This document shows positions 1 through 64,000 of a DNA stretch of 64,000 nt, piece after piece. This DNA comes from an uncultured Acidobacteriota bacterium. GTDB taxonomy: Bacteria; Acidobacteriota; CAIWXX01. Position 1 is the first letter of the stretch. Each line of letters begins with the position of its first letter. The position numbers and the translations under genes are program-made. The notes under the pieces are model-generated. The model was not told the origin of the DNA, made no database searches, and saw nothing but the letters and a program-made list of their open reading frames with translations. The stretch lies in NCBI GenBank assembly GCA_903916735.1, contig CAIWXX010000137.1, forward strand, positions 1-64,000, given 5' to 3'.

Positions 1-50
1 AACATCGATGATGGACGATGGATCGGACACCCAAACACCATCATCCCGAA

Positions 51-122
51 GAGCCGGATGTGAGATCCACCTGTCCGGTTCTGTGAGAGCTGGGGGAGGG
101 CAACCTCCCCCGGCTACTCGAC
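51..122 (+). mobile_element. 3' end of a group II intron (domains V and VI)
   Basis: Positions 51-81 match the group II intron domain V pattern: GAGCCGGA at the 5' side pairs with TCCGGTTC at the 3' side, with the AGC catalytic triad at the stem base. It is followed at about 85-118 by a GGGGGAGG...CCTCCCCC hairpin that fits domain VI, and the intron probably ends at CTACTCGAC near 122. The intron's reverse transcriptase would lie left of the window. The AT-richer sequence after 122 belongs to the flank, which is an IS91-like remnant on the opposite strand. The intron class (perhaps C) cannot be settled from this piece. Confidence 0.7.
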
Positions 123-247
123 GCCAGGAGGAGACGTTTTTGGCGGTTTGCAGCAAAAACATGAAAATATGCGTTTGGAACAGCGCATTTTGAAAGCTGA
201 GTCAAAGTGAGGTAAAGGTTTCCTGCTGCGTGATTGCTCGGGGCTGA

Positions 248-632
248 CTAGAAGCAGAAGGCATCTGAGCTGGAGCCATCGTCCCGATCGCCGTGCGGCT
301 TGGGGGAGAAGGCAGGAGGCGGACGTTCTGGGAGCTGGAGAACTTCGAAAACGAACTTGATGCACGCCCGGATTTTGCCGGCGACATCCGATTGGTTGCA
401 TGCTTCGATGACCAAAATCACTTCGAACTTCGAATCGCATTCGCTTAGAAGGGGGTCTGTTTCGTGAACTTGTTGAATCATGCGTGCCCAGGATTTTCGT
501 CGAGCCTTGATCCAGTCCTCCTCAGGCTCAGTAATGGTTGATCCTGGAGATGTGTCGGGATGCGGCTTCGATCCACGTTGAGCTTCTTTCCCTCTATGAG
601 CGTTTGAATATTTGCCGAAGTAATGATTATGT
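248..632 (-). pseudogene. IS91-like transposase remnant, C-terminal part
   Basis: A reverse-strand frame encodes only the C-terminal part of an IS91-type (Y2, rolling-circle) transposase: a YSNAHRGKEA segment, then a SWARMIQQVHETDPLL stretch and a FEVILVIEA block, which correspond to the usual tail with its zinc-ribbon-like region. The CxxC of intact members is lost here (SECDSKFE). The same segments occur at 6960-7318 on the plus strand, so the window has two remnants of one element family in opposite orientation. The frame runs on past 632 into unrelated sequence and is not a complete gene. The N-terminal HUH part is missing. Confidence 0.75.
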
Positions 633-654
633 GTCGCGACACAATTAGTGTTAG

Positions 655-1325
655 CGCAACCTTGCGCTAATGCGAAAAAGAAAGAACTGATTGGAGAGTT
701 CAAGAATGGAGGCCAGGAGTGGCAGACGAAAGGCAGCCCGGAAAAGGTCAATGGTCATGATTTTGAGGACAAGGAATTGGGCAAAGGGCTGCCCTACGGA
801 ATACACGATATTTTCAGAAATAAGGGTTGGGTCAGTGTGGGCATTGATCACGACACCGCGGAATCTGCCGTTGCCTCCATCCGGCAATGGTGGCTGCGCA
901 TGGGAAAAACTGCGTACACCGAGGCCACGCAACTGCTCATCACCGCGGGTTCAGGAGGCAGCAACGGCTATCGGATCCGGTTGTGGAAACGAGAGTTGCA
1001 GAAATTGGCGGACGAGTTGGGCCTAACGATCTCGGTGTGTCATTTCCCGCCAGGGATTCGCAAATGGAACAAGATCGAGCACCAGGTGTTCTGTCATATC
1101 ACCGCAAATTGGCGAACACGGCCGCTATCAAGTCTGGAAACGGTGGTGAACCTGATCGCCAACACGACAACCACCAAGGGCTTGCGGATTGAATGTGAAT
1201 TGGACAAGGGTGAATATGCACGGGGTATCGTGGTAACCCCCGATTAGATGCGCTCATTGAATATAACCCCGTCAGAAACCTGCGGCGCCTTGAACTACAA
1301 AATTACCCCCAAAAGTCAATGTTGA
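655..1325 (+). pseudogene. ISAzo13-like transposase remnant
   Basis: This is the C-terminal DDE part of an ISAzo13/Rhodopirellula-type transposase (PF07592 style): a GLPYGIHDIFRNKGWVSVG stretch, the ITAGSGGSNGYR block, CHFPPG.RKWNKIEH with the catalytic Glu, and TTTTKGLRIECELDKGEY. Three lesions are visible. The N-terminus is cut off at about 655. The middle catalytic Asp of the usual ADSGGSNG block is Gly. An in-frame TAG at 1245-1247 interrupts the gene, after which the same frame continues with a LNYKITPKS tail to a TGA at 1323-1325. It lies between the IS91 remnant and a truncated methyltransferase, so the element or its deletion probably caused that truncation. Not functional. Confidence 0.8.
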
Positions 1326-1349
1326 GAAAATATGTATGTTCCACCTTAT

Positions 1350-1484
1350 TTATTTTTGACTCCTAAGCGCATTGGTCAGCGCACCTGCGCCGCAAGGAGC
1401 ATCCAGAACTTTGGCGCCAGGCGATAGGCCTAATCCTGAAATACGCTGTAGAACGGCATTTTCAATAATAGACAGAGGCTGCAT
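1350..1484 (-). pseudogene. truncated SAM-dependent methyltransferase, N-terminal piece
   Basis: The reverse strand from ATG at 1484 reads MQPLSIIENAVLQRISGLGL, then KVLDAPCGAGALTNAL, and ends at TAA 1350. The VLDAPCGAGALT segment is a textbook class I methyltransferase motif I (SAM-binding glycine loop). Only 44 codons remain where about 200 or more are expected, and the break coincides with the end of the ISAzo13 remnant. The frame stays open upstream to about 1610, so a start further up is possible. It sits downstream of, and on the same strand as, the substrate-binding lipoprotein gene. The substrate cannot be inferred. Confidence 0.55.
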
Positions 1485-1647
1485 GGGTGTACGCACTCGG
1501 AGCAAATCCGGCAGGAGAGATAAAAATATATTTTTGGACTTTTCCGAACTTCGAATCTCAACTGCAATCCTTTTGTGCTTAAATTGATAGGCTACGCGAG
1601 TTGCCGGTTTCTACTTACCATTTATCCATTGTGGCTCGATTACAGAA

Positions 1648-2652
1648 TCATCGCCTGATGATTTTATCGGCTCGTGACAGAAGCGATTCGGATATTTTCA
1701 ATTTCAGCCGATTCGCAACAGCAATATTGATTATCAACTTGGTAGTCTTAGCAGGTTGAAACGGAATCTGGGCCGGCGATTCGCCTCGAATGACGCGCGC
1801 CGCCATCGTACCCGCATCACGCCCGGCATCTTCAAAGTCGCGTGATACACCAAGCACCGCTCCTGCTTCCACCTGGCTGCTTTGAAAAACGAAAAGCGGC
1901 TTTCCCGCCTGGTTTGCGGCCTGGACGATTGCGGCATAGCCGGCGCTTGTTAGATTATCTGAAATCTGGCAAATCGCATCCACGTCTTGGCTGCAGAGTG
2001 CTACTGCTGCGTCCGGTATCTCGACGCTGGTATTAGCCGGTAAGGAATTCAATTCGATTCCGGCTTTTTGTGCCTCTTTCCCTAGTTCATCTCTATAGAA
2101 GACAGAGTTGACTTCAGCCGGGCAGAAAAGTGTAGCAATTCGACGGGCATTGGGAAGGCACATCTTGAGAGAGTTGATCATGCCGTAGAAATCACTCATT
2201 GTGTAAACGCCTGTAACCCAGGGCAGATGTTCCTGATCTGTCTTGCCGGCTCCCGCGGGGATAGGATTGGCAACGTATGTGAAAACAATCGGGATTTTCC
2301 GCCCACGCTGAATGGCGGCCTGCAGCGCCGGCGTCGAAATGGGAATAAAGAGATCAACTCCGGATGTCAATCCGGCGTCGACGAGAGTGTTAAGAATCGA
2401 CATGTCGCCTTGAGCGTTACGTTCCGTCACTTCATAATCGATCCCTTCCTTCAATCCGGATAGATGCAGCCCATCATGCACACCGGCTCGTGCCGCATCA
2501 CTCCCTGGCGCGGAGACAAGATCAAGAATTGTGATCTGCCACGTTTTTCCATATTGTGGAGTTCCCCGCGTTGTTGAGGAATGACATCCACTGAAAAAAA
2601 AGGATATCGAAAAAAGAAAAATCGCGCATCGGGATGAGAAATTATTCTTCAT
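1648..2652 (-). CDS. ABC transporter substrate-binding lipoprotein (PF04392-type)
   Basis: This is a 334-residue exported protein. The N-terminus is a lipoprotein signal: basic MKNNFSSR, a hydrophobic core and the lipobox-like FFSGC with Cys23. The mature part has the layout of the ABC_sub_bind family (TrpX-like periplasmic binding proteins): an early ILDLVSAPGSDAARAG lobe, DLFIPISTPALQAA, an IPIVFTYVANPI hinge, and a late FVFQSSQVEAGAVLGVSRDF segment. Family members bind amino acids or similar small ligands and hand them to a membrane permease and ATPase. Neither partner gene is next to it here, so it may be an orphan, or the rest was lost to the rearrangements on both sides. The ligand is unknown. 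Confidence 0.85.
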   Translation of the reverse strand: MKNNFSSRCAIFLFSISFFFSGCHSSTTRGTPQYGKTWQITILDLVSAPGSDAARAGVHDGLHLSGLKEGIDYEVTERNAQGDMSILNTLVDAGLTSGVDLFIPISTPALQAAIQRGRKIPIVFTYVANPIPAGAGKTDQEHLPWVTGVYTMSDFYGMINSLKMCLPNARRIATLFCPAEVNSVFYRDELGKEAQKAGIELNSLPANTSVEIPDAAVALCSQDVDAICQISDNLTSAGYAAIVQAANQAGKPLFVFQSSQVEAGAVLGVSRDFEDAGRDAGTMAARVIRGESPAQIPFQPAKTTKLIINIAVANRLKLKISESLLSRADKIIRR

Positions 2653-2670
2653 GCTGTAAAAGGTAGCGTT

Positions 2671-3135
2671 TTATGTATAAGAAGTCCAGTAAATGAATGG
2701 ATACGAATATCTGAGGTTTCGTCTATAATATCGATATCCATATAAACCTTGCCGGTGGAAAGTCGGATCCATCGATCTGAAATTTTCGCGTGCCTGTGCT
2801 TTGTCATCGTCGTGCGACCAGAGAGTTGTTTGAGTTGCATCCGAGGCGCCAAAAGACTTCTGTGTGACATAGGCATGATAATCTGAGATCGTGATCGCAC
2901 CGCTATGGTCGATCTGCGCACGCAATCGAAGATTTTCGATCCGGCCTTTTCGTGCCACTATTTCGGTCAACTCGGCAGAGAAATCGCGAAGTACGTCAGG
3001 GCCTGCCAAAGAGATAATATTGAGCAGTCCACAAGCCCTACCGAAGTTCATTGCCATTCCTTTGTCGTGCCGCTCGTTGCCAAATGTGGAGATGAGGAGG
3101 TGCTTTTGGCAACCTTTAATGCCAACGGAAGCCAT
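2671..3135 (-). CDS. hypothetical protein, possibly remnant of a larger gene
   Basis: A 154-codon reverse frame lies just upstream of the substrate-binding lipoprotein gene. I do not recognise it. Its middle part (residues about 30-100: LNIISLAGPDVLRDFSAEL, then RIENLRLRAQIDHSGAITI) is protein-like and faintly recalls PAS-type sensor segments. The last 40 residues are rich in Tyr and Arg and look like a frame that has drifted out of register. No good ribosome-binding site stands before the ATG, and the upstream side abuts a mobile-element end at 3174-3232. It may be the decayed tail of a sensor protein that once accompanied the binding protein. Confidence 0.3.
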   Translation of the reverse strand: MASVGIKGCQKHLLISTFGNERHDKGMAMNFGRACGLLNIISLAGPDVLRDFSAELTEIVARKGRIENLRLRAQIDHSGAITISDYHAYVTQKSFGASDATQTTLWSHDDDKAQARENFRSMDPTFHRQGLYGYRYYRRNLRYSYPFIYWTSYT

Positions 3136-3173
3136 GAACTGCGGATTCCTCTCTGTCTCAGTGGCGTGGGGAT

Positions 3174-3232
3174 GTCAACTATCGTTGACATGTCTCCGGT
3201 TGGTGACAGGACCCTGATTTCAAGCTCCTGGC
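3174..3232 (+). repeat. 59-bp mobile-element end, copy 1 (contains GTCAAC palindrome)
   Basis: This stretch is repeated almost exactly at 6232-6290, directly upstream of an IS91-like transposase remnant. It opens with the interrupted palindrome GTCAAC-TATC-GTTGAC and ends with TTTCAAGCTCCTGGC. The two copies differ at only a few positions. This copy has no transposase after it, so it looks like a stranded element end. Confidence 0.7.
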
Positions 3233-3272
3233 ATGCGATTTGACGCGCGGTGCCATTAGGGCTGTCAACTAC

Positions 3273-3288
3273 TGTTGACGGTCGCCGC
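3273..3288. repeat. interrupted palindrome GTCAAC-N4-GTTGAC
   Basis: This is a third occurrence of the 16-bp palindrome found inside the 59-bp repeat at 3174 and 6232, here with the spacer TACT and followed by GGTCGCCG, which resembles the GTCGCCGG after the 6232 copy. The rest of the 59-bp unit is not conserved. It may be a more diverged end of the same element family. Confidence 0.5.
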
Positions 3289-3364
3289 TGGGGCGTCGCG
3301 CTGGATTTTGAAGGGGATGCGCACGAGGCGGGGCTGGCCCCGAAATTGCACCTACTCTTGAATC

Positions 3365-3590
3365 GTGGCCACTTCACGCTCGGAAACCCGCGAGCCCTCG
3401 GCGTATAAACCGCGGCTTCATGACATGAAGCACATCTTCGCCGTTCACCGGGTAACGTCCTGGTACCAGCAAGGCGCGGACGTACAGAACCTTCTGCCCA
3501 AAAGTTGTCGACCTACCTGGGGCACGTCAAGCTCGCAGCCACCCAGGTGTACCTGACGATGACGCCGGAGTTATTGCAGGAAGCCTCGAC
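3365..3590 (+). pseudogene. tyrosine recombinase (integrase) fragment, frameshifted
   Basis: The C-terminal catalytic part of a XerC/D-like or transposon-type integrase can be read across two frames. The first carries RLHDMKHIFAVHRV and GADVQNLLPK, the second STYLGHVKLAATQVYL with the nucleophile Tyr codon at 3550-3552. A one-base slip near 3500 in an AAAAG run separates them. The usual H-x-x-R motif reads HDMK, so the second catalytic Arg is Lys. The N-terminal core-binding domain is missing. This is clearly a dead fragment. Confidence 0.7.
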
Positions 3591-3975
3591 CCTACCGGGA
3601 TTCATACGATGGTTGAGCGCCATGTCGTTGCGCGTCGCCATCTGCCAGCAGGACAGCTCCGCCAGCCTCGTTTCCAGATTCTCCTTGCGGGCTGCTCCTC
3701 GATCCCCGCCTGCTAGAATACACGCCATTGGCAAATGTGTTCGGCTCTTTCTTTCTACCTCCTGCCGCCCATTGCCAGGCCCCTCCTCGTATCAGGCCCT
3801 CTTGCGCTCTGCTCAGCGCTGCGCGAGGCGTAAGATAGCCGCTGCCGCCTGCTTCGGCTCGCCGCTACTCCGAATCTCAGGGGAGATGTGAGCCCTTGAC
3901 AAAGTTATGAGCGTATGCTCATAATGATGATGAGTGATGTTGATGCTGAGACCATGCTGCAAAAGAAGGGTGTCC
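3591..3975. other. gene-free stretch of mobile-element debris
   Basis: The open frames here are short, rich in Arg, Ser and Pro, and have no recognisable domain on either strand. It separates the integrase fragment from the broken DUF134 gene. No promoter or terminator could be assigned. Confidence 0.4.
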
Positions 3976-4365
3976 ATGGAAGCGGGAGATACCTTCTTTA
4001 AGCCAAGAGGCGTGCCGTCGAGCCTGTTGTAAGCTGTTATGATGAGCCTGGATGAGTTCGAGGCAATCAGACTGGTGGATCTGGCCGGGATGTATCAGGA
4101 TGCTGGCTCCGCTCAGATGGACATTTCGCGACAGACCCTGGGACGCATCCTGGAGCGAGCACACCGGAAAATTGTCGACGTCCTGGTGCAAGGCAAAGCC
4201 CTGAGGATTGAGGGCGGGAATGTCGATGTGCAGTTGAAAATTCAGCCGCGATGCCCTAAATGCCGTTACAGCCTCTCCAGGATGCCGAGTGCGATTATTG
4301 AAGGACGATGCCATCACTTCCGCCGAACGGCGTTAGGCTCGCCGGAAAAATTTTCGAAAGAGTAG
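3976..4365 (+). pseudogene. DUF134 (UPF0251) DNA-binding protein gene, interrupted by a stop
   Basis: The plus frame from ATG 3976 starts MEAGDTFFKPRGVPSSLL, matching the N-terminal TxFKPRG segment of DUF134 proteins. It hits TAA at 4030-4032, then resumes in the same frame at 4039 with MMSLDEFEAIRLVDLAGMYQ, SRQTLGRILERAHRKI and KALRIEGG, the family's helix-turn-helix core. A C-terminal CPKC pair follows. The gene is therefore split by a nonsense codon; reinitiation at 4039 could still make a 108-residue protein lacking the N-terminal segment. DUF134 genes commonly neighbour NifX/NifB-like genes in anaerobes, which agrees with the next gene here. Confidence 0.7.
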
Positions 4366-4514
4366 GCTGTGTTGTGAAAATTTGTTTCCCGACTGCTAAA
4401 ACCGAACAGCTGAAAGCTCAAACATACAACCAACCTGGTTCTGGGAGCATCTCCCCAAATAGGCACTCCAGGGCTGAAGAATGCTGACCGGTCCTAGCCC
4501 GACGATATTAACCA

Positions 4515-4529
4515 GGCGCTTCAAGCGCC
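4515..4529. other. short perfect palindrome upstream of the NifX-like gene
   Basis: GGCGCTT-C-AAGCGCC is a perfect 7-bp inverted repeat about 20 bases before the NifX-like start codon, close to its AAAGGAA ribosome-binding sequence. It could be an operator or a leader hairpin. The position is the only support. Confidence 0.3.
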
Positions 4530-4548
4530 AGCAAAGGAAAAAACACAA

Positions 4549-4929
4549 ATGAACATCTGTATTCCAATCACCGAGGACAAGGGACTCCAGAGTCCCGTCA
4601 GCGCCCACTTCGGATCGGCGCCTCTCTTCCTTATTGCCGACACCGAGAGTGGCAGTTGCCGGGCGATCGCAAATGCGAACATGCATCATAGTCATGGCAT
4701 GTGCCAGCCTCTCCAGTCGCTCGCCGGCGAAAAGTTTGATGGCATGGTCGTCGGTGGGATCGGAATGGGCGCGCTGAACAAGCTCATGGCCTCGGGCATT
4801 CAGGTATTCCTGTCGGAACATGGGACTGTCGGTGAAACGGTGACGGCCTTTAAAGCCGGAGCGCTACGATTGGTGACGCCGGAGAGAGCATGCCACGCGC
4901 ATGGGCACGGTCATGGCGGGTCACAGTAA
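4549..4929 (+). CDS. NifX/NifB-type dinitrogenase iron-molybdenum cofactor family protein
   Basis: A 126-residue protein of the Nitro_FeMo-Co family (PF02579, MTH1175 type). It shows the typical opening MNICIPITEDKGLQSPVSAHFGSAP, a central HHSHGMCQPLQSLAG metal-linked motif and FDGMVVGGIGMGALNKLMASGI. It ends with a HAHGHGHGG histidine tail. Family members bind Fe-S or Fe-Mo clusters during cofactor assembly; stand-alone copies outside nif clusters are common and mostly uncharacterised. An AAAGGAAAA ribosome-binding sequence precedes the ATG. It lies between the broken DUF134 gene and trmO, all on one strand, probably one transcription unit. No other nif gene is present, so nitrogen fixation is not implied. 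Confidence 0.85.
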   Translation: MNICIPITEDKGLQSPVSAHFGSAPLFLIADTESGSCRAIANANMHHSHGMCQPLQSLAGEKFDGMVVGGIGMGALNKLMASGIQVFLSEHGTVGETVTAFKAGALRLVTPERACHAHGHGHGGSQ

Positions 4930-4951
4930 CAAGAATCCCGGTCGTGGTGAC

Positions 4952-5458
4952 ATGGATCAATCAGACGAACATCATTCCGGGCTTGCATTCCACTCCATAG
5001 GAGTGATTCGCACGCCGTTCATTGAGGCCTCCGGGACGCCGATTCAATCGACGTATGCCGAAGGTGTTGAAGGCGACGTCTGGGTGAACGAGGCCTATGT
5101 GGATGCACTTGCGGATATCGAAGGGTTCGAGCGTGTGTGGTTGATTTATTGGCTGGATCGAGTCGGATGCTACAGGCCAAGAGTGGTTCCTTACCGCGAC
5201 ACTCGGGAACACGGACTCTTCGCGACACGATCTCCGTGCCGACCAAACCCGATTGGGATTTCCGTGGTTCGCCTGCTTCGGCGCGAGGAGAGGGTCCTCC
5301 ATGTGGTGGATGTCGATATTCTCGATAAGACTCCACTCCTTGATATCAAGCCGTATGTCCCCGAGTTTGATTCACATCCAATGTCTCGAGCTGGTTGGTT
5401 TGATCATGGCAGATCAAATCGCGAGGTAGCTGATAACCGGTTTCATGCCGATGAGTAA
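4952..5458 (+). CDS. trmO: tRNA methyltransferase TrmO (TsaA/YaeB family)
   Basis: A 168-residue TsaA-like protein, which uses SAM to methylate the N6-threonylcarbamoyl group of A37 in tRNAs reading ANN codons. Recognisable segments are FHSIGVIRTPF near the N-terminus, the beta-barrel core GDVWVNEAYVDALADIEGF and WLIYWLDR, the SPCRPNPIGISVVRLL motif, and the conserved LDIKPYVPEFD. The start at 4952 is preferred over an in-frame start at 4901, which would overlap the NifX-like gene by 29 bases and add a non-family extension. The gene appears intact. A second, decayed copy of most of it is at 8581-9028. Confidence 0.88.
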   Translation: MDQSDEHHSGLAFHSIGVIRTPFIEASGTPIQSTYAEGVEGDVWVNEAYVDALADIEGFERVWLIYWLDRVGCYRPRVVPYRDTREHGLFATRSPCRPNPIGISVVRLLRREERVLHVVDVDILDKTPLLDIKPYVPEFDSHPMSRAGWFDHGRSNREVADNRFHADE

Positions 5459-5758
5459 TCTGGAACAGGAGGAGGATCGTAACCCTCGGACAGGGTCGAT
5501 TTGAAAATGTGCTCGCCGCTTGGTCAGGCCCTTGCCGGCGCTGTCATTTATTACGGATGCCAGCGCGCCGGCCGCCCGTGCCCTCGATTGCTTCGGCCTG
5601 CATGGCCGCGATTCTTCCCGATCTTGACTTCATCCCAGGCCTGCTCGTGGGTAATGCCAACAAGTACCACCGAGGTTTCACGCGCAGTCTGGCAGGCGTG
5701 ATAATCGCAGCCTTGATTTTGACTGGTGTCAGGAAGGTTGCGGGATCCAGCGGGAATT
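5013..5758 (+). repeat. left copy of a ~0.75-kb direct repeat (trmO-ydjM block)
   Basis: This block, from trmO codon 21 through the first half of ydjM, recurs at 8581-9329 with only scattered substitutions and a few small indels. It has a 1-base deletion in the ydjM part near 5570, while the trmO part is intact. Homology stops abruptly at 5758, after CGGGAATT. Confidence 0.9.
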
Positions 5759-5760
5759 AG
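5507..5760 (+). pseudogene. truncated, frameshifted ydjM copy
   Basis: The sequence begins exactly like the intact gene at 9077: ATG, MCSPLG, ALAGAVIYYGCQRAG. A single base is missing near 5570, where GCGCCGGCC stands against GCGCCGGCATG in the other copy. The rest then continues in the next frame with a DLDFIPGLLVGNANKYHRGF segment. The gene is cut off at 5758 where the repeat ends, losing the second half of the membrane protein. Not functional. Confidence 0.85.
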
Positions 5761-5814
5761 GTAACTACGAGCCGGCAGCTCTGGCCATCGTCTATGGCTT
5801 GCTCAAAGTAATCC

Positions 5815-6161
5815 ATGACAGAAAAGAAGCAGAAAGGTGCCCCAGGGGCAATCAGAACGCCAGCAAACACGGGTTCTACAGCCGGGTTCTTGACGAAGCC
5901 CAGAAGCTTCAGCTTAACGAAGCCCGCGAAGTTGAAGGCATTGACGAGGAAATAGCCCTCTTCCGCGTTAAGCTTCCCACGCACATGGATGAGCACCCCC
6001 AGCGCATCGACCTTCAGATGCTCGCCGCCACTACCATCACCCGCATGGTACGCACTAAGTTCCATATCAGCGCCGGACAAAAAAAATCGCTCAAGGATGC
6101 CATCACCAGGGTGCTTACCAAGATCGTCGTGCCACTGGGGGAAAAGGCAATTATTCGATAG
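5815..6161 (+). pseudogene. frameshifted GNQNA-motif protein of mobile-element type
   Basis: ATG 5815 begins MTEKKQKGAPG, but after the G run at about 5840 the natural continuation GNQNASKHGFYSRVLDEAQK lies in another frame. One base has apparently been lost there. The rest is coherent to the stop at 6161: REVEGIDEEIALFRVKL, then IDLQMLAATTITRMV and a LKDAITRVLTKI helix. Short proteins with a GNQNAxKHG(F/Y)YS motif are frequent in phages and integrated elements, next to terminase or transposase genes, but their role is not established. It is part of the foreign insert between the two trmO-ydjM copies. Confidence 0.55.
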
Positions 6162-6231
6162 CAGATGGATGGACGAAAGAAAAGCCATTCATTCTGGACT
6201 TACTATAAGGAGTGCGTATGGGGTGAGTGCC

Positions 6232-6290
6232 GTCAACGATCGTTGACATGTCGCCGGTTGGTGACAAGACCCTGATTTCAAGCTCCTGGC
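6232..6290 (+). repeat. 59-bp mobile-element end, copy 2 (contains GTCAAC palindrome)
   Basis: A near-identical partner of 3174-3232, starting with GTCAAC-GATC-GTTGAC and ending TTTCAAGCTCCTGGC. Here it is joined directly to the IS91-like transposase remnant, so it is most simply the 5' end of that element. IS91-type elements have no terminal inverted repeats, and a short palindrome at an end is in keeping with rolling-circle ends. Confidence 0.65.
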
Positions 6291-7318
6291 GCTGAGCTGC
6301 AAGACGAGAGGTTTCTGCCCGAGCTGCAGCGCGAAACATGCACTTCTCTAGGCCGAATTCGTTCAGGAGAAAGTGCTCCGGCCTGTGCCCCATCGGCTTG
6401 TCGTTTTCACTTTGCCGAAGATGTTGAGACCGTATTTCAAATTCCATCGCGAACTGCTCCCCAAGCTCTGCCTTTGTGCCTGGGACGCCCTGCGCGAATT
6501 CTTCAAGACTTCACTCTCCACTGGCGTTCTTCCCGGAGCGATCCTTACGATGAATACCGCAGGAGACTTCCTCGGATGGCAGCCACATGTGCACGGAATC
6601 GTGGTGACCTGTGGAGGATTTTTGTCGAACGGTGAATTCGAGCCGGCGCCGGCGATCGATGCGAAGATCGTGCGTGAGCTATTTGAAGCCAAGGTCTTTT
6701 CGTTGCTTCGTGAAAAGGGTCTCATCAGCCACGAGCTCGTGGACAAGATCAGGTCATGGAAGCACACAGAAGGTTCGATGCGTGGATCGGCCCTCCCATC
6801 ACAGACATGAAGGAGATCGTACAGATCGGCATGTAATGGACCAAAACTGAAATATTATGCGAAGGGCACGCAGCCTGATCAAGATATAGGTGCTCTGTTC
6901 GAACCCGACTCCAGAACTTTTGACTACGTGGATTGGATCGCCCGCCTCACCTCGCATATACCCGATAAGGATTGCCAGATGATCCACTATTTTGCAGCTT
7001 ATTCGAACGCTCATCGGGGCAAGGAAGCCAAGGCGGAATCAGCGCCACATCCCGACGGCTCGCCGGCATGAGCAACAGCCGATTCCGAAAAAGATTGGAT
7101 ACAAAAAGAGACGCAAGACCTGGGCTCGTCTTCTTAAGCAGGTATACGAAGTCGCCCCCCTTCTCTGCGAATGCGGTTCGAAGTTCGAAGTGATTTCGGT
7201 CATCGAGGCGCGCCATCACTCGAATGTCGTTGGCAAGATTCCGGCGAGCATCAAGTTCGTCTTCGAGGTACTCAAGCTCCAAGAGGATGGCGCCGGCTCA
7301 GATGCCTATTGCTTCTAA
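6291..7318 (+). pseudogene. IS91-like rolling-circle transposase remnant, near full length
   Basis: Pieces of one transposase follow each other in several frames: TRGFCPSCSAKHA (zinc-finger region), then LVVFTLPKMLRPYFKFHREL, AWDALREFFKTSL and FLGWQPHVHGIVV with the HUH-type HVH pair, ahead of GGFLSNGEFE. After breaks around 6310-6370 and 6785-6960 come DWIARLTSHIPDK, YSNAHRG and, in the frame ending at 7318, RRKTWARLLKQVYEVAPLL, CECGSKFEV and KFVFEVL. At least three frame changes and an internal deletion that removed the catalytic tyrosines' region make it dead. The 248-632 remnant is the same family. Confidence 0.75.
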
Positions 7319-7595
7319 TCCGCCCCGAACATGCACGCGACGGCCAACCTCTATCTGAAATACATTCTCGTCAATCGTGGCTCTTGACTGAGTCTGCCAA
7401 ATCCCCTACTCTGAACTCATGTATCCGCCGCACGGCACCGAAAACATATTCTCCAGGCGCCCTTCCACTGTCCCCGGGGTCGGCGGATGGACGCCTGGAG
7501 TGGTCCTATTAACCCAATATTACTACATCTGTAGAGTTCTCGGTATCCGGTCGAAAAAGCCAATCCTAATAACCTAACCAAGATGGAGGCGTGAG

Positions 7596-8546
7596 ATGAA
7601 ACAAAGAGGTCGGTCGGGCCTGTCGCTCAGTTGCCTTGTTGGAATCTGCGTCGCGTTGGCGGCCCCCCTGGCATCCGCCCAGCAACACCCGAACCTCGCC
7701 GGTTCCTGGGACAGCAATGTTGGCCGCACCTACACCATCTCGCAGCAGGGCACTCAGTTCGTCTGGGTGGAGGGCAGTGGCGCCACCGGTACGGTCACCA
7801 TCACACCGCAGGGCTTGAGCGCCGCGTGGTCCGACGCAATGGGGCCGCAGACGGCCAGCGGCACCATCGTCGAGAACGACACAGCGGGCCGGCCGACGAA
7901 GATCGCCTGGAACAACGGCGTCGTCTTCATGCGCGTGGCTTCTTCCAGCGGAATTGCTCCGCCACAGGGCCAGATGATGACAGGGACAATCATGGGCACG
8001 GTCACCCTGCCGTCGCAGTCGTCGCAGCCGTCAATTCCTCAGAATCCTTTCTTCGACATTGCCGGGCTCATCTCCGAATCGGAACTCATGCTCCTGCGGC
8101 TCGGGCCTTCGCCAGCCTTTCCCTCGGGATTACGGTCCTGGGTCGCCAGCTTCGTGTTTGGAACCGATGCTGCGACGGCGCGCGATCGCGAAGATCCCTC
8201 GCTGGCCGCCGGCCCCGGCGACATCGTCCTGGTCCGCCGGCCCGATCAGAATTCACCGTCGCTGCTGCAGGCGTTTGGCGTCGGCGCCGTCGTGGACAAG
8301 GCCAACGTGGAGGCGTACATTCACAGGAACGGCGAGCCCATCCTGGTGTTCGGCTTGACGCTGGAAACGGTGCGCATCACGGGCTACCGCTTAGTCCGCT
8401 CAGGCTCAGTCGCGACTGCCGCCACACCGTCCTTGAACGAGGAAGTCCGCCTGTCGTTTGGCCGCGTGACGGTGATGGTCCGAACGATAAGCGAGACGGG
8501 CGAGTTGACTCCACCCCAGATCGGCACGTGGACTCCGAAGAAGTAG
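7596..8546 (+). CDS. secreted protein with C-terminal Hcp-like domain
   Basis: A 316-residue exported protein of unknown role. Residues 1-28 form a Sec signal peptide (KQRGR, hydrophobic core, ASAQQ cleavage site). Residues about 30-115 form a small beta-rich domain (LAGSWDSNVGRTYTISQQG, then KIAWNNGVVFMRV) of the kind seen in many exported Acidobacteria-like proteins. Residues about 180-305 read like the Hcp/DUF796 fold: SWVASFVFG, DIVLVRRPDQNSPSLLQAFG, LTLETVRITGYRLV and EEVRLSFGRVTVMV. The Hcp assignment is by motif pattern only. Hcp tube proteins normally lack signal peptides, and no T6SS gene is nearby. A GGAGG stands before the ATG. Its GC content is visibly higher than that of its neighbours and it sits inside the duplicated insert. 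Confidence 0.6.
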   Translation: MKQRGRSGLSLSCLVGICVALAAPLASAQQHPNLAGSWDSNVGRTYTISQQGTQFVWVEGSGATGTVTITPQGLSAAWSDAMGPQTASGTIVENDTAGRPTKIAWNNGVVFMRVASSSGIAPPQGQMMTGTIMGTVTLPSQSSQPSIPQNPFFDIAGLISESELMLLRLGPSPAFPSGLRSWVASFVFGTDAATARDREDPSLAAGPGDIVLVRRPDQNSPSLLQAFGVGAVVDKANVEAYIHRNGEPILVFGLTLETVRITGYRLVRSGSVATAATPSLNEEVRLSFGRVTVMVRTISETGELTPPQIGTWTPKK

Positions 8547-8580
8547 CTCAACCACATGCTCCAGGCATTCCTGGAAGCGC

Positions 8581-9028
8581 CGCCGTTCATTGAGGCCTCC
8601 GGGACGCCGATTCAATCGATGTATGCCGAAGGTGTTGAAGGCGACGTCTGGGTGAACGAGGCCTATGTGGATGCACTTATGGATATCGAAGGGTTCGAGC
8701 GTGTGTGGTTGATTTATTGACTGGATCGAGTCGGATGCTACAGAGGCCAAGAGTGGTTCCTTACCGCGACACACAGGAGCATGGGCTCTTTGCGACACGA
8801 TCTCCGTGCCGACCAAACCCGATTGGGATTTACGTGGTTCGCCTGCTTCGGAGCGAGGAGAGGGTCCTCCACGTGGCGGATGTCGATATTCTCGATAAAA
8901 CTCCACTCCTTGATATCAAGCCGTATGTCCCCGAGTTTGATTCACATCCAATGTCTCGAGCTGGTTGGTTTGATCATGGCAGATCAAATCGCGAGGTAGC
9001 CGATAACCGGTTTCATGCCGATGAGTAA
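8581..9028 (+). pseudogene. trmO copy, truncated with nonsense codon and frameshift
   Basis: It lacks the first 20 codons of trmO. The WLIYWLDR segment has TGG changed to TGA, and a 2-base insertion in GCTACAGAGGCC shifts the frame. Downstream the trmO sequence is still well kept, down to the RSNREVADNRFHADE end. The intact gene is at 4952-5458. Confidence 0.88.
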
Positions 9029-9329
9029 TCTGGAACAGGCGGACGATCGTAACCCTCGGACAGGGTCGATTTGAAAATGTGCTCGCCGCTTGGTCACGCC
9101 CTTGCCGGCGCTGTCATTTATTACGGATGTCAGCGCGCCGGCATGCCCGTGCCCTCGATTGCCTCGGCCTGCATGGCCGCGATACTTCCCGATCTTGACT
9201 TCATCCCAGGCCTGCTCGTGGGTAATGCCAACAAGTACCACCGAGGTTTCACGCATAGTCTGGCAGGCGTGATGATCGCAGCCTTGATTTTGACTGGTGT
9301 CAGAAAGGTTGCGGGATCCAGCGGGAATT
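8581..9329 (+). repeat. right copy of the ~0.75-kb direct repeat (trmO-ydjM block)
   Basis: Homologous to 5013-5758, with an offset of 3568 bases at the left edge and 3571 at the right. It starts abruptly inside trmO at codon 21, right after the Hcp-like gene, and continues into an intact ydjM. Compared with the left copy it carries TGG-to-TGA at about 8719 and a 2-base insertion near 8744. Confidence 0.9.
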
Positions 9330-9592
9330 CCCTTCTATTGGTATTCTTTTTTACGATGTGCCTGCTGGCACATTTGCTGTGCGACTATTTCACCCAGGAT
9401 TACCCACCAGAGGCGGGCATTCCGATTTTTTGGCCTTTGAATTCCACACATCACATGTCGCCGTGGATCATCTTTGGAGAATCAATGCGTGAGCCCTTAT
9501 TGAGTCGCGACGTCATCATACACAATGGAATGATTGCCGCAGTGGAGGTCGGCCTGTTTATGCCTCCGCTGCTCCTATTGGCGTTTGCGTGA
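9077..9592 (+). CDS. YdjM-family membrane-bound metal-dependent hydrolase
   Basis: A 171-residue inner-membrane protein of the LexA-binding/YdjM family (PF04307). Visible marks are MCSPLGHALAGAVIYYG, the DLDFIPGLLVGN acidic motif, HRGFTHSLAG (H-x3-TH-S, the family's metal-site signature), a LLLVFFFTMCLLAHLLCDYF membrane helix and PIFWPL. Family members are predicted metal-dependent hydrolases, and the substrate is unknown. It is the intact member of the duplicated trmO-ydjM pair. ATG 9077 is used; TTG 9071 is an alternative two codons up. In the ancestral order it would follow trmO directly. Confidence 0.8.
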   Translation: MCSPLGHALAGAVIYYGCQRAGMPVPSIASACMAAILPDLDFIPGLLVGNANKYHRGFTHSLAGVMIAALILTGVRKVAGSSGNSLLLVFFFTMCLLAHLLCDYFTQDYPPEAGIPIFWPLNSTHHMSPWIIFGESMREPLLSRDVIIHNGMIAAVEVGLFMPPLLLLAFA

Positions 9593-10035
9593 TGATGATC
9601 ATGATTCGAGCTTCATATCAAGACGACGGGAGCATTGGCCCCACATCCTGTCGTTCGTGCCGATTGACGATGCGTCTCAACGCTCACAATAGCCACGATC
9701 GATGTGCCATTGCATTATGATCATGAAAAATTCAGATCGTGATCAAATCACAGAGGGCAGGGGCACGAGGAGGAATACATGGTCGAGACACACCACTGGA
9801 TGGCCGAAAGTCGAATGAATGCCGAGCAAGATCAGTGCCTCTTCGGGGTGCGGAACGAATCCGGAGGAGATGATCCGACTCATTCAAATACCTCAGAAAT
9901 GCCGAGGTGCGCATCACTGCCCCCGGCGGATCATCAGCCATTGAGTTCACGCATCAGTCCGGAAGCGTTGCCGTTTTGATTTCAATGCTTCATTGAGGAG
10001 AGAGATGCATAATATCGGAACTTCCGAGCCATTAT
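9593..10035. other. gene-free stretch
   Basis: I see no convincing gene on either strand. Short overlapping frames exist at 9732-9979 but lack domains and start signals. It separates the mobile-element zone from the alpha-galactosidase region. Confidence 0.4.
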
Positions 10036-10317
10036 TTAGGCGCTTCGTTCCGCGGACTGCAGCGCCGCCTGAAGCGATAGGGCGTAACGTTCCGCCTCCC
10101 GAAAATTCTCGCGTGGAGCAGCCAGAGACTCATGCACGGCTGACAATTTTTCCTCACGCGCGCGCAGTAAATCCTCCAGAGATCTCGCGTATCGTACAGC
10201 TTCTTCAAACCGATTCCTCGCTGTGTCAATGGCGGTCTTCAGCGACTCGATCTCACTGTTACGATCGCGCAGCACTTCTGCCAAAGACCTCACGTATCTC
10301 TCCGCCTCTTCAAAATG
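10036..10317 (-). pseudogene. coiled-coil fragment lying antisense to the alpha-galactosidase frame
   Basis: The reverse strand encodes a strongly heptad-patterned segment: FEEAERYVRSLAEVLRDR, then EEAVRYARSLEDLLRAR and EAERYALSLQAALQSAE, ending at TAA 10036. The ERYxxSLxxxL unit repeats about every 35 residues, as in the coiled-coil tails of some surface-polysaccharide glycosyltransferases and methyltransferases. The frame has no own start upstream of 10317, where the alpha-galactosidase sequence begins, so this is the stranded tail of a lost gene. It explains why the forward frame reads open here although its product has no sense. Confidence 0.6.
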
Positions 10318-10349
10318 ATGGTTGGCTGTGGCTTTTGCTCATTGGATTG

Positions 10350-12608
10350 ATGGCTCTTTCAGCGGGATGGATTTTAGACGCAGCGCCCGGCGAAGAAGTC
10401 ATTGCTCTGCGTGATGGCTGGCGGTTCACTCCCGGCGATCGAATCGAGTATGCACGCGCGGATTTTAACGATGCCGGTTGGATGCCCATGCGAGTCGACA
10501 AAGTGTGGGAGGAACAGGGGTTTGAACAATTAGACGGCTATGCCTGGTTTCGACTTCACTTTGTCATCCCATCCAGGCTCAAGCAGGCGGCCTTCCTGAA
10601 GGACGGACTGCGCATTTTTCTCGGCAAGATCAACAATTATGACCAGTCCTTCCTCAATGGCCGGCTTTTCGGCATCAACGGGAAAATTGTGGATGCATCG
10701 ACCTCCATTGACGATACGTTCACCAAAGCTCCATCAAGCCTCTGGAGTGTCAATCGGGTATATGTTTTGCGGCCCGACGATCCGCGCATAAAATGGGATC
10801 AGGAAAACATCATCGCCGTAAGGGTCTTCGATGAAGGCGGGCAGGGCGGCCTCTTCTCCGGCGACCAGGCTCTCCGCATGATCACGCTCGGCGATTACCT
10901 CGACTGCGACAGCAATTCAAGCCCTTTCTCATTCCATAACCAAAACGTGAGCAAGACCTTGACGCTGACAAATACATCCTCATCACGATCCATCGCCGGC
11001 ACACTCTCGATCAAGGCCCTGAACAAGTTGACCGGTCAGATGATTCTCTCAAAGTCCGATCATGTTGAATTGCAGCCGGGGGCTGCTCATCGTGTCTCTG
11101 TTGAATTGCCTCGACAGGATCAATCCAGCCTAGCGACCTATGCATTCACATTCGATCCCACGGGTGAGGTGCTCTTATTTTCTGAAGAAACACCATACGT
11201 CCTGACTCCGCTTCCGCCCGCTTCTCCTCATATCAATGGTGCCTCGATCATGGGTGTGCGTCCCAACAGGCCATTCCTTTATTGTGTCGCTGCCACCGGA
11301 GATCGGCCCCTCACCTATGCGGCTCGCGGATTGCCCGCCGGATTACAGATCGATTCGGCGACTGGAATGATCACGGGACACGTGGCTGAGCGCGGTGAAT
11401 ACAAAGTCACCCTCGATGTGCGCAATGAAAAAGGAACGGCTTCCCGCAGTCTAACAATCGCAGTGGGAGATCGAATCGCTCTGACACCTCCGCTCGGGTG
11501 GAACAGTTGGAACTGTTGGGGTTTGAGTGTCGACCAGGAGAGGGTGCTGGCCAGTGCGCGGGCCTACAAGGCGAAAGGCCTGGCTGATCACGGCTGGACC
11601 TTCATCAACATCGACGATGGCTGGGAGATCAAAGGGGATTCGTCAATGCCGCATCGCGATGCGCAGGGAAATATTATCGTCAATGAGAAATTTCCGGATA
11701 TGAGAGCTCTTGGAGATCAGATTCATGCTATGGGGCTCAAACTAGGCATTTACAGCTCACCCGGGCCCTTGACATGCGGCGGCTACACGGCAAGTTATGA
11801 GTATGAGAGAAACGATGCTCGCAGCTGGGCCAATTGGGGCGTCGATTACCTCAAGTACGATTGGTGTTCTTACGAGAAAATTGCCAAGGATATTTCGCAT
11901 GAAGAACTCCAGAAGCCGTACCGGGCCATGCGTCATATCCTGGACGAGATCGATCGCGACATTGTCTACAGCCTCTGCCAGTATGGCATGGACAACGTCT
12001 GGGAATGGGGAGCAGATGTTGGTGGCAACTTGTGGCGCACGACCGAGGACATTGAAGACACATGGGCAAGTGTCAAGCAGATCGGGTTTTCACAGGTCGA
12101 AAACGCGCGCTATGCAGGCCCAGGCCATTGGAATGATCCCGATATGCTCGTGGTCGGTTGGGTGGGCTGGGGGCCGAACCTCCATCCGACGCGCCTGATG
12201 CCTGATGAACAGTATACGCACATTAGTCTGTGGTGCCTGCTTTCGGCGCCACTTCTTATTGGATGCGATTTGGAGCGTCTGGATGAGTTTACGCTGAATC
12301 TCTTGACCAATGACGAAGTCCTGGCGATCGACCAGGATCCTCTTGGCAAGCAAGCCGTGCAGGCGGTTAAAGAAGCGGAGATACAGGTGTGGGTGAAGGA
12401 GTTGGCTGATGGCAATAGAGCAGTGGGAGTCTTCAATCTTGGTGAAACGGCCAAAAGCTATCTGCTGAAGTTTGCGGATATTGGCGTGGGCGGACATGTG
12501 AAGGTCCATGACCTGTGGCGTCAGAAAGATCTTGAAGCGGGGACTGATGCGATTCCCCTTCGTATCCCTGCACACGGAACCTTGCTACTCAGACTTGCTG
12601 CCGATTAG
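10350..12608 (+). CDS. alpha-galactosidase, GH27, exported multidomain
   Basis: A 752-residue enzyme from ATG 10350. The first 20 residues are hydrophobic, probably part of a signal or anchor. Residues about 25-190 resemble a jelly-roll sugar-binding domain (RDGWRFTPGDRIEYARADFN, then DGYAWFRLHF). Residues about 290-378 are a putative Ig (He_PIG) domain. The GH27 barrel starts at 379 (TPPLGWNSWNCWG). Asp504 in LKYDWC is the expected nucleophile and Asp567 in WRTTEDIEDTW the acid/base. A C-terminal beta-sandwich follows. It should release terminal alpha-galactose from oligo- or polysaccharides outside the cytoplasm. The forward frame stays open back to 9993, but that part lies antisense to a coiled-coil remnant, so the native N-terminus may have been altered. 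TTG 10335 is an alternative start. Confidence 0.85.
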   Translation: MALSAGWILDAAPGEEVIALRDGWRFTPGDRIEYARADFNDAGWMPMRVDKVWEEQGFEQLDGYAWFRLHFVIPSRLKQAAFLKDGLRIFLGKINNYDQSFLNGRLFGINGKIVDASTSIDDTFTKAPSSLWSVNRVYVLRPDDPRIKWDQENIIAVRVFDEGGQGGLFSGDQALRMITLGDYLDCDSNSSPFSFHNQNVSKTLTLTNTSSSRSIAGTLSIKALNKLTGQMILSKSDHVELQPGAAHRVSVELPRQDQSSLATYAFTFDPTGEVLLFSEETPYVLTPLPPASPHINGASIMGVRPNRPFLYCVAATGDRPLTYAARGLPAGLQIDSATGMITGHVAERGEYKVTLDVRNEKGTASRSLTIAVGDRIALTPPLGWNSWNCWGLSVDQERVLASARAYKAKGLADHGWTFINIDDGWEIKGDSSMPHRDAQGNIIVNEKFPDMRALGDQIHAMGLKLGIYSSPGPLTCGGYTASYEYERNDARSWANWGVDYLKYDWCSYEKIAKDISHEELQKPYRAMRHILDEIDRDIVYSLCQYGMDNVWEWGADVGGNLWRTTEDIEDTWASVKQIGFSQVENARYAGPGHWNDPDMLVVGWVGWGPNLHPTRLMPDEQYTHISLWCLLSAPLLIGCDLERLDEFTLNLLTNDEVLAIDQDPLGKQAVQAVKEAEIQVWVKELADGNRAVGVFNLGETAKSYLLKFADIGVGGHVKVHDLWRQKDLEAGTDAIPLRIPAHGTLLLRLAAD

Positions 12609-12703
12609 CGTGAAACGTCATGACTCGCTAATGAGTTGCATGGGCCGAAATTCGGTGCTGTTTTGAACGAATGCAAAGAGTGCCGATTCAAGCTTGGCAG
12701 CGG

Positions 12704-13453
12704 CTATTTTTTCGCCTTCCCCTGAGCAGCGACTTTTTCTTGTGCTTTCCGGACGACTTCAGGATCGCCGAGGTAGTTGTGCTTGATCGGCTTCAGGTGG
12801 TCGTCCAGCTCATAAACCAGTGGTATGCCGGTCGGAATATTCAGACTGACGATGTCCTGTTCGGAGACGTTATCGAGATACTTAACAAGAGCTCGCAGAC
12901 TATTCCCATGGGCGGCAATAATAATCTTCTTTCCGGATTTGATGGTCGGAGCGATGGTCTCATGCCAATAGGGAAGAAACCGGGCAACCGTGTCCTTCAG
13001 GCATTCCGTCAATGGAATATCGATCTTGGAGAGAGCGCGATAGCGAGGGTCACGGCCGGGATTTCGTGGATCTGATTCCTCGAGCGCCGGCGGAGGAATG
13101 TCGTAGCTCCGTCGCCAGATAAGGACCTGTTCTTCGCCGAATTTCGATGCCATTTCGGCCTTGTTCAAGCCCTGGAGTGAGCCATAGTGCCGCTCGTTCA
13201 GCCGCCAGGAATGCTCAACAGGAATCCACATCAAATCCATCTTGTCCTGTACGATCCACAACGTCCGGATAGCTCTTTTGAGGACTGATGTGAAGGCCAG
13301 ATCGAAACCCCAGCCTTCCTTCTTGAGCACGTCACCGGCACTTCCTGCTTCCACGATTCCCTGTTCAGAGAGGTCAACGTCAGTCCACCCTGTAAAGCGG
13401 TTTTCCTTATTCCAGGTGCTTTCGCCGTGTCTCAGGAGCACAACCTTATACAT
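12704..13453 (-). CDS. gpmA: 2,3-bisphosphoglycerate-dependent phosphoglycerate mutase
   Basis: A 249-residue protein, the usual length of bacterial GpmA, which interconverts 3- and 2-phosphoglycerate in glycolysis. The N-terminal [20 protein letters not shown] holds phospho-acceptor His9. Further family segments are [58 protein letters not shown] and the second catalytic His in [16 protein letters not shown]. It ends with a Lys-rich tail. A GGAAGAT stands before the ATG. It is transcribed alone, with the gene on its right separated by a hairpin repeat. Confidence 0.95.
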
Positions 13454-13859
13454 CTTCCAATCCTTTCGGAAAGAGAATTGATATTATCGCACTCTCATTA
13501 TAAACGAAAACGGATCTAACCTTAAGCGGCTGCATAGTATCTGATCGGTGAAATCTGTGAACAAAATGGCAAAAGTTGTGATAGGGCAGGATCGTGAATC
13601 CCTCTCAGGAAGCCAGGAAAAAAGGAATGCAGGAATGGCTTATGAAACCACCGCTGCTGGTCGACATAAAAATCCATTCCTGCTTTCTTCTCTTCCTGCA
13701 TTCCTGAGAGGTTCGGGAGCGATGGTTGTCGAAGCCATCTTGTTTGGTTGCGGCTATGCCGTATTAGGATTGGAGGATGGCGGGAGCTCAAACAAAAATC
13801 GACTCGCGTGCGACGATGATCAGAGTGGGCTCAACAAACACGAATGACAATCTGTCGCT
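13454..13859. other. intergenic region holding repeat copy A
   Basis: Apart from the ~230-bp repeat at 13536-13768, no gene is seen between gpmA and the sulfatase-like gene, both on the minus strand. The frames that cross the repeat on both strands are by-products of its inverted arms. Confidence 0.5.
13536..13768 (+). repeat. dispersed hairpin repeat, copy A
   Basis: One of four related copies (others at 23251, 55923 and 62189). Order of parts: a lead-in TATCTGATCGGTGAAATC, GGCAAAAGTTGTGATAGGGC, left arm CTCAGGAAGCCAGGAAAA with GGAATGCAGGAATGG, a ~35-bp loop, right arm CCATTCCTGCTTTC and CCTGCATTCCTGAGAGG, then GCGATGGTTGTCGAAGCC and GGTTGCGGCTATGCCG. The two arms are imperfect inverted repeats of about 38 bp. 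Confidence 0.85.
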
Positions 13860-15839
13860 TCACGGGCTGGGGGAGTGCATCGGGCTGATCAACCGACTCA
13901 GCACCTGCGTGAGACTTCGTTCTTTAATAAGGAAAGGTCGGTTCGCGTCAGTGGTTATCTCTTCGATCAGGCGCAGACGGTCTCCGGGTTCCCAGGCGAA
14001 GATCTGCGGCTTCATGCCCTTTTCATCTTTCAGCACCCGATCGGGATCCACCAGCAGCATGCTTCGATACGTTGAAATAAGTACACGTGATGGGGTATCC
14101 GGTTGATGCATCAGGTCACGCCCCCAAAAGCTATATCGAGCTGAGAAGCCGAGGAGCCCAATGATCGTTGTCGCCAGGTCGGAATGACACGCGAGCGCAT
14201 CGATGCGAGCCGGTGGCACTTTTAAGACATCGGGCCCATAGAAAAGGCATGGAACATGAAAAATTGTAAGATCCGAAGACGGCACACCTTCGTAGACCTC
14301 ACCATGATCTCCGGTGATGATAAAGAGGGTTTTTTTGAAATAGGGCGCGAGGCGGGCCTTTTCGATGAAGCGGCCGAGTGCCCAGTCCGAATAAGCGATG
14401 GCATTGCGTTCATCCGCAAGCGGCCCATGAAATGGCCTCGGCCCCTCAGGGGGCAAGCGATAGGGGGGGTGATTGCTGAGTGTCAGTGTGACAATGAAGT
14501 TCGGCGAATTCCGCTCCGACAGCATTTCATGCATGCGGTCGAAGACGATGTGATCGGGAACGCCCCATTTTGTCCGCCACTGCCAGAGCCTCCCGCCTGC
14601 AAAGTCAGAGACTCCAATGAGCTCATCAAAGCCGTTTTGCTTGAGAAACCCGTCCATACTTTCGAAGTCGAGATCCCCACCGTAGACGAATGAGCATCGA
14701 TAGCCGGCGGGTTTGAGCAAGGTGGCGATCGTTGTGAAAGTACGACGACCGGCTGAATATTTGAAGATGTTACTGCCTGGGGGCGCCGGAGTGCCAGCGA
14801 GCACTGAGAAGAGCGCGCGTCCGGTTCGCATGCCTTGAGAATAGTATCGCGTGTAAAGAACGCCATCCTTGGATAGGCGATCGAATTCCGGCGTGGCGGC
14901 CAGCGGTCCGCCCAGGATTCCCACGTCCTGTGCAGAGAGGCTTTCCATCAGGATCAGCACAATATTCGGTTTATCCGTTGCAAGCATTGACGGCATCTGA
15001 GGCTCGGCCATCTTCTCCAAAGGATCGGTCGCTGATCTTGTGTACCGTTCATTGGGATTGCGCAGAATACTGCGAGCGCGTTCCAACGCCAGTTCTTCGG
15101 GATAGTATTCGTGTTGTCCGGCCTCACCATAGAATTGGAATTCATTGGCAAATGCGACAACACCGTTCAAGGCGAGCTGATTGGCTGCGACGTTGGAAGA
15201 GAAGTACACGCCGCCCAGCCGTGCGGGGACGAGCCCCCATCCTCCACGGACGATGAGAATCGCGAGGGCAATCGTCACCAAAATGCAGGCGCTCGCCACC
15301 GTCCGCGATGTCTTGGCGGCCAGCTTTCGCTGGGACACGAGGAGTGCCCAATAGAAAAAGACAATCGTGAAAATCGTGAGGAAAAGAATGGCGATTGGAT
15401 GGAAACGATCCCAGATCGTCTGCAGGATAACCTGTGGCATGGCCGTGAACTCGGTGGCTAGCCCATTATATCGGTCGCGAAAATAGCTGAAAAACTCCAT
15501 TTCTCCCCAACCGAGAAGGGCCATCGGGATTAATTGAAGTACCATCAATATCCGCACACAGAACCCGGTGATGTTGATTCCACAGCCGGCGAGACATAGG
15601 ACTAGACCCAGAATGGCCGGAGGAAGCATCAGATAGGCAGACATGATCTGGTCGGCTTTCATGCCGTATACGAAGGCGAGAAAGAGCTGGGCAGTCGAAG
15701 CGACGGATTGGAAATAATTCCAGTTGCGCAGTAGAAGACCCAAACGCCACAGCTCCGAGAAAAACAGAAGAAACAGAAAATAGCTCCATAACAAAGAACT
15801 CGGGAAGAGGCGGGCGAGTACGTTATGCGGTGTTTTCAT
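13860..15839 (-). CDS. LTA-synthase-like membrane phosphotransferase (sulfatase fold)
   Basis: A 659-residue protein with about five N-terminal membrane helices (residues 15-200) and an external alkaline-phosphatase/sulfatase-type domain. The catalytic part shows NIVLILMESLSAQDVG with metal ligand Glu299, GMRTGRALFSVLAG with nucleophile Thr339, and the late TLFIITGDHGE metal motif. This matches LtaS/phosphoglycerol transferase I enzymes, which transfer phosphoglycerol or similar head groups from lipids to envelope glycans. In a Gram-negative background the likely targets are periplasmic glucans or lipid-linked sugars rather than lipoteichoic acid; that is inference. It lies downstream of the AspT-like gene on the same strand, 230 bases apart. 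Confidence 0.85.
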   Translation of the reverse strand: MKTPHNVLARLFPSSLLWSYFLFLLFFSELWRLGLLLRNWNYFQSVASTAQLFLAFVYGMKADQIMSAYLMLPPAILGLVLCLAGCGINITGFCVRILMVLQLIPMALLGWGEMEFFSYFRDRYNGLATEFTAMPQVILQTIWDRFHPIAILFLTIFTIVFFYWALLVSQRKLAAKTSRTVASACILVTIALAILIVRGGWGLVPARLGGVYFSSNVAANQLALNGVVAFANEFQFYGEAGQHEYYPEELALERARSILRNPNERYTRSATDPLEKMAEPQMPSMLATDKPNIVLILMESLSAQDVGILGGPLAATPEFDRLSKDGVLYTRYYSQGMRTGRALFSVLAGTPAPPGSNIFKYSAGRRTFTTIATLLKPAGYRCSFVYGGDLDFESMDGFLKQNGFDELIGVSDFAGGRLWQWRTKWGVPDHIVFDRMHEMLSERNSPNFIVTLTLSNHPPYRLPPEGPRPFHGPLADERNAIAYSDWALGRFIEKARLAPYFKKTLFIITGDHGEVYEGVPSSDLTIFHVPCLFYGPDVLKVPPARIDALACHSDLATTIIGLLGFSARYSFWGRDLMHQPDTPSRVLISTYRSMLLVDPDRVLKDEKGMKPQIFAWEPGDRLRLIEEITTDANRPFLIKERSLTQVLSRLISPMHSPSP

Positions 15840-16069
15840 AGTTGATGATGTTGAAAAATATGACTCCTGGAATCTGCTTTCTGTCGTTTGGGCCTTTTGC
15901 CAGGCACCCTAATAACAACTTTAACATTCGTGCCCGCATGAGTGGCTTACAATATCACCTGCACTATTTGCGACGCCAACAATCCCGCAGTCACCGAAAG
16001 GCTTACGGCTTGATTGTTACACGATCCTTCATGGCCGACTCCTAAAGGAGTGCCGGATATGTTCCGACA

Positions 16070-17713
16070 CTAAGGACTCATCGGCATGTTTGAGAGGATC
16101 CGCGGAAGAATTTCGACCAGGACTTGAGCCAGGACGATTTTGAAGATCAGAGCGACAGGGTACACACTGGCATAGGCAAGAGTCGGAATGTCGGTCCGTG
16201 TTTGTGCGGCGGCGGCGCTCAAACCGGGAGGATTCGTCATGCAGGCGCAGATGGCACCCATTGAAGCCAGGGAGTTCATGCGATAGATCCGAATCATAAG
16301 AAAGAGCCCGGTTGCAACCGATACCACCGTTACCAGGGCGCCTGAAATAAGGAGTTTCCAGCCCTGCTGCTGGAGTACGCTCAGGAAACGCGACCCGGCC
16401 ACCGTGCCGGCTCCGGCAAGGAAGAGCATGAGCCCGAGCTCACGTGTGAGGTTTTTCGCAGCAGGAGGAACATACAGGCGGAACCTCCCGACGCGGCCTA
16501 TGTGCCCGAGGATGAGGCTCATTATGAAGGCGCCCCCTGCGGCGCCCAACTTCACGGTCATACCGCTCGGGAAGTGAAACGGAATGAGGCCGACGAAAAT
16601 GCCGACAACAAGCCCCATCAGAAATGGAAGCATGTGGGTTTCATCGGCTTTGCCTCCGCCCGGATCCATGATCTTGGCAAACTCATTCACGGCATCCCGT
16701 TCACCGACGACCACCAGGGTGTCCCCCATTTCGAGTGTGGCGGAACCGGTCGGTGCGAGTTCAAGCCCTTGTCGTTTGATTCGCGTCACGACGACGCCGT
16801 AGCGTTCCCATACGCGTATATCTCGAATTTCCTTGCCCGCCTGTGACGCTTCGGTCACATCTGTTTCGATGCTCATGATGTTTGTGTTGAGATCCATCGG
16901 CACATGCGTCTCATCCCCCAGCAGCAACTGCATCTTGTCCAGTTCCTCCAGCAGCCCTGTGACCATGACGACATCGTTTTCAGCAAGAGCCGTCTCGGGC
17001 CTCGCCATGAATACGCGTTTCCCGCGACGAACGCGCGTAATATTAGCGGTGGAGATATGGCGCGATGTCAATTCCTTAAGAGACATTCCGATGCAATTTG
17101 GATTGGAGACGCGGAATTGTTTCACCTGCATTTTGGGCGCTTCGGCTGCCTGCTCCTGCTCCCATTTGGTTTCTTCATCGGTGACGTTTTTTCCAAGAAG
17201 TTTGGGAAGAAACTGGATCAGGAGAACAACACCGATCATGCTGAAGGGATAGGCGAGGCCGTAGCCGACGGAGAGGTTGGGATTCTGTTCGAGGGCGACT
17301 CGTCCCATGGCATCCATGGCGGCAGCGAGCGCCGGGGTACAGGTCATGGCTCCTGTGTACAATCCACACGCCAGATCAAAGGGGATGTGCATGAAGTGGG
17401 CCACGACAACGATGGTAACGGTGCCCGTCACGACCGTCACCAAGCCAATCACGACGAATTGGATGCCGCGCCGTTTGAACATTCGGAAAAACCGAGGCCC
17501 CGCCTGCAGTCCGACAGAGTAAACGAAAAGGACCAGGCCCAAATCCATGATCTCCTTGGGCACTTTAAACCCGAAGTGCCCGAATACGAGTGCTACGAAG
17601 AGAACGCCGGCGGCCCCAAGCGAGATGCCTTTGATTGAAATCTGACCGATCCAGCAGCCGATTGCGAGGATTCCGAATAAAATGAGCAGTTGCTCGGCAA
17701 GAATCAGATTCAT
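16070..17713 (-). CDS. AspT/YidE-family membrane transporter with RCK (TrkA-C) domains
   Basis: A 547-residue protein with the layout of the aspartate:alanine exchanger superfamily (PF06826 duplicated). Residues 1-180 hold the first membrane bundle (LLILFGILAIGCWIGQISIK, SLGAAGVLFVALVFG, GLVLFVYSVGLQAGPRFF). Residues about 210-370 contain two TrkA-C-like regulatory domains (NDVVMVTGLLEELDKM and GDTLVVVGERDAVNEF). Residues about 375-547 repeat the membrane bundle (GGAFIMSLILGHIGR, GLMLFLAGAGTVAGSRF). The start at 17713 is chosen because GGGGGAGG precedes it and family homology begins there, although the frame is open for 411 more bases. Substrate unknown; an acidic amino acid or dicarboxylate antiporter is the family precedent. 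Confidence 0.85.
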   Translation of the reverse strand: MNLILAEQLLILFGILAIGCWIGQISIKGISLGAAGVLFVALVFGHFGFKVPKEIMDLGLVLFVYSVGLQAGPRFFRMFKRRGIQFVVIGLVTVVTGTVTIVVVAHFMHIPFDLACGLYTGAMTCTPALAAAMDAMGRVALEQNPNLSVGYGLAYPFSMIGVVLLIQFLPKLLGKNVTDEETKWEQEQAAEAPKMQVKQFRVSNPNCIGMSLKELTSRHISTANITRVRRGKRVFMARPETALAENDVVMVTGLLEELDKMQLLLGDETHVPMDLNTNIMSIETDVTEASQAGKEIRDIRVWERYGVVVTRIKRQGLELAPTGSATLEMGDTLVVVGERDAVNEFAKIMDPGGGKADETHMLPFLMGLVVGIFVGLIPFHFPSGMTVKLGAAGGAFIMSLILGHIGRVGRFRLYVPPAAKNLTRELGLMLFLAGAGTVAGSRFLSVLQQQGWKLLISGALVTVVSVATGLFLMIRIYRMNSLASMGAICACMTNPPGLSAAAAQTRTDIPTLAYASVYPVALIFKIVLAQVLVEILPRILSNMPMSP

Positions 17714-18122
17714 GGCCTCCCCCTCTGAGATCAAAAAGAATATAGCATAAAGGAACAATAAAAAACCGGATTGGAGAAGTTGCTGCATCGTAATAAGGCG
17801 GCTGCACGATCGAGAGACGGAATTCGTGATGCCGCTCATGTGATCGTCCTCACGGAAAATTCCTGTTGATGGCATCATCCTGTTGGTGAGATGTGAAGCC
17901 GATGACAGAATCTTTGAGAGGAGGTCGTTGATGACATTTATGAAAAAGAAGAGTATCAAAATAAGAGTCGGTATCCGGAAGACCGAAGCGGCCTTCATTT
18001 CGCTTTCATCGATCACGCTAGAACCGCTCGAAAGGATCATCCTTGGAAGGGATGCATCACGGCGGATGCCTTTTTGGGGTACTGGCGCTTTGCCGAGGAT
18101 TTCAGATACAATTTGCCAAGTC
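17714..18122. other. divergent intergenic region
   Basis: The region between the AspT-like gene (minus) and the RsbW-like gene (plus). Both neighbouring frames extend into it, but the extensions lack family homology and overlap each other. It probably carries the two promoters; none stands out. Confidence 0.4.
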
Positions 18123-18533
18123 ATGCGGAAATTGATCTATAAAGAAGAGATCCGTAGCCACATTCGCGAGGTGCATGATATGACGTCGCGGATACTGCAA
18201 AAGGCTGGAGCCTTCGGCTTCAATAATGATGCGTTGAAGGATCTCCGGGTGGCCATCGATGAGGGCATCGCTAACGCCTTTATTCATGGGAATGCCACTC
18301 AGCCCCACAAACGGATCCGAGTGAAATGCTATCTGCATTCGGATAAATCGCTCGAGATCAGGATCAAAGATCAGGGCAAGGGGTTTGATTCGTCGAAGCT
18401 TCCTGATCCGACGAATAGTGAAAATTTATTGAAATCTCACGGCCGGGGGATTTTTTTAATCCGGCAATATATGGATCGAGTCGGCTTCAATAAACGGGGG
18501 AACGAGATTCGAATGTGGAAGCGAAAGCCCTAA
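18123..18533 (+). CDS. RsbW-like serine kinase/anti-sigma ATPase (HATPase_c_2)
   Basis: A 136-residue single-domain GHKL ATPase. Marks are the N-box LRVAIDEGIANAFIHGN, the DQGKGFD G1 box and SHGRGIFLIRQYMDRV (G2). Proteins of this size are RsbW/SpoIIAB-like: they bind a sigma factor or phosphorylate a STAS-domain antagonist on Ser, in partner-switching control. No STAS or PP2C-SpoIIE partner is adjacent; the PP2C at 56446 is a different type. The start at 18123 gives the family length, while an in-frame extension to 17883 has no domain content. Confidence 0.75.
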   Translation: MRKLIYKEEIRSHIREVHDMTSRILQKAGAFGFNNDALKDLRVAIDEGIANAFIHGNATQPHKRIRVKCYLHSDKSLEIRIKDQGKGFDSSKLPDPTNSENLLKSHGRGIFLIRQYMDRVGFNKRGNEIRMWKRKP

Positions 18534-18648
18534 GGATAATCGTTCGTCATCGGCAATCGATTCGGTAGATTTTCAATCCGGCAAACGGTCGAGCTGACTC
18601 GCCCCGGGCTTTGGCGGAGCCAATCGTCACGCGCCCGTGTCGCCGCTG

Positions 18649-20037
18649 CTACGTGCCGAGCCTTCGCTGTGCGGCCAGGACATCGCCATTCTGCGGCTCG
18701 ACGGCCAGCGCTCGTTCGAGTGTGCCGCGGGCATCAACCTTATTTCCGGCCAGCCTCTGGGCATCGGCCAGCAGCAGATAATAGCTCACGTTTTTTGGAT
18801 TGAGGGCGACGGCAATGCTGAGCTTCTCAGCAGCTTCCTTATATCTTTTGGCCTGGATGAAAAATCTTCCATAAAAGCTGAAAACAGCAGGACTCTTGGC
18901 CTTCAAAACGGCCGCTTTTTGCAAGTATTTCTCCGCATTGGGTCTTTCGTTGAGCTGGATGCTGACGGCTGCTAATTGTTCATAGGCTTCGGGGACGACA
19001 GGCCAGAGACGCGATGAGCGCGTGTAATATTCCAGGGCGCGGCGATAATCCTTGCGTATCTCATAGACCCGGCCATATAGAAATTGAACTTCGCTGTTGG
19101 ACGGGGCGAGGGCTTCGGCCTGGTCCAGTGCGGCAAGTGCCTTGTCAGCGGCATTAGGATCGTTCTGCTCATCGAGAGTTCGGATCCAGATCCGCGCGAG
19201 ATCGATATAGGCGAAGGGTTGCTTGTCGTCCAGTTGAGTCGCCAACCCAAGCTGCTGGATCGCTCCGTCGCGGTTCCCGAGTGCCAGCATGCATTTTGCG
19301 ATCCGAGAATACAAGCCGCTGCTCTTGCCTTTGGCCTCGACTGTAGACTGGTAGACTTCAAGGCCTTCTTTGTACCGGCCGAGATCGTACAGCATCGACC
19401 CCAGCTCTTCGTAGGGCCTTTCCTTCACAGGGAGTTGAGAAATCGCTTTCCTGAGAGGGGCCTCAGCCTGTGCTGAATCGCCCTTGGCGAGATAGACCAT
19501 GCCGAGAAGCGCCGATGCTTCGCCCATGTCTGGATTTTTTTCGAGGGCTTTCCGTGAGTACTCGACGGCCGCATCAAACTTGGAAGACTGGAACATGACA
19601 TAGGCGTATTTATAGAAAAGCGGGGCTCGTACAAGTCCCAGAGCGAAGGTCTTTTCATACTGCGTCGCGGCCAGGAAATAATCATGTGATTGGAGGTACA
19701 TATCGCCGAGCGCGAGGTAGGGGCCTGGATTATCCGGCTTCAGATCGATGGCGGCTTTCAAATCGCGCATTGCATCGGCCTGTTCACTGCGAGCCATGTG
19801 CGCTCGACTGCGTTCAATATAGGCGAGTGGTCGCGACGGCTGGAGTTTGACCGCTTCAGTATAGGCGGCCAGCGCCTGGAAACTCTGATCCCCCGCAAGG
19901 GATCGCTGACCCTTACTGATCAGTGAATTGTATTCTTGATAGAGGAAATATGGTCGGAGGAAGAGGACTCCGAGGATAATCAGGGGAGAGCTGACGAGAA
20001 TGCCGGCCAATAAATATTTCTTCATGAATAGACTCAA
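18649..20037 (-). CDS. TPR-repeat protein with N-terminal membrane anchor
   Basis: A 462-residue protein. Residues 5-30 are one membrane helix or uncleaved signal (KKYLLAGILVSSPLIILGVLFL). The rest is about ten tetratricopeptide repeats, for example AYTEAVKLQPSRPLAYIERS, DLKAAIDLKPDNPGPYLALG, YSRKALEKNPDMGEASALLG and LERALAVEPQNGDVLAAQRR. TPR arrays mediate protein-protein contacts; here the array probably faces the periplasm. MKKYLL at 20025 is an alternative start. It is divergent from tmk with no operon partner. No specific function can be given. Confidence 0.8.
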   Translation of the reverse strand: MSLFMKKYLLAGILVSSPLIILGVLFLRPYFLYQEYNSLISKGQRSLAGDQSFQALAAYTEAVKLQPSRPLAYIERSRAHMARSEQADAMRDLKAAIDLKPDNPGPYLALGDMYLQSHDYFLAATQYEKTFALGLVRAPLFYKYAYVMFQSSKFDAAVEYSRKALEKNPDMGEASALLGMVYLAKGDSAQAEAPLRKAISQLPVKERPYEELGSMLYDLGRYKEGLEVYQSTVEAKGKSSGLYSRIAKCMLALGNRDGAIQQLGLATQLDDKQPFAYIDLARIWIRTLDEQNDPNAADKALAALDQAEALAPSNSEVQFLYGRVYEIRKDYRRALEYYTRSSRLWPVVPEAYEQLAAVSIQLNERPNAEKYLQKAAVLKAKSPAVFSFYGRFFIQAKRYKEAAEKLSIAVALNPKNVSYYLLLADAQRLAGNKVDARGTLERALAVEPQNGDVLAAQRRLGT

Positions 20038-20275
20038 GGAATTTTATGCTTGAATCCAAAGCGTTGTCAATGGATTTGCTGGGCCCTTGATACGGCGGCA
20101 TTGGGATGACAAAGGCGAATCCTTCTTCATCGCGCCGGGTGAGGTGAGGTGGGGAGGAGCGGAGGGGCCGAGGGGTCTGGTCACATCCGTCCGGCGATCA
20201 TGCAACGGCGCGGCGAGGTTTCGCCGAACCACGCTGCCTGTGCTATATTCCAGTTGGGACAGCGGTTGAGAAGCT

Positions 20276-20914
20276 ATGATGTTTATTACGCTTGAGGGAA
20301 TTGACGGTTGCGGCAAGACGACCCAGGCACGATTGCTCCACAAGGAGCTTTCAAGCCACCTGTCTCCACGGCTAGTCGTTCTTGTTCGCGATCCCGGAGG
20401 AACAACAATTGGGGATCGCATACGTGCCATTCTTCTGGATCCGGCTCATATGAAGATGGCCGTTGCAGCCGAGGTTCTGCTCTATTTCGCATCGCGCGCG
20501 CAGCTTGTCGAAGAGATCATCCGCCCGGCTATCGGGAATGGTGATTTGGTAATTTCCGATCGCTATTTCGACGCGACTTTGGCATATCAGGGCTATGGCC
20601 GTGGAGTTGAAGTGGGGATGCTCGAAGAGCTCCAGCGTTTTTCAACCAGAGGTCTCATGCCGGATCTCACCTTCCTGCTAGATATCGATCCCGACATCGG
20701 CCGAGCACGCATCGCAGGTGGTCGGCCGCATGATGGCCAATCAGGAGGGGACCGGATGGAGCGTCAGGGGGCGGATTTCGCGCGCCAGGTCCGCGACGGA
20801 TACCTGGTTGCTGCCAAGGCCCATCCGGATCGGATCCGCGTGTTGGATGCCGCCCGTCCTCCTGAAGCGATCTTGAGGGATATGAGAATGGAGTTGGATT
20901 CACGTGGCCTTTGA
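20276..20914 (+). CDS. tmk: thymidylate kinase
   Basis: A 212-residue dTMP kinase, the usual length, making dTDP for DNA synthesis. The P-loop is LEGIDGCGKTTQ (residues 6-17). The RDPGGTTIGDRIR segment is the family's REPGGT motif with Asp for Glu. VISDRYFDATLAYQGYGRG is the DRY motif with the substrate loop, and LTFLLDIDPDIGRARI and DRMERQGADFARQVRDGY form the lid and C-terminal part. It overlaps holB by 11 bases, so the two are translationally coupled, a common bacterial arrangement. It is distinct from the two divergent kinase-like genes at 27865-29257. Confidence 0.95.
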   Translation: MMFITLEGIDGCGKTTQARLLHKELSSHLSPRLVVLVRDPGGTTIGDRIRAILLDPAHMKMAVAAEVLLYFASRAQLVEEIIRPAIGNGDLVISDRYFDATLAYQGYGRGVEVGMLEELQRFSTRGLMPDLTFLLDIDPDIGRARIAGGRPHDGQSGGDRMERQGADFARQVRDGYLVAAKAHPDRIRVLDAARPPEAILRDMRMELDSRGL

Positions 20915-21893
20915 AGACATCGCCGGCCAGGATCCCGTGGTCAAGCGGCTGCGCGTTGCCACCGAGAAAGATCATCTGCCGAGCGGATTGATCTTCTATG
21001 GCATAGATGGAGTCGGCAAGAAAAAGACAGCCTATGAGCTGGCACGATCGCTCAATTGCCTGGGCGCCGATCCATCCTGTTCCTGTGATTCCTGCGTGAA
21101 GATTGCGCACGAATCTCATCCTGATGTCCTGTTCATCGAACCAGATGGCCAGTACATCAAAGTGGACCAGGTGGAACCGCTCATCGAGCATGCGATGCTG
21201 CGACCGTTTGAAGGAAAAAAGCGCATCTATATCATCGATCGGGCCGAGTGCATTCGTGAGGAAACCGCCAGCCGTTTTCTCAAGACCCTCGAAGAGCCGC
21301 CGCTCTTCGCACACTTCATTTTGCTCACGGCCGGCCTGCCATCGGTGCTGCCAACGATTCGTTCTCGATGCGGACTCTTCCATTTTTCTGAACTGACGCC
21401 TCTCATGGTCGAGAAGCTGCTTGTGGATCGTTTTGATTTCGGCTCAGATGAAGCCCGCCGCCGCGCGGCGTTGAGTGGCGGGTCACTCGGTCGATCTCTC
21501 TCGCTTGAGGAACAGGATTTTGCTTACTATGCCGAAACCTCGGCCTGGCTCGATCGATCCCTTCTCATGGGGGAGATGACTCCCGGCGAACTCGTTGCGA
21601 TGATTCTCAAAGAGGGGACGAAAACGAAGATCGATCTGCCCGATTTGCAGAGCCGGATTGATCTTATGATGGAGATGGTGCACGATGGCATGATGGGAAC
21701 GCGGAAACTACCCGGGCACTTTTCAGGAATCACAGAGACGTTCGATCTCTACATCCGATTGCTGCAGGCACGGGCGCTCATTTCCGGAAATGTCGCCCCT
21801 GAAATGGTGCTCGAAGAATTACTCATTCACTCAGATAAGGAACCTTTAGGAAAATGGACGGAGACATTCATTCGCCCCCTCTCGTGGGCGTGA
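20904..21893 (+). CDS. holB: DNA polymerase III subunit delta prime
   Basis: A 329-residue AAA+ clamp-loader subunit starting at GTG 20904, inside the end of tmk. Early segments are FEDIAGQDPVVKRLRVA and HLPSGLIFYGIDGVGKKKTA, a Walker-A-like loop in which the final Ser/Thr is Lys. A zinc module C-x8-C-x-C-x2-C follows (CLGADPSCSCDSC), then KVDQVEPLIEHAMLRPFEG, KRIYIIDRAE (Walker B region), ASRFLKTLEEPP and LPTIRSRCGLFHFSEL with the SRC motif. As in other delta-prime proteins the nucleotide site may not hydrolyse ATP. The last 40 bases overlap ricT. Confidence 0.92.
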   Translation: MAFEDIAGQDPVVKRLRVATEKDHLPSGLIFYGIDGVGKKKTAYELARSLNCLGADPSCSCDSCVKIAHESHPDVLFIEPDGQYIKVDQVEPLIEHAMLRPFEGKKRIYIIDRAECIREETASRFLKTLEEPPLFAHFILLTAGLPSVLPTIRSRCGLFHFSELTPLMVEKLLVDRFDFGSDEARRRAALSGGSLGRSLSLEEQDFAYYAETSAWLDRSLLMGEMTPGELVAMILKEGTKTKIDLPDLQSRIDLMMEMVHDGMMGTRKLPGHFSGITETFDLYIRLLQARALISGNVAPEMVLEELLIHSDKEPLGKWTETFIRPLSWA

Positions 21894-22549
21894 AGATACT
21901 CGATACCGACGAGATCGAGAGTTGCATTGCCGACGAAGTGGCGCTCAAACCGCCGGATCTCTGTATCGTCGAAACGGCGCATGGGATTGACCTTGGTGAG
22001 GTTGTCTCTCGCTCCGAACCCCAGCTCGCTCTTTTTCAAGGAAAAGGAATGACATATCGAATCATCCGGAAGGCAACGGAGGATGATTGGCGCGCGTATC
22101 AACGTAAACAGGAATGCGCCGTTCATGCATGGGCCTTTTGCATCGAACGGGCTCAGGAACGAAGCATTCCGCTCAAGCTTGTCCGAGTCCACTATCTCTT
22201 CGACGGCACCAAGGCCATCTTCTACTACACGGCTGAAGGGCGTATCGATTTCCGTGAGCTTGTCAAGGATCTCGCTCGTGAATTGCGTATGAAGATCGAG
22301 ATGAGGCAGATTGGAGTGCGAGACGAGGCGCGCATGATCAACGGCTTCGGCACATGCGGCCGCAAGCTCTGTTGTAGCTCTTTCCTGCGCGCCTTCGAAC
22401 CCGTGACACTCGCTATGGCAAAGAAGCAAAACACGGGCTGCAATCCGAGCACACTCACCGGGCTCTGCAGCAGGCTCAAATGCTGCCTGCGAAATGAATG
22501 CGATCTGACCGATCAGGCTGTTGAGAACGACGAAGAACAACGATCTTGA
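21854..22549 (+). CDS. ricT: PSP1-domain protein, RicT/YaaT-like
   Basis: A 231-residue PSP1 protein. Typical segments are GVKILDTDEIESC, VETAHGIDLGEVV, KLVRVHYLFDGTKAIFYYTA, GRIDFRELVKDLARELRMKI and RMINGFGTCGRKLCCSSFL. The Cys cluster C-G-x4-CC, later NPSTLTGLCSRLKCCL, holds the family's metal-binding cysteines. In Bacillus the homologue RicT/YaaT works with RicA and RicF in a 4Fe-4S complex that controls mRNA maturation by RNase Y. Overlap with holB by 40 bases in another frame suggests strict co-translation. The tmk-holB-psp1 order is seen in many bacteria. Confidence 0.88.
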   Translation: MDGDIHSPPLVGVKILDTDEIESCIADEVALKPPDLCIVETAHGIDLGEVVSRSEPQLALFQGKGMTYRIIRKATEDDWRAYQRKQECAVHAWAFCIERAQERSIPLKLVRVHYLFDGTKAIFYYTAEGRIDFRELVKDLARELRMKIEMRQIGVRDEARMINGFGTCGRKLCCSSFLRAFEPVTLAMAKKQNTGCNPSTLTGLCSRLKCCLRNECDLTDQAVENDEEQRS

Positions 22550-22666
22550 TTTTGTCCCCGGGATGGCATAGACTTACCTACAAAATTAGAATCTCAGGAA
22601 CAGAGGATGGTGAGCTGCATTGTTGTGGGCTATCGCCGTTCATCCGCCTGAGCAAGGGATATAACA

Positions 22667-23008
22667 ATGTCGAAACCAATCCCCCCCAAAAGTGATTTCG
22701 TGAATCGCAAACTGATTCGGCCGAATCTTTCCGAATTCAAGGACCAGTTCTCGATTCGTCCTCCGCACAAAAGGCCTATGCCGCCGGAGCAGACACATGC
22801 GGAAAGCTTCTATTACCTGAAGCAGATGAATAACAAGACCCCGATGGTCGTCGTCTTGAAGGACGGTGAAGTCATCAAAGGCGTCATCGAGTGGTATGAC
22901 AAAAGCTGCCTGAAAATCAACCGGATCAACGAACCAAACCTGCTCCTGCTAAAAGACCACATCAAATACATGTACAAGGAGCATGAAGATAAGAGCTCGG
23001 TAGACTGA
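22667..23008 (+). CDS. hfq: Hfq-like Sm-fold RNA chaperone with N-terminal extension
   Basis: A 113-residue protein. Residues about 48-105 are an LSm/Hfq domain: AESFYYLKQMNNKTPMVVVL (Sm1-like start), DGEVIKGVIEWYDKSCLKI and PNLLLLKDHIKYMYKEH, where the last part corresponds to the Sm2 motif. The first 45 residues are a basic, proline-rich extension not found in E. coli Hfq. The acidic C-terminal tail is short. Hfq rings pair small RNAs with mRNAs. Its place next to ricT and upstream of two RRM genes makes this a small RNA-metabolism neighbourhood. AAGGGATATAAC precedes the ATG. Confidence 0.8.
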   Translation: MSKPIPPKSDFVNRKLIRPNLSEFKDQFSIRPPHKRPMPPEQTHAESFYYLKQMNNKTPMVVVLKDGEVIKGVIEWYDKSCLKINRINEPNLLLLKDHIKYMYKEHEDKSSVD

Positions 23009-23250
23009 GACATCGTGACTCGGTGACTCACTGAAATTCACCTGATCGGATTACGATCGACTCGGATGGGCGATCATTCGCGCACGCGCCCGGTTGATGG
23101 CACGTTCCGAATATGCCGGGGCACCTTGATGCGCAAAGAACTCCGGGTGGTTAAGCCAAAATATGCCGGCCGGCACTCATGGTTGACACCGAGGACTCAC
23201 TATGCCCGCATGCTCATATTCAATATTGATAAGTAGGAGGGGAAATTTTT

Positions 23251-23476
23251 AATATCTGACCAGTCAACTCTGTGCACAAAACGGCAAGACCTGTGACAGG
23301 GCATAATCGTGAATTCCTCTCAGGAAACCAGGAAAAAAGGAATGCAGGAATGGCGTATGAAACCAATGCTGGTAATAAAAATCCGTTCCTGCTTTTTCCC
23401 TTCCTGCATTCCTGAGAGTTTCGGGAGCGATGGTTGTCGAAGCCGGCTTGTTTGGCTGCGGCTATGCCGCGTTAGG
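23251..23476 (+). repeat. dispersed hairpin repeat, copy B
   Basis: The same order of parts as copy A: AATATCTGACCAGTCAAC lead-in (this variant lead-in is shared with copy D), GGCAAGACCTGTGACAGGGC, arms CTCAGGAAACCAGGAAAA and CCTTCCTGCATTCCTGAGAG, then GCGATGGTTGTCGAAGCC and the GGCTGCGGCTATGCCGCG end. Confidence 0.85.
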
Positions 23477-23514
23477 GTGCGCAATAAAATTGTTGCAGGC
23501 AAGGAAAAGACTCT

Positions 23515-23570
23515 GAAACCACAGATGAAAAAGGATCGGAAGCCGGGTATCTGCGTTCATCGGTGGTTTC
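23515..23570. repeat. inverted repeat of the CCACAGATGAA type
   Basis: GAAACCACAGATGAA at 23515 pairs with TTCATCGGTGGTTTC ending at 23570, with one mismatch in 15 and a 26-base loop. Short word-like inverted repeats of this kind are scattered through several bacterial phyla. Only one copy is in this window. Confidence 0.6.
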
Positions 23571-23795
23571 CTTAGGTGAGCTAAATTTTCGGCCCGCAAT
23601 ATTTTTCTGGGCATCCATATATATTTTCCTTCCCATTTGATCAGGTGTATGGTATATTGTAAGCCTGTATGATTAACGTTCTTTACGGCACGATCGAAGG
23701 GTAAGTTTCCGGCCGCGCCTTCCGAAATTTAGCTATGCCAGCCGAGAAGCGATGTGCCGTCAAACGGAGCTTTTTGACACGCATTCCCGACGCGC

Positions 23796-23884
23796 CCGAC
23801 CTGGAAGCGGGGTTGGTGAAATGCAAAATCATTCGGCATCCGCCGATTTTTTCGCCGCGGTCCAGGCCGACGGTACGAGGTAGC
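23796..23884 (+). promoter_or_regulatory. conserved leader with terminator-like hairpin, RRM gene 1
   Basis: This leader closely matches 24347-24436 ahead of the second RRM gene: CGACCTGGAAGCGGGGTT, GAAATGCAAAA, a CGGC-N4-GCCG stem followed by ATTTTTT, then CGCCGCGGTCCAGGCCGACG and GAGGTA just before the start codon. The stem plus T run looks like a weak intrinsic terminator inside the leader, so an attenuator or cold-responsive structure is possible. Function is inferred from conservation only. Confidence 0.55.
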
Positions 23885-23889
23885 TGACG

Positions 23890-24186
23890 ATGGCCAACAA
23901 AACTTTGTATGTAGGCAACCTGTCCTACAGCGCCACTGAGCAGGATCTCCGGGATCTGTTCGCGGCCTTTGAGCCGGCTGAGATCCGGATCATCGGAGAC
24001 AAAGGATTCGGGTTCGTGGATGTGCCCGAGGAAAGAGTCACAGAAGCGATCGCCGCCACTAATTCAAAAGAGATTCGTGGCCGCGCAATCAAGGTCGATG
24101 AAGCTCGCCCCCGCACAGGCGGCGGTGGTGGACGCCCCGGTTTTGGCAGCAGTCGCGATGCCGGTCCCCGCACTCGAGTTGAGTAA
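23890..24186 (+). CDS. RRM-type RNA-binding protein (glycine-rich), copy 1
   Basis: A 98-residue protein with one RNA-recognition motif. RNP2 is LYVGNL (residues 6-11) and RNP1 is KGFGFVDV (38-45), with TEQDLRDLFAAFEPAEIRII between them and GRAIKVDEARPR as the last strand. A glycine/arginine tail follows (TGGGGGRPGFGSSRDAGPR). Bacterial RRM proteins of this size bind single-stranded RNA and are often cold-induced. The tandem neighbour at 24442 is nearly identical over the RRM, so the pair is a recent duplication that includes the leader. ATG is preceded by GAGGTAGCTGACG. Confidence 0.92.
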   Translation: MANKTLYVGNLSYSATEQDLRDLFAAFEPAEIRIIGDKGFGFVDVPEERVTEAIAATNSKEIRGRAIKVDEARPRTGGGGGRPGFGSSRDAGPRTRVE

Positions 24187-24192
24187 TTTCGC

Positions 24193-24222
24193 CATGAGAG
24201 CGCCTCGACGAGGGCTCTCATT
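24193..24222. terminator. hairpin after RRM gene 1
   Basis: ATGAGAGC and GCTCTCAT form a perfect 8-bp stem eight bases after the RRM1 stop codon. There is no T run after it, so it may stabilise the mRNA end or act as a weak terminator. Confidence 0.45.
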
Positions 24223-24346
24223 CACGCATCACCTAATGGCTCTCCACGCTGTTCGTTTTCGGATCGGGTTCGATGTGTCTTTGGAAATCGAAACCGGGAG
24301 GGAAGCCGCATGCGCGTGAGCGCTTCAACGAGCATTTCCAACCATG

Positions 24347-24436
24347 GCCGACCTGGTAACGGGGTTCAGGAAATGCAAAACACATTCGGCGCATGCCGAT
24401 TTTTCGCCGCGGTCCAGGCCGACGGTATGAGGTAAT
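24347..24436 (+). promoter_or_regulatory. conserved leader with terminator-like hairpin, RRM gene 2
   Basis: The partner of 23796-23884. The stem CGGC...GCCG and the following ATTTTT are kept while the loop changes (GCAT here, ATCC in copy 1), and CGCCGCGGTCCAGGCCGACG is unchanged. It ends in GAGGTAATTTTCG directly before the ATG. Confidence 0.55.
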
Positions 24437-24441
24437 TTTCG

Positions 24442-24753
24442 ATGTCTAACAAAACACTGTATGTAGGCAACCTGTCCTACAACGCAACCGAACAGGATCT
24501 GCGGGATCTGTTCGCAGCGTTCGAGCCCGCCGAGATCCGCGTCATTGGAGACAAGGGTTTCGGGTTCGTCGATGTGCCGGCCGAGAGAGCTGCCGAAGCA
24601 GTCGCTGCCACCAATGGTAAGGACGTTCGCGGCCGTACGATCAAGGTCGATGAAGCTCGTCCCCGCACCGCCGGCGGCGGCGGCGGCGGCGGCGGCGGTG
24701 GACGCCCTGGATTCGGTGGCGGTCGCGGCGCAGGCCCCCGCAACCGGTCCTAG
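24442..24753 (+). CDS. RRM-type RNA-binding protein (glycine-rich), copy 2
   Basis: A 103-residue paralogue of the preceding gene. RNP2 LYVGNL and RNP1 KGFGFVDV are identical, and the RRM differs at few positions (IRVIGDKG, ERAAEAVAATNGKDVRGRT). The tail has a longer run of ten glycines and ends GPRNRS. The GGC-repeat encoding the glycine run is likely length-variable. Two RRM paralogues with the same leader suggest shared regulation and perhaps dosage or cold-adaptation roles. Confidence 0.92.
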   Translation: MSNKTLYVGNLSYNATEQDLRDLFAAFEPAEIRVIGDKGFGFVDVPAERAAEAVAATNGKDVRGRTIKVDEARPRTAGGGGGGGGGGRPGFGGGRGAGPRNRS

Positions 24754-24806
24754 GAACTCAGCAAAGCCGTCACAACTGTACTTCCGCACCTAAGTGCAGG
24801 AAAAGG

Positions 24807-25157
24807 GTGACATTGACGGCTAAAATGTGCCCTGGCGTTGATCGCGTGCCGGAGCGAGTCACTATTCTTATGGCTGCTCCTCCGACAACGGATCAATCTC
24901 GGCAGGGCCTTGAACTGGCGCGGCGACTCCGTGCAGACGGGGTCGCCGTTTTTATTTTTTTCTATAGTGACGGTGTCCTCCATATGAGGTCCACAGGCCT
25001 CGAAACACTGGCAGCCTCGGGCGTGCAATTATATGCATGCTTCGAAAGCTGTCGCCGTCACGGGATTTCGATTGACAATAATGTCGTTATTCTGGGCGGG
25101 CTGATCACTCTTGCGGGGCTCATCGAAACGTCCGATACGCTTGAGGCCTTCACATGA
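24807..25157 (+). CDS. DsrE-family sulfur-relay-like protein
   Basis: A 116-residue protein starting at GTG 24807, with CAGGAAAAGG directly upstream. From residue 18 it follows the DsrE/TusD pattern: RVTILMAAPPTTDQSRQGLELARRL, GVAVFIFFYSDGVLHM, ETLAASGVQLYACFESCRRHGI (the conserved Cys position) and a closing VVILGGLITLAGLIETSDTLEAF. DsrE proteins pass persulfide sulfur in tRNA thiolation or sulfur oxidation. Here the following gene at 25424 looks like a DsrF/TusC relative, so the two may form a small sulfur-carrier complex. No dsrAB or tus maturation genes are present. Confidence 0.7.
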   Translation: MTLTAKMCPGVDRVPERVTILMAAPPTTDQSRQGLELARRLRADGVAVFIFFYSDGVLHMRSTGLETLAASGVQLYACFESCRRHGISIDNNVVILGGLITLAGLIETSDTLEAFT

Positions 25158-25348
25158 GTATCCCTCATCCGGAGGCATGTTTTCCCCCATGTGGATGCAG
25201 TCTGCGGCGGAAACGCCGTCGTGAGGGAATCAAGTGGAGTTCGACTGCGTCCGCAATGGTTCGGAGTTCACAATGTGCTTTGCTTTTTGCAGTGCACCTT
25301 CTGAGCGCCGATTCGGGGAGGATCGGTGCGCGATTGTCCACATCGTAA
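25154..25348 (+). CDS. possible small ORF between dsrE- and dsrF-like genes
   Basis: A 64-codon frame overlaps the DsrE-like stop as ATGA, a coupling arrangement. The product has a CFPPCGC start and a basic RRKRRR segment and matches no family I know. Arg/Ser-rich composition argues for chance. If not coding, 25158-25423 is a 266-base gap within the presumed operon, where a decayed middle dsr-like gene could once have been. Confidence 0.25.
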   Translation: MSIPHPEACFPPCGCSLRRKRRREGIKWSSTASAMVRSSQCALLFAVHLLSADSGRIGARLSTS

Positions 25349-25423
25349 GATTGATTCGTGATGAAACGAGCCGAATTGCTACTGAGGGTGCCTCCAGGGC
25401 TGTCGGAACAGCCATGAGGATGT

Positions 25424-25789
25424 ATGAAATCTGTTCTTCTCATTCTGCGTGTTTCATTGGAAGAGCTCGATCGGCTTCGAGAAGCCTTGAGGCTTGCGGC
25501 GGGACTCTCGATCGGCGGCCTCAAAATCGACCTCCTTGCCGAAGGCGCGACTCCATCAGTCCTAGCGGCTTTGTGGCATGAAGAAGCGGCCAACGATGAA
25601 TTTCAGGCGCTCCGGGACGCGGGGATCTGCATCCTCTTCAAGGAATCGTTCGTGGATGATCTGAATCCCCTGAAGGCTTGTGAGGAGCTGTTCCAGCCCA
25701 TGCCGGCTTCGGCTCTCCAGAAAATTATCGACGAAGCATCGGTCCGGATTGTCTTCGAAGATCGAGTTCCTTCACGTGAAAAAAGGTGA
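25424..25789 (+). CDS. DsrE/DsrF (TusC)-like protein
   Basis: A 121-residue protein. The opening KSVLLILRVSLEELDRLREA and LRLAAGLSIGGLKIDLLAEG follows the DsrF/TusC scheme of an alpha/beta protein that begins with a beta strand and a long helix. DEFQALRDAGICILFKESF follows with the single Cys in the strand expected to carry sulfur. GAGGATGT precedes the ATG. Resemblance is to the fold pattern more than to any closely known member. It is probably co-transcribed with the DsrE-like gene at 24807 and perhaps the decarboxylase downstream. Confidence 0.5.
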   Translation: MKSVLLILRVSLEELDRLREALRLAAGLSIGGLKIDLLAEGATPSVLAALWHEEAANDEFQALRDAGICILFKESFVDDLNPLKACEELFQPMPASALQKIIDEASVRIVFEDRVPSREKR

Positions 25790-25963
25790 TTCATGCGATA
25801 TCATTTGTTAGTCGGGACTTTTTCGTGGCATTCCGCTGCTGTTCATCTGAGGCGGTTACGAGGAAGCCCGGCGTGAACGAATCACATGATTTAAGAATTG
25901 GCCGTGCTTCAAGATTGGTCCCATGGAGCCGTATCCTGATGGCCGATGGATACCGAGGTTGGA

Positions 25964-27388
25964 ATGGCTTATCCTGACAGGACGCTCGAGCTCAGCGCGG
26001 ATGAAATGCGGGAGCTTCTGGCAGAAGCCTCCCGGCGTATCCTCGATCACATCGAATCGCTTCCTTCTCAGCCTGCTGTCGACATTGAGGGCGCTGATGA
26101 ACTTGCACGGAGCCTCATCGAACCCCTCCCTGAATGCGGGCGACCCAGCTCCGAGCTGCTCGATCTACTCTTTCACAAAATCATTCCCAAGAGCTTCAAC
26201 ACGGCCGGCCCCGGCTACCTGGCCTATATACCAGGAGGCGGACTTTTCCATTCGGCTGTGGCTGATCTGATTGCTTCTTCGGTCAATCGCTACGTCGGCG
26301 TCTGGGCTGCCGCGCCGGGGCTCGTTCAATTGGAAACGAACGTTATCAGATGGTTTTGCCAGATTGTCGGTTATCCAGCCGAGGCCCGTGGCGTTCTCAC
26401 GACCGGGGGTTCACTTGCCGGTTTCTCGGCAATTGTGGCCGCTCGCCTGGATCGGCTCCCGGAGAATTTTCTCAAAGGAACAATCTACGTATCGGATCAA
26501 ACTCATCACTCGGTTCAAAAGTCTGCAGTCCTGGCCGGTTTTCCTTCGACTCACGTCCGTGAAATTCCATCTGACGAGCGGTTCAGGATACGCTTGGATC
26601 TTCTGGAAGAGCGGATAGCAGAAGACAGGGCGGCTGGGTTGCAACCCTTTTTCATTGTAGGAAATGCCGGCACGACCAATACGGGAGCGATTGACGATTT
26701 GCGGGCTCTCGCTCGCATCGCGCATCGGGATCATCTCTGGCTCCATGTCGATGCCGCCTATGGCGGCTTTTTCATGCTAACGGAGCGAGGACGCCGGCGC
26801 ATGGCAGGGATCGATCTGGCTGATTCGCTGGTTCTTGATCCGCATAAAGGGCTGTTTCTCCCTTACGGCACCGGCTGCCTTCTTGTACGCGATGGCGAGA
26901 AATTGAGGCGTGCCCACAGCCAATCGGCCGCCTATATGCCTGCCATGCAGAGAGATACCGATTTTGTCGATTTCTGCGAGATCTCTCCTGAACTCAGCCG
27001 ATCGTTCCGAGGGCTCGGTGTCTGGCTCCCGCTGAAGATGCATGGGATCGAACCATTCCGTAGGAACCTCGACGAAAAACTGAATCTGGCCGAGAAGGCC
27101 GTTAAGGACCTTCGTGCGATCGATGGCATTGAGATCCTTGCCGAGCCTCAGCTCTCCATCCTGGCTTTTCGCCTCCACAAGCCGGCTCTCGATCAGCATT
27201 CTCTCAATGCCCTTAATCGCGAACTGATGGCCCGGGTCAATTCGCGACGGCGCGTTTATCTCACCGGCACCATGCTCCGGGATTGTTTCGCCATCAGAAT
27301 CTGCATCCTCTCTTTCCGCACGCACGAAGAGCGTCTTCAGATGGGACTGGATGATATTCGAGATGTTGTCCACAGCCTCTCGAAGTAG
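25964..27388 (+). CDS. PLP-dependent aromatic-L-amino-acid/glutamate decarboxylase family enzyme
   Basis: A 474-residue group II decarboxylase (PF00282). Segments in order: KIIPKSFNTAGPGYLAYIPG, NRYVGVWAAAPGLVQLE, GVLTTGGSLAGF (PLP phosphate contact), YVSDQTHHSVQKSA with the cofactor-stacking His, IVGNAGTTNTGAID, LWLHVDAAYGGF with PLP-pyridine Asp263, and DSLVLDPHKGLFLPYGTG with Schiff-base Lys295. It should decarboxylate an aromatic amino acid such as Trp, Tyr or Dopa, giving the amine; the exact substrate is not readable. ATG 25964 is preferred because GAGG lies 9 bases upstream. ATG 25946 would add six residues. Confidence 0.88.
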   Translation: MAYPDRTLELSADEMRELLAEASRRILDHIESLPSQPAVDIEGADELARSLIEPLPECGRPSSELLDLLFHKIIPKSFNTAGPGYLAYIPGGGLFHSAVADLIASSVNRYVGVWAAAPGLVQLETNVIRWFCQIVGYPAEARGVLTTGGSLAGFSAIVAARLDRLPENFLKGTIYVSDQTHHSVQKSAVLAGFPSTHVREIPSDERFRIRLDLLEERIAEDRAAGLQPFFIVGNAGTTNTGAIDDLRALARIAHRDHLWLHVDAAYGGFFMLTERGRRRMAGIDLADSLVLDPHKGLFLPYGTGCLLVRDGEKLRRAHSQSAAYMPAMQRDTDFVDFCEISPELSRSFRGLGVWLPLKMHGIEPFRRNLDEKLNLAEKAVKDLRAIDGIEILAEPQLSILAFRLHKPALDQHSLNALNRELMARVNSRRRVYLTGTMLRDCFAIRICILSFRTHEERLQMGLDDIRDVVHSLSK

Positions 27389-27526
27389 CTGCAGGTTTCC
27401 TGTTTTCTATTCCCAGCGTGGGGCCTGGTATGAGGATTCTGCAACGCGATTTCGATTCCCATGGCCGGACAATTTATGTGCAACCGATGATTGACCGGGA
27501 ACCGCGAGCCGGCACTTTTCCAGGAA

Positions 27527-27859
27527 TTATTCTCCCGGTTTCCGCAATATCTCGAATGCGCGTTCGATGAATTGCTCGATGCTCTTGAGATCCTTCCGCC
27601 GTCCTTTGGCTGGTTTCAGGTTGAGTGTGCGCAATTCTTGCAGTATGAGGCGAGCGGTTTCCTGAGTCACTTTTTCGCCGGAATCGCCTTTTGTGGATTC
27701 GATGGCTTGCGTCAGGCCGGTGTCGAGGCGTTTGAGGCAGTTGCGAGCGCATTCCTTGAGCTGTTTCTGGAGGACACTCAGCTCAACGCGGAGATCGCGG
27801 CGCGGGGTTGATCGAATCTGCAATTCCTGAACCGTCGGGGCGGGCTTGGGTTCTTCCAT
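27527..27859 (-). CDS. hypothetical helical protein, third gene of the kinase-like operon
   Basis: A 110-residue protein of unknown function that follows the two thymidylate-kinase-like genes on the minus strand with only 5 bases between. It is mostly helical and charged: RDLRVELSVLQKQLKECARN, TQETARLILQELRTLNLKPA and KDLKSIEQFIERAFEIL. No signal peptide or membrane helix is present. The tight spacing suggests it works with the two kinases. I know no family match. Confidence 0.6.
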   Translation of the reverse strand: MEEPKPAPTVQELQIRSTPRRDLRVELSVLQKQLKECARNCLKRLDTGLTQAIESTKGDSGEKVTQETARLILQELRTLNLKPAKGRRKDLKSIEQFIERAFEILRKPGE

Positions 27860-27864
27860 GCTTT

Positions 27865-28575
27865 TTACACTTTCTCAGGCACCTGAAAATGCTCGATGAT
27901 ACGCTCGAGCTCGTGCCGCAGCTCTTTGTTCAAGGAGCTTACTGGACGATTGCCGTCGACCATCTTAAACCCATATCGAGCGCTCATCCTGCGGAACTCC
28001 TGTTGCAGCAGCCGCTGGTAGCGGATGAAGCACGTGTACCAGTCAAGGGAGAGGTGCATATCCATTCCGGATTCCCAGTAGTCCAGAAATTGGATTTTAT
28101 TGAAGGTGCGCTCGGCCAGGTTGCGCGGCGAGACGCTCAGATAGAAGACCGCATCCGGCACGAGTGCGATGGAATAGACGGCTTCGACCCATTCACGCTC
28201 AGCCCCGCGCACGATGTCGCGCGCCATCGGAGTGTAAATATATCGGTCCGCCAGGACGATGCTCCCGGCCTGCAGCGATGGGATGATCTTGTTTTCAAGC
28301 TGATCGGCGAAGTCGGTTGCATAAAACAGCGAGAGAGTCCGTGGGCTCAGGATATTCGTCTCCTTGGCCTGACTCAGTTCCTGGCTGACGAGCACGGAAC
28401 GGTTCAATCCGACATCGATGATTGAATGCCCGCGATGTTCCAGCCAATCCTTCAGCAGCTCGATTTGCGTCGATCGCCCCGAACCATCAGACCCCTCGAT
28501 GACGATAAGGAGTCCTTTCAGTGTCTCGATCTTGATGCCCGGCAGTCCCTCGCCATAGAACCTCTTCTCAAACAT
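27865..28575 (-). CDS. thymidylate-kinase-like P-loop protein with Arg in Walker A
   Basis: A 236-residue member of the dTMP-kinase fold. The P-loop reads IEGSDGSGRSTQIELLKDWL, so the invariant Walker A Lys is Arg. Further marks are FYATDFADQLENKIIPSLQAG, IVLADRYIYTPMARDIVRG with the DRY motif, and YESGMDMHLSLDWYTCF replacing the usual lid. The start ATG 28575 overlaps the end of the upstream kinase-like gene by 8 bases, so translation is coupled. It is a paralogue of that gene. The Arg suggests reduced or absent catalysis, perhaps a regulatory half of a heterodimer. Real thymidylate kinase is at 20276. Confidence 0.75.
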   Translation of the reverse strand: MFEKRFYGEGLPGIKIETLKGLLIVIEGSDGSGRSTQIELLKDWLEHRGHSIIDVGLNRSVLVSQELSQAKETNILSPRTLSLFYATDFADQLENKIIPSLQAGSIVLADRYIYTPMARDIVRGAEREWVEAVYSIALVPDAVFYLSVSPRNLAERTFNKIQFLDYWESGMDMHLSLDWYTCFIRYQRLLQQEFRRMSARYGFKMVDGNRPVSSLNKELRHELERIIEHFQVPEKV

Positions 28576-29257
28576 GGGCGCCTCGCTTCGAGGACCTCTG
28601 CCGAAATGCGGACAGATCGATCTGCTCTTCGGTAATTCGGCGGATCTGCTCCTGTTGCTCTTCGATCGGGAGAGTCGCATCGATGACTTCAAATCCAAAT
28701 TCGCCGATCATGCTGTGATAGTTGTCGTTGATACGGCTCTGGAACAGACGAAATGATTCATAAATGTCATTGGATAGATTCAGATCCATCCCTGCTTCGT
28801 GGTATTTGAGTTTCGGCCGACCCGTCAAGATGCGGTCCATAGCCGTCGGCAGAGGCACATTGAAGTAAAAGGTGATGTGTGGTTTGCTCGCGAAACGGTA
28901 GAGTTGACGGACCCAAGCGGGAGAGCAGCCACGGACGGTGTCGCGGGCGAAGGCCGTGTAAATGTATCGGTCTGCGAGCACGATGTAGCCGCAATGCAGT
29001 CGCGGGAGGATGGCCCGTTCATAGCGATCTGCAAAATCGGTTGAATGAATCAGCGAGAAGGTTGTGGGTGTCAACAGGAACTTCTTCTTGCCGCGCCTGG
29101 TGGCGCGACGGACAAGCGCCGAGGAGTTCCATTCGGTGAAAGCGACCTTGTATCCTTCCAGTTCGAGCCACCGCTTCAGCAGGTAGATCTGAGTCGACTT
29201 GCCGGAACCGTCGATCCCTTCAACGACGATGAGTCTTCCCGGTGATCCATCCGTCAT
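28568..29257 (-). CDS. thymidylate-kinase-like P-loop kinase
   Basis: A 229-residue dTMP-kinase-fold protein with an intact P-loop VEGIDGSGKSTQIYLLKRWL and FSLIHSTDFADRYERAILPR. The DRY motif lies in IVLADRYIYTAFARDTVRG, followed by KLKYHEAGMDLNLSNDIYESF. It lacks the REPGGT loop of true Tmk (FTEWNSSALVRRA is in its place), so the substrate is probably not dTMP. Pairs of such proteins occur in some genomes with unknown roles. AGGAAAC precedes the ATG. It is the first gene of a three-gene operon that continues at 28575 and 27859. Confidence 0.75.
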   Translation of the reverse strand: MTDGSPGRLIVVEGIDGSGKSTQIYLLKRWLELEGYKVAFTEWNSSALVRRATRRGKKKFLLTPTTFSLIHSTDFADRYERAILPRLHCGYIVLADRYIYTAFARDTVRGCSPAWVRQLYRFASKPHITFYFNVPLPTAMDRILTGRPKLKYHEAGMDLNLSNDIYESFRLFQSRINDNYHSMIGEFGFEVIDATLPIEEQQEQIRRITEEQIDLSAFRQRSSKRGAHV

Positions 29258-29536
29258 GTTTCCTCCATAAGCTTCTCTGAGTGATGGCGATTCGTGATGA
29301 CGATCCGGATTTTACCGCAAAACCGGCTTCAGATATAGCGATCGACAACAATCGCGGTCTTAGGGCGAGATCTCCGCTCGCAACGTCGTGGCCGTGGATG
29401 TCGACATCATTGGTGTCAAGCCCGGCTCTGCTGACCTGTGCGTTGACAACTCCGATGATTTCGAATGCGGACAAATTCACGATTCGGTTTCGGAGCCGCG
29501 TGGGTTGTAGCCGCCAACTGCAGCCGATCAGATTCT
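29258..29536. other. intergenic stretch with a doubtful frame
   Basis: A minus-strand frame from GTG 29480 (VNLSAFEIIGVVNAQVSRAG) to 29220 looks partly protein-like but overlaps the first kinase-like gene by 38 bases and has no ribosome-binding site or known family. I leave it as non-coding. It most likely holds the promoter of the kinase-like operon. Confidence 0.3.
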
Positions 29537-29719
29537 TCAAGTGGGCTTCGACGGGCCACAGCTGCCGCCTCTTGACCCCGAGGAAAAACTCGAAAGAATC
29601 CGCTCTGGCGCCTTTGCGCCGCAAGCGGGGCAAACAAGATCTTCGGCTGAGTCCCCGAGATGCTGCTGCACTTCAAAATGACGGCCGCATTCCCGGCATT
29701 CATATTCGTCGATGGGCAT
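29537..29719 (-). CDS. FmdB-type zinc-ribbon protein
   Basis: A 60-residue protein with the FmdB/CxxC_CxxC_SSSS signature: MPIDEYECRECGRHFEV with the first CxxC, LVCPACGAKAPERILSSF with the second, and a Ser/Gly-rich tail (SSGSRGGSCGPSKPT). Such proteins are putative regulators or zinc carriers of unsettled role. It starts 10 bases after the CoA-binding protein gene stops, on the same strand, so the two form an operon. Confidence 0.85.
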   Translation of the reverse strand: MPIDEYECRECGRHFEVQQHLGDSAEDLVCPACGAKAPERILSSFSSGSRGGSCGPSKPT

Positions 29720-29729
29720 ATGGATGACC

Positions 29730-30113
29730 TCACGCGTGATGAATCAGGACGCAGGTTCCGTGGATGCAGGCGATGCCGTTCTGTTCACAGAAATCAATCG
29801 CGGCTCGAGATTCAGCTCCAGGCTGCATCCAAACAAGGCGGATCCCCAGTCGAGCACATTCTTCCACGACCTTCTCTGTGACAGCCGGGGTGACGACAAA
29901 ATCAACCGCGTCGATTTTTTCGGGGATGTCCGTGAGACTCGAATAGACTTTGTGCCCGTCGATTGTCTTGAGGATCGGGTGTACTGGAAGGACGTTGTAC
30001 CCGCGGTCCAGGAGGTTCCGGAAAATGATATATCCAAAGCGCCCGGGCCGGTTTGTCGCGCCGACGACGGCGATCGTCTTTTTATTGAGGAATTCGCTGA
30101 TATGATCTTGCAT
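29730..30113 (-). CDS. CoA-binding Rossmann-fold protein (YccU/CoA_binding_2)
   Basis: A 127-residue single-domain CoA-binding protein (PF13380 type). It shows KTIAVVGATNRPGRFGYIIF with the GxTxxPxR-like nucleotide loop, NVLPVHPILKTIDGHKVYSS, DAVDFVVTPAVTEKVVEECA, LVWMQPGAESRAAIDFCEQN and IACIHGTCVLI. Homologues bind CoA or acyl-CoA and are linked to protein acylation or thiol homeostasis, and the exact role is unknown. The start at 30113 is chosen because family homology begins there; an upstream in-frame start at 30224 adds 37 unrelated residues. Divergent from galE. Confidence 0.82.
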   Translation of the reverse strand: MQDHISEFLNKKTIAVVGATNRPGRFGYIIFRNLLDRGYNVLPVHPILKTIDGHKVYSSLTDIPEKIDAVDFVVTPAVTEKVVEECARLGIRLVWMQPGAESRAAIDFCEQNGIACIHGTCVLIHHA

Positions 30114-30266
30114 CTTTTCTATTATGACAGCAATCATTTGCAACTCAAATTCGGCATAAACTGAGAGGATATGTGTTTTGAAAAAGATCCTCAAGACACT
30201 CGGTCCGGCTTGCGATTTTGTCATCGAGCTTCTGCATCATAGAATGAGGGCGGAGGTGACAGGCAG

Positions 30267-31259
30267 ATGACGGTTCTTGTGACAGGTGGAGCGGGATATA
30301 TCGGAAGTGTCACGGCGCGAGCGATCGAGGCGAGAGGTGAGCATGTCATCGTTCTGGATAATTTCTCGACAGGACATCGTCAGATCGAGGGCCTGCTGCC
30401 CGGAGTTGATTTCATCGAAGGGGATTATTCCGATCGCGATATTTTGCAGAATATTTTTTCGAAGAAAAGAGCCATCGATGCGGTTATTCATTTCGCCGGG
30501 ATGACACTCGTGGGCGAGTCTATGGATCGGCCATCCGACTATGTGCGCATGAACTTCGTCGGCACGTTAACACTCCTGGAGGAAATGGCCGCCCGAAACG
30601 TACATCATTTCATCTTTTCTTCGTCCGCGGCGACTTTTGGTGTCGCGGAGCAAGTACCGATCGATGAGAAACATCCTCAAAGGCCCATCAATCCTTATGG
30701 ATGGAGCAAAAAGGCCGTCGAGGATCTGCTTCCGTATCTGAAGGGAGTCGGTGGCCCGGCATACATTGGGTTGCGATACTTCAACGCCGCCGGCGCCGCT
30801 AGAGACGGTCTGCTCGGAGAAGTGCATCGGCCGGAAACCCATCTCATACCCAACATCCTCAATGCCGCTCTGACAGGCTCGGCTTTCCATATTTTCGGGA
30901 CTGATTATCCGACAGACGACGGAACCTGCGAACGCGACTATATTCATATCGAAGACCTTGCGGAGGCGCATGTGCTCGCTCTGTACGCGCTGCGTCGAGG
31001 GCATGACTCGGGCTTTTACAATCTCGGCAATGGACAAAGGGCGTCGATTCTGCGGGTCCTGGAGACAGCACGGTGCGTCACAGGACTTTCGATCTCCGTC
31101 ATTGAATCGATCCGCCGTCCGGGCGATCCACCGATCCTTGTCGCCAGTTCAGACAGAATCAAACACGATCTGAACTGGAAACCTCAGCGGGAAGATCTTG
31201 CCGTCATCATCGAAGATGCGTGGCGATTCTTAAGAGAGCACCCGGACGGGTACCGATAA
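30267..31259 (+). CDS. galE: UDP-glucose 4-epimerase
   Basis: A 330-residue extended SDR. The NAD-binding GGAGYIG is at residues 7-13, followed by LDNFSTGHRQIE, FAGMTLVGESM, FSSSAATFG, and the catalytic YGWSK with Tyr144 and Lys148. LRYFNAAGA, THLIPNILNAALTG and the GTDYPTDDGTCERDYIHIED block are the UDP-sugar site of GalE. It interconverts UDP-glucose and UDP-galactose for envelope glycans or galactose use, which connects loosely with the alpha-galactosidase at 10350. Monocistronic and divergent from the CoA-binding gene. Confidence 0.93.
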   Translation: MTVLVTGGAGYIGSVTARAIEARGEHVIVLDNFSTGHRQIEGLLPGVDFIEGDYSDRDILQNIFSKKRAIDAVIHFAGMTLVGESMDRPSDYVRMNFVGTLTLLEEMAARNVHHFIFSSSAATFGVAEQVPIDEKHPQRPINPYGWSKKAVEDLLPYLKGVGGPAYIGLRYFNAAGAARDGLLGEVHRPETHLIPNILNAALTGSAFHIFGTDYPTDDGTCERDYIHIEDLAEAHVLALYALRRGHDSGFYNLGNGQRASILRVLETARCVTGLSISVIESIRRPGDPPILVASSDRIKHDLNWKPQREDLAVIIEDAWRFLREHPDGYR

Positions 31260-31373
31260 AAGCCGTCGGCCGCCGGCTTCCATCAGTACCCGCCGCTCCT
31301 CGCACTGGTGCTCGGATCGTTCATGGATCCGTGGTCGTCGATTCGCAAACATCATCGGGGCCTGGTATTCATT

Positions 31374-33182
31374 TCATTTAATTTGGAAGCGTTTTCGCGC
31401 CGTCACAGAGGCGCCGTCGGGGTTGGTGACAACAATATTACGTTTCCCCTTCGCTGCTTTTTTGCCGATGGAGATCGTGGTCTGGATTTCATGCGATGAG
31501 ATCCACTGCACTGAAGTGCACTTCACGCCACTGCCGAAACACGGTTTGGCTCCAACATCGAATCCCGTGCCATAGACTGAGATTTTTACTGCACTGTTGC
31601 GGCGACCGCTCGAAGGAAGACAGGATGTCACAGACAAAGGTTCGTCCGGGGAAGGTTTGACCGTCACTGTGAACGAACATAAGCCACCACCGGTGGCGGA
31701 ACCGCATGTCACCGTTGTTGTTCCGACTGGAAATAAGGAACCGGAACGCGGCACAGATGTGACTTTGCCGCAGACTCCGCTCGTTGCCGGATCGGCGAAG
31801 GTGACGACTTCCTGGCCGTCGTTGTTTTTATCAGTGACCGTCATATTCGGCGGACAGGTCAATGCACAGGTTCCTCCGGCAGGCTGGACGGTGATTGTGA
31901 AAGAACAGGAACCGCCCCCTGCTGAGGACGTGCATGTGACGGTTGTCGATCCGACTTTGAATGTGGAACCTGATGGCGGCGTACTGGTAACGGTGCCACA
32001 TGTGCCGCTTGTCGTCGGTGCCGCGTAGGTGACCACTTCCTCGCCGTTTCCATCATGATCGGTCACAATGACATTTGATGGACATGTGAGTGTGCAGGAG
32101 GGAGTGTTCGCCTGGACGGTGACAGTAAAAGAGCAGGAGCCGCCGCCTGTTGAGGACGAGCAATTGACGGTGGTTGTTCCAACCGGGAAACTCGATCCCG
32201 ATGCCGGCGTACATGTCACCGTGCCGCATGAACCGCTCGTCGTGGGCGCCGCGAAGGTCACGACCTCCGAGCCATTGCCGTCAGAGTCCGTGACTCGGAT
32301 ATTGGCGGGGCACGTCAGAGTGCATGTACTGCCGGTGCTCCCGTCCCAGCCGGCGATGCGAGCCAGCAGCCACCACAACGCTCTTCCTTTGAGGATGCAA
32401 TTGAGCGACTGAGAATGGACACAACACCCCGAGCCGCACTGAGCAGCGAGATTGGCGAGTGCCGTTTTTGGATGAGCGGCGATCCATTGCTGCGCCCAGT
32501 TACCGCCGGAATAATCGCAATTGTCGTTGCAATTCTCTATCATGTAGTTGGTGGATCCATCTGGATCCCAGCTTTCGATGTCGGCGAAATCAAACAGGAT
32601 TTTATTATTATTTCGACAATAGGTCCGGATTTGTTCATTCCGCTGATTCACACCGCCGTTTTGCCCAGAGCCATCCAAGTGCCCGGTCATATAAACAAAT
32701 TTCACGCCTGAGAAATCACTTTCGAGCTGATTCATGAGTGTGAGGTATGTCTGAATTTCGGCTTGGGTTCCACCAACCTCGCCGCACCAGGACCAGATCA
32801 CCACATTGCGGTTGCAGCCACCGGATCGAGTGAGGATATTGCGAGTCGCTATGTTCCAGTCGGTGCGATTGGGATTGCCCAAATCATTGGCGTCGGGCAT
32901 ACCATAATCATTGATGAATGGCGTCGGGTCATAGCCGTACCCGGAATAGGTGTAATAATAGAGCCCATCGGGATCAGTGCCGCGGAAAGTTGAAATACCG
33001 GTTATGAGCTGGCTTCCATGCGATGTGTGCTGGTAGGTGACCCGTAGCGCGCTTTTGGCCAGTGTGATCCAGTTGGACGGTATCTTGGAAATATCCGTAC
33101 ATCGATGATCGATGATCACGCCCTGCCCGAAAAGACCCGTGGCGATAAACATGAAAAGTGCGAGAGAAAGTAGTTTCTTCAT
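31374..33182 (-). CDS. secreted SGNH-like protein with three HYR repeats and an IPT-like end
   Basis: A 602-residue exported protein. Residues 1-19 are a signal peptide (MKKLLSLALFMFIATGLFG). Residues about 22-275 form one globular domain with TDISKIPSNWITLAKSALRV, YQHTSHGSQLITG, NVVIWSWCGEVGGTQAEIQ, VKFVYMTGHLDGSG and a final NCDYSGGNWAQQW; this family is uncharacterised but looks SGNH-hydrolase-like. Three HYR domains follow, each starting CTLTCP or CALTCP, with DSDGNGSEVVTFAAPTTSG and PVGTTTV marks. The C-terminus resembles an IPT/TIG domain (SVTSCLPSSGRRNSAVKISV). The start at 33182 matches the signal peptide; the frame is open 32 codons further. Confidence 0.75.
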   Translation of the reverse strand: MKKLLSLALFMFIATGLFGQGVIIDHRCTDISKIPSNWITLAKSALRVTYQHTSHGSQLITGISTFRGTDPDGLYYYTYSGYGYDPTPFINDYGMPDANDLGNPNRTDWNIATRNILTRSGGCNRNVVIWSWCGEVGGTQAEIQTYLTLMNQLESDFSGVKFVYMTGHLDGSGQNGGVNQRNEQIRTYCRNNNKILFDFADIESWDPDGSTNYMIENCNDNCDYSGGNWAQQWIAAHPKTALANLAAQCGSGCCVHSQSLNCILKGRALWWLLARIAGWDGSTGSTCTLTCPANIRVTDSDGNGSEVVTFAAPTTSGSCGTVTCTPASGSSFPVGTTTVNCSSSTGGGSCSFTVTVQANTPSCTLTCPSNVIVTDHDGNGEEVVTYAAPTTSGTCGTVTSTPPSGSTFKVGSTTVTCTSSAGGGSCSFTITVQPAGGTCALTCPPNMTVTDKNNDGQEVVTFADPATSGVCGKVTSVPRSGSLFPVGTTTVTCGSATGGGLCSFTVTVKPSPDEPLSVTSCLPSSGRRNSAVKISVYGTGFDVGAKPCFGSGVKCTSVQWISSHEIQTTISIGKKAAKGKRNIVVTNPDGASVTARKRFQIK

Positions 33183-33661
33183 GGCATTCCTTCCTGAAAT
33201 GAACAGCGAAAGGTTCTCAGTATCCAGTCTGTTCTTCCGAAATATGACAAAAATTGAGGGTTTGTTCTGTGATGTCAATCACAGAAGCTCTGAGGGACGA
33301 TGATTGTTGCGAGTGAGCAAAGATGAGTGGGCCCTTCGGTCAAATTTTCCTGATGACCGAAATCCGCGGATAAGGAATGGCGGCAAGCCATCAGATAGTC
33401 TCGACAGACCCGGCATGACGGCTCGGCAGGAGCCTCGCCCTCCCAAACCATCGATCAGGGGAATGCTTGATATACGGAGGAGAGGGCTCGGCATCCTCGC
33501 GAGCCGTGCCGCAGAGGCTCCGAAGCCATTTTGTCGCAATAGGCGTGTGTTTACTCGCGAATAGGGGTCAACCATGATGGCTTTCGAAAACCCCCGGAGT
33601 ATGACAGAATAACATGTGATGAACGTCGTACGAAGCCCCCAAACGAGCCAGGAGGCAGGAG
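33183..33661. other. intergenic region with GC-rich word-like sequence
   Basis: No gene is credible. 33412-33525 contains GGCTCGGCAGGAGCCTCGCC and GAGGGCTCGGCATCCTCGCG; frames crossing it give the GGRGSCRAV-type peptides often mis-annotated from such repeats. The upstream side, around 33190-33300, must hold the promoter of the SGNH-like gene. Confidence 0.4.
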
Positions 33662-34465
33662 ATGGATGAACAGCCCGGCCGAGTTCTAATCGCCGACGAC
33701 AACAAGCTGAACCGGATGATGCTCGCCCGCAATATGGAACAGATGGGATGCAAGGCGATGGCCGCTGAGAATGGCTGGCAGGCGATCGAAATGATGCGAT
33801 CTCAGCCCTTCGATCTCCTCCTGCTCGATATCATGATGCCTGAGATTGACGGCTATGAGGTTCTAGCGACGCTGAGAAAGGACCCCGTTTTGAGGAGAAT
33901 CCCGGTCATCATGATCTCTGCCATGGATGATTCGAAAAACGTTGTGAGATGTATTGAAATGGGCGCCAAGGATTACATGCTCAAGCCCATCAACTCGGCG
34001 CTGCTTAAAACAAAGGTGAAAGCGCTATTGGAGAGGAAGCGGCAGCGCGACCTTGAACCGGAAAAATATGGCGACATACTCGTGGTAGATGTTCATAAGC
34101 GAGAGGGCCTTAATCTCGCACGCATGCTTGAACAGCTCGGCCACACAGCCATCTATGCGGAGAACGGCCGGAAAGCTTTGGAAATCCTGCGGACTCCTTC
34201 GTACGATATCGTGATGATAGAAATGGGAACACCGGAAACGGAAGGGGAGATGCTTCTCGATCATCTGAAGCGTGATCTCGCTTTGAATAAAATCTCCATC
34301 ATCGCCATGTCTTCTGCCGAAGCCGCTGAAACGGTGATGAAAGGCATCAAAATGGGGCTGAGCAATTATCTCGTCACGCCAATCGACGCAACGATATTGA
34401 AATCGAGAATTGATGCCGTGCTCCAGAAGGAGCAGCAGCCGAAGCAAGGGGCGGGACCGAGCTAG
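33662..34465 (+). CDS. double-receiver response regulator, second receiver degenerate
   Basis: A 267-residue protein with two receiver domains and no output domain. The first has VLIADDNKLNR, LLLLDIMMP with phospho-acceptor Asp56, PVIMISA and the conserved Lys108 in DYMLKPI. The second (about 137-260) reads DILVVDVHKREGLNLARMLE and YDIVMIEMGTPE, where Glu187 takes the place of the Asp, and NYLVTPI lacks the Lys, so it cannot be phosphorylated in the normal way. A fixed Glu often mimics the active state. AGGAGGCAGGAG precedes the start. No histidine kinase is immediately adjacent; LytS/LytTR-like genes follow at 34783. Confidence 0.88.
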   Translation: MDEQPGRVLIADDNKLNRMMLARNMEQMGCKAMAAENGWQAIEMMRSQPFDLLLLDIMMPEIDGYEVLATLRKDPVLRRIPVIMISAMDDSKNVVRCIEMGAKDYMLKPINSALLKTKVKALLERKRQRDLEPEKYGDILVVDVHKREGLNLARMLEQLGHTAIYAENGRKALEILRTPSYDIVMIEMGTPETEGEMLLDHLKRDLALNKISIIAMSSAEAAETVMKGIKMGLSNYLVTPIDATILKSRIDAVLQKEQQPKQGAGPS

Positions 34466-34782
34466 TCTTCTTCTCTGCGTGTCTCGATTCCAGGGTCGAT
34501 TCGTTTTGACCTTATTGGGATATTGAAAGAGAGGGATCATCGCAGATCGCTCAATAGAGGGCCTGCGTTGATTGAGGTTCGCCGAAGGCTCCTTCTTCCC
34601 GCCTGCTCCCGGAAAAATTCATAAGTGAATGCGCCAGGGAAAAATGAGGAGATGACACTCGGAAATACATCGATGCGATTCAACTCGCCTAATCCGTCTT
34701 CGGCCACCGGGAATCGCCGTTCTATCCCCGAAGAGTGGATGTGGGCATTGGGAAGAGGAAAAATGATATTATCGGAGTGGAT
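34466..34782. other. intergenic region between signalling genes
   Basis: No gene or clear regulatory element seen. The upstream codons of the sensor kinase frame extend back to 34735 but lack a start signal. Confidence 0.4.
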
Positions 34783-35958
34783 ATGAAATATAAGAGATTG
34801 CGGGGGTTTTGGGAAATTCTGGGCGTCTGGACACTGATCGCGCTGCTTTTTACCGGGCGCTCATTGATTTACCTGCGAGCCAGTGGGCAGCCTTTCCAGT
34901 GGTGGCAAGCCCTTTTGTGGAACCTCGTCGATTGGTACACGATGGGCGCTCTCACACCGCTCGTCATCTGGTTGGCTCGGCGTTTCCCTCTCGTACCCAC
35001 GATTGGGGCGCGAGCATTAATCGTCCATCTGATCGGAGCGCCTCTGTATGCTCTGCTCACGACGCTCCTCTATGTTTTTATGGCGAGGTTTATCAGCGTA
35101 TTCGCGACTCCGCCACGATATGTCCCGAGCCGGATTTACGAGGCGGTCAAGGATCTCATCTCACTCAACATGCCCTGGGATCTCGTCATCTATTTCGGGA
35201 TGCTTGGTGTCGTGTATGCCATCGACTATATGCAGCGTTTTCGGGAACGCGAGCTCTTGGCCTCGCAACTTGAAACCCAGCTGGCCCAAGCTCAGTTCCA
35301 GCTCCTCAAGACCCAGCTACAACCGCATTTCCTCTTCAACACGCTGAACGCCATCGCGGCGCTCGTTCACAGAGATCCGGACGGCGCCGAACGAACGATC
35401 GCTCGTCTGGCCGACCTTCTGCGGCATTCTTTGGAGATGACTGCCAATCAAGAAGTTCCTTTGCACCAGGAACTCATGCTCCTTGAAAAATATCTCGAAA
35501 TCCAGAAAACCCGCTTTCGCGAACGATTGAGCATTGATCTGCGAATCGATCCGAATACACTCGAAATCCCCGTCCCCAACCTCATTCTCCAGCCGATCGT
35601 CGAAAATGCCATTCGTCATGGGATTTCGCCGAGAGTCAACGGAGGAATCATCGAAATCCGAGCCGTTCGCACTAATGGCTTGCTTGAGATCGAAGTGCGG
35701 GATAATGGGGATGGATTCCAGACACGGGATGGGAATAAGTTGAGCGAAGGCGTTGGATTGACCAATACCCGGATGCGGCTCCAAAGACTCTATGGCGATA
35801 GCCATGATTTCATCCTTCAAAACGCCCCGACGGGTGGAGCCACCGTACGCCTCCAGATTCCGATTCGAGGCGGTGTGACGACGTCGCCGAAACCCCGGCC
35901 TGAACAGATTCCACATGCAAGCAAGCGGCTGAGCGAATGCACAGAGAAACGCCATTGA
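34783..35958 (+). CDS. LytS/AlgZ-type sensor histidine kinase
   Basis: A 391-residue membrane kinase of the His_kinase family (PF06580). Four hydrophobic segments lie in residues 10-150 (ILGVWTLIALLF, YTMGALTPLVIWL, LLTTLLYVFMAR, LVIYFGMLGVVY). The coiled-coil SQLETQLAQAQFQLLKTQ leads to LQPHFLFNTLNAIAAL with phospho-acceptor His182. The ATPase part has LILQPIVENAIRHGI (N box), EVRDNGDGF and GVGLTNTRMRLQRLYG. It will phosphorylate the LytTR regulator encoded 92 bases downstream. ATG 34783 is preferred over GTG 34735. The signal sensed is unknown. Confidence 0.9.
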   Translation: MKYKRLRGFWEILGVWTLIALLFTGRSLIYLRASGQPFQWWQALLWNLVDWYTMGALTPLVIWLARRFPLVPTIGARALIVHLIGAPLYALLTTLLYVFMARFISVFATPPRYVPSRIYEAVKDLISLNMPWDLVIYFGMLGVVYAIDYMQRFRERELLASQLETQLAQAQFQLLKTQLQPHFLFNTLNAIAALVHRDPDGAERTIARLADLLRHSLEMTANQEVPLHQELMLLEKYLEIQKTRFRERLSIDLRIDPNTLEIPVPNLILQPIVENAIRHGISPRVNGGIIEIRAVRTNGLLEIEVRDNGDGFQTRDGNKLSEGVGLTNTRMRLQRLYGDSHDFILQNAPTGGATVRLQIPIRGGVTTSPKPRPEQIPHASKRLSECTEKRH

Positions 35959-36050
35959 TGAAAAACAGATGCCGGCTGATGTGGCCGATAACTCTTCCGG
36001 CGGCCAACGATAGATTGCCGCGGGTAACACCCGAGAGAGGAAGGTGACAC

Positions 36051-36818
36051 GTGTCGATTCGCGCGCTTGTCGTTGACGATGAGCCATTGGCCCGCGAACG
36101 GATCTTGTCGCTGCTCGATGGCGAAACGGATATCGAATGCGTCGGAGAATGCGGCGATGGCCGCAGCGCTGTTGCAGCCATCCTCGAGCACTCACCCGAC
36201 CTCGTCTTCCTTGATATCCAGATGCCCGAAATGGACGGTTTTGGAGTTCTCGGCGCGATTCCGCCGGACCGTATGCCTTTCGTCGTATTTGTCACGGCCT
36301 TTGATGTCTACGCCCTGCGTGCATTCGATGTCCATGCACTCGATTATCTCCTCAAGCCATTCGACCGGCAACGCTTCAGAGATACATTGAATCGTGTTCG
36401 AGCACAGCTTGGGACACGCAAGATCGGCGAACTGGACGAGCGTCTTCTAGCGCTTCTCAAGAGCCTGAAGCCGGCAGCCGAATATATCGAACGGTTTGCC
36501 ATCAAATCCGGAGGCCGTGTTTTCTTTGTGAAAACCGATGAGGTTGAATGTATCGAAGCGGCCGGCAATTACCTGCGCCTCCACATCGGCAAAGATTCAC
36601 ATCTGGTACGCGAGACAATGAACAGTGTTGAGACAAAACTGAACCCGAAAAAGTTCGTCCGAATACACCGATCAACGATCGTGGCCATCGATCGGATTAA
36701 GGAATTGCATCCCTGGTTTCACGGCGAATATGCCGTCATTCTCAGAAGCGGGATGCAGCTCACCATGAGCCGTGGCTATCGCGAGAAGTTGCATAGCATT
36801 CTGGGCGATTCCAACTGA
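36051..36818 (+). CDS. LytTR-family response regulator
   Basis: A 255-residue transcription factor starting at GTG 36051 after GAGAGAGGAAGG. The receiver has ALVVDDEPLARERI, LVFLDIQMPEMDGFGVL with phospho-acceptor Asp55, FVTAFDVYALRAFDVHALDY and LLKPFDRQRF. The C-terminal LytTR DNA-binding domain (about 150-250) shows FAIKSGGRVFFVKTDEVECI, NYLRLHIG, FVRIHRSTIVAIDRIKEL and the RGYREKL end. It pairs with the LytS-like kinase at 34783. LytTR regulators often control surface polysaccharide, competence or virulence genes; targets here are unknown. Confidence 0.92.
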   Translation: MSIRALVVDDEPLARERILSLLDGETDIECVGECGDGRSAVAAILEHSPDLVFLDIQMPEMDGFGVLGAIPPDRMPFVVFVTAFDVYALRAFDVHALDYLLKPFDRQRFRDTLNRVRAQLGTRKIGELDERLLALLKSLKPAAEYIERFAIKSGGRVFFVKTDEVECIEAAGNYLRLHIGKDSHLVRETMNSVETKLNPKKFVRIHRSTIVAIDRIKELHPWFHGEYAVILRSGMQLTMSRGYREKLHSILGDSN

Positions 36819-36839
36819 TCCATACCGGATCACCGGGCA

Positions 36840-36863
36840 GGAGGAGTCTTCTATAGCTCCTCC
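36840..36863. terminator. hairpin between convergent signalling genes
   Basis: GGAGGAG at 36840 and CTCCTCC at 36857 form a perfect 7-bp stem with a 10-base loop, in the 70-base gap between the LytTR regulator and the oppositely oriented kinase. Probably a bidirectional terminator; no long T run is present. Confidence 0.5.
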
Positions 36864-36888
36864 GGGGGAAGGAACACTCAATCGGGTG

Positions 36889-38250
36889 TCACTGTGGAGT
36901 CTCCGGCTGAGGCTTGTCGCCCGGCGCGTTCGACACTGGTATCTCGATCGTGAAAACAGCTCCATGGCCGAGTCCCTCGCTTTCTCCTCTGATATGGCCG
37001 TTGTGGTATTCCACAATTTTTCTACAAATGTAGAGTCCCAAACCGATTCCGGCGATCGAGCGAGTCCGGCCGACATCAATCCGGCCGAATTTCTTAAAGA
37101 GCGTTTGCTGTGAATCGGGATCGAATCCGATGCCGTGGTCGCGAACGCTGATGATGAGGACCGGAGGTTTCCGCGCTGTTTCAAGCCTGGCGACGACAGT
37201 GACGTCGCCACCTTGAGGCGAATACTTGAAGGCATTGTCCAGAAGGTTGTTGAGAACCTGTCGGAGGCGCTCGCCGTCGAGGAGGAGAGGAGGCAAATTC
37301 TCCGGCACATCGATCCTGAGTGCGCATCGACTCGGCGGCCTGATATCGAGATTCCGGAGCGTTTCTTCGATGGAGACTGAATCCGGATGAATGACCATTT
37401 CCCCGCTTTCGATCTGGGCGATTGACAGTGACTCGCCGGCAGCCAGCGCCACCTTTTGGGCTCGTTCGATCATCTGTCCCAATATTTTTTCACGCTCCTC
37501 CAGCGGGAGGCGCCGTTCCTTTTCATCGACGAGGAGCATATCGATCAATCCGATGAAGGCGTTGAGGGGTGATCGGATGTCGTGGCTGACGATTTCCAAA
37601 AATTCGGTTTTAATCTGGTCGAGATCCTGGAGCCGTCGGTTGGCCGTCTGCAGATTCTCATATAGCTCGGCATTGCGAACTGCAATCGCCGCCTGATCGG
37701 CGAAGCTCATGAGAAAATCGACATCCTCGGCCGTGAACGGCGCCTCTCCGGATTTTCGTGTGCAGAGCAGCACACCGAAGGTCCGTGGTTGTTCCGTTGT
37801 TTTATCGTAGGCGACGATCGGAACGGCGACTCCGGGCAATTCAGGTGCGACCTCGATGTCGCAATCCGGAAAGCTGATTGCCTGTGCGCGATGATAGGAA
37901 TAGCCGGCGATCCCTCTGAGATCATCCGTTGAGAAGACATGCTCTTTCCACCAGCCGGCAGTCAGCTCGAGATCAGCTCGATCGTCCGGCAGGAATAAAA
38001 ACGCGCCGTCGGCTTTAAGCATCGGGCCTGCATAGCCGACGATCAGGCTCAGGACGCGATCAAGCGATAGTTGGGAATTGATGTTCTGGCTGATGGAAAC
38101 CAATGCGGCGGCCTTAAAGGCCATTCTCGATTCATCAACGTCACTCGCGTGATGCACGAAATCGCGTTCACGGCGATCCGCTCGAACGAAGAAAAACAGT
38201 GCAATACCAAGAGCGCAGAAGATGGCAACCAGAATGAGCGCGATATGCAT
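36889..38250 (-). CDS. GAF-domain sensor histidine kinase
   Basis: A 453-residue kinase with one N-terminal membrane helix (LILVAIFCALGIALFFFV), a GAF domain (about 45-200: SLDRVLSLIVGYAGPMLKAD, VPIVAYDKTTEQPRTFGVLL, SFADQAAIAVRNAELYENL) and a short coiled coil. The HisKA domain is FLEIVSHDIRSPLNAFIGL with His223. HATPase motifs are LRQVLNNLLDNAFKYSP, ISVRDHGIGFDPD and SIAGIGLGLYICRKIVEYHNG. It probably senses a cytoplasmic ligand or redox state. The paired regulator is not next to it; the double-receiver protein at 33662 is a candidate by proximity. Confidence 0.9.
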   Translation of the reverse strand: MHIALILVAIFCALGIALFFFVRADRRERDFVHHASDVDESRMAFKAAALVSISQNINSQLSLDRVLSLIVGYAGPMLKADGAFLFLPDDRADLELTAGWWKEHVFSTDDLRGIAGYSYHRAQAISFPDCDIEVAPELPGVAVPIVAYDKTTEQPRTFGVLLCTRKSGEAPFTAEDVDFLMSFADQAAIAVRNAELYENLQTANRRLQDLDQIKTEFLEIVSHDIRSPLNAFIGLIDMLLVDEKERRLPLEEREKILGQMIERAQKVALAAGESLSIAQIESGEMVIHPDSVSIEETLRNLDIRPPSRCALRIDVPENLPPLLLDGERLRQVLNNLLDNAFKYSPQGGDVTVVARLETARKPPVLIISVRDHGIGFDPDSQQTLFKKFGRIDVGRTRSIAGIGLGLYICRKIVEYHNGHIRGESEGLGHGAVFTIEIPVSNAPGDKPQPETPQ

Positions 38251-38389
38251 GCGCCGATATTCTCGACCAGATGACGGCGGAAATCAACAGGCGCTTTTGG
38301 CACGTTTTTCGGCGCCACACCCTCTGTGATGAATTGAAGATGAAAAGAGGAGCGCGCTCGAACCCGGCTCCTCCCTTCCAGGCTCGTTC

Positions 38390-40534
38390 TTACTCGACGA
38401 AAAATGGGATTGTCTCAATCGCGGTGTGGCTCGTACCTGGATCGAGAGCCTGCAGGCGCAACCAGTAAATTCCCTTCTCGAGACTTGGTGGCCTGATCGA
38501 AAAAAGAAGATCATATGAGTCATCTGGTAACTTCGTGCTCTGAGCGAGACTGAGTGTTGGAATGCCCTTTTGCCGGCCATCCGCGTCGATGATGCGCCAT
38601 TCAAGACCCGCCTTGGGTTTATTGGTCTGAGGATCAACCTCAATCCCATATAGCTTAATCAGCACCATATGATCACCGGGCTGCGAAAGATTCGGATAGA
38701 TGGCGGCCGCACATGCCTTATTCCGGTACTCCAGCGGGTATTCGATATGGATATTTTTGAGGCGTTCGGGAGGGTGTTGTGGATCGTAGCCTCGGACATT
38801 CATCCAATTGGAGCCCTTTGCGAGGAAACAGGGGGTCGCCATATGAAGCCCAGGCGATGAGAAATTGGGTACGGTGAGCGACAGGTCGCGCGATCCGACA
38901 TCACCCGTCTGGTTGTTTCGGATAATGATCTTTATTTTGTATTGGCCGGGCGCTAGCAGCAGAAGATCGGTATAGGAGAGACCACCTTGAGCGATGTGAT
39001 CAAGATCGGCCCGGTCCTTCACCTTGAAAAGCCCGTGGAAATAGTCGACGATGGTATTGTTGCTGATTGATGCAAAGCCGTAAATGTCGAATTCCATGTT
39101 TTTTTCAATGGTCCCGAATTGAGGCCCGGGAAGAGCTGCCTGCACAAGGACTCTCGCGAAATCTTTCCATCGCACGTCACGTGGATCGCCGGGGAAGATC
39201 AGGGCTTGTACATTCATGGCCAGCCGGTTCAGTTGGCGGTCTTTATTCACGATCTCGGCGATCTGAATTTTCTTTTCAATATCCGAGAACTTCCCGAAAG
39301 GCTTACTCTCGTAGTATCCTTTTCTAAACGATGCCTTTGTGCCGGGACGGTTGATCTCGACTTTGAGCGCATGGTATTTTCCATCCCCTTTTCCGGGGGG
39401 AGCATTGTATGCAAGAAGATAATACTGGCGTGTTTCCGAGACGATTGATGAGAGTGGGCCGGAAAGATCGTTGACATTCTTGAACACCTTTCCGCCCGTT
39501 TCCGATGCGAACATGCCAAGCGATGTCTGGCGGCGCAAAGATGCATCGACCGCATCAGAGTCGGAGGTGGAGGAACCAGGATCCACTCCCATTGCCACCG
39601 TCGATGGATCGATACAATAGAGGCGGCAATCGGATGAAGAAAAACTTGACATGGCCGTTGTCAGAAGATCCAAGAGCTGTGTATCGATTTCACGGGACGA
39701 CGGATCGATGCCGATGAACGACCCCTGGATCAGTTTCTCTGCATCATCGGCCGCCTCTTTCAATGTCTGGCCGCCGATGACCTTCGTATCGAAGCCGGCT
39801 GAAAAAAAGATGACGTATTTTCGACCGTCCAGTACATCCAGAGATCTGGCAAAATCCCTGACTTGTGTGAGATATTCCTTGACGAGGCTTCTATAAGCCA
39901 TCGTGTCCATCTGTTTGATTCCCATTCTGATGACCAGCGAATTCTCATCTTCCAGGGCCATGCTCTGGGCGAGGTTGGAGCTATTAGGCTCCTGGAGAAA
40001 ATTCGGCTTTGGGACCAGGCCGGCGGAGTCGGCGAGGAAATCGCGGGCCTTGGTAAAACTGAGCGAATCAACCGCTTCAAGCACCTTATGCCGGTCAGTT
40101 GTGAAATTCAGGAGCATCTTGACCCCGTCTGTGAGTGCAAATGAGAACACTGAAACGGATTCGCCTGGCGGAAGCTGCTCATTGATAAATTGCATGGCGG
40201 CATCGCGAGCCCGTTTCAATCCTCCAAGTTGGTTGAATGTGAGGTCGAAGAATAAGATGAAATGGCCGCGGCTCTCAACAATACCATTTGGTAGCGAACC
40301 TACTGACCCCGTGCCCATCAACTGGGCAAAGACAAGGTCCTTTTTTTTGCCGTCCTCGTATAGAGTGAAGTTCTCAGCCTTCAAATCGCTCACTGGCTTG
40401 CCATCATGGCTGGTGACATAGACGGGCACTTCGATGATCGAAACCCCTGCTTCTTCCTGCAAGGGATGCGTGATCGTCGTGGCGCACAACGGAAGCGCGA
40501 CGACAAACAGTAAGGCTATGGCTGGGATTCTCAT
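38390..40534 (-). CDS. VWFA-related Acidobacterial domain protein (TIGR03436 type)
   Basis: A 714-residue exported protein from ATG 40534. Residues 1-19 are a signal peptide (IPAIALLFVVALPLCAT). Residues about 28-90 match the family start: SIIEVPVYVTSHDGKPVSDL and ENFTLYEDGKKKDL. The VWA domain has FILFFDLTFNQLGGLKRARD in place of the DxSxS site, a VSVFSF strand and YVIFFSAGFDTKV. LLAYNAPPGKGDGKYHALKV and KASFRKGYYE close the conserved part; the last 250 residues are beta-rich and unassigned. This family is greatly expanded in Acidobacteriota, which supports the lineage guess. It is presumably a periplasmic or outer adhesin or scaffold. A GGAGCAACC lies before the ATG. Confidence 0.82.
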   Translation of the reverse strand: MRIPAIALLFVVALPLCATTITHPLQEEAGVSIIEVPVYVTSHDGKPVSDLKAENFTLYEDGKKKDLVFAQLMGTGSVGSLPNGIVESRGHFILFFDLTFNQLGGLKRARDAAMQFINEQLPPGESVSVFSFALTDGVKMLLNFTTDRHKVLEAVDSLSFTKARDFLADSAGLVPKPNFLQEPNSSNLAQSMALEDENSLVIRMGIKQMDTMAYRSLVKEYLTQVRDFARSLDVLDGRKYVIFFSAGFDTKVIGGQTLKEAADDAEKLIQGSFIGIDPSSREIDTQLLDLLTTAMSSFSSSDCRLYCIDPSTVAMGVDPGSSTSDSDAVDASLRRQTSLGMFASETGGKVFKNVNDLSGPLSSIVSETRQYYLLAYNAPPGKGDGKYHALKVEINRPGTKASFRKGYYESKPFGKFSDIEKKIQIAEIVNKDRQLNRLAMNVQALIFPGDPRDVRWKDFARVLVQAALPGPQFGTIEKNMEFDIYGFASISNNTIVDYFHGLFKVKDRADLDHIAQGGLSYTDLLLLAPGQYKIKIIIRNNQTGDVGSRDLSLTVPNFSSPGLHMATPCFLAKGSNWMNVRGYDPQHPPERLKNIHIEYPLEYRNKACAAAIYPNLSQPGDHMVLIKLYGIEVDPQTNKPKAGLEWRIIDADGRQKGIPTLSLAQSTKLPDDSYDLLFSIRPPSLEKGIYWLRLQALDPGTSHTAIETIPFFVE

Positions 40535-41109
40535 TGGTTGCTCCTTAAATAGAAGGGCATTATTACCTCGTCGGCAGAGTGTACCGCAAGCAGTCGTCAT
40601 ATTGAAGTTGTGAGTGATGAAATGCAATATTTCGGGGATCAGTTGTCAGATCGGTACGACGAACATCTGCCGTCCATCCCAGTAGCCGTTGGAAGGCGAT
40701 TCCGATGGTGAAGGTCAGGGGGATGTGACTCGGGAGAGAGTCAATCGCCCGCCCGAACGCACACGTTCACAATGAAACCCCACTCGCTTTCATCTAGCGA
40801 TATCCCTTCATGGGGTGATTGTGGCTCCCATTTTCCGGCCGGAGCGATGCGGAATGATGCGGAGTTTCAGCGGCACTCACGCCATTAGCGAACGTTGTTG
40901 CTCCATCGGCCGCGGCTGGATTAGATGGAACAGGGATTCACCAATTCGACGATTTCTTTGCAATTTCCCCGCCTCCACATGCAAAGTTATTCGATGGACC
41001 GTGCCGGCCGCCTTGACGTGGCCATTGGCTTATGTGATATTTCTGTTGACAATTGTCGTAAAATTTTTCACAATTGACCTCGGGTCGGAGTGCTGGAATC
41101 TCCATTCTA
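40535..41109. other. divergent intergenic region
   Basis: 575 bases between the VWFA gene (minus) and cpoB (plus). Only the promoter-like element at 41046-41074 stands out. Confidence 0.45.
41046..41074 (+). promoter_or_regulatory. possible sigma70 promoter of cpoB with overlapping palindrome
   Basis: TTGACA at 41046-41051, a 17-base spacer and CACAAT at 41069-41074 (four of six -10 bases) lie about 36 bases before the cpoB start. The -35 box overlaps the perfect palindrome GACAATTGTC (41048-41057), a possible operator. Confidence 0.4.
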
Positions 41110-41913
41110 ATGATGAAACACTTGTTGGGTCTCATGACAATGCCGGTGGCCATGCTGGTTTTTTCTGTCGGACTGTTTTCATGCGGGGGCAAGAAAAACG
41201 TTCCTGATATCCAAAAACAGGTTCAGCAATTACAAATCCAGTTAGGGGATCTTCAAAAACAGTTGCAGGTCAGCACAAAGCAGCTGGAGGAATTGAAAGC
41301 GAGTGCTGCGAAGGAGCCGATCGATAAGCCGATGGAAGACCAGACAGGGCAGGTTAAAGAGCTCGACCTGGCGACGGCATCAGCGGCGCCGACTCCGGCA
41401 GCAGCCGAACCGGCACCGCATGTCGCTGCGCCAAGCCCAACTTCCACGCCGCATCCGGCGACCTCTCCAGCCGGCGATCGCTACGAAGGGCGACAGCCGA
41501 CTCGGATGGCGAAACCCGCATCCATCAATATGGCTGGGCAGGAAAAATTCTACAATGAGGCATTCATCCTTTACGAGAAAAAGGAATATCCACAAGCGAT
41601 TGCCAGGTTTGAGGAATTCATTTTGCGATTCCCGACAAGCGCACTCGCCGATAACGCTCAGTACTGGATCGGCGAATGCAACCTGGATATGAACCGCCCT
41701 GCGGATGCGCTCGATGCCTTTCAAAAACTCATGATTCGGTATCCGTCAGGAAATAAAATGCCCGACGCCTATCTAAAGTCGGGAATAACATACGTGAGAC
41801 TGCACGACTTGCCGAAGGCGGCTGCTGCCTTCAAGAAGGTCGTCGAATCCTATCCGGAATCGGAAGCAGCGCTCGTGGCCAAGGATCAATTGGCCAGGAT
41901 GGAGGAAAAATGA
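41110..41913 (+). CDS. cpoB: CpoB/YbgF-like lipoprotein (Tol-Pal associated)
   Basis: A 267-residue lipoprotein. The signal ends at the lipobox-like LFSC (VFSVGLFSCGGKK). A coiled coil (VPDIQKQVQQLQIQLGDLQKQ) follows, a Pro/Ala-rich linker, then three TPR-like repeats: FYNEAFILYEKKEYPQAIAR, IGECNLDMNRPADALDAFQK and ITYVRLHDLPKAAAAFKKVV. This is the CpoB/YbgF architecture, which links outer-membrane constriction by Tol-Pal with peptidoglycan synthesis. No tol or pal genes are in the window. It is directly followed by a LysM protein gene, so both are probably co-expressed envelope proteins. Confidence 0.8.
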   Translation: MMKHLLGLMTMPVAMLVFSVGLFSCGGKKNVPDIQKQVQQLQIQLGDLQKQLQVSTKQLEELKASAAKEPIDKPMEDQTGQVKELDLATASAAPTPAAAEPAPHVAAPSPTSTPHPATSPAGDRYEGRQPTRMAKPASINMAGQEKFYNEAFILYEKKEYPQAIARFEEFILRFPTSALADNAQYWIGECNLDMNRPADALDAFQKLMIRYPSGNKMPDAYLKSGITYVRLHDLPKAAAAFKKVVESYPESEAALVAKDQLARMEEK

Positions 41914-41963
41914 AGATCCGAAATTGGGTTCGTCCATGTTCACGATCGATCAGGGAGGTATTC

Positions 41964-43160
41964 ATGGCGACACGGATTGTGACAGTCATATGTGGGTTGC
42001 TGCTGGCGTTTGGGCTACTCTCTTTCGCCAATGGAACCTCAACGCCGGCCTCAAATGAGGCCCAAATCCACAAGGTCCAAGAAGGAGAAACGCTTTGGAC
42101 CATTGCCGAAAAATACTATGGGGACGGCAAGCTCTGGCCCAAGATATGGGATGCCAACAAGGACAAGGTGTCGAACGCCCAGTCTTTGAAAGTCGGCGAT
42201 GAGCTGGTCATCCCGCCCAAGGAAGGGGAACTGCCTGCCGCGACTCCGGCACCCGAATCGGTTGCACCCACGCCTTCTCCAGTCGCTGAAACCACTCTAC
42301 CACCGGCCTCCACTGAGACGGCTCCGGCTCCTGAACAGCCACAGGCAACCGCGCAACCACCGCAACCGTCGACTCCTGTGGCTCAGACGCCAACAGCGAT
42401 GGGACTCACCAAGTCTAAGCCTCCCCGGGCTTTCGCCGACGACGCTGATCTTTATTGCTCGTTCTTCGTCGCCGATGGGCAGGACGAGTCGATTCGTCTC
42501 ATCGCCTCCGAGCACCAGGATTCCAAAATCGGATTCGATGTTGGCGATAGCGTTTTCATCAACAAGGGGACGGTCGATGGAATCGCCATGGGCATGGAGT
42601 ATATGGTGGTCAACAATGAAGGGCATCTCAAGCATCCAGTGACACATCAGGACCTCGGCACTCTCTATCACATGCTCGGGCGTGTTCGAGTCGAATGCAT
42701 CTATGAGAAGACCTGCATGGGCACGATTGTCCAGGGCTGCACTGCAGTCGAACTCGGCAATATTCTGATTCCCTTCAAGGAATCACCAGTGCCGACCGGC
42801 ACGTTCAAGCCGACTCCGCAGTGCCAACAACCGACGGGGCGCAGCACAGGATATGTCGTCCATTCGCAGGACAATGTCATGGCCATGAGTGAAGGGCATG
42901 ATGTGCTGATCGACCTCGGAAGTCGTGATGGTATCGTCCCGGGTGATATCCTGACGATTTACCGCGAAGATCTCAGTCGAGGCCGCCTTGTCTCCAGCTC
43001 AACTTTTGCCGGTTCGCTCTATTCAGTATCACGGAAGGATTTGCCCCGATGGGTTCTGGGCAACTTGGTTGTGGTGATGACACAGGAAAAGGTCTCCACT
43101 GCCAGGATTATCGAATCCTATGAGGATATCTCAGTCGGCGATCGGGTGGAAATTCAGTAG
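41964..43160 (+). CDS. exported LysM-domain protein
   Basis: A 398-residue secreted protein. Start ATG 41964 is chosen for its AGGGAGG and for the signal peptide that follows (TRIVTVICGLLLAFGLLSFANG); an in-frame ATG at 41910 overlaps the cpoB stop. Residues about 35-85 are one LysM domain (HKVQEGETLWTIAEKYYGDG, LKVGDELVIPP), which binds peptidoglycan. A long Pro/Ala/Thr linker follows, then a domain of unknown type with two similar halves (DVGDSVFINKGTVDGIAMG and VLIDLGSRDGIVPGDILTIY). Such SH3-like halves occur in cell-wall-associated proteins. Co-transcribed with cpoB. Confidence 0.85.
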   Translation: MATRIVTVICGLLLAFGLLSFANGTSTPASNEAQIHKVQEGETLWTIAEKYYGDGKLWPKIWDANKDKVSNAQSLKVGDELVIPPKEGELPAATPAPESVAPTPSPVAETTLPPASTETAPAPEQPQATAQPPQPSTPVAQTPTAMGLTKSKPPRAFADDADLYCSFFVADGQDESIRLIASEHQDSKIGFDVGDSVFINKGTVDGIAMGMEYMVVNNEGHLKHPVTHQDLGTLYHMLGRVRVECIYEKTCMGTIVQGCTAVELGNILIPFKESPVPTGTFKPTPQCQQPTGRSTGYVVHSQDNVMAMSEGHDVLIDLGSRDGIVPGDILTIYREDLSRGRLVSSSTFAGSLYSVSRKDLPRWVLGNLVVVMTQEKVSTARIIESYEDISVGDRVEIQ

Positions 43161-43544
43161 GAGTAAGGATCAGCATCTGTTGATGATGGGCTTTCTGATT
43201 GGGAATTTCGAGGAGTTAACAATCAAGTCCGTGGGAAGCTTTGCAGCTCCCTGATGTAGGATAATTATTGGCGGTTGAGTCGCCTCAGACTCAGCCGCCT
43301 CGTGACATCAAAAACTCGATAGCCGATTTCCGGCTGCACTCCAAACCAAGATTCGGCATTGGAGCTATTATGCCAGGAGGTTCAATCTTGGAGTGGGAGC
43401 CGGTGTCTCGTGTAGAGTCCACGGCTCTTCTTATTATTATTCCGCGCCTCACGCCCACAGATGCAACGGATATTTCTCGAATGGATCCGTCTCCATCCAC
43501 GGTTTCCAGGTTTGGTTTGTCAGGAGAGTCGTTGATGGATTGCG
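43161..43544. other. intergenic region between convergent genes
   Basis: Holds the hairpin at 43270-43299. Short frames on both strands (43291-43500 minus, 43268-43552 plus) overlap each other and lack start signals and family likeness. Confidence 0.4.
43270..43299. terminator. hairpin between lysM gene and pgsA
   Basis: GGCGGTTGAGT and ACTCAGCCGCC form an 11-bp stem (one G-T pair) with an 8-base loop. On the minus strand it is followed by AATAATTAT, so it may terminate pgsA transcripts, although it lies about 245 bases past the pgsA stop. Confidence 0.5.
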
Positions 43545-44099
43545 CTAAGTAATGATCGGGACATCACCCTTGGTTTGAGTCATTTTCATGAAGCGGATGT
43601 AGTAATCCACCATGGAGCCGATGGCAAGCACAACGACGATCCAGAGTCCGGCCATCGCGAGCGCTTGGAATTCGCCCAAAAATTTCTTGCCGAGAAGAAG
43701 ACAGACGGCTATCACCTGCGCCACGAGCTTGAATTTCCCGAGCTCGCTGGCGGCGATGTTGATGCCTTGCGTGGCTGCGATTGAACGCAACCCCGTCACA
43801 GCCAGCTCGCGGCCAATGATAATCACAACCATCCATGCCGGTGCAAGCCGCTCTTCGACAAGCGCCACGAAGGCTGAACAGATCAGGAGCTTGTCGGCGA
43901 TAGGATCCAGCATGACTCCAAGCCTCGTCACCTGTCCTCTCCGCCGGGCTATGTAGCCATCTAACCAGTCTGTGATCGACGCGATAATCAAGATCGTGAT
44001 GCCGAGAACTTCCTTGCCGTCGAACTTGGTGAGGATGACGACAACGAGGAGAGGAACCAGGAAGATCCGGAAGAGCGTAAGATAGTTAGGTAAGTTCAT
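43545..44099 (-). CDS. pgsA: CDP-diacylglycerol--glycerol-3-phosphate 3-phosphatidyltransferase
   Basis: A 184-residue integral membrane enzyme making phosphatidylglycerol phosphate. It carries the full CDP-alcohol phosphotransferase motif: D-G-x2-A-R-x8-G-x3-D-x3-D in DWLDGYIARRR...GVMLDPIADK. The opening MNLPNYLTLFRIFLVPLLV and the later RELAVTGLRSIAATQGINIA and GKFKLVAQVIAVCLLL are standard PgsA segments. About six membrane helices fit the family. Transcribed alone. Confidence 0.94.
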   Translation of the reverse strand: MNLPNYLTLFRIFLVPLLVVVILTKFDGKEVLGITILIIASITDWLDGYIARRRGQVTRLGVMLDPIADKLLICSAFVALVEERLAPAWMVVIIIGRELAVTGLRSIAATQGINIAASELGKFKLVAQVIAVCLLLGKKFLGEFQALAMAGLWIVVVLAIGSMVDYYIRFMKMTQTKGDVPIIT

Positions 44100-44408
44100 A
44101 TGGCGTCTCTAATATAGACGCCGTGTGAAATGGTGTCAAACTCAAAGAGTTGACCATGCCATTGGATGCTTGATCCCGACGCCGGGATGACTGCTGCGTC
44201 GACAACCTGAAAGCGAGACCTGCGAATAGGACTTGAGGCCGACAGCCGCTTGTATTACCCTTTCCACGCAGGGCTGATCGAAAGAGGCGTCTCGACACTG
44301 TACTTCCCTGGAGGGAGTCATTTGAAACGGTGGTGGGTCGATCGGAGTGGCATCCTGAGAATTTTCTTCGACAAGATCATGTCAGTCATGTGAAGTCGCG
44401 GAGTCGCT
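44100..44408. other. divergent intergenic region
   Basis: Nothing recognisable between pgsA and the TMTC-like gene; presumably contains both promoters. Confidence 0.4.
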
Positions 44409-46097
44409 ATGATGACATCCAAGAGGCGGAAGACAAACATGATGACGTCACGTATTGGTCAGGCGTGGGAGATCGGGTTGCCGCTTATCCTGGTGATCCT
44501 GGCGCTGGCCTCTTATTTCAACTCGCTGCATGTCCCATTTCAATATGACGATTATGTCACGATTGTCGAAGACCCTTGCGTCCGGCTGCATTCCTCGATC
44601 ACCGACATCATCATCCGCAATCCTTTTCGCCCTTTTCTTGTTTTTTCATTCATGTTGAATGATCGCCTCTTTGGCCTCGATCCCTTTTCATTTCATCTCA
44701 TCAATCTGGCTCTCCATGCCCTGAATGGGGTTCTTTTTTATTTTCTGCTCAGGAGGCTGCTGCGATTTGGGGCAGGCCATCACCGTCTCGCGGCTTTTTT
44801 CGCCGCGGCATTGGCGATTTCGCACCCTTTAATGACCGAGGCTGTCACATACATCTCTTCGCGATCGACTATACAGGCAGCGGCTTTCCTGCTGCTGAGC
44901 CTTATCCTCTACATCGACTATTGTGAATCGGGCGGCATTCTGCGCTTGCTTGGTTGCTTCCTCTTTTTCGTGTTCTCGGCGGGTACGAAGGAAATCGGAG
45001 GGCTGGCGCCCCTGCTGTGGCTGGCCTATGCGGCGCTGTATGTTGGAGGCAGCAATCGTCGAGCCTGGATTGGGCTGGCGCCGGGATTGATTCTTTTCCT
45101 GGCGGGCGGCATCCACCGCGTGATCGTCTTCTTCCGCCTGGAGTACAGGTCGCTCCCGAGGAGTATGCAGGAGAATTTCTTCACTCAACTTGCCGCATTT
45201 CCAACCTATCTGCGCCTCTTCTTCTTTCCACGAGGGCAAACAATCTCCCACGAATTCCCGACCTTCACAGCGATTCTTTCTCCTGCGCCCCTCCTGGGCT
45301 TGATCCTCCTGACGGCCGCTGTGGCCATGATCATTTTAGAATGGAGAAAGCGGCCGGTCATCTCTTTCTTGCTCTCCTTCTTGCTCTTGATGCATCTTCC
45401 GAGCTCGGGCATTTTCCCGCTCCAGGAGGTGATGGCCGAACATCGCTTCTATCTGCCGGGCTTCGCGCTGTGCGGACTCCTTGCCCTGACGGCTCTCCTA
45501 CCGTCACGAGTCGCGTCGAGAACCGCAGTGGTTTTGCTGATTGGGTCGGTGTGCGCATGTGTTGTATTGACTCAGATGAGGAACCGGATTTGGGCGAGCG
45601 AAGAATTCTTATGGGCGGACGCCGTATCCAAGCAACCGGGATCAGCCAGGGCACTGTCCAATTATGCGGATGTCTTGCGGGGAAAGGGGGAGTACACTCG
45701 ATCGGCGTCCTATTATGCTCAGGCACTGAACGCCTCGCCTGACAACCTTGACTACACAGTCAATCTTGGGATCTGCCTCGCGCGATCGGGGAATCTTGCC
45801 GAAGCGGAAGCCGTTATTAAAAAGGCAAGACAAATCGATCCTGCTTCACCAAAACCCCTCGTCAATCTGGGCAACATTTGTGCCATGAGGGGCGATTATC
45901 AGTGTGCCCGGGCGCGCTATGAGGAGGCGTTGGCGATCGCACCGGATTCCTACGAGGCCCGAATCAACCTCGGCTATTTCTATCTGAATGTGCTTGGTGA
46001 CAAGCCGAAGGCCATCGCATTATTTGAAGAGGCCATCCGAATCGACCCGGTCAAGGGTTTGAATTTTCCATTGGATGCGCTTCGAATGTCACACTGA
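44409..46097 (+). CDS. TMTC-like polytopic membrane protein with C-terminal TPRs
   Basis: A 562-residue protein. Residues about 20-420 have ten or so membrane helices with a GT-C-like start: SYFNSLHVPFQYDDYVTIVE contains the acidic DD pair of the first external loop. FRPFLVFSFMLNDRLFG, HLINLALHALNGVLFYFLLR and HPLMTEAVTYISSRSTIQAA match the TMTC/DUF1736-type region. Residues about 430-550 are three TPR units (LSNYADVLRGKGEYTRSASY, LGICLARSGNLAEAEAVIKK, LGNICAMRGDYQCARARYEE). Eukaryotic TMTC proteins are O-mannosyltransferases; bacterial ones are probably lipid-linked-sugar glycosyltransferases. The start may also be ATG 44439. Confidence 0.78.
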   Translation: MMTSKRRKTNMMTSRIGQAWEIGLPLILVILALASYFNSLHVPFQYDDYVTIVEDPCVRLHSSITDIIIRNPFRPFLVFSFMLNDRLFGLDPFSFHLINLALHALNGVLFYFLLRRLLRFGAGHHRLAAFFAAALAISHPLMTEAVTYISSRSTIQAAAFLLLSLILYIDYCESGGILRLLGCFLFFVFSAGTKEIGGLAPLLWLAYAALYVGGSNRRAWIGLAPGLILFLAGGIHRVIVFFRLEYRSLPRSMQENFFTQLAAFPTYLRLFFFPRGQTISHEFPTFTAILSPAPLLGLILLTAAVAMIILEWRKRPVISFLLSFLLLMHLPSSGIFPLQEVMAEHRFYLPGFALCGLLALTALLPSRVASRTAVVLLIGSVCACVVLTQMRNRIWASEEFLWADAVSKQPGSARALSNYADVLRGKGEYTRSASYYAQALNASPDNLDYTVNLGICLARSGNLAEAEAVIKKARQIDPASPKPLVNLGNICAMRGDYQCARARYEEALAIAPDSYEARINLGYFYLNVLGDKPKAIALFEEAIRIDPVKGLNFPLDALRMSH

Positions 46098-46248
46098 AGG
46101 CCTGAATCAATTTGGTCAGTAACAACCCTCAATAGGATGTGGCCGCGATCAGGATCTCTATCTTATGTGGCGTACGAAAACCCAAAAGTGAAAAATTCTT
46201 TTGTCGCCTTGAAAATCCATCAATAGCGACGGCGACATCCTCTACATC

Positions 46249-47421
46249 TTAGGTTGTCGCCTTTTCCAGAATAGCCAGGAATGCCGGGTCAACCGGTGCG
46301 CCCATATCCCGTGCCTTAGTGGCTTCGGCCTTGGCACGAGCATAATCGCCGCTCTTATACAACGCCAATGAGAAATTCAGATGAACGACAGGCTGTGCCG
46401 AGGGATTGCCGGCCAGTAGTTCGAATATTTTTAGAGCAGCACCATTATCTCCTTTGCGATAATATGCCGTTCCGATATTGATTTGCGACCATTGATCATT
46501 GGGGTCCGCCTGCAATGCCGCATTAAACGCCCTGATGGCGTCATCATACTTTTTCTGCTGCAAATTGATCTCTCCGATTTTAAAGGAGGGATAGACGACA
46601 TGTGGATGGGCATTTGCCGCCTTCTGATAGTAGGCAAGAGCCCCGGCTTGGTCCCCGGTCTGAAGACGGATATCTCCAAGGCGAGTGAGTGCGCCATAGT
46701 GATTCGGATCACGGTTGAGTTCCCTGTTGAAGAAATCAACGCCTGCAGAGGTGTGGCCTTGCTTGAGCAGGATCAACCCAATATTGTGATTCAACTCCGG
46801 GTAGGAGGGTTCAGTCACAGCGATCAGTTGAAACAATTCCAATGCGTTATTCAAATCGCCTGACCGATACAGTGCAACTGCCTTATCGAAGGTGGTACCC
46901 GGATTGGCCGCGGCTTCAGCAGCGGTCGTTTCGGGGTAGTTGGCGAAGGAGGGCGGAGGAGTGACAACGGTACGTTCCAGTCGAATGTTCTTGTCGACCT
47001 GTCGCTTCGTCATGGCGATCTGATCTCGGACGACGAAGCGGAGCTTATAGGCGCCCGGTTCGACGCTCGGTATAACATCGCCATCAATTCGCAAAGCAGG
47101 TGTTCCTTGTGGCAGAGGCGCGTCATTTTGATACAAGGTGTAAGCAGACCACACGATAGCCCAGCCGTCAGGCTTTGTTTTGTCCTCTTTTAATAGAAGA
47201 ACATCAGCTTGAAGGTCAGGGCGGTTATTCTTGGTCAGTTTCATTCCACTGACCCTACAACTGATAAGAATGTGCTCTCCCACTTGAATTGAGTTGATTT
47301 GATCATTTGAACCGGGTTTTTGTACTTCGAAGTTGGTGATTTGTAATTTGTTGCGCGTACATGATGAAAGAGCCAGGATCGCCAACAAAGCCGAGCGGAA
47401 GAGGATTTTACTCTTAGTCAT
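46249..47421 (-). CDS. TPR lipoprotein
   Basis: A 390-residue lipoprotein with signal RSALLAILALSSC (lipobox Cys). Residues about 25-150 are a beta-rich domain (IQVGEHILISCRVSGMKL, GDVIPSVEPGAYKLRFVVRD). Residues 180-385 are six TPRs: AVALYRSGDLNNALELFQLI, IGLILLKQGHTSAGVDFFNR, LGDIRLQTGDQAGALAYYQK, IGEINLQQKKYDDAIRAFNA and two more. The role is unknown; it may be an outer-membrane assembly or secretion helper. It converges with the TMTC-like gene. Confidence 0.78.
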   Translation of the reverse strand: MTKSKILFRSALLAILALSSCTRNKLQITNFEVQKPGSNDQINSIQVGEHILISCRVSGMKLTKNNRPDLQADVLLLKEDKTKPDGWAIVWSAYTLYQNDAPLPQGTPALRIDGDVIPSVEPGAYKLRFVVRDQIAMTKRQVDKNIRLERTVVTPPPSFANYPETTAAEAAANPGTTFDKAVALYRSGDLNNALELFQLIAVTEPSYPELNHNIGLILLKQGHTSAGVDFFNRELNRDPNHYGALTRLGDIRLQTGDQAGALAYYQKAANAHPHVVYPSFKIGEINLQQKKYDDAIRAFNAALQADPNDQWSQINIGTAYYRKGDNGAALKIFELLAGNPSAQPVVHLNFSLALYKSGDYARAKAEATKARDMGAPVDPAFLAILEKATT

Positions 47422-47681
47422 GGTCGTTATCTACCCCGACTGATATGTTTAAAGCCAGGACACCACATCTCATTTCAATTTCCGGAATATGCAATCCGTA
47501 TCGATATAATCTCACAAGGCATACGATTTTTCAACATGAACCAATGGAGCCGAAATATGTGCAAACGCCTGATGGGAGCCGTGGGCTCGCAGGGTCGTAC
47601 CCCTTGCCTGTCGAGCACCATCTGGATTATATCGGCGCCTCGAAGATAATATGGGCGTCGTTAGTGTTGATTTGAAATCGA

Positions 47682-48239
47682 TTAATCTTGCCGGAGCCAG
47701 CCTGGCAACGCTCCCGCCTTTCGGCCTTCATCAGAGAGGTTATCCAAATCGCTTGTTGTTTTTTGAAGCTTCTGGTTGGTCTCTTCGAGTTTCTTGGTGA
47801 GCATGTTGATCTCGATGTTGATTTGATCGCGTTGGGCCGGATCATCCATTGCGTAAAATTGGTTCCACTTGAGATTGAGCTGTAATTGTAGATCCGATGC
47901 TGCCGTCTCAGAATCGCTTTTGGCCTTGCTGAGATCGGCTGTTCGCTTCCTCCAGTAGGCTTCATCGCCGTAGAATTGAGTGCCGCCCTGCCTCAGATCC
48001 GCAGGGATTGGAGGCAACGTCACGGTTTTCGGAATGGATTTGGAATTGGCCGGCGCTGATGGGACATCACCTTCGAATTTTTTCAGGTCATCGTTCGTAT
48101 ATGTTTTGATTCCAGATGGTTGACTCTGCGCCGATTTTTTAGTCTCCTTTGCAACGCCGACAAGGGATTCCTGGGCACTGAGTAGTGTCAAAGTTAGAGC
48201 GATCCCTATAAGGAACCTGCTTTTTCTCAAGATTCGCAT
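47682..48239 (-). CDS. exported coiled-coil protein, last gene of the pilus cluster
   Basis: A 185-residue protein with a signal peptide (MRILRKSRFLIGIALTLTLL, then SAQES). Residues about 105-175 form a coiled coil (AYWRKRTADLSKAKSDSETA, INIEINMLTKKLEETNQKLQ). I recognise no family. It starts 105 bases after pilY1 on the same strand, so it may be co-transcribed with the minor-pilin operon and act in the periplasm. MHMR at 48245 is an alternative start, and the frame is open to 48332 without a better one. Confidence 0.6.
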   Translation of the reverse strand: MRILRKSRFLIGIALTLTLLSAQESLVGVAKETKKSAQSQPSGIKTYTNDDLKKFEGDVPSAPANSKSIPKTVTLPPIPADLRQGGTQFYGDEAYWRKRTADLSKAKSDSETAASDLQLQLNLKWNQFYAMDDPAQRDQINIEINMLTKKLEETNQKLQKTTSDLDNLSDEGRKAGALPGWLRQD

Positions 48240-48343
48240 ATGCATCCTTGAGAGCGGTAAAGACGGACGATAGGAGAGCACGCGGATCGTGCATTGTGGA
48301 ATGCTTCTCATCCGCGTGCCTTCCCGATGCATTTCAGTACTCG

Positions 48344-51300
48344 CTATCTCTCTTCTTCTCTCCAGATTTGGCCTGATGTACCCACTTTCTGCTGAGGATT
48401 GATATCATTCGGCCCTGTGCCGGCGGTGTTTGATGCACCGCCCTGGACGGCGACGATTGTGCCGCCTTCACCAAGGACATAAACACCACCCGGCCCGGCG
48501 GCGATTCCGGCCGGTGCGCCTTCCGACGAACCGATTGCTTGGCCAGTGCTCCCTGGTGTTATTGCCGTGCCCATCAGATCGGTGATATCTGAGCTCGGGA
48601 GTGCGCTTGACCATCCAGTGGATGTCAGACAGCCGCCAAAGTCGATGACGTAGATATATCCCTGACCCTTTCTACAGGCATCGGTCGATGGGATGAATGT
48701 CGTCACATAGGCCTTGGTGCCTTGGACCACCGGATTTCCACTCAGTTGTTCGTTGGCGCTGAGTGTAAAGAGAGGTTTGGAAACCGTACAGAATCGCTTT
48801 CCTTTCGGCGAAATTTCGCCGATGAGATCCGGATCAATGAATCCATCGACGAAGTTCCTGGTTGCCCCCATGGTGGGGCATGGATCGCCGCCGGTTCCGA
48901 AGAAAACCAACGGAGCATATTCAGAAACACCACCGACAGGATCAGAGTAGAACTGAAGAGTGACAGCAGGACGGATGACGATCGGTTGCTTGCCGGTGCT
49001 TTGATCCGGATTCCCGGTTAGTTGCATCTGATTGGCATTTAAGACCGGGTCATCATCGAAAAAGAATGGTACTGGTGTGTCGGTACCGTTATAGGAGCAG
49101 GCATTGGTGGATGGGCTTGAGCAGTTCGCCTGAACCGTCCCACTCCCATTGTTTATTGCAAATTTCCATACTCTGCCCTCAAGATCCCCGATATATGCAT
49201 CGTCGATATAGCCGTCCAGATTCTCATCAATTGTTGAGACGGATCCAACCAACTTATTCTCATTATCGTAGCCACTCGCAGTGGAATTGACATCATCGAC
49301 TGTGTATCTGTAAAGAAGCTTCCCGTTCTCGACGTCGATAATGTAGAAAGTGCGGCCGCGGTTAGCTGAATCATCAGCAGGAACACGATCCTCATGGTAA
49401 CCGGATCCAACGAACGCGACATATTTCGATGTGATATCGCCGGTTGTTGTATCCTTCCACTTGATTTTGCCGATCCTTGGAGTGGAATATGTCAACCCCA
49501 AAGTTGCTCTCTCAGTAGCTGACCATGCTGTGTCGGTATCCCAAATCTGTCGCGGGCCGGCTGCGGCACTGGTTTGAGTCGGGTTGGTAACGTCCAGGCA
49601 CCAGAACCCTTCATTACCCGGGCCATAGCCGCCCATGATGATTGTCTTCCATTCCAGAGGCGTCCCTATCTTTATGTCGGCCGTGACGATGTCTCCGTTG
49701 ATGAAGAACCGGTGATGGGCGACGTCTTGACCGACAAGGTAGCCTGGTACGAGTTTAAAGCGTTGGATGGATGGCTGAGGAATTAGGTCCTGGTTTGAAC
49801 CGAATCTCACGAGATGTTTGAGGATCCCATGTGGGATATATGCCCAGAGCTCATCACCGCCCCAATAGTGGCTGTAATCCTCTGCATCCGTGTACCCATC
49901 TTCAAATGTGACAACAGGTGGGATACTATTTTTATTCGGCATGCCGCCGACAATAGCGTGAATCATACCATCGTCTGCAGCCTGGTAGACCATTGTGGGC
50001 CGGTTTTTTTGCTGTTCGGCGAATGTGATGTAGTCAGCGTCGAGCGGTGGGTCTTGAATTGGAGGACTGACGACTGCCGGGCTTCCAAGGATCGGCGAGC
50101 CCATCGCACCGGTAGTCTCCTTTGGAAGAGTTGGATCATTTGTCCATTTCTCAAGTCCGTATGAATCACGGACCCACCGAATCAAGGTGTTCCAATCAGC
50201 ATGAGAAAAGTTGATGGGATCAGCCAGTGTCACCCCCTCCGCCATGTTGTCGCCGTTGATGAGACTGGAATAATCGGTCGCGAAGACCCCTCCAGGGGTC
50301 GCATCATCCGGGAAGAATTCAACTTTGCTCAATGTTGGGGTGAGGCCACCCGAGCTAACCGAAGTCAGCACGAGGCTTCGACTCCGGGCTCGCTCTCCTG
50401 CATCCCAGAGCAATTGTGGGCGACATGGCGTTGCCCCGGGGCATGCAACACCGGCTGAAGTGGCCCCGATTGTGATCGCTCCGCTGATATTGTAATCGAA
50501 AACACGATAGGCAGCGACGTGGCCTTGGAACTTGGGTAATTCAGCATAAGGTGTGACAAGCATATTCTGATTCACTCGCACGGGGGAATTGCCCCAGAAG
50601 TCGGTGCTTGTATGGCCGCTGATAATATCCGGGTTTGTCGCAAGAATCGGCCCAGTCGTGGCGTACTTGGCTGTGACGATCGCATTGAAGGCTTCTTCGA
50701 GCGACGCAACGAGAGTTGGTTCGCTGGTTGCACGGTACGGCTGGATAGGTGGGACTAACGTATCATCATCGGTGGCTGCATCGCCACCTACCAAAGAATC
50801 AACCAAATCCATGTCCGAGTCAGTAGCGATTCTGAGCACTTGGTCCCAACCGTTCGGGTCCACCGAATATCCGAGAATCATCACCTTTACGCCAAGGCCG
50901 ATGAGGCCATCACTATGATCAAGCTGAGTCCCGAGCATGACACTGTCGATCGCAGTGTTGGCAGTAGGGGTTGTTGTGGATTTGTAGAAGGAGTCTTTGC
51001 CATCTGTAATGATGAGCAAATAATTTTTCCGACAAGACTGCGGCGGAGGTGTGGGGAAAATTGTCATACTATCGACGATAACCGGGCTGATCGTCGTGCA
51101 GGAGAGGTTTGCAGCAGGTGGTGATTCCAATGTGGTTGATTTATTTGTCTTCCCGGCGTTATTTAGTGCATTAAAGTAGTTGTAGGCGCATTGCATCGAA
51201 TCGACAAGAGGAGTATTGCCGCGAGCGACAAGTCCTGTCCAGAGGGCTTGGGTGCCGCCGGCTGCGGTCGGCGTCCAATATGGGTTATCAATGCTGGAAT

Positions 51301-52354
51301 CCCCGGTTTCGAGAGTGGCATCGTCGACTACGCCTGCCATTTCGTTTCTCAACAACGCGAGCATCCCTGGCATGCCGGGATTGGTGGTTGCAATAGTAGT
51401 ATCCGGTTTTATTTGGACGTACTGATACCACCCGCGGTCGAATGGGTTTATGCTATCCGCTACTTGAAGACCAGTGCTATTGATGATATGAATGCGGTGT
51501 TTGCTCGGCGTCGCATTAGGATCCGCGTCAATATAGGTATCATCTGGTGTTGGTGGCGATGAGTTGTACCAATAATCATTGTTGACAAAGGCGCCTTTGA
51601 GCGAGAGGGAAGCGTTATCCGGGTCGAGTGCGCCGGCGATCTTTGAGGGGGCGTCATCGTGTGCATGCCATGTGCCATCGGCGTTATAGTTCGAACTGGT
51701 GCCAGGGATAGCCTGAGTGGATGAAGTCCAGAGATAGTGATATTTCAAGTTGCCAACGGCGTCATAGTCACCAAAATCGCCGGTTATGATACCTGTATTG
51801 TAATCTGTAATAGGAATGAAAGGCCCGATAAGAGTGTATGTGCCATTGAGGTGGTATTGACCGCTGATATCCCGAGTGACCCCCGTGGGAGCCGGGTCAG
51901 TTGCCGGATCTGCCGCTGTTTCTAGGGTTTGACTGGAATCCGCATAAAGGAAGTCGTAATCGTATTTCATGACAGCGGCGTTGCCGCCAATGAGACTCTG
52001 ATTGTAAGTTGCCAGCCCAATATTAATGTTATTCTTAACAGACTCTTTGGAAATCAGCTTACTGAGGACTCGTTTCAAAATGGACATCTTGGAACGGGGA
52101 TCATCGGCGCCGAGGCGGAGGCCGACATTGTTAGTGTCCTCTTCCATGCTGCCCGATGTATCAATAAGGATCATCAGGTTGGGCGGTAAAGTGGCGGATG
52201 CTGAAGTTAGTGGATAGTCGCAGGGTTTGATAGGCACCAGGTTTGAGTACGCTGCTCCCTGCAAAGCCGGGACACTCTGTAAGAGAATGAACCCAGTAAA
52301 AAGGTGCAAGAGCACCCAACATGTGGTTTTCCAGATCGTCTTCTTAGTATTCAT
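48344..52354 (-). CDS. pilY1: PilY1-like type IV pilus tip/assembly protein
   Basis: A 1336-residue exported protein. A signal-like segment (residues 5-33) precedes a VWA domain whose MIDAS reads MILIDTSGSMEED (Asp65). The VWA is interrupted by long inserts. The C-terminal third is the PilY1 beta-propeller: YQAADDGMIHAIVGG is the classic blade start. GFWCLDVTNP and DENLDGYIDDAYIGDLEGRV form the Ca2+-binding DxNxDGxxD loop that controls pilus extension in Pseudomonas PilY1. It follows pilX within 121 bases, and GGGGAG precedes ATG 52354. It acts in minor-pilin priming, surface sensing or adhesion at the pilus tip. Confidence 0.92.
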   Translation of the reverse strand: MNTKKTIWKTTCWVLLHLFTGFILLQSVPALQGAAYSNLVPIKPCDYPLTSASATLPPNLMILIDTSGSMEEDTNNVGLRLGADDPRSKMSILKRVLSKLISKESVKNNINIGLATYNQSLIGGNAAVMKYDYDFLYADSSQTLETAADPATDPAPTGVTRDISGQYHLNGTYTLIGPFIPITDYNTGIITGDFGDYDAVGNLKYHYLWTSSTQAIPGTSSNYNADGTWHAHDDAPSKIAGALDPDNASLSLKGAFVNNDYWYNSSPPTPDDTYIDADPNATPSKHRIHIINSTGLQVADSINPFDRGWYQYVQIKPDTTIATTNPGMPGMLALLRNEMAGVVDDATLETGDSSIDNPYWTPTAAGGTQALWTGLVARGNTPLVDSMQCAYNYFNALNNAGKTNKSTTLESPPAANLSCTTISPVIVDSMTIFPTPPPQSCRKNYLLIITDGKDSFYKSTTTPTANTAIDSVMLGTQLDHSDGLIGLGVKVMILGYSVDPNGWDQVLRIATDSDMDLVDSLVGGDAATDDDTLVPPIQPYRATSEPTLVASLEEAFNAIVTAKYATTGPILATNPDIISGHTSTDFWGNSPVRVNQNMLVTPYAELPKFQGHVAAYRVFDYNISGAITIGATSAGVACPGATPCRPQLLWDAGERARSRSLVLTSVSSGGLTPTLSKVEFFPDDATPGGVFATDYSSLINGDNMAEGVTLADPINFSHADWNTLIRWVRDSYGLEKWTNDPTLPKETTGAMGSPILGSPAVVSPPIQDPPLDADYITFAEQQKNRPTMVYQAADDGMIHAIVGGMPNKNSIPPVVTFEDGYTDAEDYSHYWGGDELWAYIPHGILKHLVRFGSNQDLIPQPSIQRFKLVPGYLVGQDVAHHRFFINGDIVTADIKIGTPLEWKTIIMGGYGPGNEGFWCLDVTNPTQTSAAAGPRQIWDTDTAWSATERATLGLTYSTPRIGKIKWKDTTTGDITSKYVAFVGSGYHEDRVPADDSANRGRTFYIIDVENGKLLYRYTVDDVNSTASGYDNENKLVGSVSTIDENLDGYIDDAYIGDLEGRVWKFAINNGSGTVQANCSSPSTNACSYNGTDTPVPFFFDDDPVLNANQMQLTGNPDQSTGKQPIVIRPAVTLQFYSDPVGGVSEYAPLVFFGTGGDPCPTMGATRNFVDGFIDPDLIGEISPKGKRFCTVSKPLFTLSANEQLSGNPVVQGTKAYVTTFIPSTDACRKGQGYIYVIDFGGCLTSTGWSSALPSSDITDLMGTAITPGSTGQAIGSSEGAPAGIAAGPGGVYVLGEGGTIVAVQGGASNTAGTGPNDINPQQKVGTSGQIWREEER

Positions 52355-52475
52355 TTTCGATCTCCCCTCTCGATATTTCGCTGAAAGCCCCCGCAAAAAC
52401 TCTAAATTGAGGAGCGCTTTCTGATTGACGCAATTCTTCTTTTTCGATTTCAATCATTCTTATGACGACTATGTT

Positions 52476-53216
52476 TTACCAGGTTACTGTCGACGACCAT
52501 GACGACCCACCGGTTCCGCTACCTTGTGTCGAGCCGGGCTCATCTCCGTAAGGAGTTCCATCCGGCTTCACGACCCTGACAACCATGACAATATCCTTGA
52601 TGCTCCCGTAAAGGCCAACTGTGCGTGCGCGCAGGAGCAGGCTGTATCTGTCGAAATCGTATTGATCAAATTTCAAATCCGGTGTGCCACCGCCTCCGGT
52701 CGTATTCCAGTCTGCATCACCTTGGACCGCTTCGACATAGGCCGTGTAGTATCCGTTGGTTGTTAAGTCGGCTGTGCCACCTGGAGCGTGCACTGGAATA
52801 TTTTGGATCGGATTCCCTGCCAGATCGTTGAGAACATGCATCTGGCCGCTGTCATCCACATTTGCAAAAGTTGGGTTGCTCAAGTTGTTCACATTGCTGA
52901 GAGTGCCGTTGTCGAGGTAGCCATTGTTATTTGCATCACTCCGTACAAATGCAGTATTCGGCAGAATGCTCTCCCATGGATAATTTAAATATCCTGCTGT
53001 GGGCACTTCGCGCACCACATAGAGGGCATATTGCATTGCGCCTTCGCTTATGTTCAGGTTTTCCTTGTTGATTTGCGATGTAAGTGCAATTTTGGTATCC
53101 GTTTCTGTTATGAGGATGAGTGAAAGCGCAACAACTGATAAGGCAGCAGTTACCATGAGAGTCAGCAGGATAGCGAAACCTTCCTCTGATTTGTGATTTT
53201 TTCGCCGCAAGGTCAT
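52476..53216 (-). CDS. pilX: PilX-type minor pilin-like protein
   Basis: A 246-residue protein with MTLRRKNHKSEEGFAILLTL, a pilin-like prepilin site (G-FAILL, without the usual Glu5) and the membrane helix of PilX proteins. EGAMQYALYVVREVPTAG follows, and a variable Gly/Asn-rich domain ends at SSWSSTVTW. PilX proteins join PilV, PilW and FimT in the priming complex with PilY1. GAGGGAGGAGAAG precedes the ATG, and pilW ends 21 bases upstream. Assigned by position as much as by sequence. Confidence 0.75.
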   Translation of the reverse strand: MTLRRKNHKSEEGFAILLTLMVTAALSVVALSLILITETDTKIALTSQINKENLNISEGAMQYALYVVREVPTAGYLNYPWESILPNTAFVRSDANNNGYLDNGTLSNVNNLSNPTFANVDDSGQMHVLNDLAGNPIQNIPVHAPGGTADLTTNGYYTAYVEAVQGDADWNTTGGGGTPDLKFDQYDFDRYSLLLRARTVGLYGSIKDIVMVVRVVKPDGTPYGDEPGSTQGSGTGGSSWSSTVTW

Positions 53217-53237
53217 ATCTTCTCCTCCCTCAGTCGC

Positions 53238-54482
53238 TCAGATTGGCGGCAGATTAAGATTCCGGACATTGACGACCTCCTGTAGGAAGATCCTGGCACG
53301 CCCGTCGGAAACACCGAGGCCGGTTGTATGGTTTTCAAGGGCTGGTTGAGAGTAAAAAAGCGGCGCCGCAGCCGCCAGAGTATTTGCTAACCCGACACGA
53401 TTCAGATCAATCTGATCAGTCCGCACAACTATGGAAACCCTTATGTAACGAATCCGGTGCGGCTGATCCGTTGATGCGGCGGTCGATGGACTATTATATG
53501 AAGCAGGGTATCTGAAGGAAGGGCTCTTGCCCCCTCCATCCGTCTCCATGTAACCGCTTAGGTTGTTGTCTTCGCCCGCCGAATTGAGATATGCGAATGC
53601 GAATTGGAGATCTTCCACATTTTCGGCGACATTCTGGAAGTTGGTGAGGGTTGGATTGCCGGAATCCGCCATTGCCCGTTGAAGGACCGGATGATCAGTG
53701 CCCTGGCCGGCTATGCGATAGGCAACAAGTCGATAGTCGTTGGCAAGTCTAAGCTTCCCGCCTCGAAATGCTTCAGTGGAAGGATCGCCCGGCAATCCCG
53801 ATGGCAAGTTGATAGCGCTTGAGGTTGATGAGGCAGTATGTGTTATGTCCACATTTGTACCGTTAACCGTATAGGGATTGGCTCCGTCCGCTGTGATGAT
53901 GGTGTAGGCTGCTCCTACATCGCTTTGAACGAGCCAGATGTCATGTGTGCTACCGGCGGGATGATATGTGTGAGCACATGCATCCATCTGGACTTTCAAG
54001 TTAGCCGCGGATCCTCCGGGTGGAGCAGGCACGTCGAGAGTCGTTCCTTGGGCCCATCCGGCAGCATTGGCTTCACTCAGGTTGAATGCACAGGGTGCAC
54101 CTTCTCCCGGCGCTGCCATCATGGCTATATAGTCGGGATATGTTGATGCATCATCGCTGCCGGCCACAGTTCCATCACCGACCCCGCCGGCTGAAGGCTT
54201 ATCCCCGTCAATGAATGTATAAACCGCACCTTCCGGCAAGCCTGCGCCTGCCACCCGGATGTCTTGAGTAAGGAGGTCCATTGCGGCTCGTGCGTTGGCC
54301 ATGAGATCCGTGCGTTGGTTGGCTTCGCGGGATACCTTTCCCTGGCTCGTGAATAACGTCAGCACGGCGAGCATCACGATGATAAATAAGAAAGACGAAA
54401 TGAGTAGCTCCACCAGCGAGAACCCCGATTCAGAATGGGAATCACCAAGGAACCACCATATATTTTTCTTTTTTCCTTTCAC
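53238..54482 (-). CDS. pilW: PilW-type minor pilin
   Basis: A 414-residue prepilin from GTG 54482, chosen for the strong GAGGAGGAAAAA before it; an in-frame ATG at 54542 overlaps the pilV stop as ATGA and adds 20 residues. The prepilin site is SESGFSLVELLISSFLFIIV with Glu5. NARAAMDLLTQDIRVAGAGL is the hallmark PilW helix. A late ENVEDLQFAFAYLNSAGEDN and IRYIRVSIVVRT are also typical. It is part of the pilus-tip priming complex. Confidence 0.85.
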   Translation of the reverse strand: MKGKKKNIWWFLGDSHSESGFSLVELLISSFLFIIVMLAVLTLFTSQGKVSREANQRTDLMANARAAMDLLTQDIRVAGAGLPEGAVYTFIDGDKPSAGGVGDGTVAGSDDASTYPDYIAMMAAPGEGAPCAFNLSEANAAGWAQGTTLDVPAPPGGSAANLKVQMDACAHTYHPAGSTHDIWLVQSDVGAAYTIITADGANPYTVNGTNVDITHTASSTSSAINLPSGLPGDPSTEAFRGGKLRLANDYRLVAYRIAGQGTDHPVLQRAMADSGNPTLTNFQNVAENVEDLQFAFAYLNSAGEDNNLSGYMETDGGGKSPSFRYPASYNSPSTAASTDQPHRIRYIRVSIVVRTDQIDLNRVGLANTLAAAAPLFYSQPALENHTTGLGVSDGRARIFLQEVVNVRNLNLPPI

Positions 54483-54538
54483 TTTTTCCTCCTCACACTC
54501 CAATTTTTTCTCCCAGCCGGCACCAAATGCTAGAGCAA

Positions 54539-55069
54539 TCATGGAGAAAGAATACTTCCGATTCCGGTCAGCGGATCTGTGTATGGATCACGCATGAAGA
54601 AAACAAGGTCTGTATTTCTGCCTGTCTGCCCATAAACCTTACCAGCGACCCCCCCTGTTTTCAGGGGAGTGACTCTGATCGTGACCTGGAGAACCGGCGG
54701 CCCCTGGCCGGCTCCTGCCGGTGGGTAATCAACCCGATACTCGCGTACGTACCCCGGGTTTGGATTGGTCGGATCAGTTACCCATGTCCCATAGGCAGCT
54801 ATTAAATTCCAATTAGTTGTGCCCACGTCGGTCCGGCGAGTGTTCCGAATGCTGTCGGCAAGTCCCTCGGCCAGCGAGGACGCCGATGTTATCTGGCGTG
54901 ATTTGGACGTGTTCCTCGTACTCATGACAATGAGCGTTGAGATCGACATCATTGCCGCTGCAGCGATGACCATCGAAACGAGAACTTCGGCCAACGTGAA
55001 GCCACTTTGTCCATTGTGGCAGCTTCGGGTGATCATGCGATCAGGATTCCCTTTCTCCATTTGTTTCAT
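54539..55069 (-). CDS. pilV: PilV-type minor pilin
   Basis: A 176-residue prepilin. The leader ends at HNGQSGFTLAEVLVSMVIAA, with Glu5 present, then AAMMSISTLIVMSTRNTSKS and ASSLAEGLADSIRNTR, which are common PilV segments. The stop overlaps the upstream alternative pilW start. MITRS at 55036 would be a shorter leader and also possible. Confidence 0.85.
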   Translation of the reverse strand: MKQMEKGNPDRMITRSCHNGQSGFTLAEVLVSMVIAAAAMMSISTLIVMSTRNTSKSRQITSASSLAEGLADSIRNTRRTDVGTTNWNLIAAYGTWVTDPTNPNPGYVREYRVDYPPAGAGQGPPVLQVTIRVTPLKTGGVAGKVYGQTGRNTDLVFFMRDPYTDPLTGIGSILSP

Positions 55070-55090
55070 GCTCCAACCCTCTCCCTATCT

Positions 55091-55738
55091 CTATTCCGTG
55101 GTGGCTATGCGGACGCCGCGTCTTAGTTCTTCGAGGTGACTAACAGTATTACTGACGACATAATACCCAGTCGAATTGAAGGTTGTGTGCCCGGCAAGAT
55201 CCGGATTAATGTTGAGATTTCCAAGTATCGTACTCCCGCGTAGGCTGATTCGTAAGTACGCAGGAGATACGATCGTGGCGTGAAATTGATCGTATATATC
55301 AATTCGTGGCGGGTTGTTCCAGGCTGCATTGCCCGAGTCATTCGTGACTGCACCATCGGGTTGAAAGCTGATTGCGAAATTGGTCATCGCCCCACCGCTG
55401 TTCCAACCGATTAGGACACGTGCTCTTCCATCAAAAGTCAATTGCTCACCGTTGAACACACCCGAACCTAACACTCCTTCTTGCATGACGACTGAAATCG
55501 TATCGCCGGTTTTGGAGAATGCAAGCGTGACTGGGGAACGTGTATTGATGGCGCGAAGACGCGCCTTTTGGACGATCATGCTCAACCGCTGAGCCGTCTC
55601 CTTAATCTGATATCCATAGTAGAAAGTCCTCAGACTGGGGATGGAGAGCGTGGTGAGGATACCAATCAGCGCGATGACAACAAGCAGTTCGACAAGGGAA
55701 AAACCATACTCACTGCGGCAGTTGGACTTTCTGCTCAT
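55091..55738 (-). CDS. fimT: FimT/GspH-type pseudopilin, first gene of the operon
   Basis: A 215-residue prepilin with leader MSRKSNCRSEYG and FSLVELLVVIALIGILTTLS after the cleavage site. IPSLRTFYYGYQIKETAQRL and SMIVQKARLRAINTRSPVTL are the GspH/FimT helix, and the beta-rich domain carries AISFQPDGAVTND. GGAGGCACT precedes the ATG. It opens the fimT-pilV-pilW-pilX-pilY1 operon, the canonical order in many Gram-negative bacteria. Confidence 0.88.
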   Translation of the reverse strand: MSRKSNCRSEYGFSLVELLVVIALIGILTTLSIPSLRTFYYGYQIKETAQRLSMIVQKARLRAINTRSPVTLAFSKTGDTISVVMQEGVLGSGVFNGEQLTFDGRARVLIGWNSGGAMTNFAISFQPDGAVTNDSGNAAWNNPPRIDIYDQFHATIVSPAYLRISLRGSTILGNLNINPDLAGHTTFNSTGYYVVSNTVSHLEELRRGVRIATTE

Positions 55739-55782
55739 AGTGCCTCCAAATCATTGTTAAATGTGCAAGATTGATGCCGATT

Positions 55783-55799
55783 GATGTTGCATCAACATC
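55783..55799 (-). promoter_or_regulatory. small leader hairpin upstream of fimT
   Basis: GATGTTG-CAT-CAACATC is a perfect 7-bp inverted repeat about 45 bases before the fimT start codon. It may be an operator or a hairpin in the 5' leader of the pilin operon. Confidence 0.35.
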
Positions 55800-55922
55800 C
55801 TGTTTATCTCGTTTTTCAAATCAATAGCTTAGACAAGAACAACCACATTTGCAAGGAAGTTCTTGGGCTGTGGAGCCGACAGATCATACGCTCAGGTGTG
55901 TAGAATTGTGACGATCGCATTG

Positions 55923-56153
55923 GTGTCTAATCGGTGAAATCCGTGCACAAAATGGCAAGACCTGTGATAGGGCAAAATCGTGAATTCCTCTCAGGAAGCC
56001 AGGAAGAAAGGAATGCAGGAATGGCTTATGAAACCACCACTGCTGGTTGAAATAAAAATCCGTTCCTGCTTTCTTCTCTTCCTGCATTCCTGAGAGGTTC
56101 GATTGCGATGGTTGTCGAAGCCGGCTTGTTTGGTTGCGGCCATGCCGCGTTAG
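55923..56153 (+). repeat. dispersed hairpin repeat, copy C
   Basis: Closest to copy A over the arms: TCGGTGAAATCCGTGCAC lead-in, GGCAAGACCTGTGATAGGGC, left arm CTCAGGAAGCCAGGAAGA, right arm CTCTTCCTGCATTCCTGAGA, then GATGGTTGTCGAAGCCGG and GGTTGCGGCCATGCCGCG. Confidence 0.85.
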
Positions 56154-56445
56154 AGATCGGAGATGTCGAGCAAGCTCCTCTGATCATCGGCTTAGCCACA
56201 ACCTTAATTCATGGTCTCTGAATATTTTTCCTGAGCTCATGAGCTTTTCCACTCTGCTTCGTTTCAGTCAGGCTCACCGCACTGGATTTGACTCGATATC
56301 GATGAGACTTCACCAATTCAAAATTTCCTGATGTGGCACCGGCTTGACTTGGACGTTACCGTGGCATCCGTGCCCCCTTGCTTGTTTCCGCGGCGCGGGT
56401 ATGGTAGAAAAGTATTCTATTTTTTAAGGAAGAAGAAACATCTTC

Positions 56446-57207
56446 GTGCAACTCGACCATTGCGGCAGAAGTGATACCGGCCGAAAACGAAATGGGAATG
56501 AAGACAGCTTCGTCGTCAATGACGAGCAGGGTCTCTTCGTGGTCGCCGACGGCATGGGAGGCCACGCCGCCGGTGAAGTCGCGTCCCGGCTTACCGTTGA
56601 GAGCATCGAGGAATTCGTTCGTTTGACGGGCTCCGATCGCGAAATCACATGGCCGTTCGAAATTGACGAGTCGATGACGCTTGACGCCAACCGCCTCAAG
56701 ATCGCCATCCGTCTCGCCAACCGCCGCGTCATCAAGCTTCCGGAGGAGCGGCACGAGTATCAAGGAATGGCGACGACTGTCGTCGCTGTGCTCTTCTCCG
56801 GCGAGAACCTCTACGTCGGCCATGTTGGCGACAGCCGCGCTTACAGGTTGCGGGAGGGTGATTTAAGGCAACTGACGAGCGACCATAGCTGGGTCAACGA
56901 ACAGGTCCTCTCGGGACTCATCAGCCGGAACCAGGCGAAGACTCACCCGCTGCGCAACGTCGTGACACGCGCCGTCGGAAGCCGCTGGGATCTGCAAGTC
57001 GACATCCTCAATGAAAAGGCATGCCCGGGCGATATCTACCTGCTCTGCACCGATGGGCTCTCGACGATGGTCGACGATGACGAGATCAAACAGATCCTGC
57101 ACGGGCAACCTACAGCAGCCGCCACCTGCGAAAAGCTCCTCGATCGCGCCAACGAAGCAGGTGGAGACGACAACATCACGGCCGTTGTTATTCGCTGTAC
57201 TGGTTGA
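56446..57207 (+). CDS. PP2C-family serine/threonine phosphatase
   Basis: A 253-residue PP2C (Stp/PrpC type) starting at GTG 56446. Metal-site motifs are present: RSDTGRKRNGNEDSF, LFVVADGMGGHAAGEVASRL, MATTVVAVLFSGENLYVGHV, GDSRAYRLREGDLRQLTSDH, HPLRNVVTRAVGS, YLLCTDGLSTMVDD and GGDDNITAVVI. It removes phosphate from Ser/Thr on proteins. The downstream Ser/Thr kinase gene at 57410 on the same strand is the natural counterpart. GGAAGAAGAAAC lies ahead of the start. Confidence 0.92.
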   Translation: MQLDHCGRSDTGRKRNGNEDSFVVNDEQGLFVVADGMGGHAAGEVASRLTVESIEEFVRLTGSDREITWPFEIDESMTLDANRLKIAIRLANRRVIKLPEERHEYQGMATTVVAVLFSGENLYVGHVGDSRAYRLREGDLRQLTSDHSWVNEQVLSGLISRNQAKTHPLRNVVTRAVGSRWDLQVDILNEKACPGDIYLLCTDGLSTMVDDDEIKQILHGQPTAAATCEKLLDRANEAGGDDNITAVVIRCTG

Positions 57208-57409
57208 ACAACGGTGAACGATTATGCGAGAGCATGTTGTGAGTCCATATTGGAATCACGATGCCGTTCACATCCGGAGAGATCCCGGCTTCTGCCGAGC
57301 AGCATTGAATAAAGGAGATCGGCCTCGCGGGAGATGTGCATTCCTCTTCCTCAAGGCTGCCTGCCAGGTGCTGCGATTCTTGATTTGATCACGGAAACTT
57401 AATGGGGGC

Positions 57410-59227
57410 GTGACGGTGCCGGAAAAACCTCAGAAGATCGGCAAATACGTCATCCAGGACATCCTCGGCAAAGGGGGCATGGGCATTGTCTACAAGGCCT
57501 ATGACCCGGTCCTCGACCGCCAGGTCGCCATCAAAATGATGGTGTCGGTCGGAGTTGACGAGGAATTGAAGGAGCGCTTTTATCGGGAAGCCCAGTCGCT
57601 TGGAACCCTCCGCCACCGCAATGTCATTACGATCTATGATCTCGGGCAGGAAGGCATGCATCCCTATATCGCGATGGAGTTTCTCACCGGCACCGACCTT
57701 GACAAGATCATCAAAGCGCGGCAGCAGATTGAGATCACCCGTAAGCTCGATATCATGAGCCAGGTCTGCGATGGGCTCGACTGTGCGCATCAAGCCGGCA
57801 TCATTCACCGTGATGTCAAGCCTGCTAACATCCGCGTCCTTGATGACGGCCTTGTTAAGATCATGGACTTCGGAATCGCTCGCATGTCCTCCTCGGCCAC
57901 GATGACGAGGAGCGGGCTGATCATGGGCACGGTGCATTACATGTCGCCGGAGCAAGTGAAAGGAGTCAAGGTGGATGGGCGGAGCGACATCTTCGCCGTC
58001 GGCGCCGTCCTCTTTGAATTTCTCACATACAAGAAACCTTTCCATGCGGACACAATGACATCCGTTCTTTATAAGATTGTGAACGAATCGCCGCCGGCTC
58101 TGTCGAGTCTCGGCATCGAGGCGCCGCCGGATCTCGAGCGTATTCTCAACCAGGCGCTCAGCAAGGACGTCAGTACTCGCTATCAGAGCATCGCGACGAT
58201 GTCGAGCGACCTGCTGGCCCTGATATCGAAGATGCGCCATGATGAGCAAATTGAAGCGGAAAAGCGCCGCATCACCGAGATCATGGAACGGGGGGAGCAA
58301 CACATGCGGGAGGCCCAATTCCAGGAAGCTCAGGAAGCCTTCGATCGAGTGCTGACGATCGCGCCGGAGCATAATGAAGCGACGCGATTGGCCGAGACGG
58401 CAGAACGTGAATGGCGGAAAGCCTGGACCGGGCAGCTCATCATGGAAGGACGTGAGCTGCTCAACGGTGAATTTTACGAAGATGCCCTCCTGCGCTTTCA
58501 GGAAGTGCTCTCAATCGACCCCGACCATGTGGAAGCCTCGCAGCTCGCTCATAGAGCCCAGCAGCGCGAAGACAACGAACGTCGCGAAGCTGAAAACATG
58601 ATCGTGACGAAAAGGAAGCAGCGCCTGGAATTGGAAAAGGCCACCAACTATGTTGACTTTGATCATTCGACCAGCCCTTCTTCGGTGACGACACGACGGC
58701 TGCGAATACCCAGGACGACACTTCCCCAGCCATTGCCGCCCCCGCCATCGCCGCCCCCGCCCCCGATGCCATCTCCTATGGAGGAGACTCAATTGGCTGC
58801 TATTAAACCCTCTTCGCCGACACCCAGACTCATTCAACGTCTGGGAGGAATAAGAGCGATGACCATGTGCATCCTGGCTATTGTTCTCCTTTTTACGGCC
58901 TTGGTTTACGTCTTTCACTCAACCCCAAAGCGACAAACAGGGGATCGTGCACCCGGTTCCGTTGTTTTTAACATTCTCCCTTGGGCTCAAGTCGATCGCA
59001 TCATCGATGTATCATCTAATCTTCCTGTTGTCGGGCTGGAAATGCCGCTGACAACACCATGCACCATTCAATTGCCAGAGGGGAAATACTTGATTCAGAC
59101 GAGCAATCCTGTTCTCAGAAAATCCAAGGATTTTGAAATTGTCGTCAAGGCCGACCTCAGTGTCCAGCTGAATGGTTCATTTGATGGCTATGATCAGGAA
59201 AAGGTTCTGAACATCCTTACTCAATGA
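57410..59227 (+). CDS. transmembrane Ser/Thr protein kinase with TPR-like middle and external C-terminus
   Basis: A 605-residue PknB-type kinase from GTG 57410. Kinase motifs are complete: G-loop GKGGMG (20-25), Lys42 in VAIKMM, HRDVKPANI with catalytic Asp135, DFG at 153-155, and MSPEQ. After residue 270 comes a helical region with two TPR-like units (MREAQFQEAQEAFDRVLTIA and LNGEFYEDALLRFQEVLSID), a Pro-rich linker, one membrane helix (MTMCILAIVLLFTALVYVF) and an 80-residue external beta-rich domain, likely PEGA-like (VVFNILPWAQVDRIIDVS, then TPCTIQLPEGKYLIQTS). It pairs with the upstream PP2C. Confidence 0.92.
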   Translation: MTVPEKPQKIGKYVIQDILGKGGMGIVYKAYDPVLDRQVAIKMMVSVGVDEELKERFYREAQSLGTLRHRNVITIYDLGQEGMHPYIAMEFLTGTDLDKIIKARQQIEITRKLDIMSQVCDGLDCAHQAGIIHRDVKPANIRVLDDGLVKIMDFGIARMSSSATMTRSGLIMGTVHYMSPEQVKGVKVDGRSDIFAVGAVLFEFLTYKKPFHADTMTSVLYKIVNESPPALSSLGIEAPPDLERILNQALSKDVSTRYQSIATMSSDLLALISKMRHDEQIEAEKRRITEIMERGEQHMREAQFQEAQEAFDRVLTIAPEHNEATRLAETAEREWRKAWTGQLIMEGRELLNGEFYEDALLRFQEVLSIDPDHVEASQLAHRAQQREDNERREAENMIVTKRKQRLELEKATNYVDFDHSTSPSSVTTRRLRIPRTTLPQPLPPPPSPPPPPMPSPMEETQLAAIKPSSPTPRLIQRLGGIRAMTMCILAIVLLFTALVYVFHSTPKRQTGDRAPGSVVFNILPWAQVDRIIDVSSNLPVVGLEMPLTTPCTIQLPEGKYLIQTSNPVLRKSKDFEIVVKADLSVQLNGSFDGYDQEKVLNILTQ

Positions 59228-59330
59228 GCTCAGCCTGATACTGGCCTCGGTAACGGACAGTTCTCGCCATGGTTACGAATGATAAACTAAAAAAAGTTGA
59301 GTGAGATATACTAAGATTTCTTTCAATCCC

Positions 59331-59359
59331 TTGACAGAACGTTCGGACTTTAATATGAT
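59331..59359 (+). promoter_or_regulatory. sigma70-type promoter of groES-groEL
   Basis: TTGACA at 59331-59336, a 17-base spacer, TATGAT at 59354-59359; the start codon of groES is about 60 bases further on. No CIRCE element (TTAGCACTC-N9-GAGTGCTAA) is visible around it, so HrcA control is not indicated. Confidence 0.75.
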
Positions 59360-59421
59360 AGTGCCGTTATGGGAGCACGATTCATATCGCATATGGACAT
59401 TCAAGGAGGAAACGGCAAGCT

Positions 59422-59712
59422 ATGAAGGTGAGACCCCTTTACGACCGAATTCTTGTTAAGCGGATTGATCCGAAGGAAGTTGTTAGTGGCGGGATTATTA
59501 TTCCCGACACGGCAAGAGAAAAACCCATGGAAGCCGAAGTGGTTGCCGTGGGCGACGGCCGCATGACCGATGAAGGGAAGCGAATTCCGTTATTGGTGAA
59601 GGCCGGGGACATGGTTCTGATCGGCAAGTATGCCGGCAATGAAATCAAGATCGAAGGCCAGGAATACATCATCCTTCGGGAGGATGAAGTTCTCGGCACA
59701 ATCAGCAAGTAG
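59422..59712 (+). CDS. groES: co-chaperonin GroES
   Basis: A 96-residue GroES of normal length. It starts VRPLYDRILVKRIDPKEVVS, with the mobile loop SGGIIIPDTAREKPMEAEVV, the GDGRMTDEGKRIPLLVKAGD roof region and the closing EYIILREDEVLGTI. It caps the GroEL ring during protein folding. AAGGAGGAAACGGC precedes the ATG, and groEL follows after 24 bases. Confidence 0.97.
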   Translation: MKVRPLYDRILVKRIDPKEVVSGGIIIPDTAREKPMEAEVVAVGDGRMTDEGKRIPLLVKAGDMVLIGKYAGNEIKIEGQEYIILREDEVLGTISK

Positions 59713-61371
<1,659 letters not shown>

Positions 61372-61736
61372 GGAGAGAAAGAGAAACAATCTCGGAAATT
61401 CTCCAACTGGAATGATCGCGCCTCGCCCATGAGCTGGGCTGGGGCGACAAAAGGCGAATATATATTTTCGCTTCTATCGCCCCTGATTCCTCATCGTGAA
61501 AGGCGCGAGCAAGGTCTTCCGGAGTTTCGATCTTAGAGAGGCGGAGCCGTTAGTCAAACTGACGGCTCCGCCTTTTTTGATGGAGATTCGAAGATGCAAT
61601 TTCGCAATTTTGGTTGGACGTCATTGATGAGCATGAATGCCGGCGTCAGCAGCTGTGCAGAGAGGGCCGGGTAACAGGTGCGTGCTTGAGACAGCCGTGT
61701 CTTTCCGGCGCACGAGATGAGATCCAGGCGAAAAAT
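61372..61736. other. intergenic region between convergent genes
   Basis: No gene. Contains the strong terminator at 61540-61578; another GC-rich inverted segment (GCTGGGCTGGGGCG) lies at about 61435-61450. Confidence 0.5.
61540..61578 (+). terminator. intrinsic terminator of groES-groEL
   Basis: GGCGGAGCCGTTAGT and ACTGACGGCTCCGCC form a 15-bp stem with one mismatch and a 3-base loop, directly followed by TTTTTT. It lies 168 bases after the groEL stop. Confidence 0.9.
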
Positions 61737-62105
61737 TCACTCGGTATATGTCACCGAGCTGGAATCTGTCTCCCAGATTTGTACTCGTGATACTCGGCGT
61801 CCTGGAGCATTGAGGCGCCTGGCGGTTTCCTGAAAGATATGGCGAGCCATATTTTCCGCGGTCGGATTCTGTAACTCGAAGCTTGCCAACGCATTCAAAT
61901 CCTGATGGTCCAATTGATCGGTGATCCCCTTCAGGATCTCTTTGATACGGCTGAATTCGATCCCCATCCCGATCGAGTCCAGTGACTCGCATGTGACGTA
62001 GAGCCTCACGCGCCAGTTGTGGCCGTGAAGGCCCGAGCATTTGCCAGGGTGGCCTTTGATGATATGCGCCGCGGCGAAAGTGACTTCTTTGCAGATCTCA
62101 TACAT
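61737..62105 (-). CDS. queD: 6-carboxytetrahydropterin synthase QueD
   Basis: A 122-residue PTPS-family enzyme. Zinc ligands are His14 (FAAAH), His27 and His29 (LHGHNW). Cys23 in GKCSGLHGHNW is the catalytic cysteine, typical of QueD rather than folate PTPS-III. Later EFSRIKEILKGITDQLDHQD and NPTAENMARHIFQ match the catalytic His/Asp and the pterin-anchoring Glu regions. It makes 6-carboxytetrahydropterin in queuosine synthesis; no other que gene is nearby. Weak start signal, with GAAAGACCTCC-type sequence around 62110 on the opposite side. Confidence 0.92.
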   Translation of the reverse strand: MYEICKEVTFAAAHIIKGHPGKCSGLHGHNWRVRLYVTCESLDSIGMGIEFSRIKEILKGITDQLDHQDLNALASFELQNPTAENMARHIFQETARRLNAPGRRVSRVQIWETDSSSVTYTE

Positions 62106-62434
62106 CGATGAAAGACCTCCTACGCCCCGTTCATTCCTGATGTTTATCGATAGCGATCGGTTCCCGGATGTGAGAAGGGTAGAGGATTAGTATCTGACCA
62201 GTCAACTCTGTGCACAAAATGGCAAGACCTCTGATAGGGCATAATCGCGAATTCCTCTCAGGAAGCCAGGAAGAAAGGAAACCAGGAACGAACCGACACC
62301 ATTGCCGGCACACTACCTTCTGTTCCTCCCTTCCTGGCTTCCTGAGAGGTCCTGAGTCGCCCTGGTGGTGCGCCCCACCATCTTTGGTTCTGGCTCCGCC
62401 AGGTTAGGTAGAAGAAGTATTCGTCTTTTCGATT
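62106..62434. other. intergenic region with repeat copy D
   Basis: Repeat copy D (62189-62408) fills most of the gap between the phosphopantetheinyl transferase gene and queD. No other element was seen. Confidence 0.5.
62189..62408 (+). repeat. dispersed hairpin repeat, copy D (perfect-arm variant)
   Basis: It shares the lead-in TATCTGACCAGTCAACTC with copy B and GGCAAGACCTCTGATAGGGC with the rest. Here CCTCTCAGGAAGCCAGGAAG pairs without mismatch with CTTCCTGGCTTCCTGAGAGG. The inner loop and the 3' third (CCTGGTGGTGCGCCCCACCA) differ from copies A-C, with a second small hairpin at the right. Confidence 0.8.
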
Positions 62435-63205
62435 CTATTCCGGCTTTACGACGTCCCAGGATTCCGGAAACTGCCTGATCATGAGGACCAATTCCTTATG
62501 AGGCGTGCATGATGTTCCGTCACTCATCTTGGTGAACGCAACGGCAAGGCGGTGATGAGCGAGGGATGTCAGGTGTAGCAGCGACGGCTTGGCCGTCCCA
62601 TCAGGGCTCCGCACCAGTCGCGGCTGTCTGTCGCCCAAATCGATTTCGATCTTCCGAAAATCGACGCCGACGCCGATTCCCCACGCCTTGGCGATTGCCT
62701 CCTTCACGGTCCAATACTCGAAGAAACGTTCGCGGCCTTCTTCCGGCGGTAACACGATGAGACTCTTCTGTTCCTCATGGCTCAGCACCCGTTTCATCAC
62801 CTCCTTCCAATCGGTTTTCCGGCAGACGGATTCTACGTCGACCCCGATTCGCCCGCTTCGAGTAAAGCCGCAGGCGACAATACCTTCAGTATGGGAGAGA
62901 TTAAAATCCACCAAAGCGCGACCATCCTCAACGATGTGGGGACGCCCGTTGGGTTCAGTTTCAAAGCGCCAGGCACTCTCCGGACCTCCGAGATATCGAG
63001 TGCACATGATGCGAAGCAGCGAGTGTGCACAGACGTACAGCGTCTGATCCTTTTCGAAAAAAAACCGAGAAGATCGCTCACGCTCCTTCGCATCCAGGAT
63101 GCGGTGAAGTCTTTGAGCGGCTTCCGGTGATGGGGATGGATTGGTTCCAGCCCACCAGACATGGATTTCATGCTCGCCGATTTCGATCGCTCTGCTTGTC
63201 TGCAT
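62435..63205 (-). CDS. 4'-phosphopantetheinyl transferase, Sfp type
   Basis: A 256-residue Sfp/Gsp-type transferase that loads CoA-derived phosphopantetheine onto carrier proteins. Motifs are complete: P1-like ETEPNGRPHI, VDFNLSHTEGIVACGF, RIGVDVESV with Mg2+ ligands Asp123 and Glu125, and FFEYWTVKEAIAKAWGIGVG (W-x2-KEA, residues 165-170). The early VWWAGTNPS is typical of the family. Sfp-size enzymes usually serve polyketide or peptide synthetases and sometimes fatty-acid ACP. No synthetase is in the window. Confidence 0.92.
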   Translation of the reverse strand: MQTSRAIEIGEHEIHVWWAGTNPSPSPEAAQRLHRILDAKERERSSRFFFEKDQTLYVCAHSLLRIMCTRYLGGPESAWRFETEPNGRPHIVEDGRALVDFNLSHTEGIVACGFTRSGRIGVDVESVCRKTDWKEVMKRVLSHEEQKSLIVLPPEEGRERFFEYWTVKEAIAKAWGIGVGVDFRKIEIDLGDRQPRLVRSPDGTAKPSLLHLTSLAHHRLAVAFTKMSDGTSCTPHKELVLMIRQFPESWDVVKPE

Positions 63206-63228
63206 CGCCTTTCACTCGCTCTATGATG

Positions 63229-63700
63229 TCAAGGACCAGGAAAAAAGTAAAAGCCACAGTGCCTGCCTTTCATCAAGCTCATGTCGATGTTGACATGGTT
63301 GTAGTCGTCACGGCCATAAAAGAATTCGGCGGCTGTCAGCGCGTCTTGATCGTAGTGCCGCATCGCGAGACGATGCAGAACTGGGCTGTGCAGGCACCGT
63401 CGCGCGCCTGACGCGAGCAGGCGTTGTGCGGTCAAGTGATGAGAACAGTTTGAAGAATGGTGCGAAATAGGCCATCGGGTATTTCAGATCCTGCATGCGA
63501 CGCTCCAGGTCTTCAATCGACCTCGTCCGTTTTTGGCTCCCGACAGGCATTCGGTCAGGGGCCGGAGGCAGGACGACATCGCAATTCAGGAAGCGACCTT
63601 GCCAGGGGTCGTAGCAGTCATATGCTTCTCGCTTCAGATTTACGAGGATGAACGGCCTTCCTTCCGAGCGAGTCGCCGCCTACCACTCGACAGCATCGTC
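63229..63700 (-). pseudogene. frameshifted hypothetical gene upstream of the phosphopantetheinyl transferase
   Basis: On the minus strand, RPFILVNLKREAYDCYDPWQ, GRFLNCDVVLPPAPDRM and RTRSIEDLERRMQDLKYPMA read well from about 63690 to 63430. The sense then moves to the next frame near 63437 and continues with LTAQRLLASGARRC, AAEFFYGRDDYNHVNIDMSL and CGFYFFPGP to the stop at 63229. An in-frame TAG also lies near 63690. It ends 24 bases before the transferase gene starts. I know no matching family. A real frameshift or a sequencing error would both fit. Confidence 0.4.
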
Positions 63701-64000
63701 ATCAGCCAGGCCTTCGCGATGCCTGGGATTGATGATGCATTACGGGCACTTTTGCGTATTCTGACCGTTTGTCGGGAAGATGCTGCCCGATGCTCGGACA
63801 TGCGTTAACTCATACATAAGGCAGGGGGAAAGAATAGGTTGTTCAGTTTCGTAAACAGGCATTTCCCGAGGAATATTTCTTCTGGCACGCCTGGTCCGTC
63901 ATCCGATGATACTGTGAAATAATAAACGTTGTTAATTTTTTCACAACTTGGTATGATGTCAAGGTTCGAGGCGATGATGCTAAAAGGAATCTCGACTGAT
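63701..64000. other. right-hand end region
   Basis: No confident gene. Contains the promoter-like element at 63929-63957 and the possible start of a gene that leaves the window. Confidence 0.35.
63929..63957 (+). promoter_or_regulatory. possible sigma70 promoter near the right edge
   Basis: TTGTTA, a 17-base spacer (AT-rich, with TTTTTT) and TATGAT. It points to a gene starting at ATG 63974 or 63977, right after CGAGGCG, of which only MMLKGISTD is inside the window. Confidence 0.5.

What the first reader, a model, noticed from the sequence alone, without database searches (positions are those of the whole stretch)
7596..8546. Signal-peptide protein with an apparent Hcp-like domain outside any T6SS
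The C-terminal half has the order of conserved segments of Hcp/DUF796 proteins (SPxLLQA, tLe.VrI, EEVrLsF). The N-terminus has a Sec signal and a small beta-rich domain. An exported, two-domain Hcp-like protein without type VI genes, carried in an insert between duplicated blocks and with higher GC, could be a new secreted use of the fold.
Basis: inference. Interest (0 to 1): 0.55.

Follow-up and report, generated by a model that had tools for sequence, protein, structure and literature searches.

The report
Exported tube-protein relative with added barrel
A bacterium without a type VI injection machine carries one apparently exported protein that joins a small avidin-like barrel to a relative of that machine's tube protein, which suggests the tube fold has been reused outside its usual machine.

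Summary
Window 7596-8546 (+) encodes 316 aa: a Sec-type signal peptide, a small beta domain, a linker and a divergent Hcp domain. Pfam T6SS_HCP is over its cut-off (26.3 v 23.5 bits). Leave-one-out profiles give 40.8 bits (14 exported Hcp-like rows) and 29.0 bits (82 others), at most 5.6 in 1000 shuffles. TssB, TssC and TssK are absent from the 98.7% complete genome. It is no isolated oddity: of 70 Acidobacteriota genomes with a detected Hcp domain (396 searched), 9 of the 11 without TssC carry a signal-peptide form, against 3 of the 59 with TssC (signal peptides judged by eye and hydrophobicity). The N-terminal domain is a reused module outside Pfam, predicted as an eight-stranded avidin-like barrel. 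The pairing was found only here. The gene has foreign composition and starts about 20 bp after the end of a degraded IS91-like element. Best reading: a horizontally acquired, T6SS-independent exported scaffold or binding protein. Homology is well supported, export likely, function inferred. No model of the Hcp half was obtained.

The parts
7596..8546 (+). Gene of the exported two-domain Hcp-like protein, 316 aa (P0001)
   Evidence: GC3 0.795
7596..7679 (+). Signal peptide, residues 1-28, expected cut after ASA
   Evidence: by eye from the translation; hydrophobic stretch
7695..7934 (+). N-terminal module, residues 34-113, predicted eight-stranded avidin-like barrel
7935..8102 (+). S/P/Q-rich linker and run-up to the Hcp domain, residues 114-169; the first Hcp strand may begin near residue 163
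8103..8528 (+). Hcp-like domain as matched by the leave-one-out exported profile, residues 170-311
7585..7589 (+). Shine-Dalgarno-like GGAGG
7521..7559 (+). Conserved end motif of the IS91-like element (TACTACA..TGTAG dyad); 39 places in this genome
6144..7574 (+). Degraded IS91-like element, multi-copy in the genome, ending about 20 bp before the ATG; transposase remnant 6283-6720
5013..5758 (.). Left copy of the duplicated block (most of trmO and the start of ydjM)
8581..9329 (.). Right copy of the duplicated block, 96% identical

Best explanation
It is a Sec-exported, T6SS-independent relative of Hcp, fused behind a small avidin-like barrel module, acquired horizontally and sitting directly behind an IS91-like element end. 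Likely working: the signal peptide takes it across the inner membrane; in the periplasm or outside the cell the Hcp domain oligomerises (in T6SS Hcp, a hexameric ring) and presents several copies of the barrel, which binds a ligand or surface, so that the protein acts as a multivalent scaffold or binding protein. Shown by computation: Hcp homology, reuse of the N-module, absence of T6SS sheath and baseplate genes, foreign composition, recurrence of signal-peptide Hcp-like proteins in T6SS-less relatives. Inferred: export, the barrel fold (a model), oligomerisation, ligand binding, horizontal origin, expression from the element's end.
For: Pfam PF05638 over its cut-off. Leave-one-out profiles 40.8 (14 exported rows), 29.0 (82 other rows) and 38.7 bits (96 rows), against at most 5.6 in 1000 shuffles. 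hhalign of the domain alone against 12 T6SS Hcps E 6e-6, probability 85; an alignment of 8 Hcp-like rows, the window's among them, E 1.6e-31 and PDB Hcp 1y12 E 2.6e-28. No TssC, TssB or TssK (each rang in the E. coli control), and the gene is the only PF05638 match. Signal-peptide Hcp-like proteins in 9 of 11 TssC-less and 3 of 59 TssC-bearing genomes, Fisher p 1.7e-7. The N-module is reused: C97 of this genome (two copies), Aminicenantes MAGs, Desulfobacterota MAGs, there once as signal peptide + module + tectonin repeats. Barrel model pLDDT 87, Z 10.0 to bradavidin2 and 10.2 to a streptavidin monomer.
Against: The window domain is very divergent (27% identity at best, end branch 3.3), and no model of the Hcp half exists, so oligomerisation is untested. 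The module-Hcp pairing was seen once only, so it may be a chance fusion. Foreign composition and an IS-rich setting leave room for a recent, useless passenger. The TssC association is partly expected: in a genome without T6SS any Hcp must be T6SS-independent. The A3 profile was built mostly from exported rows and missed G035 and G037, whose Hcps have no signal peptide.
Confidence: 0.5

Rival explanations
1. A recently acquired passenger without present function: an exported Hcp-like gene dragged in between repeats and still intact only because it is young.
For: GC3 0.795 against 0.50-0.67 in nine neighbouring genes; flanked by a degraded IS91-like element and a truncated duplicate; no homologue with the same layout found.
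Against: Intact ORF with a Shine-Dalgarno-like site while the flanking duplicate and the transposase are broken; both domains keep their family signatures.
Confidence: 0.25
2. A periplasmic guard: an exported Hcp look-alike that binds incoming Hcp rings or their cargo and so blunts T6SS attack by neighbours in a bacterium without its own T6SS.
For: Exported Hcp-like proteins occur in 9 of 11 TssC-less genomes that have any detected Hcp domain; attackers' Hcp reaches the prey (recalled).
Against: Most genomes have no Hcp domain at all (70 of 396 have one), so the trait is far from general in T6SS-less bacteria; no common neighbour was recognised by eye in ORF listings of four loci, which were not scanned against families; TssC-bearing G061 has two such proteins.
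Confidence: 0.1
3. A true T6SS tube protein or Hcp-fused effector delivered by an undetected T6SS.
For: Pfam family name; Hcp fusions exist as T6SS effectors (recalled).
Against: No TssB, TssC or TssK in a 98.7% complete genome; T6SS Hcps carry no classical signal peptide (passage in PMC2944823), this one appears to; NCBIfam TssD model far under its cut-off, 16.3 against 58.9 bits.
Confidence: 0.05

Closest known systems
Hcp / TssD, T6SS tube protein (PF05638, TIGR03344)
   Same: Order of conserved segments; Pfam cut-off met; profile match through 82 non-exported Acidobacteriota rows
   Different: Signal peptide, N-terminal module, no T6SS genes, 27% identity at best, TIGR03344 cut-off not met
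Signal-peptide Hcp-like orphans of Acidobacteriota (15 proteins in 12 genomes here, the window's included)
   Same: Export signal, mostly in TssC-less genomes; closest by profile
   Different: None of the others carries the avidin-like module; one (G115) has a collagen-like repeat instead, most have no extra domain. On the tree the exported label needs at least 2 changes, 6 by parsimony, so probably not one clade
Orphan hcp islands on plasmids and chromosomes (PMC13098142; abstract and passages seen)
   Same: hcp outside a full T6SS cluster, IS elements nearby
   Different: Those are read there as spare parts for a resident T6SS; the paper's main text has no occurrence of 'signal peptide'
Avidin/streptavidin fold (bradavidin2 4ggr, streptavidin)
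   Same: Predicted eight-stranded barrel of similar size, Z about 10; likeness of the GTW-type first strand is recalled
   Different: No Pfam avidin match, Foldseek E no better than 0.07, designed barrels and Cap15 score as high, 10-20% identity: shared fold only

Membership tests
PF05638 (T6SS_HCP) as a sequence family | Score over the curated cut-off of 23.5 bits | tested here: met
   26.3 bits for the protein; 28.1 bits on the genome
PF05638 (T6SS_HCP) as a sequence family | Domain covered from end to end | tested here: inconclusive
   Pfam covers profile 50-127 of 129; leave-one-out profile covers 34-150 of 159; the first strands align plausibly with other exported rows but differently
TssD, T6SS tube protein (TIGR03344) | Score over the curated cut-off of 58.9 bits | tested here: not met
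   16.3 bits
TssD, T6SS tube protein | Encoded in a genome with T6SS sheath and baseplate | tested here: not met
   No PF05943, PF05591 or PF05936 match in G000, E. coli control positive each time
TssD, T6SS tube protein | No classical signal peptide | tested here: not met
   Signal peptide by eye and hydrophobicity; rule from a passage of PMC2944823
TssD, T6SS tube protein | Acidic residues that EvpC needs for secretion (D4, E15, E26) | tested here: inconclusive
   Aligned exported rows acidic at 4, 7 and 2 of 15, other rows at 56, 62 and 31 of 82; the window row is badly aligned there
Hcp fold | Hexameric ring of beta-barrels | not testable with these tools
   Single-sequence model failed, pLDDT 33; the remaining prediction job went to the N-module
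Avidin family | Sequence match to the family | tested here: not met
   No avidin model among Pfam matches up to E 10 for any of 14 module members, though HMMER filters drop weak ones
Avidin family | Eight-stranded up-and-down barrel | tested here: met
   AlphaFold2 pLDDT 87.2, eight strands; Z 10.0, rmsd 1.8 over 77 residues to 4ggr, tied with designed barrels
Avidin family | Biotin-binding residues | not tested
   No residue-level comparison was made

The most novel reading that the evidence does not exclude
Signal-peptide Hcp-like proteins are a recurrent T6SS-independent class in which the ring-forming tube fold is used outside the cytoplasm as a display or guard scaffold, and this gene is a case where a mobile-element end stands directly before such a scaffold carrying an avidin-like ligand-binding module.
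Probability: 0.3. Interest if true: 0.75.

Novelty: new variant of a known kind. Interest (0 to 1): 0.5.

Why it matters
Hcp is a textbook marker of type VI secretion. A class of exported Hcp-like proteins concentrated in genomes without the machine means (1) Hcp hits alone should not be read as T6SS, and (2) the fold may have a life of its own outside the cytoplasm, which can be tested with one protein: does it leave the cell, does it form rings, what does the barrel bind. In the ten full-text searches made here no listing pointed to a description of such a class; this covers open-licence PMC papers only.

Tried and rejected
Rejected: a coincidental motif match (shuffles and leave-one-out profiles); an ordinary orphan hcp serving a resident T6SS; a cysteine signature for export (counts in exported domains overlap those of the others); shared gene neighbours as a system clue (four loci listed by ORF, no common neighbour recognised by eye, families not scanned); a plasmid or phage home (no tblastn match at E 0.01 in 72,556 plasmid and 50,697 phage records).

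Led nowhere: genome-contig scan with the protein (38 stretches, no relative); viral-contig scans (none; Hcps without the module); single-sequence fold; two alignments meant to fold both halves were misplaced by MAFFT, so the last job went to the N-module alone; Rfam on 4900-9400 found nothing; the promoter and terminator scan of 7300-8700 gave one promoter-like site, inside the gene, and no terminator. Foldseek against viral models gave one match under E 0.001, an uncharacterised giant-virus protein, not followed. phmmer of the protein against PDB found no Hcp. In the tree the window row is a very long branch and its place is not to be trusted.

Full report
What is there. The ORF 7596-8546 (+) encodes 316 residues, with GGAGG ahead of its ATG. 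Residues 1-28 read as a Sec signal peptide ending ASA|QQ (by eye). Residues 34-113 form a small module, 114-169 are mostly an S/P/Q-rich linker, and 170-311 match Hcp. GC3 is 0.795 against 0.50-0.67 for nine neighbouring genes.

Is it Hcp? PF05638 matches at 26.3 bits, cut-off 23.5, and this is the only match in the genome. The NCBIfam TssD model gives 16.3 bits against 58.9, so it is a family relative and not a called TssD. phmmer against PDB with the protein alone found no Hcp. The domain alone against 12 T6SS Hcps gives hhalign E 6e-6, probability 85. An alignment of eight Hcp-like rows including the window's (L051 among them has no signal peptide) gives E 1.6e-31 and matches PDB Hcps down to E 2.6e-28, but those figures rest largely on the other rows. 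The fair test leaves the window row out: 40.8 bits with 14 exported rows, 29.0 with 82 non-exported rows, 38.7 with all 96, against at most 5.6 bits in 1000 shuffles of the mature part.

No machine. TssC, TssB and TssK are absent from the own genome (98.7% complete, 183 contigs), and each search found its family in the E. coli control.

Relatives. With the profile A3, 70 of 396 Acidobacteriota genomes have an Hcp domain, 97 hits in all. All 97 frames were read. TssC is present in 59 of the 70. A signal peptide, judged by hydrophobicity and by eye, is present in 15 proteins: G000, G045, G098, G115, G152, G256, G261 (two), G262 (two), G274, and in TssC-bearing G061 (two), G241 and G326 (a contig-end fragment). 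One automatic flag (G378) was rejected as a T6SS Hcp start. So 9 of 11 TssC-less and 3 of 59 TssC-bearing genomes have an exported form, Fisher p 1.7e-7. Against this: A3 was built mostly from exported rows; it missed G035 and G037, found by PF05638, whose Hcps have no signal peptide; G035 also lacks TssB, which would make it 9 of 12; G060 and G358 are TssC-less with non-exported Hcps; and the link is in part what T6SS-independence predicts anyway. The tree needs at least two changes of the exported label, six by parsimony, and its long branches are unsure. G115 joins a signal peptide and a collagen-like repeat to Hcp. Acidic residues needed for EvpC secretion (PMC2944823, passages) are less common in exported rows, 4, 7 and 2 of 15 against 56, 62 and 31 of 82, with poor alignment of the window row.

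The N-module. In 396 genomes the protein's N-half finds relatives in four genomes at E 1e-7 or better (G000 C97, G082, G287, G357). A DNA pattern for its most conserved stretch finds five contigs in 84,980 species genomes: three of Aminicenantes/Acidobacteria records and two of Desulfobacterota MAGs (Desulfobacterota by the record titles Zymogenaceae and Desulfobacterales). One of the latter encodes signal peptide + module + tectonin repeats. The module has no convincing Pfam match; the nearest is DUF6287 at E 0.0046. AlphaFold2 with 14 rows gives pLDDT 87 and eight strands. Structural comparison gives Z about 10 to bradavidin2 and streptavidin, but equally to designed barrels and Cap15; Foldseek's best E is 0.07. 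I read this as an avidin-like barrel fold without any claim of biotin binding.

Setting. The insert 5759-8580 lies between copies of a 746/749-base block, 96% identical. Its left part belongs to an IS91-like element with 55 matching stretches in the genome, the window's own included (for transposase remnants). The element ends near 7574 and the gene's ribosome site follows about 11 bases later. The end motif occurs at 39 places. With an automatic rule (ATG, ribosome-site-like motif, 150 aa or more, start within 130 bases), 9 of 39 ends have such an ORF, against 5.8% of 4000 random positions in this genome (p 3e-4); the rule missed the window gene itself by choosing a longer overlapping frame. 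All 9 have a hydrophobic N-terminus, against 11 of 32 genes in the window and L062. These tests were made after seeing the pattern, with a crude gene rule, and 30 of 39 ends do not fit it. The second gene of this genome with the module (C97) is also directly behind such an end. Among 60 related genomes, G000 included, the motif is otherwise found once, in G001.

Mechanism. Shown by computation: Hcp homology, module reuse, missing T6SS genes, foreign composition, recurrence of signal-peptide Hcp-like proteins. Inferred: export, ring formation, ligand binding by the barrel, and expression from the element end. I hold homology plus export as likely (about 0.85) and the multivalent scaffold or binding role as the best single guess (about 0.35 on its own); 0.5 is my figure for the explanation as a whole.

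Literature. Ten searches were judged from their listings; passages of PMC13098142 and PMC2944823 were read. None described signal-peptide Hcp-like proteins. EvpC's paper states that T6SS Hcps have no classical signal peptide, and describes hexameric rings.

Noticed in passing
39 places in G000, among them window 7521-7559, L094, L081, L089, L101, L104: Ends of an IS91-like element carrying a TACTACA..TGTAG dyad (BlaI/CopY-operator-like, recalled) often lie just upstream of genes for exported proteins; a mobile promoter or gene-capture effect is possible.
   Followed up: partly
L047 166-1767 (G000 C97): An exported protein of 475-533 residues (by start chosen) with no Pfam match ends in two copies of the same module as the window protein and also sits behind the element end.
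   Followed up: partly
L065 1-2013 (Zymogenaceae MAG): Neighbouring genes encode signal peptide + module + tectonin repeats and signal peptide + module + a second divergent module.
   Followed up: partly
L229 8120-9578 (G061): Two exported Hcp-like genes side by side in a T6SS-bearing genome, one with an extra C-terminal stretch.
   Followed up: no
L230 1469-2227 (G115): Signal peptide + collagen-like GPT/GPA repeat + Hcp domain in a genome without TssB and TssC.
   Followed up: no
window 13535-13775, 23250-23476, 55919-56162, 62186-62348: A family of four 100-240-base repeats, partly self-complementary.
   Followed up: no
window 648-1247: Part of a DDE transposase of the ISAZ013 family (PF07592).
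   Followed up: no
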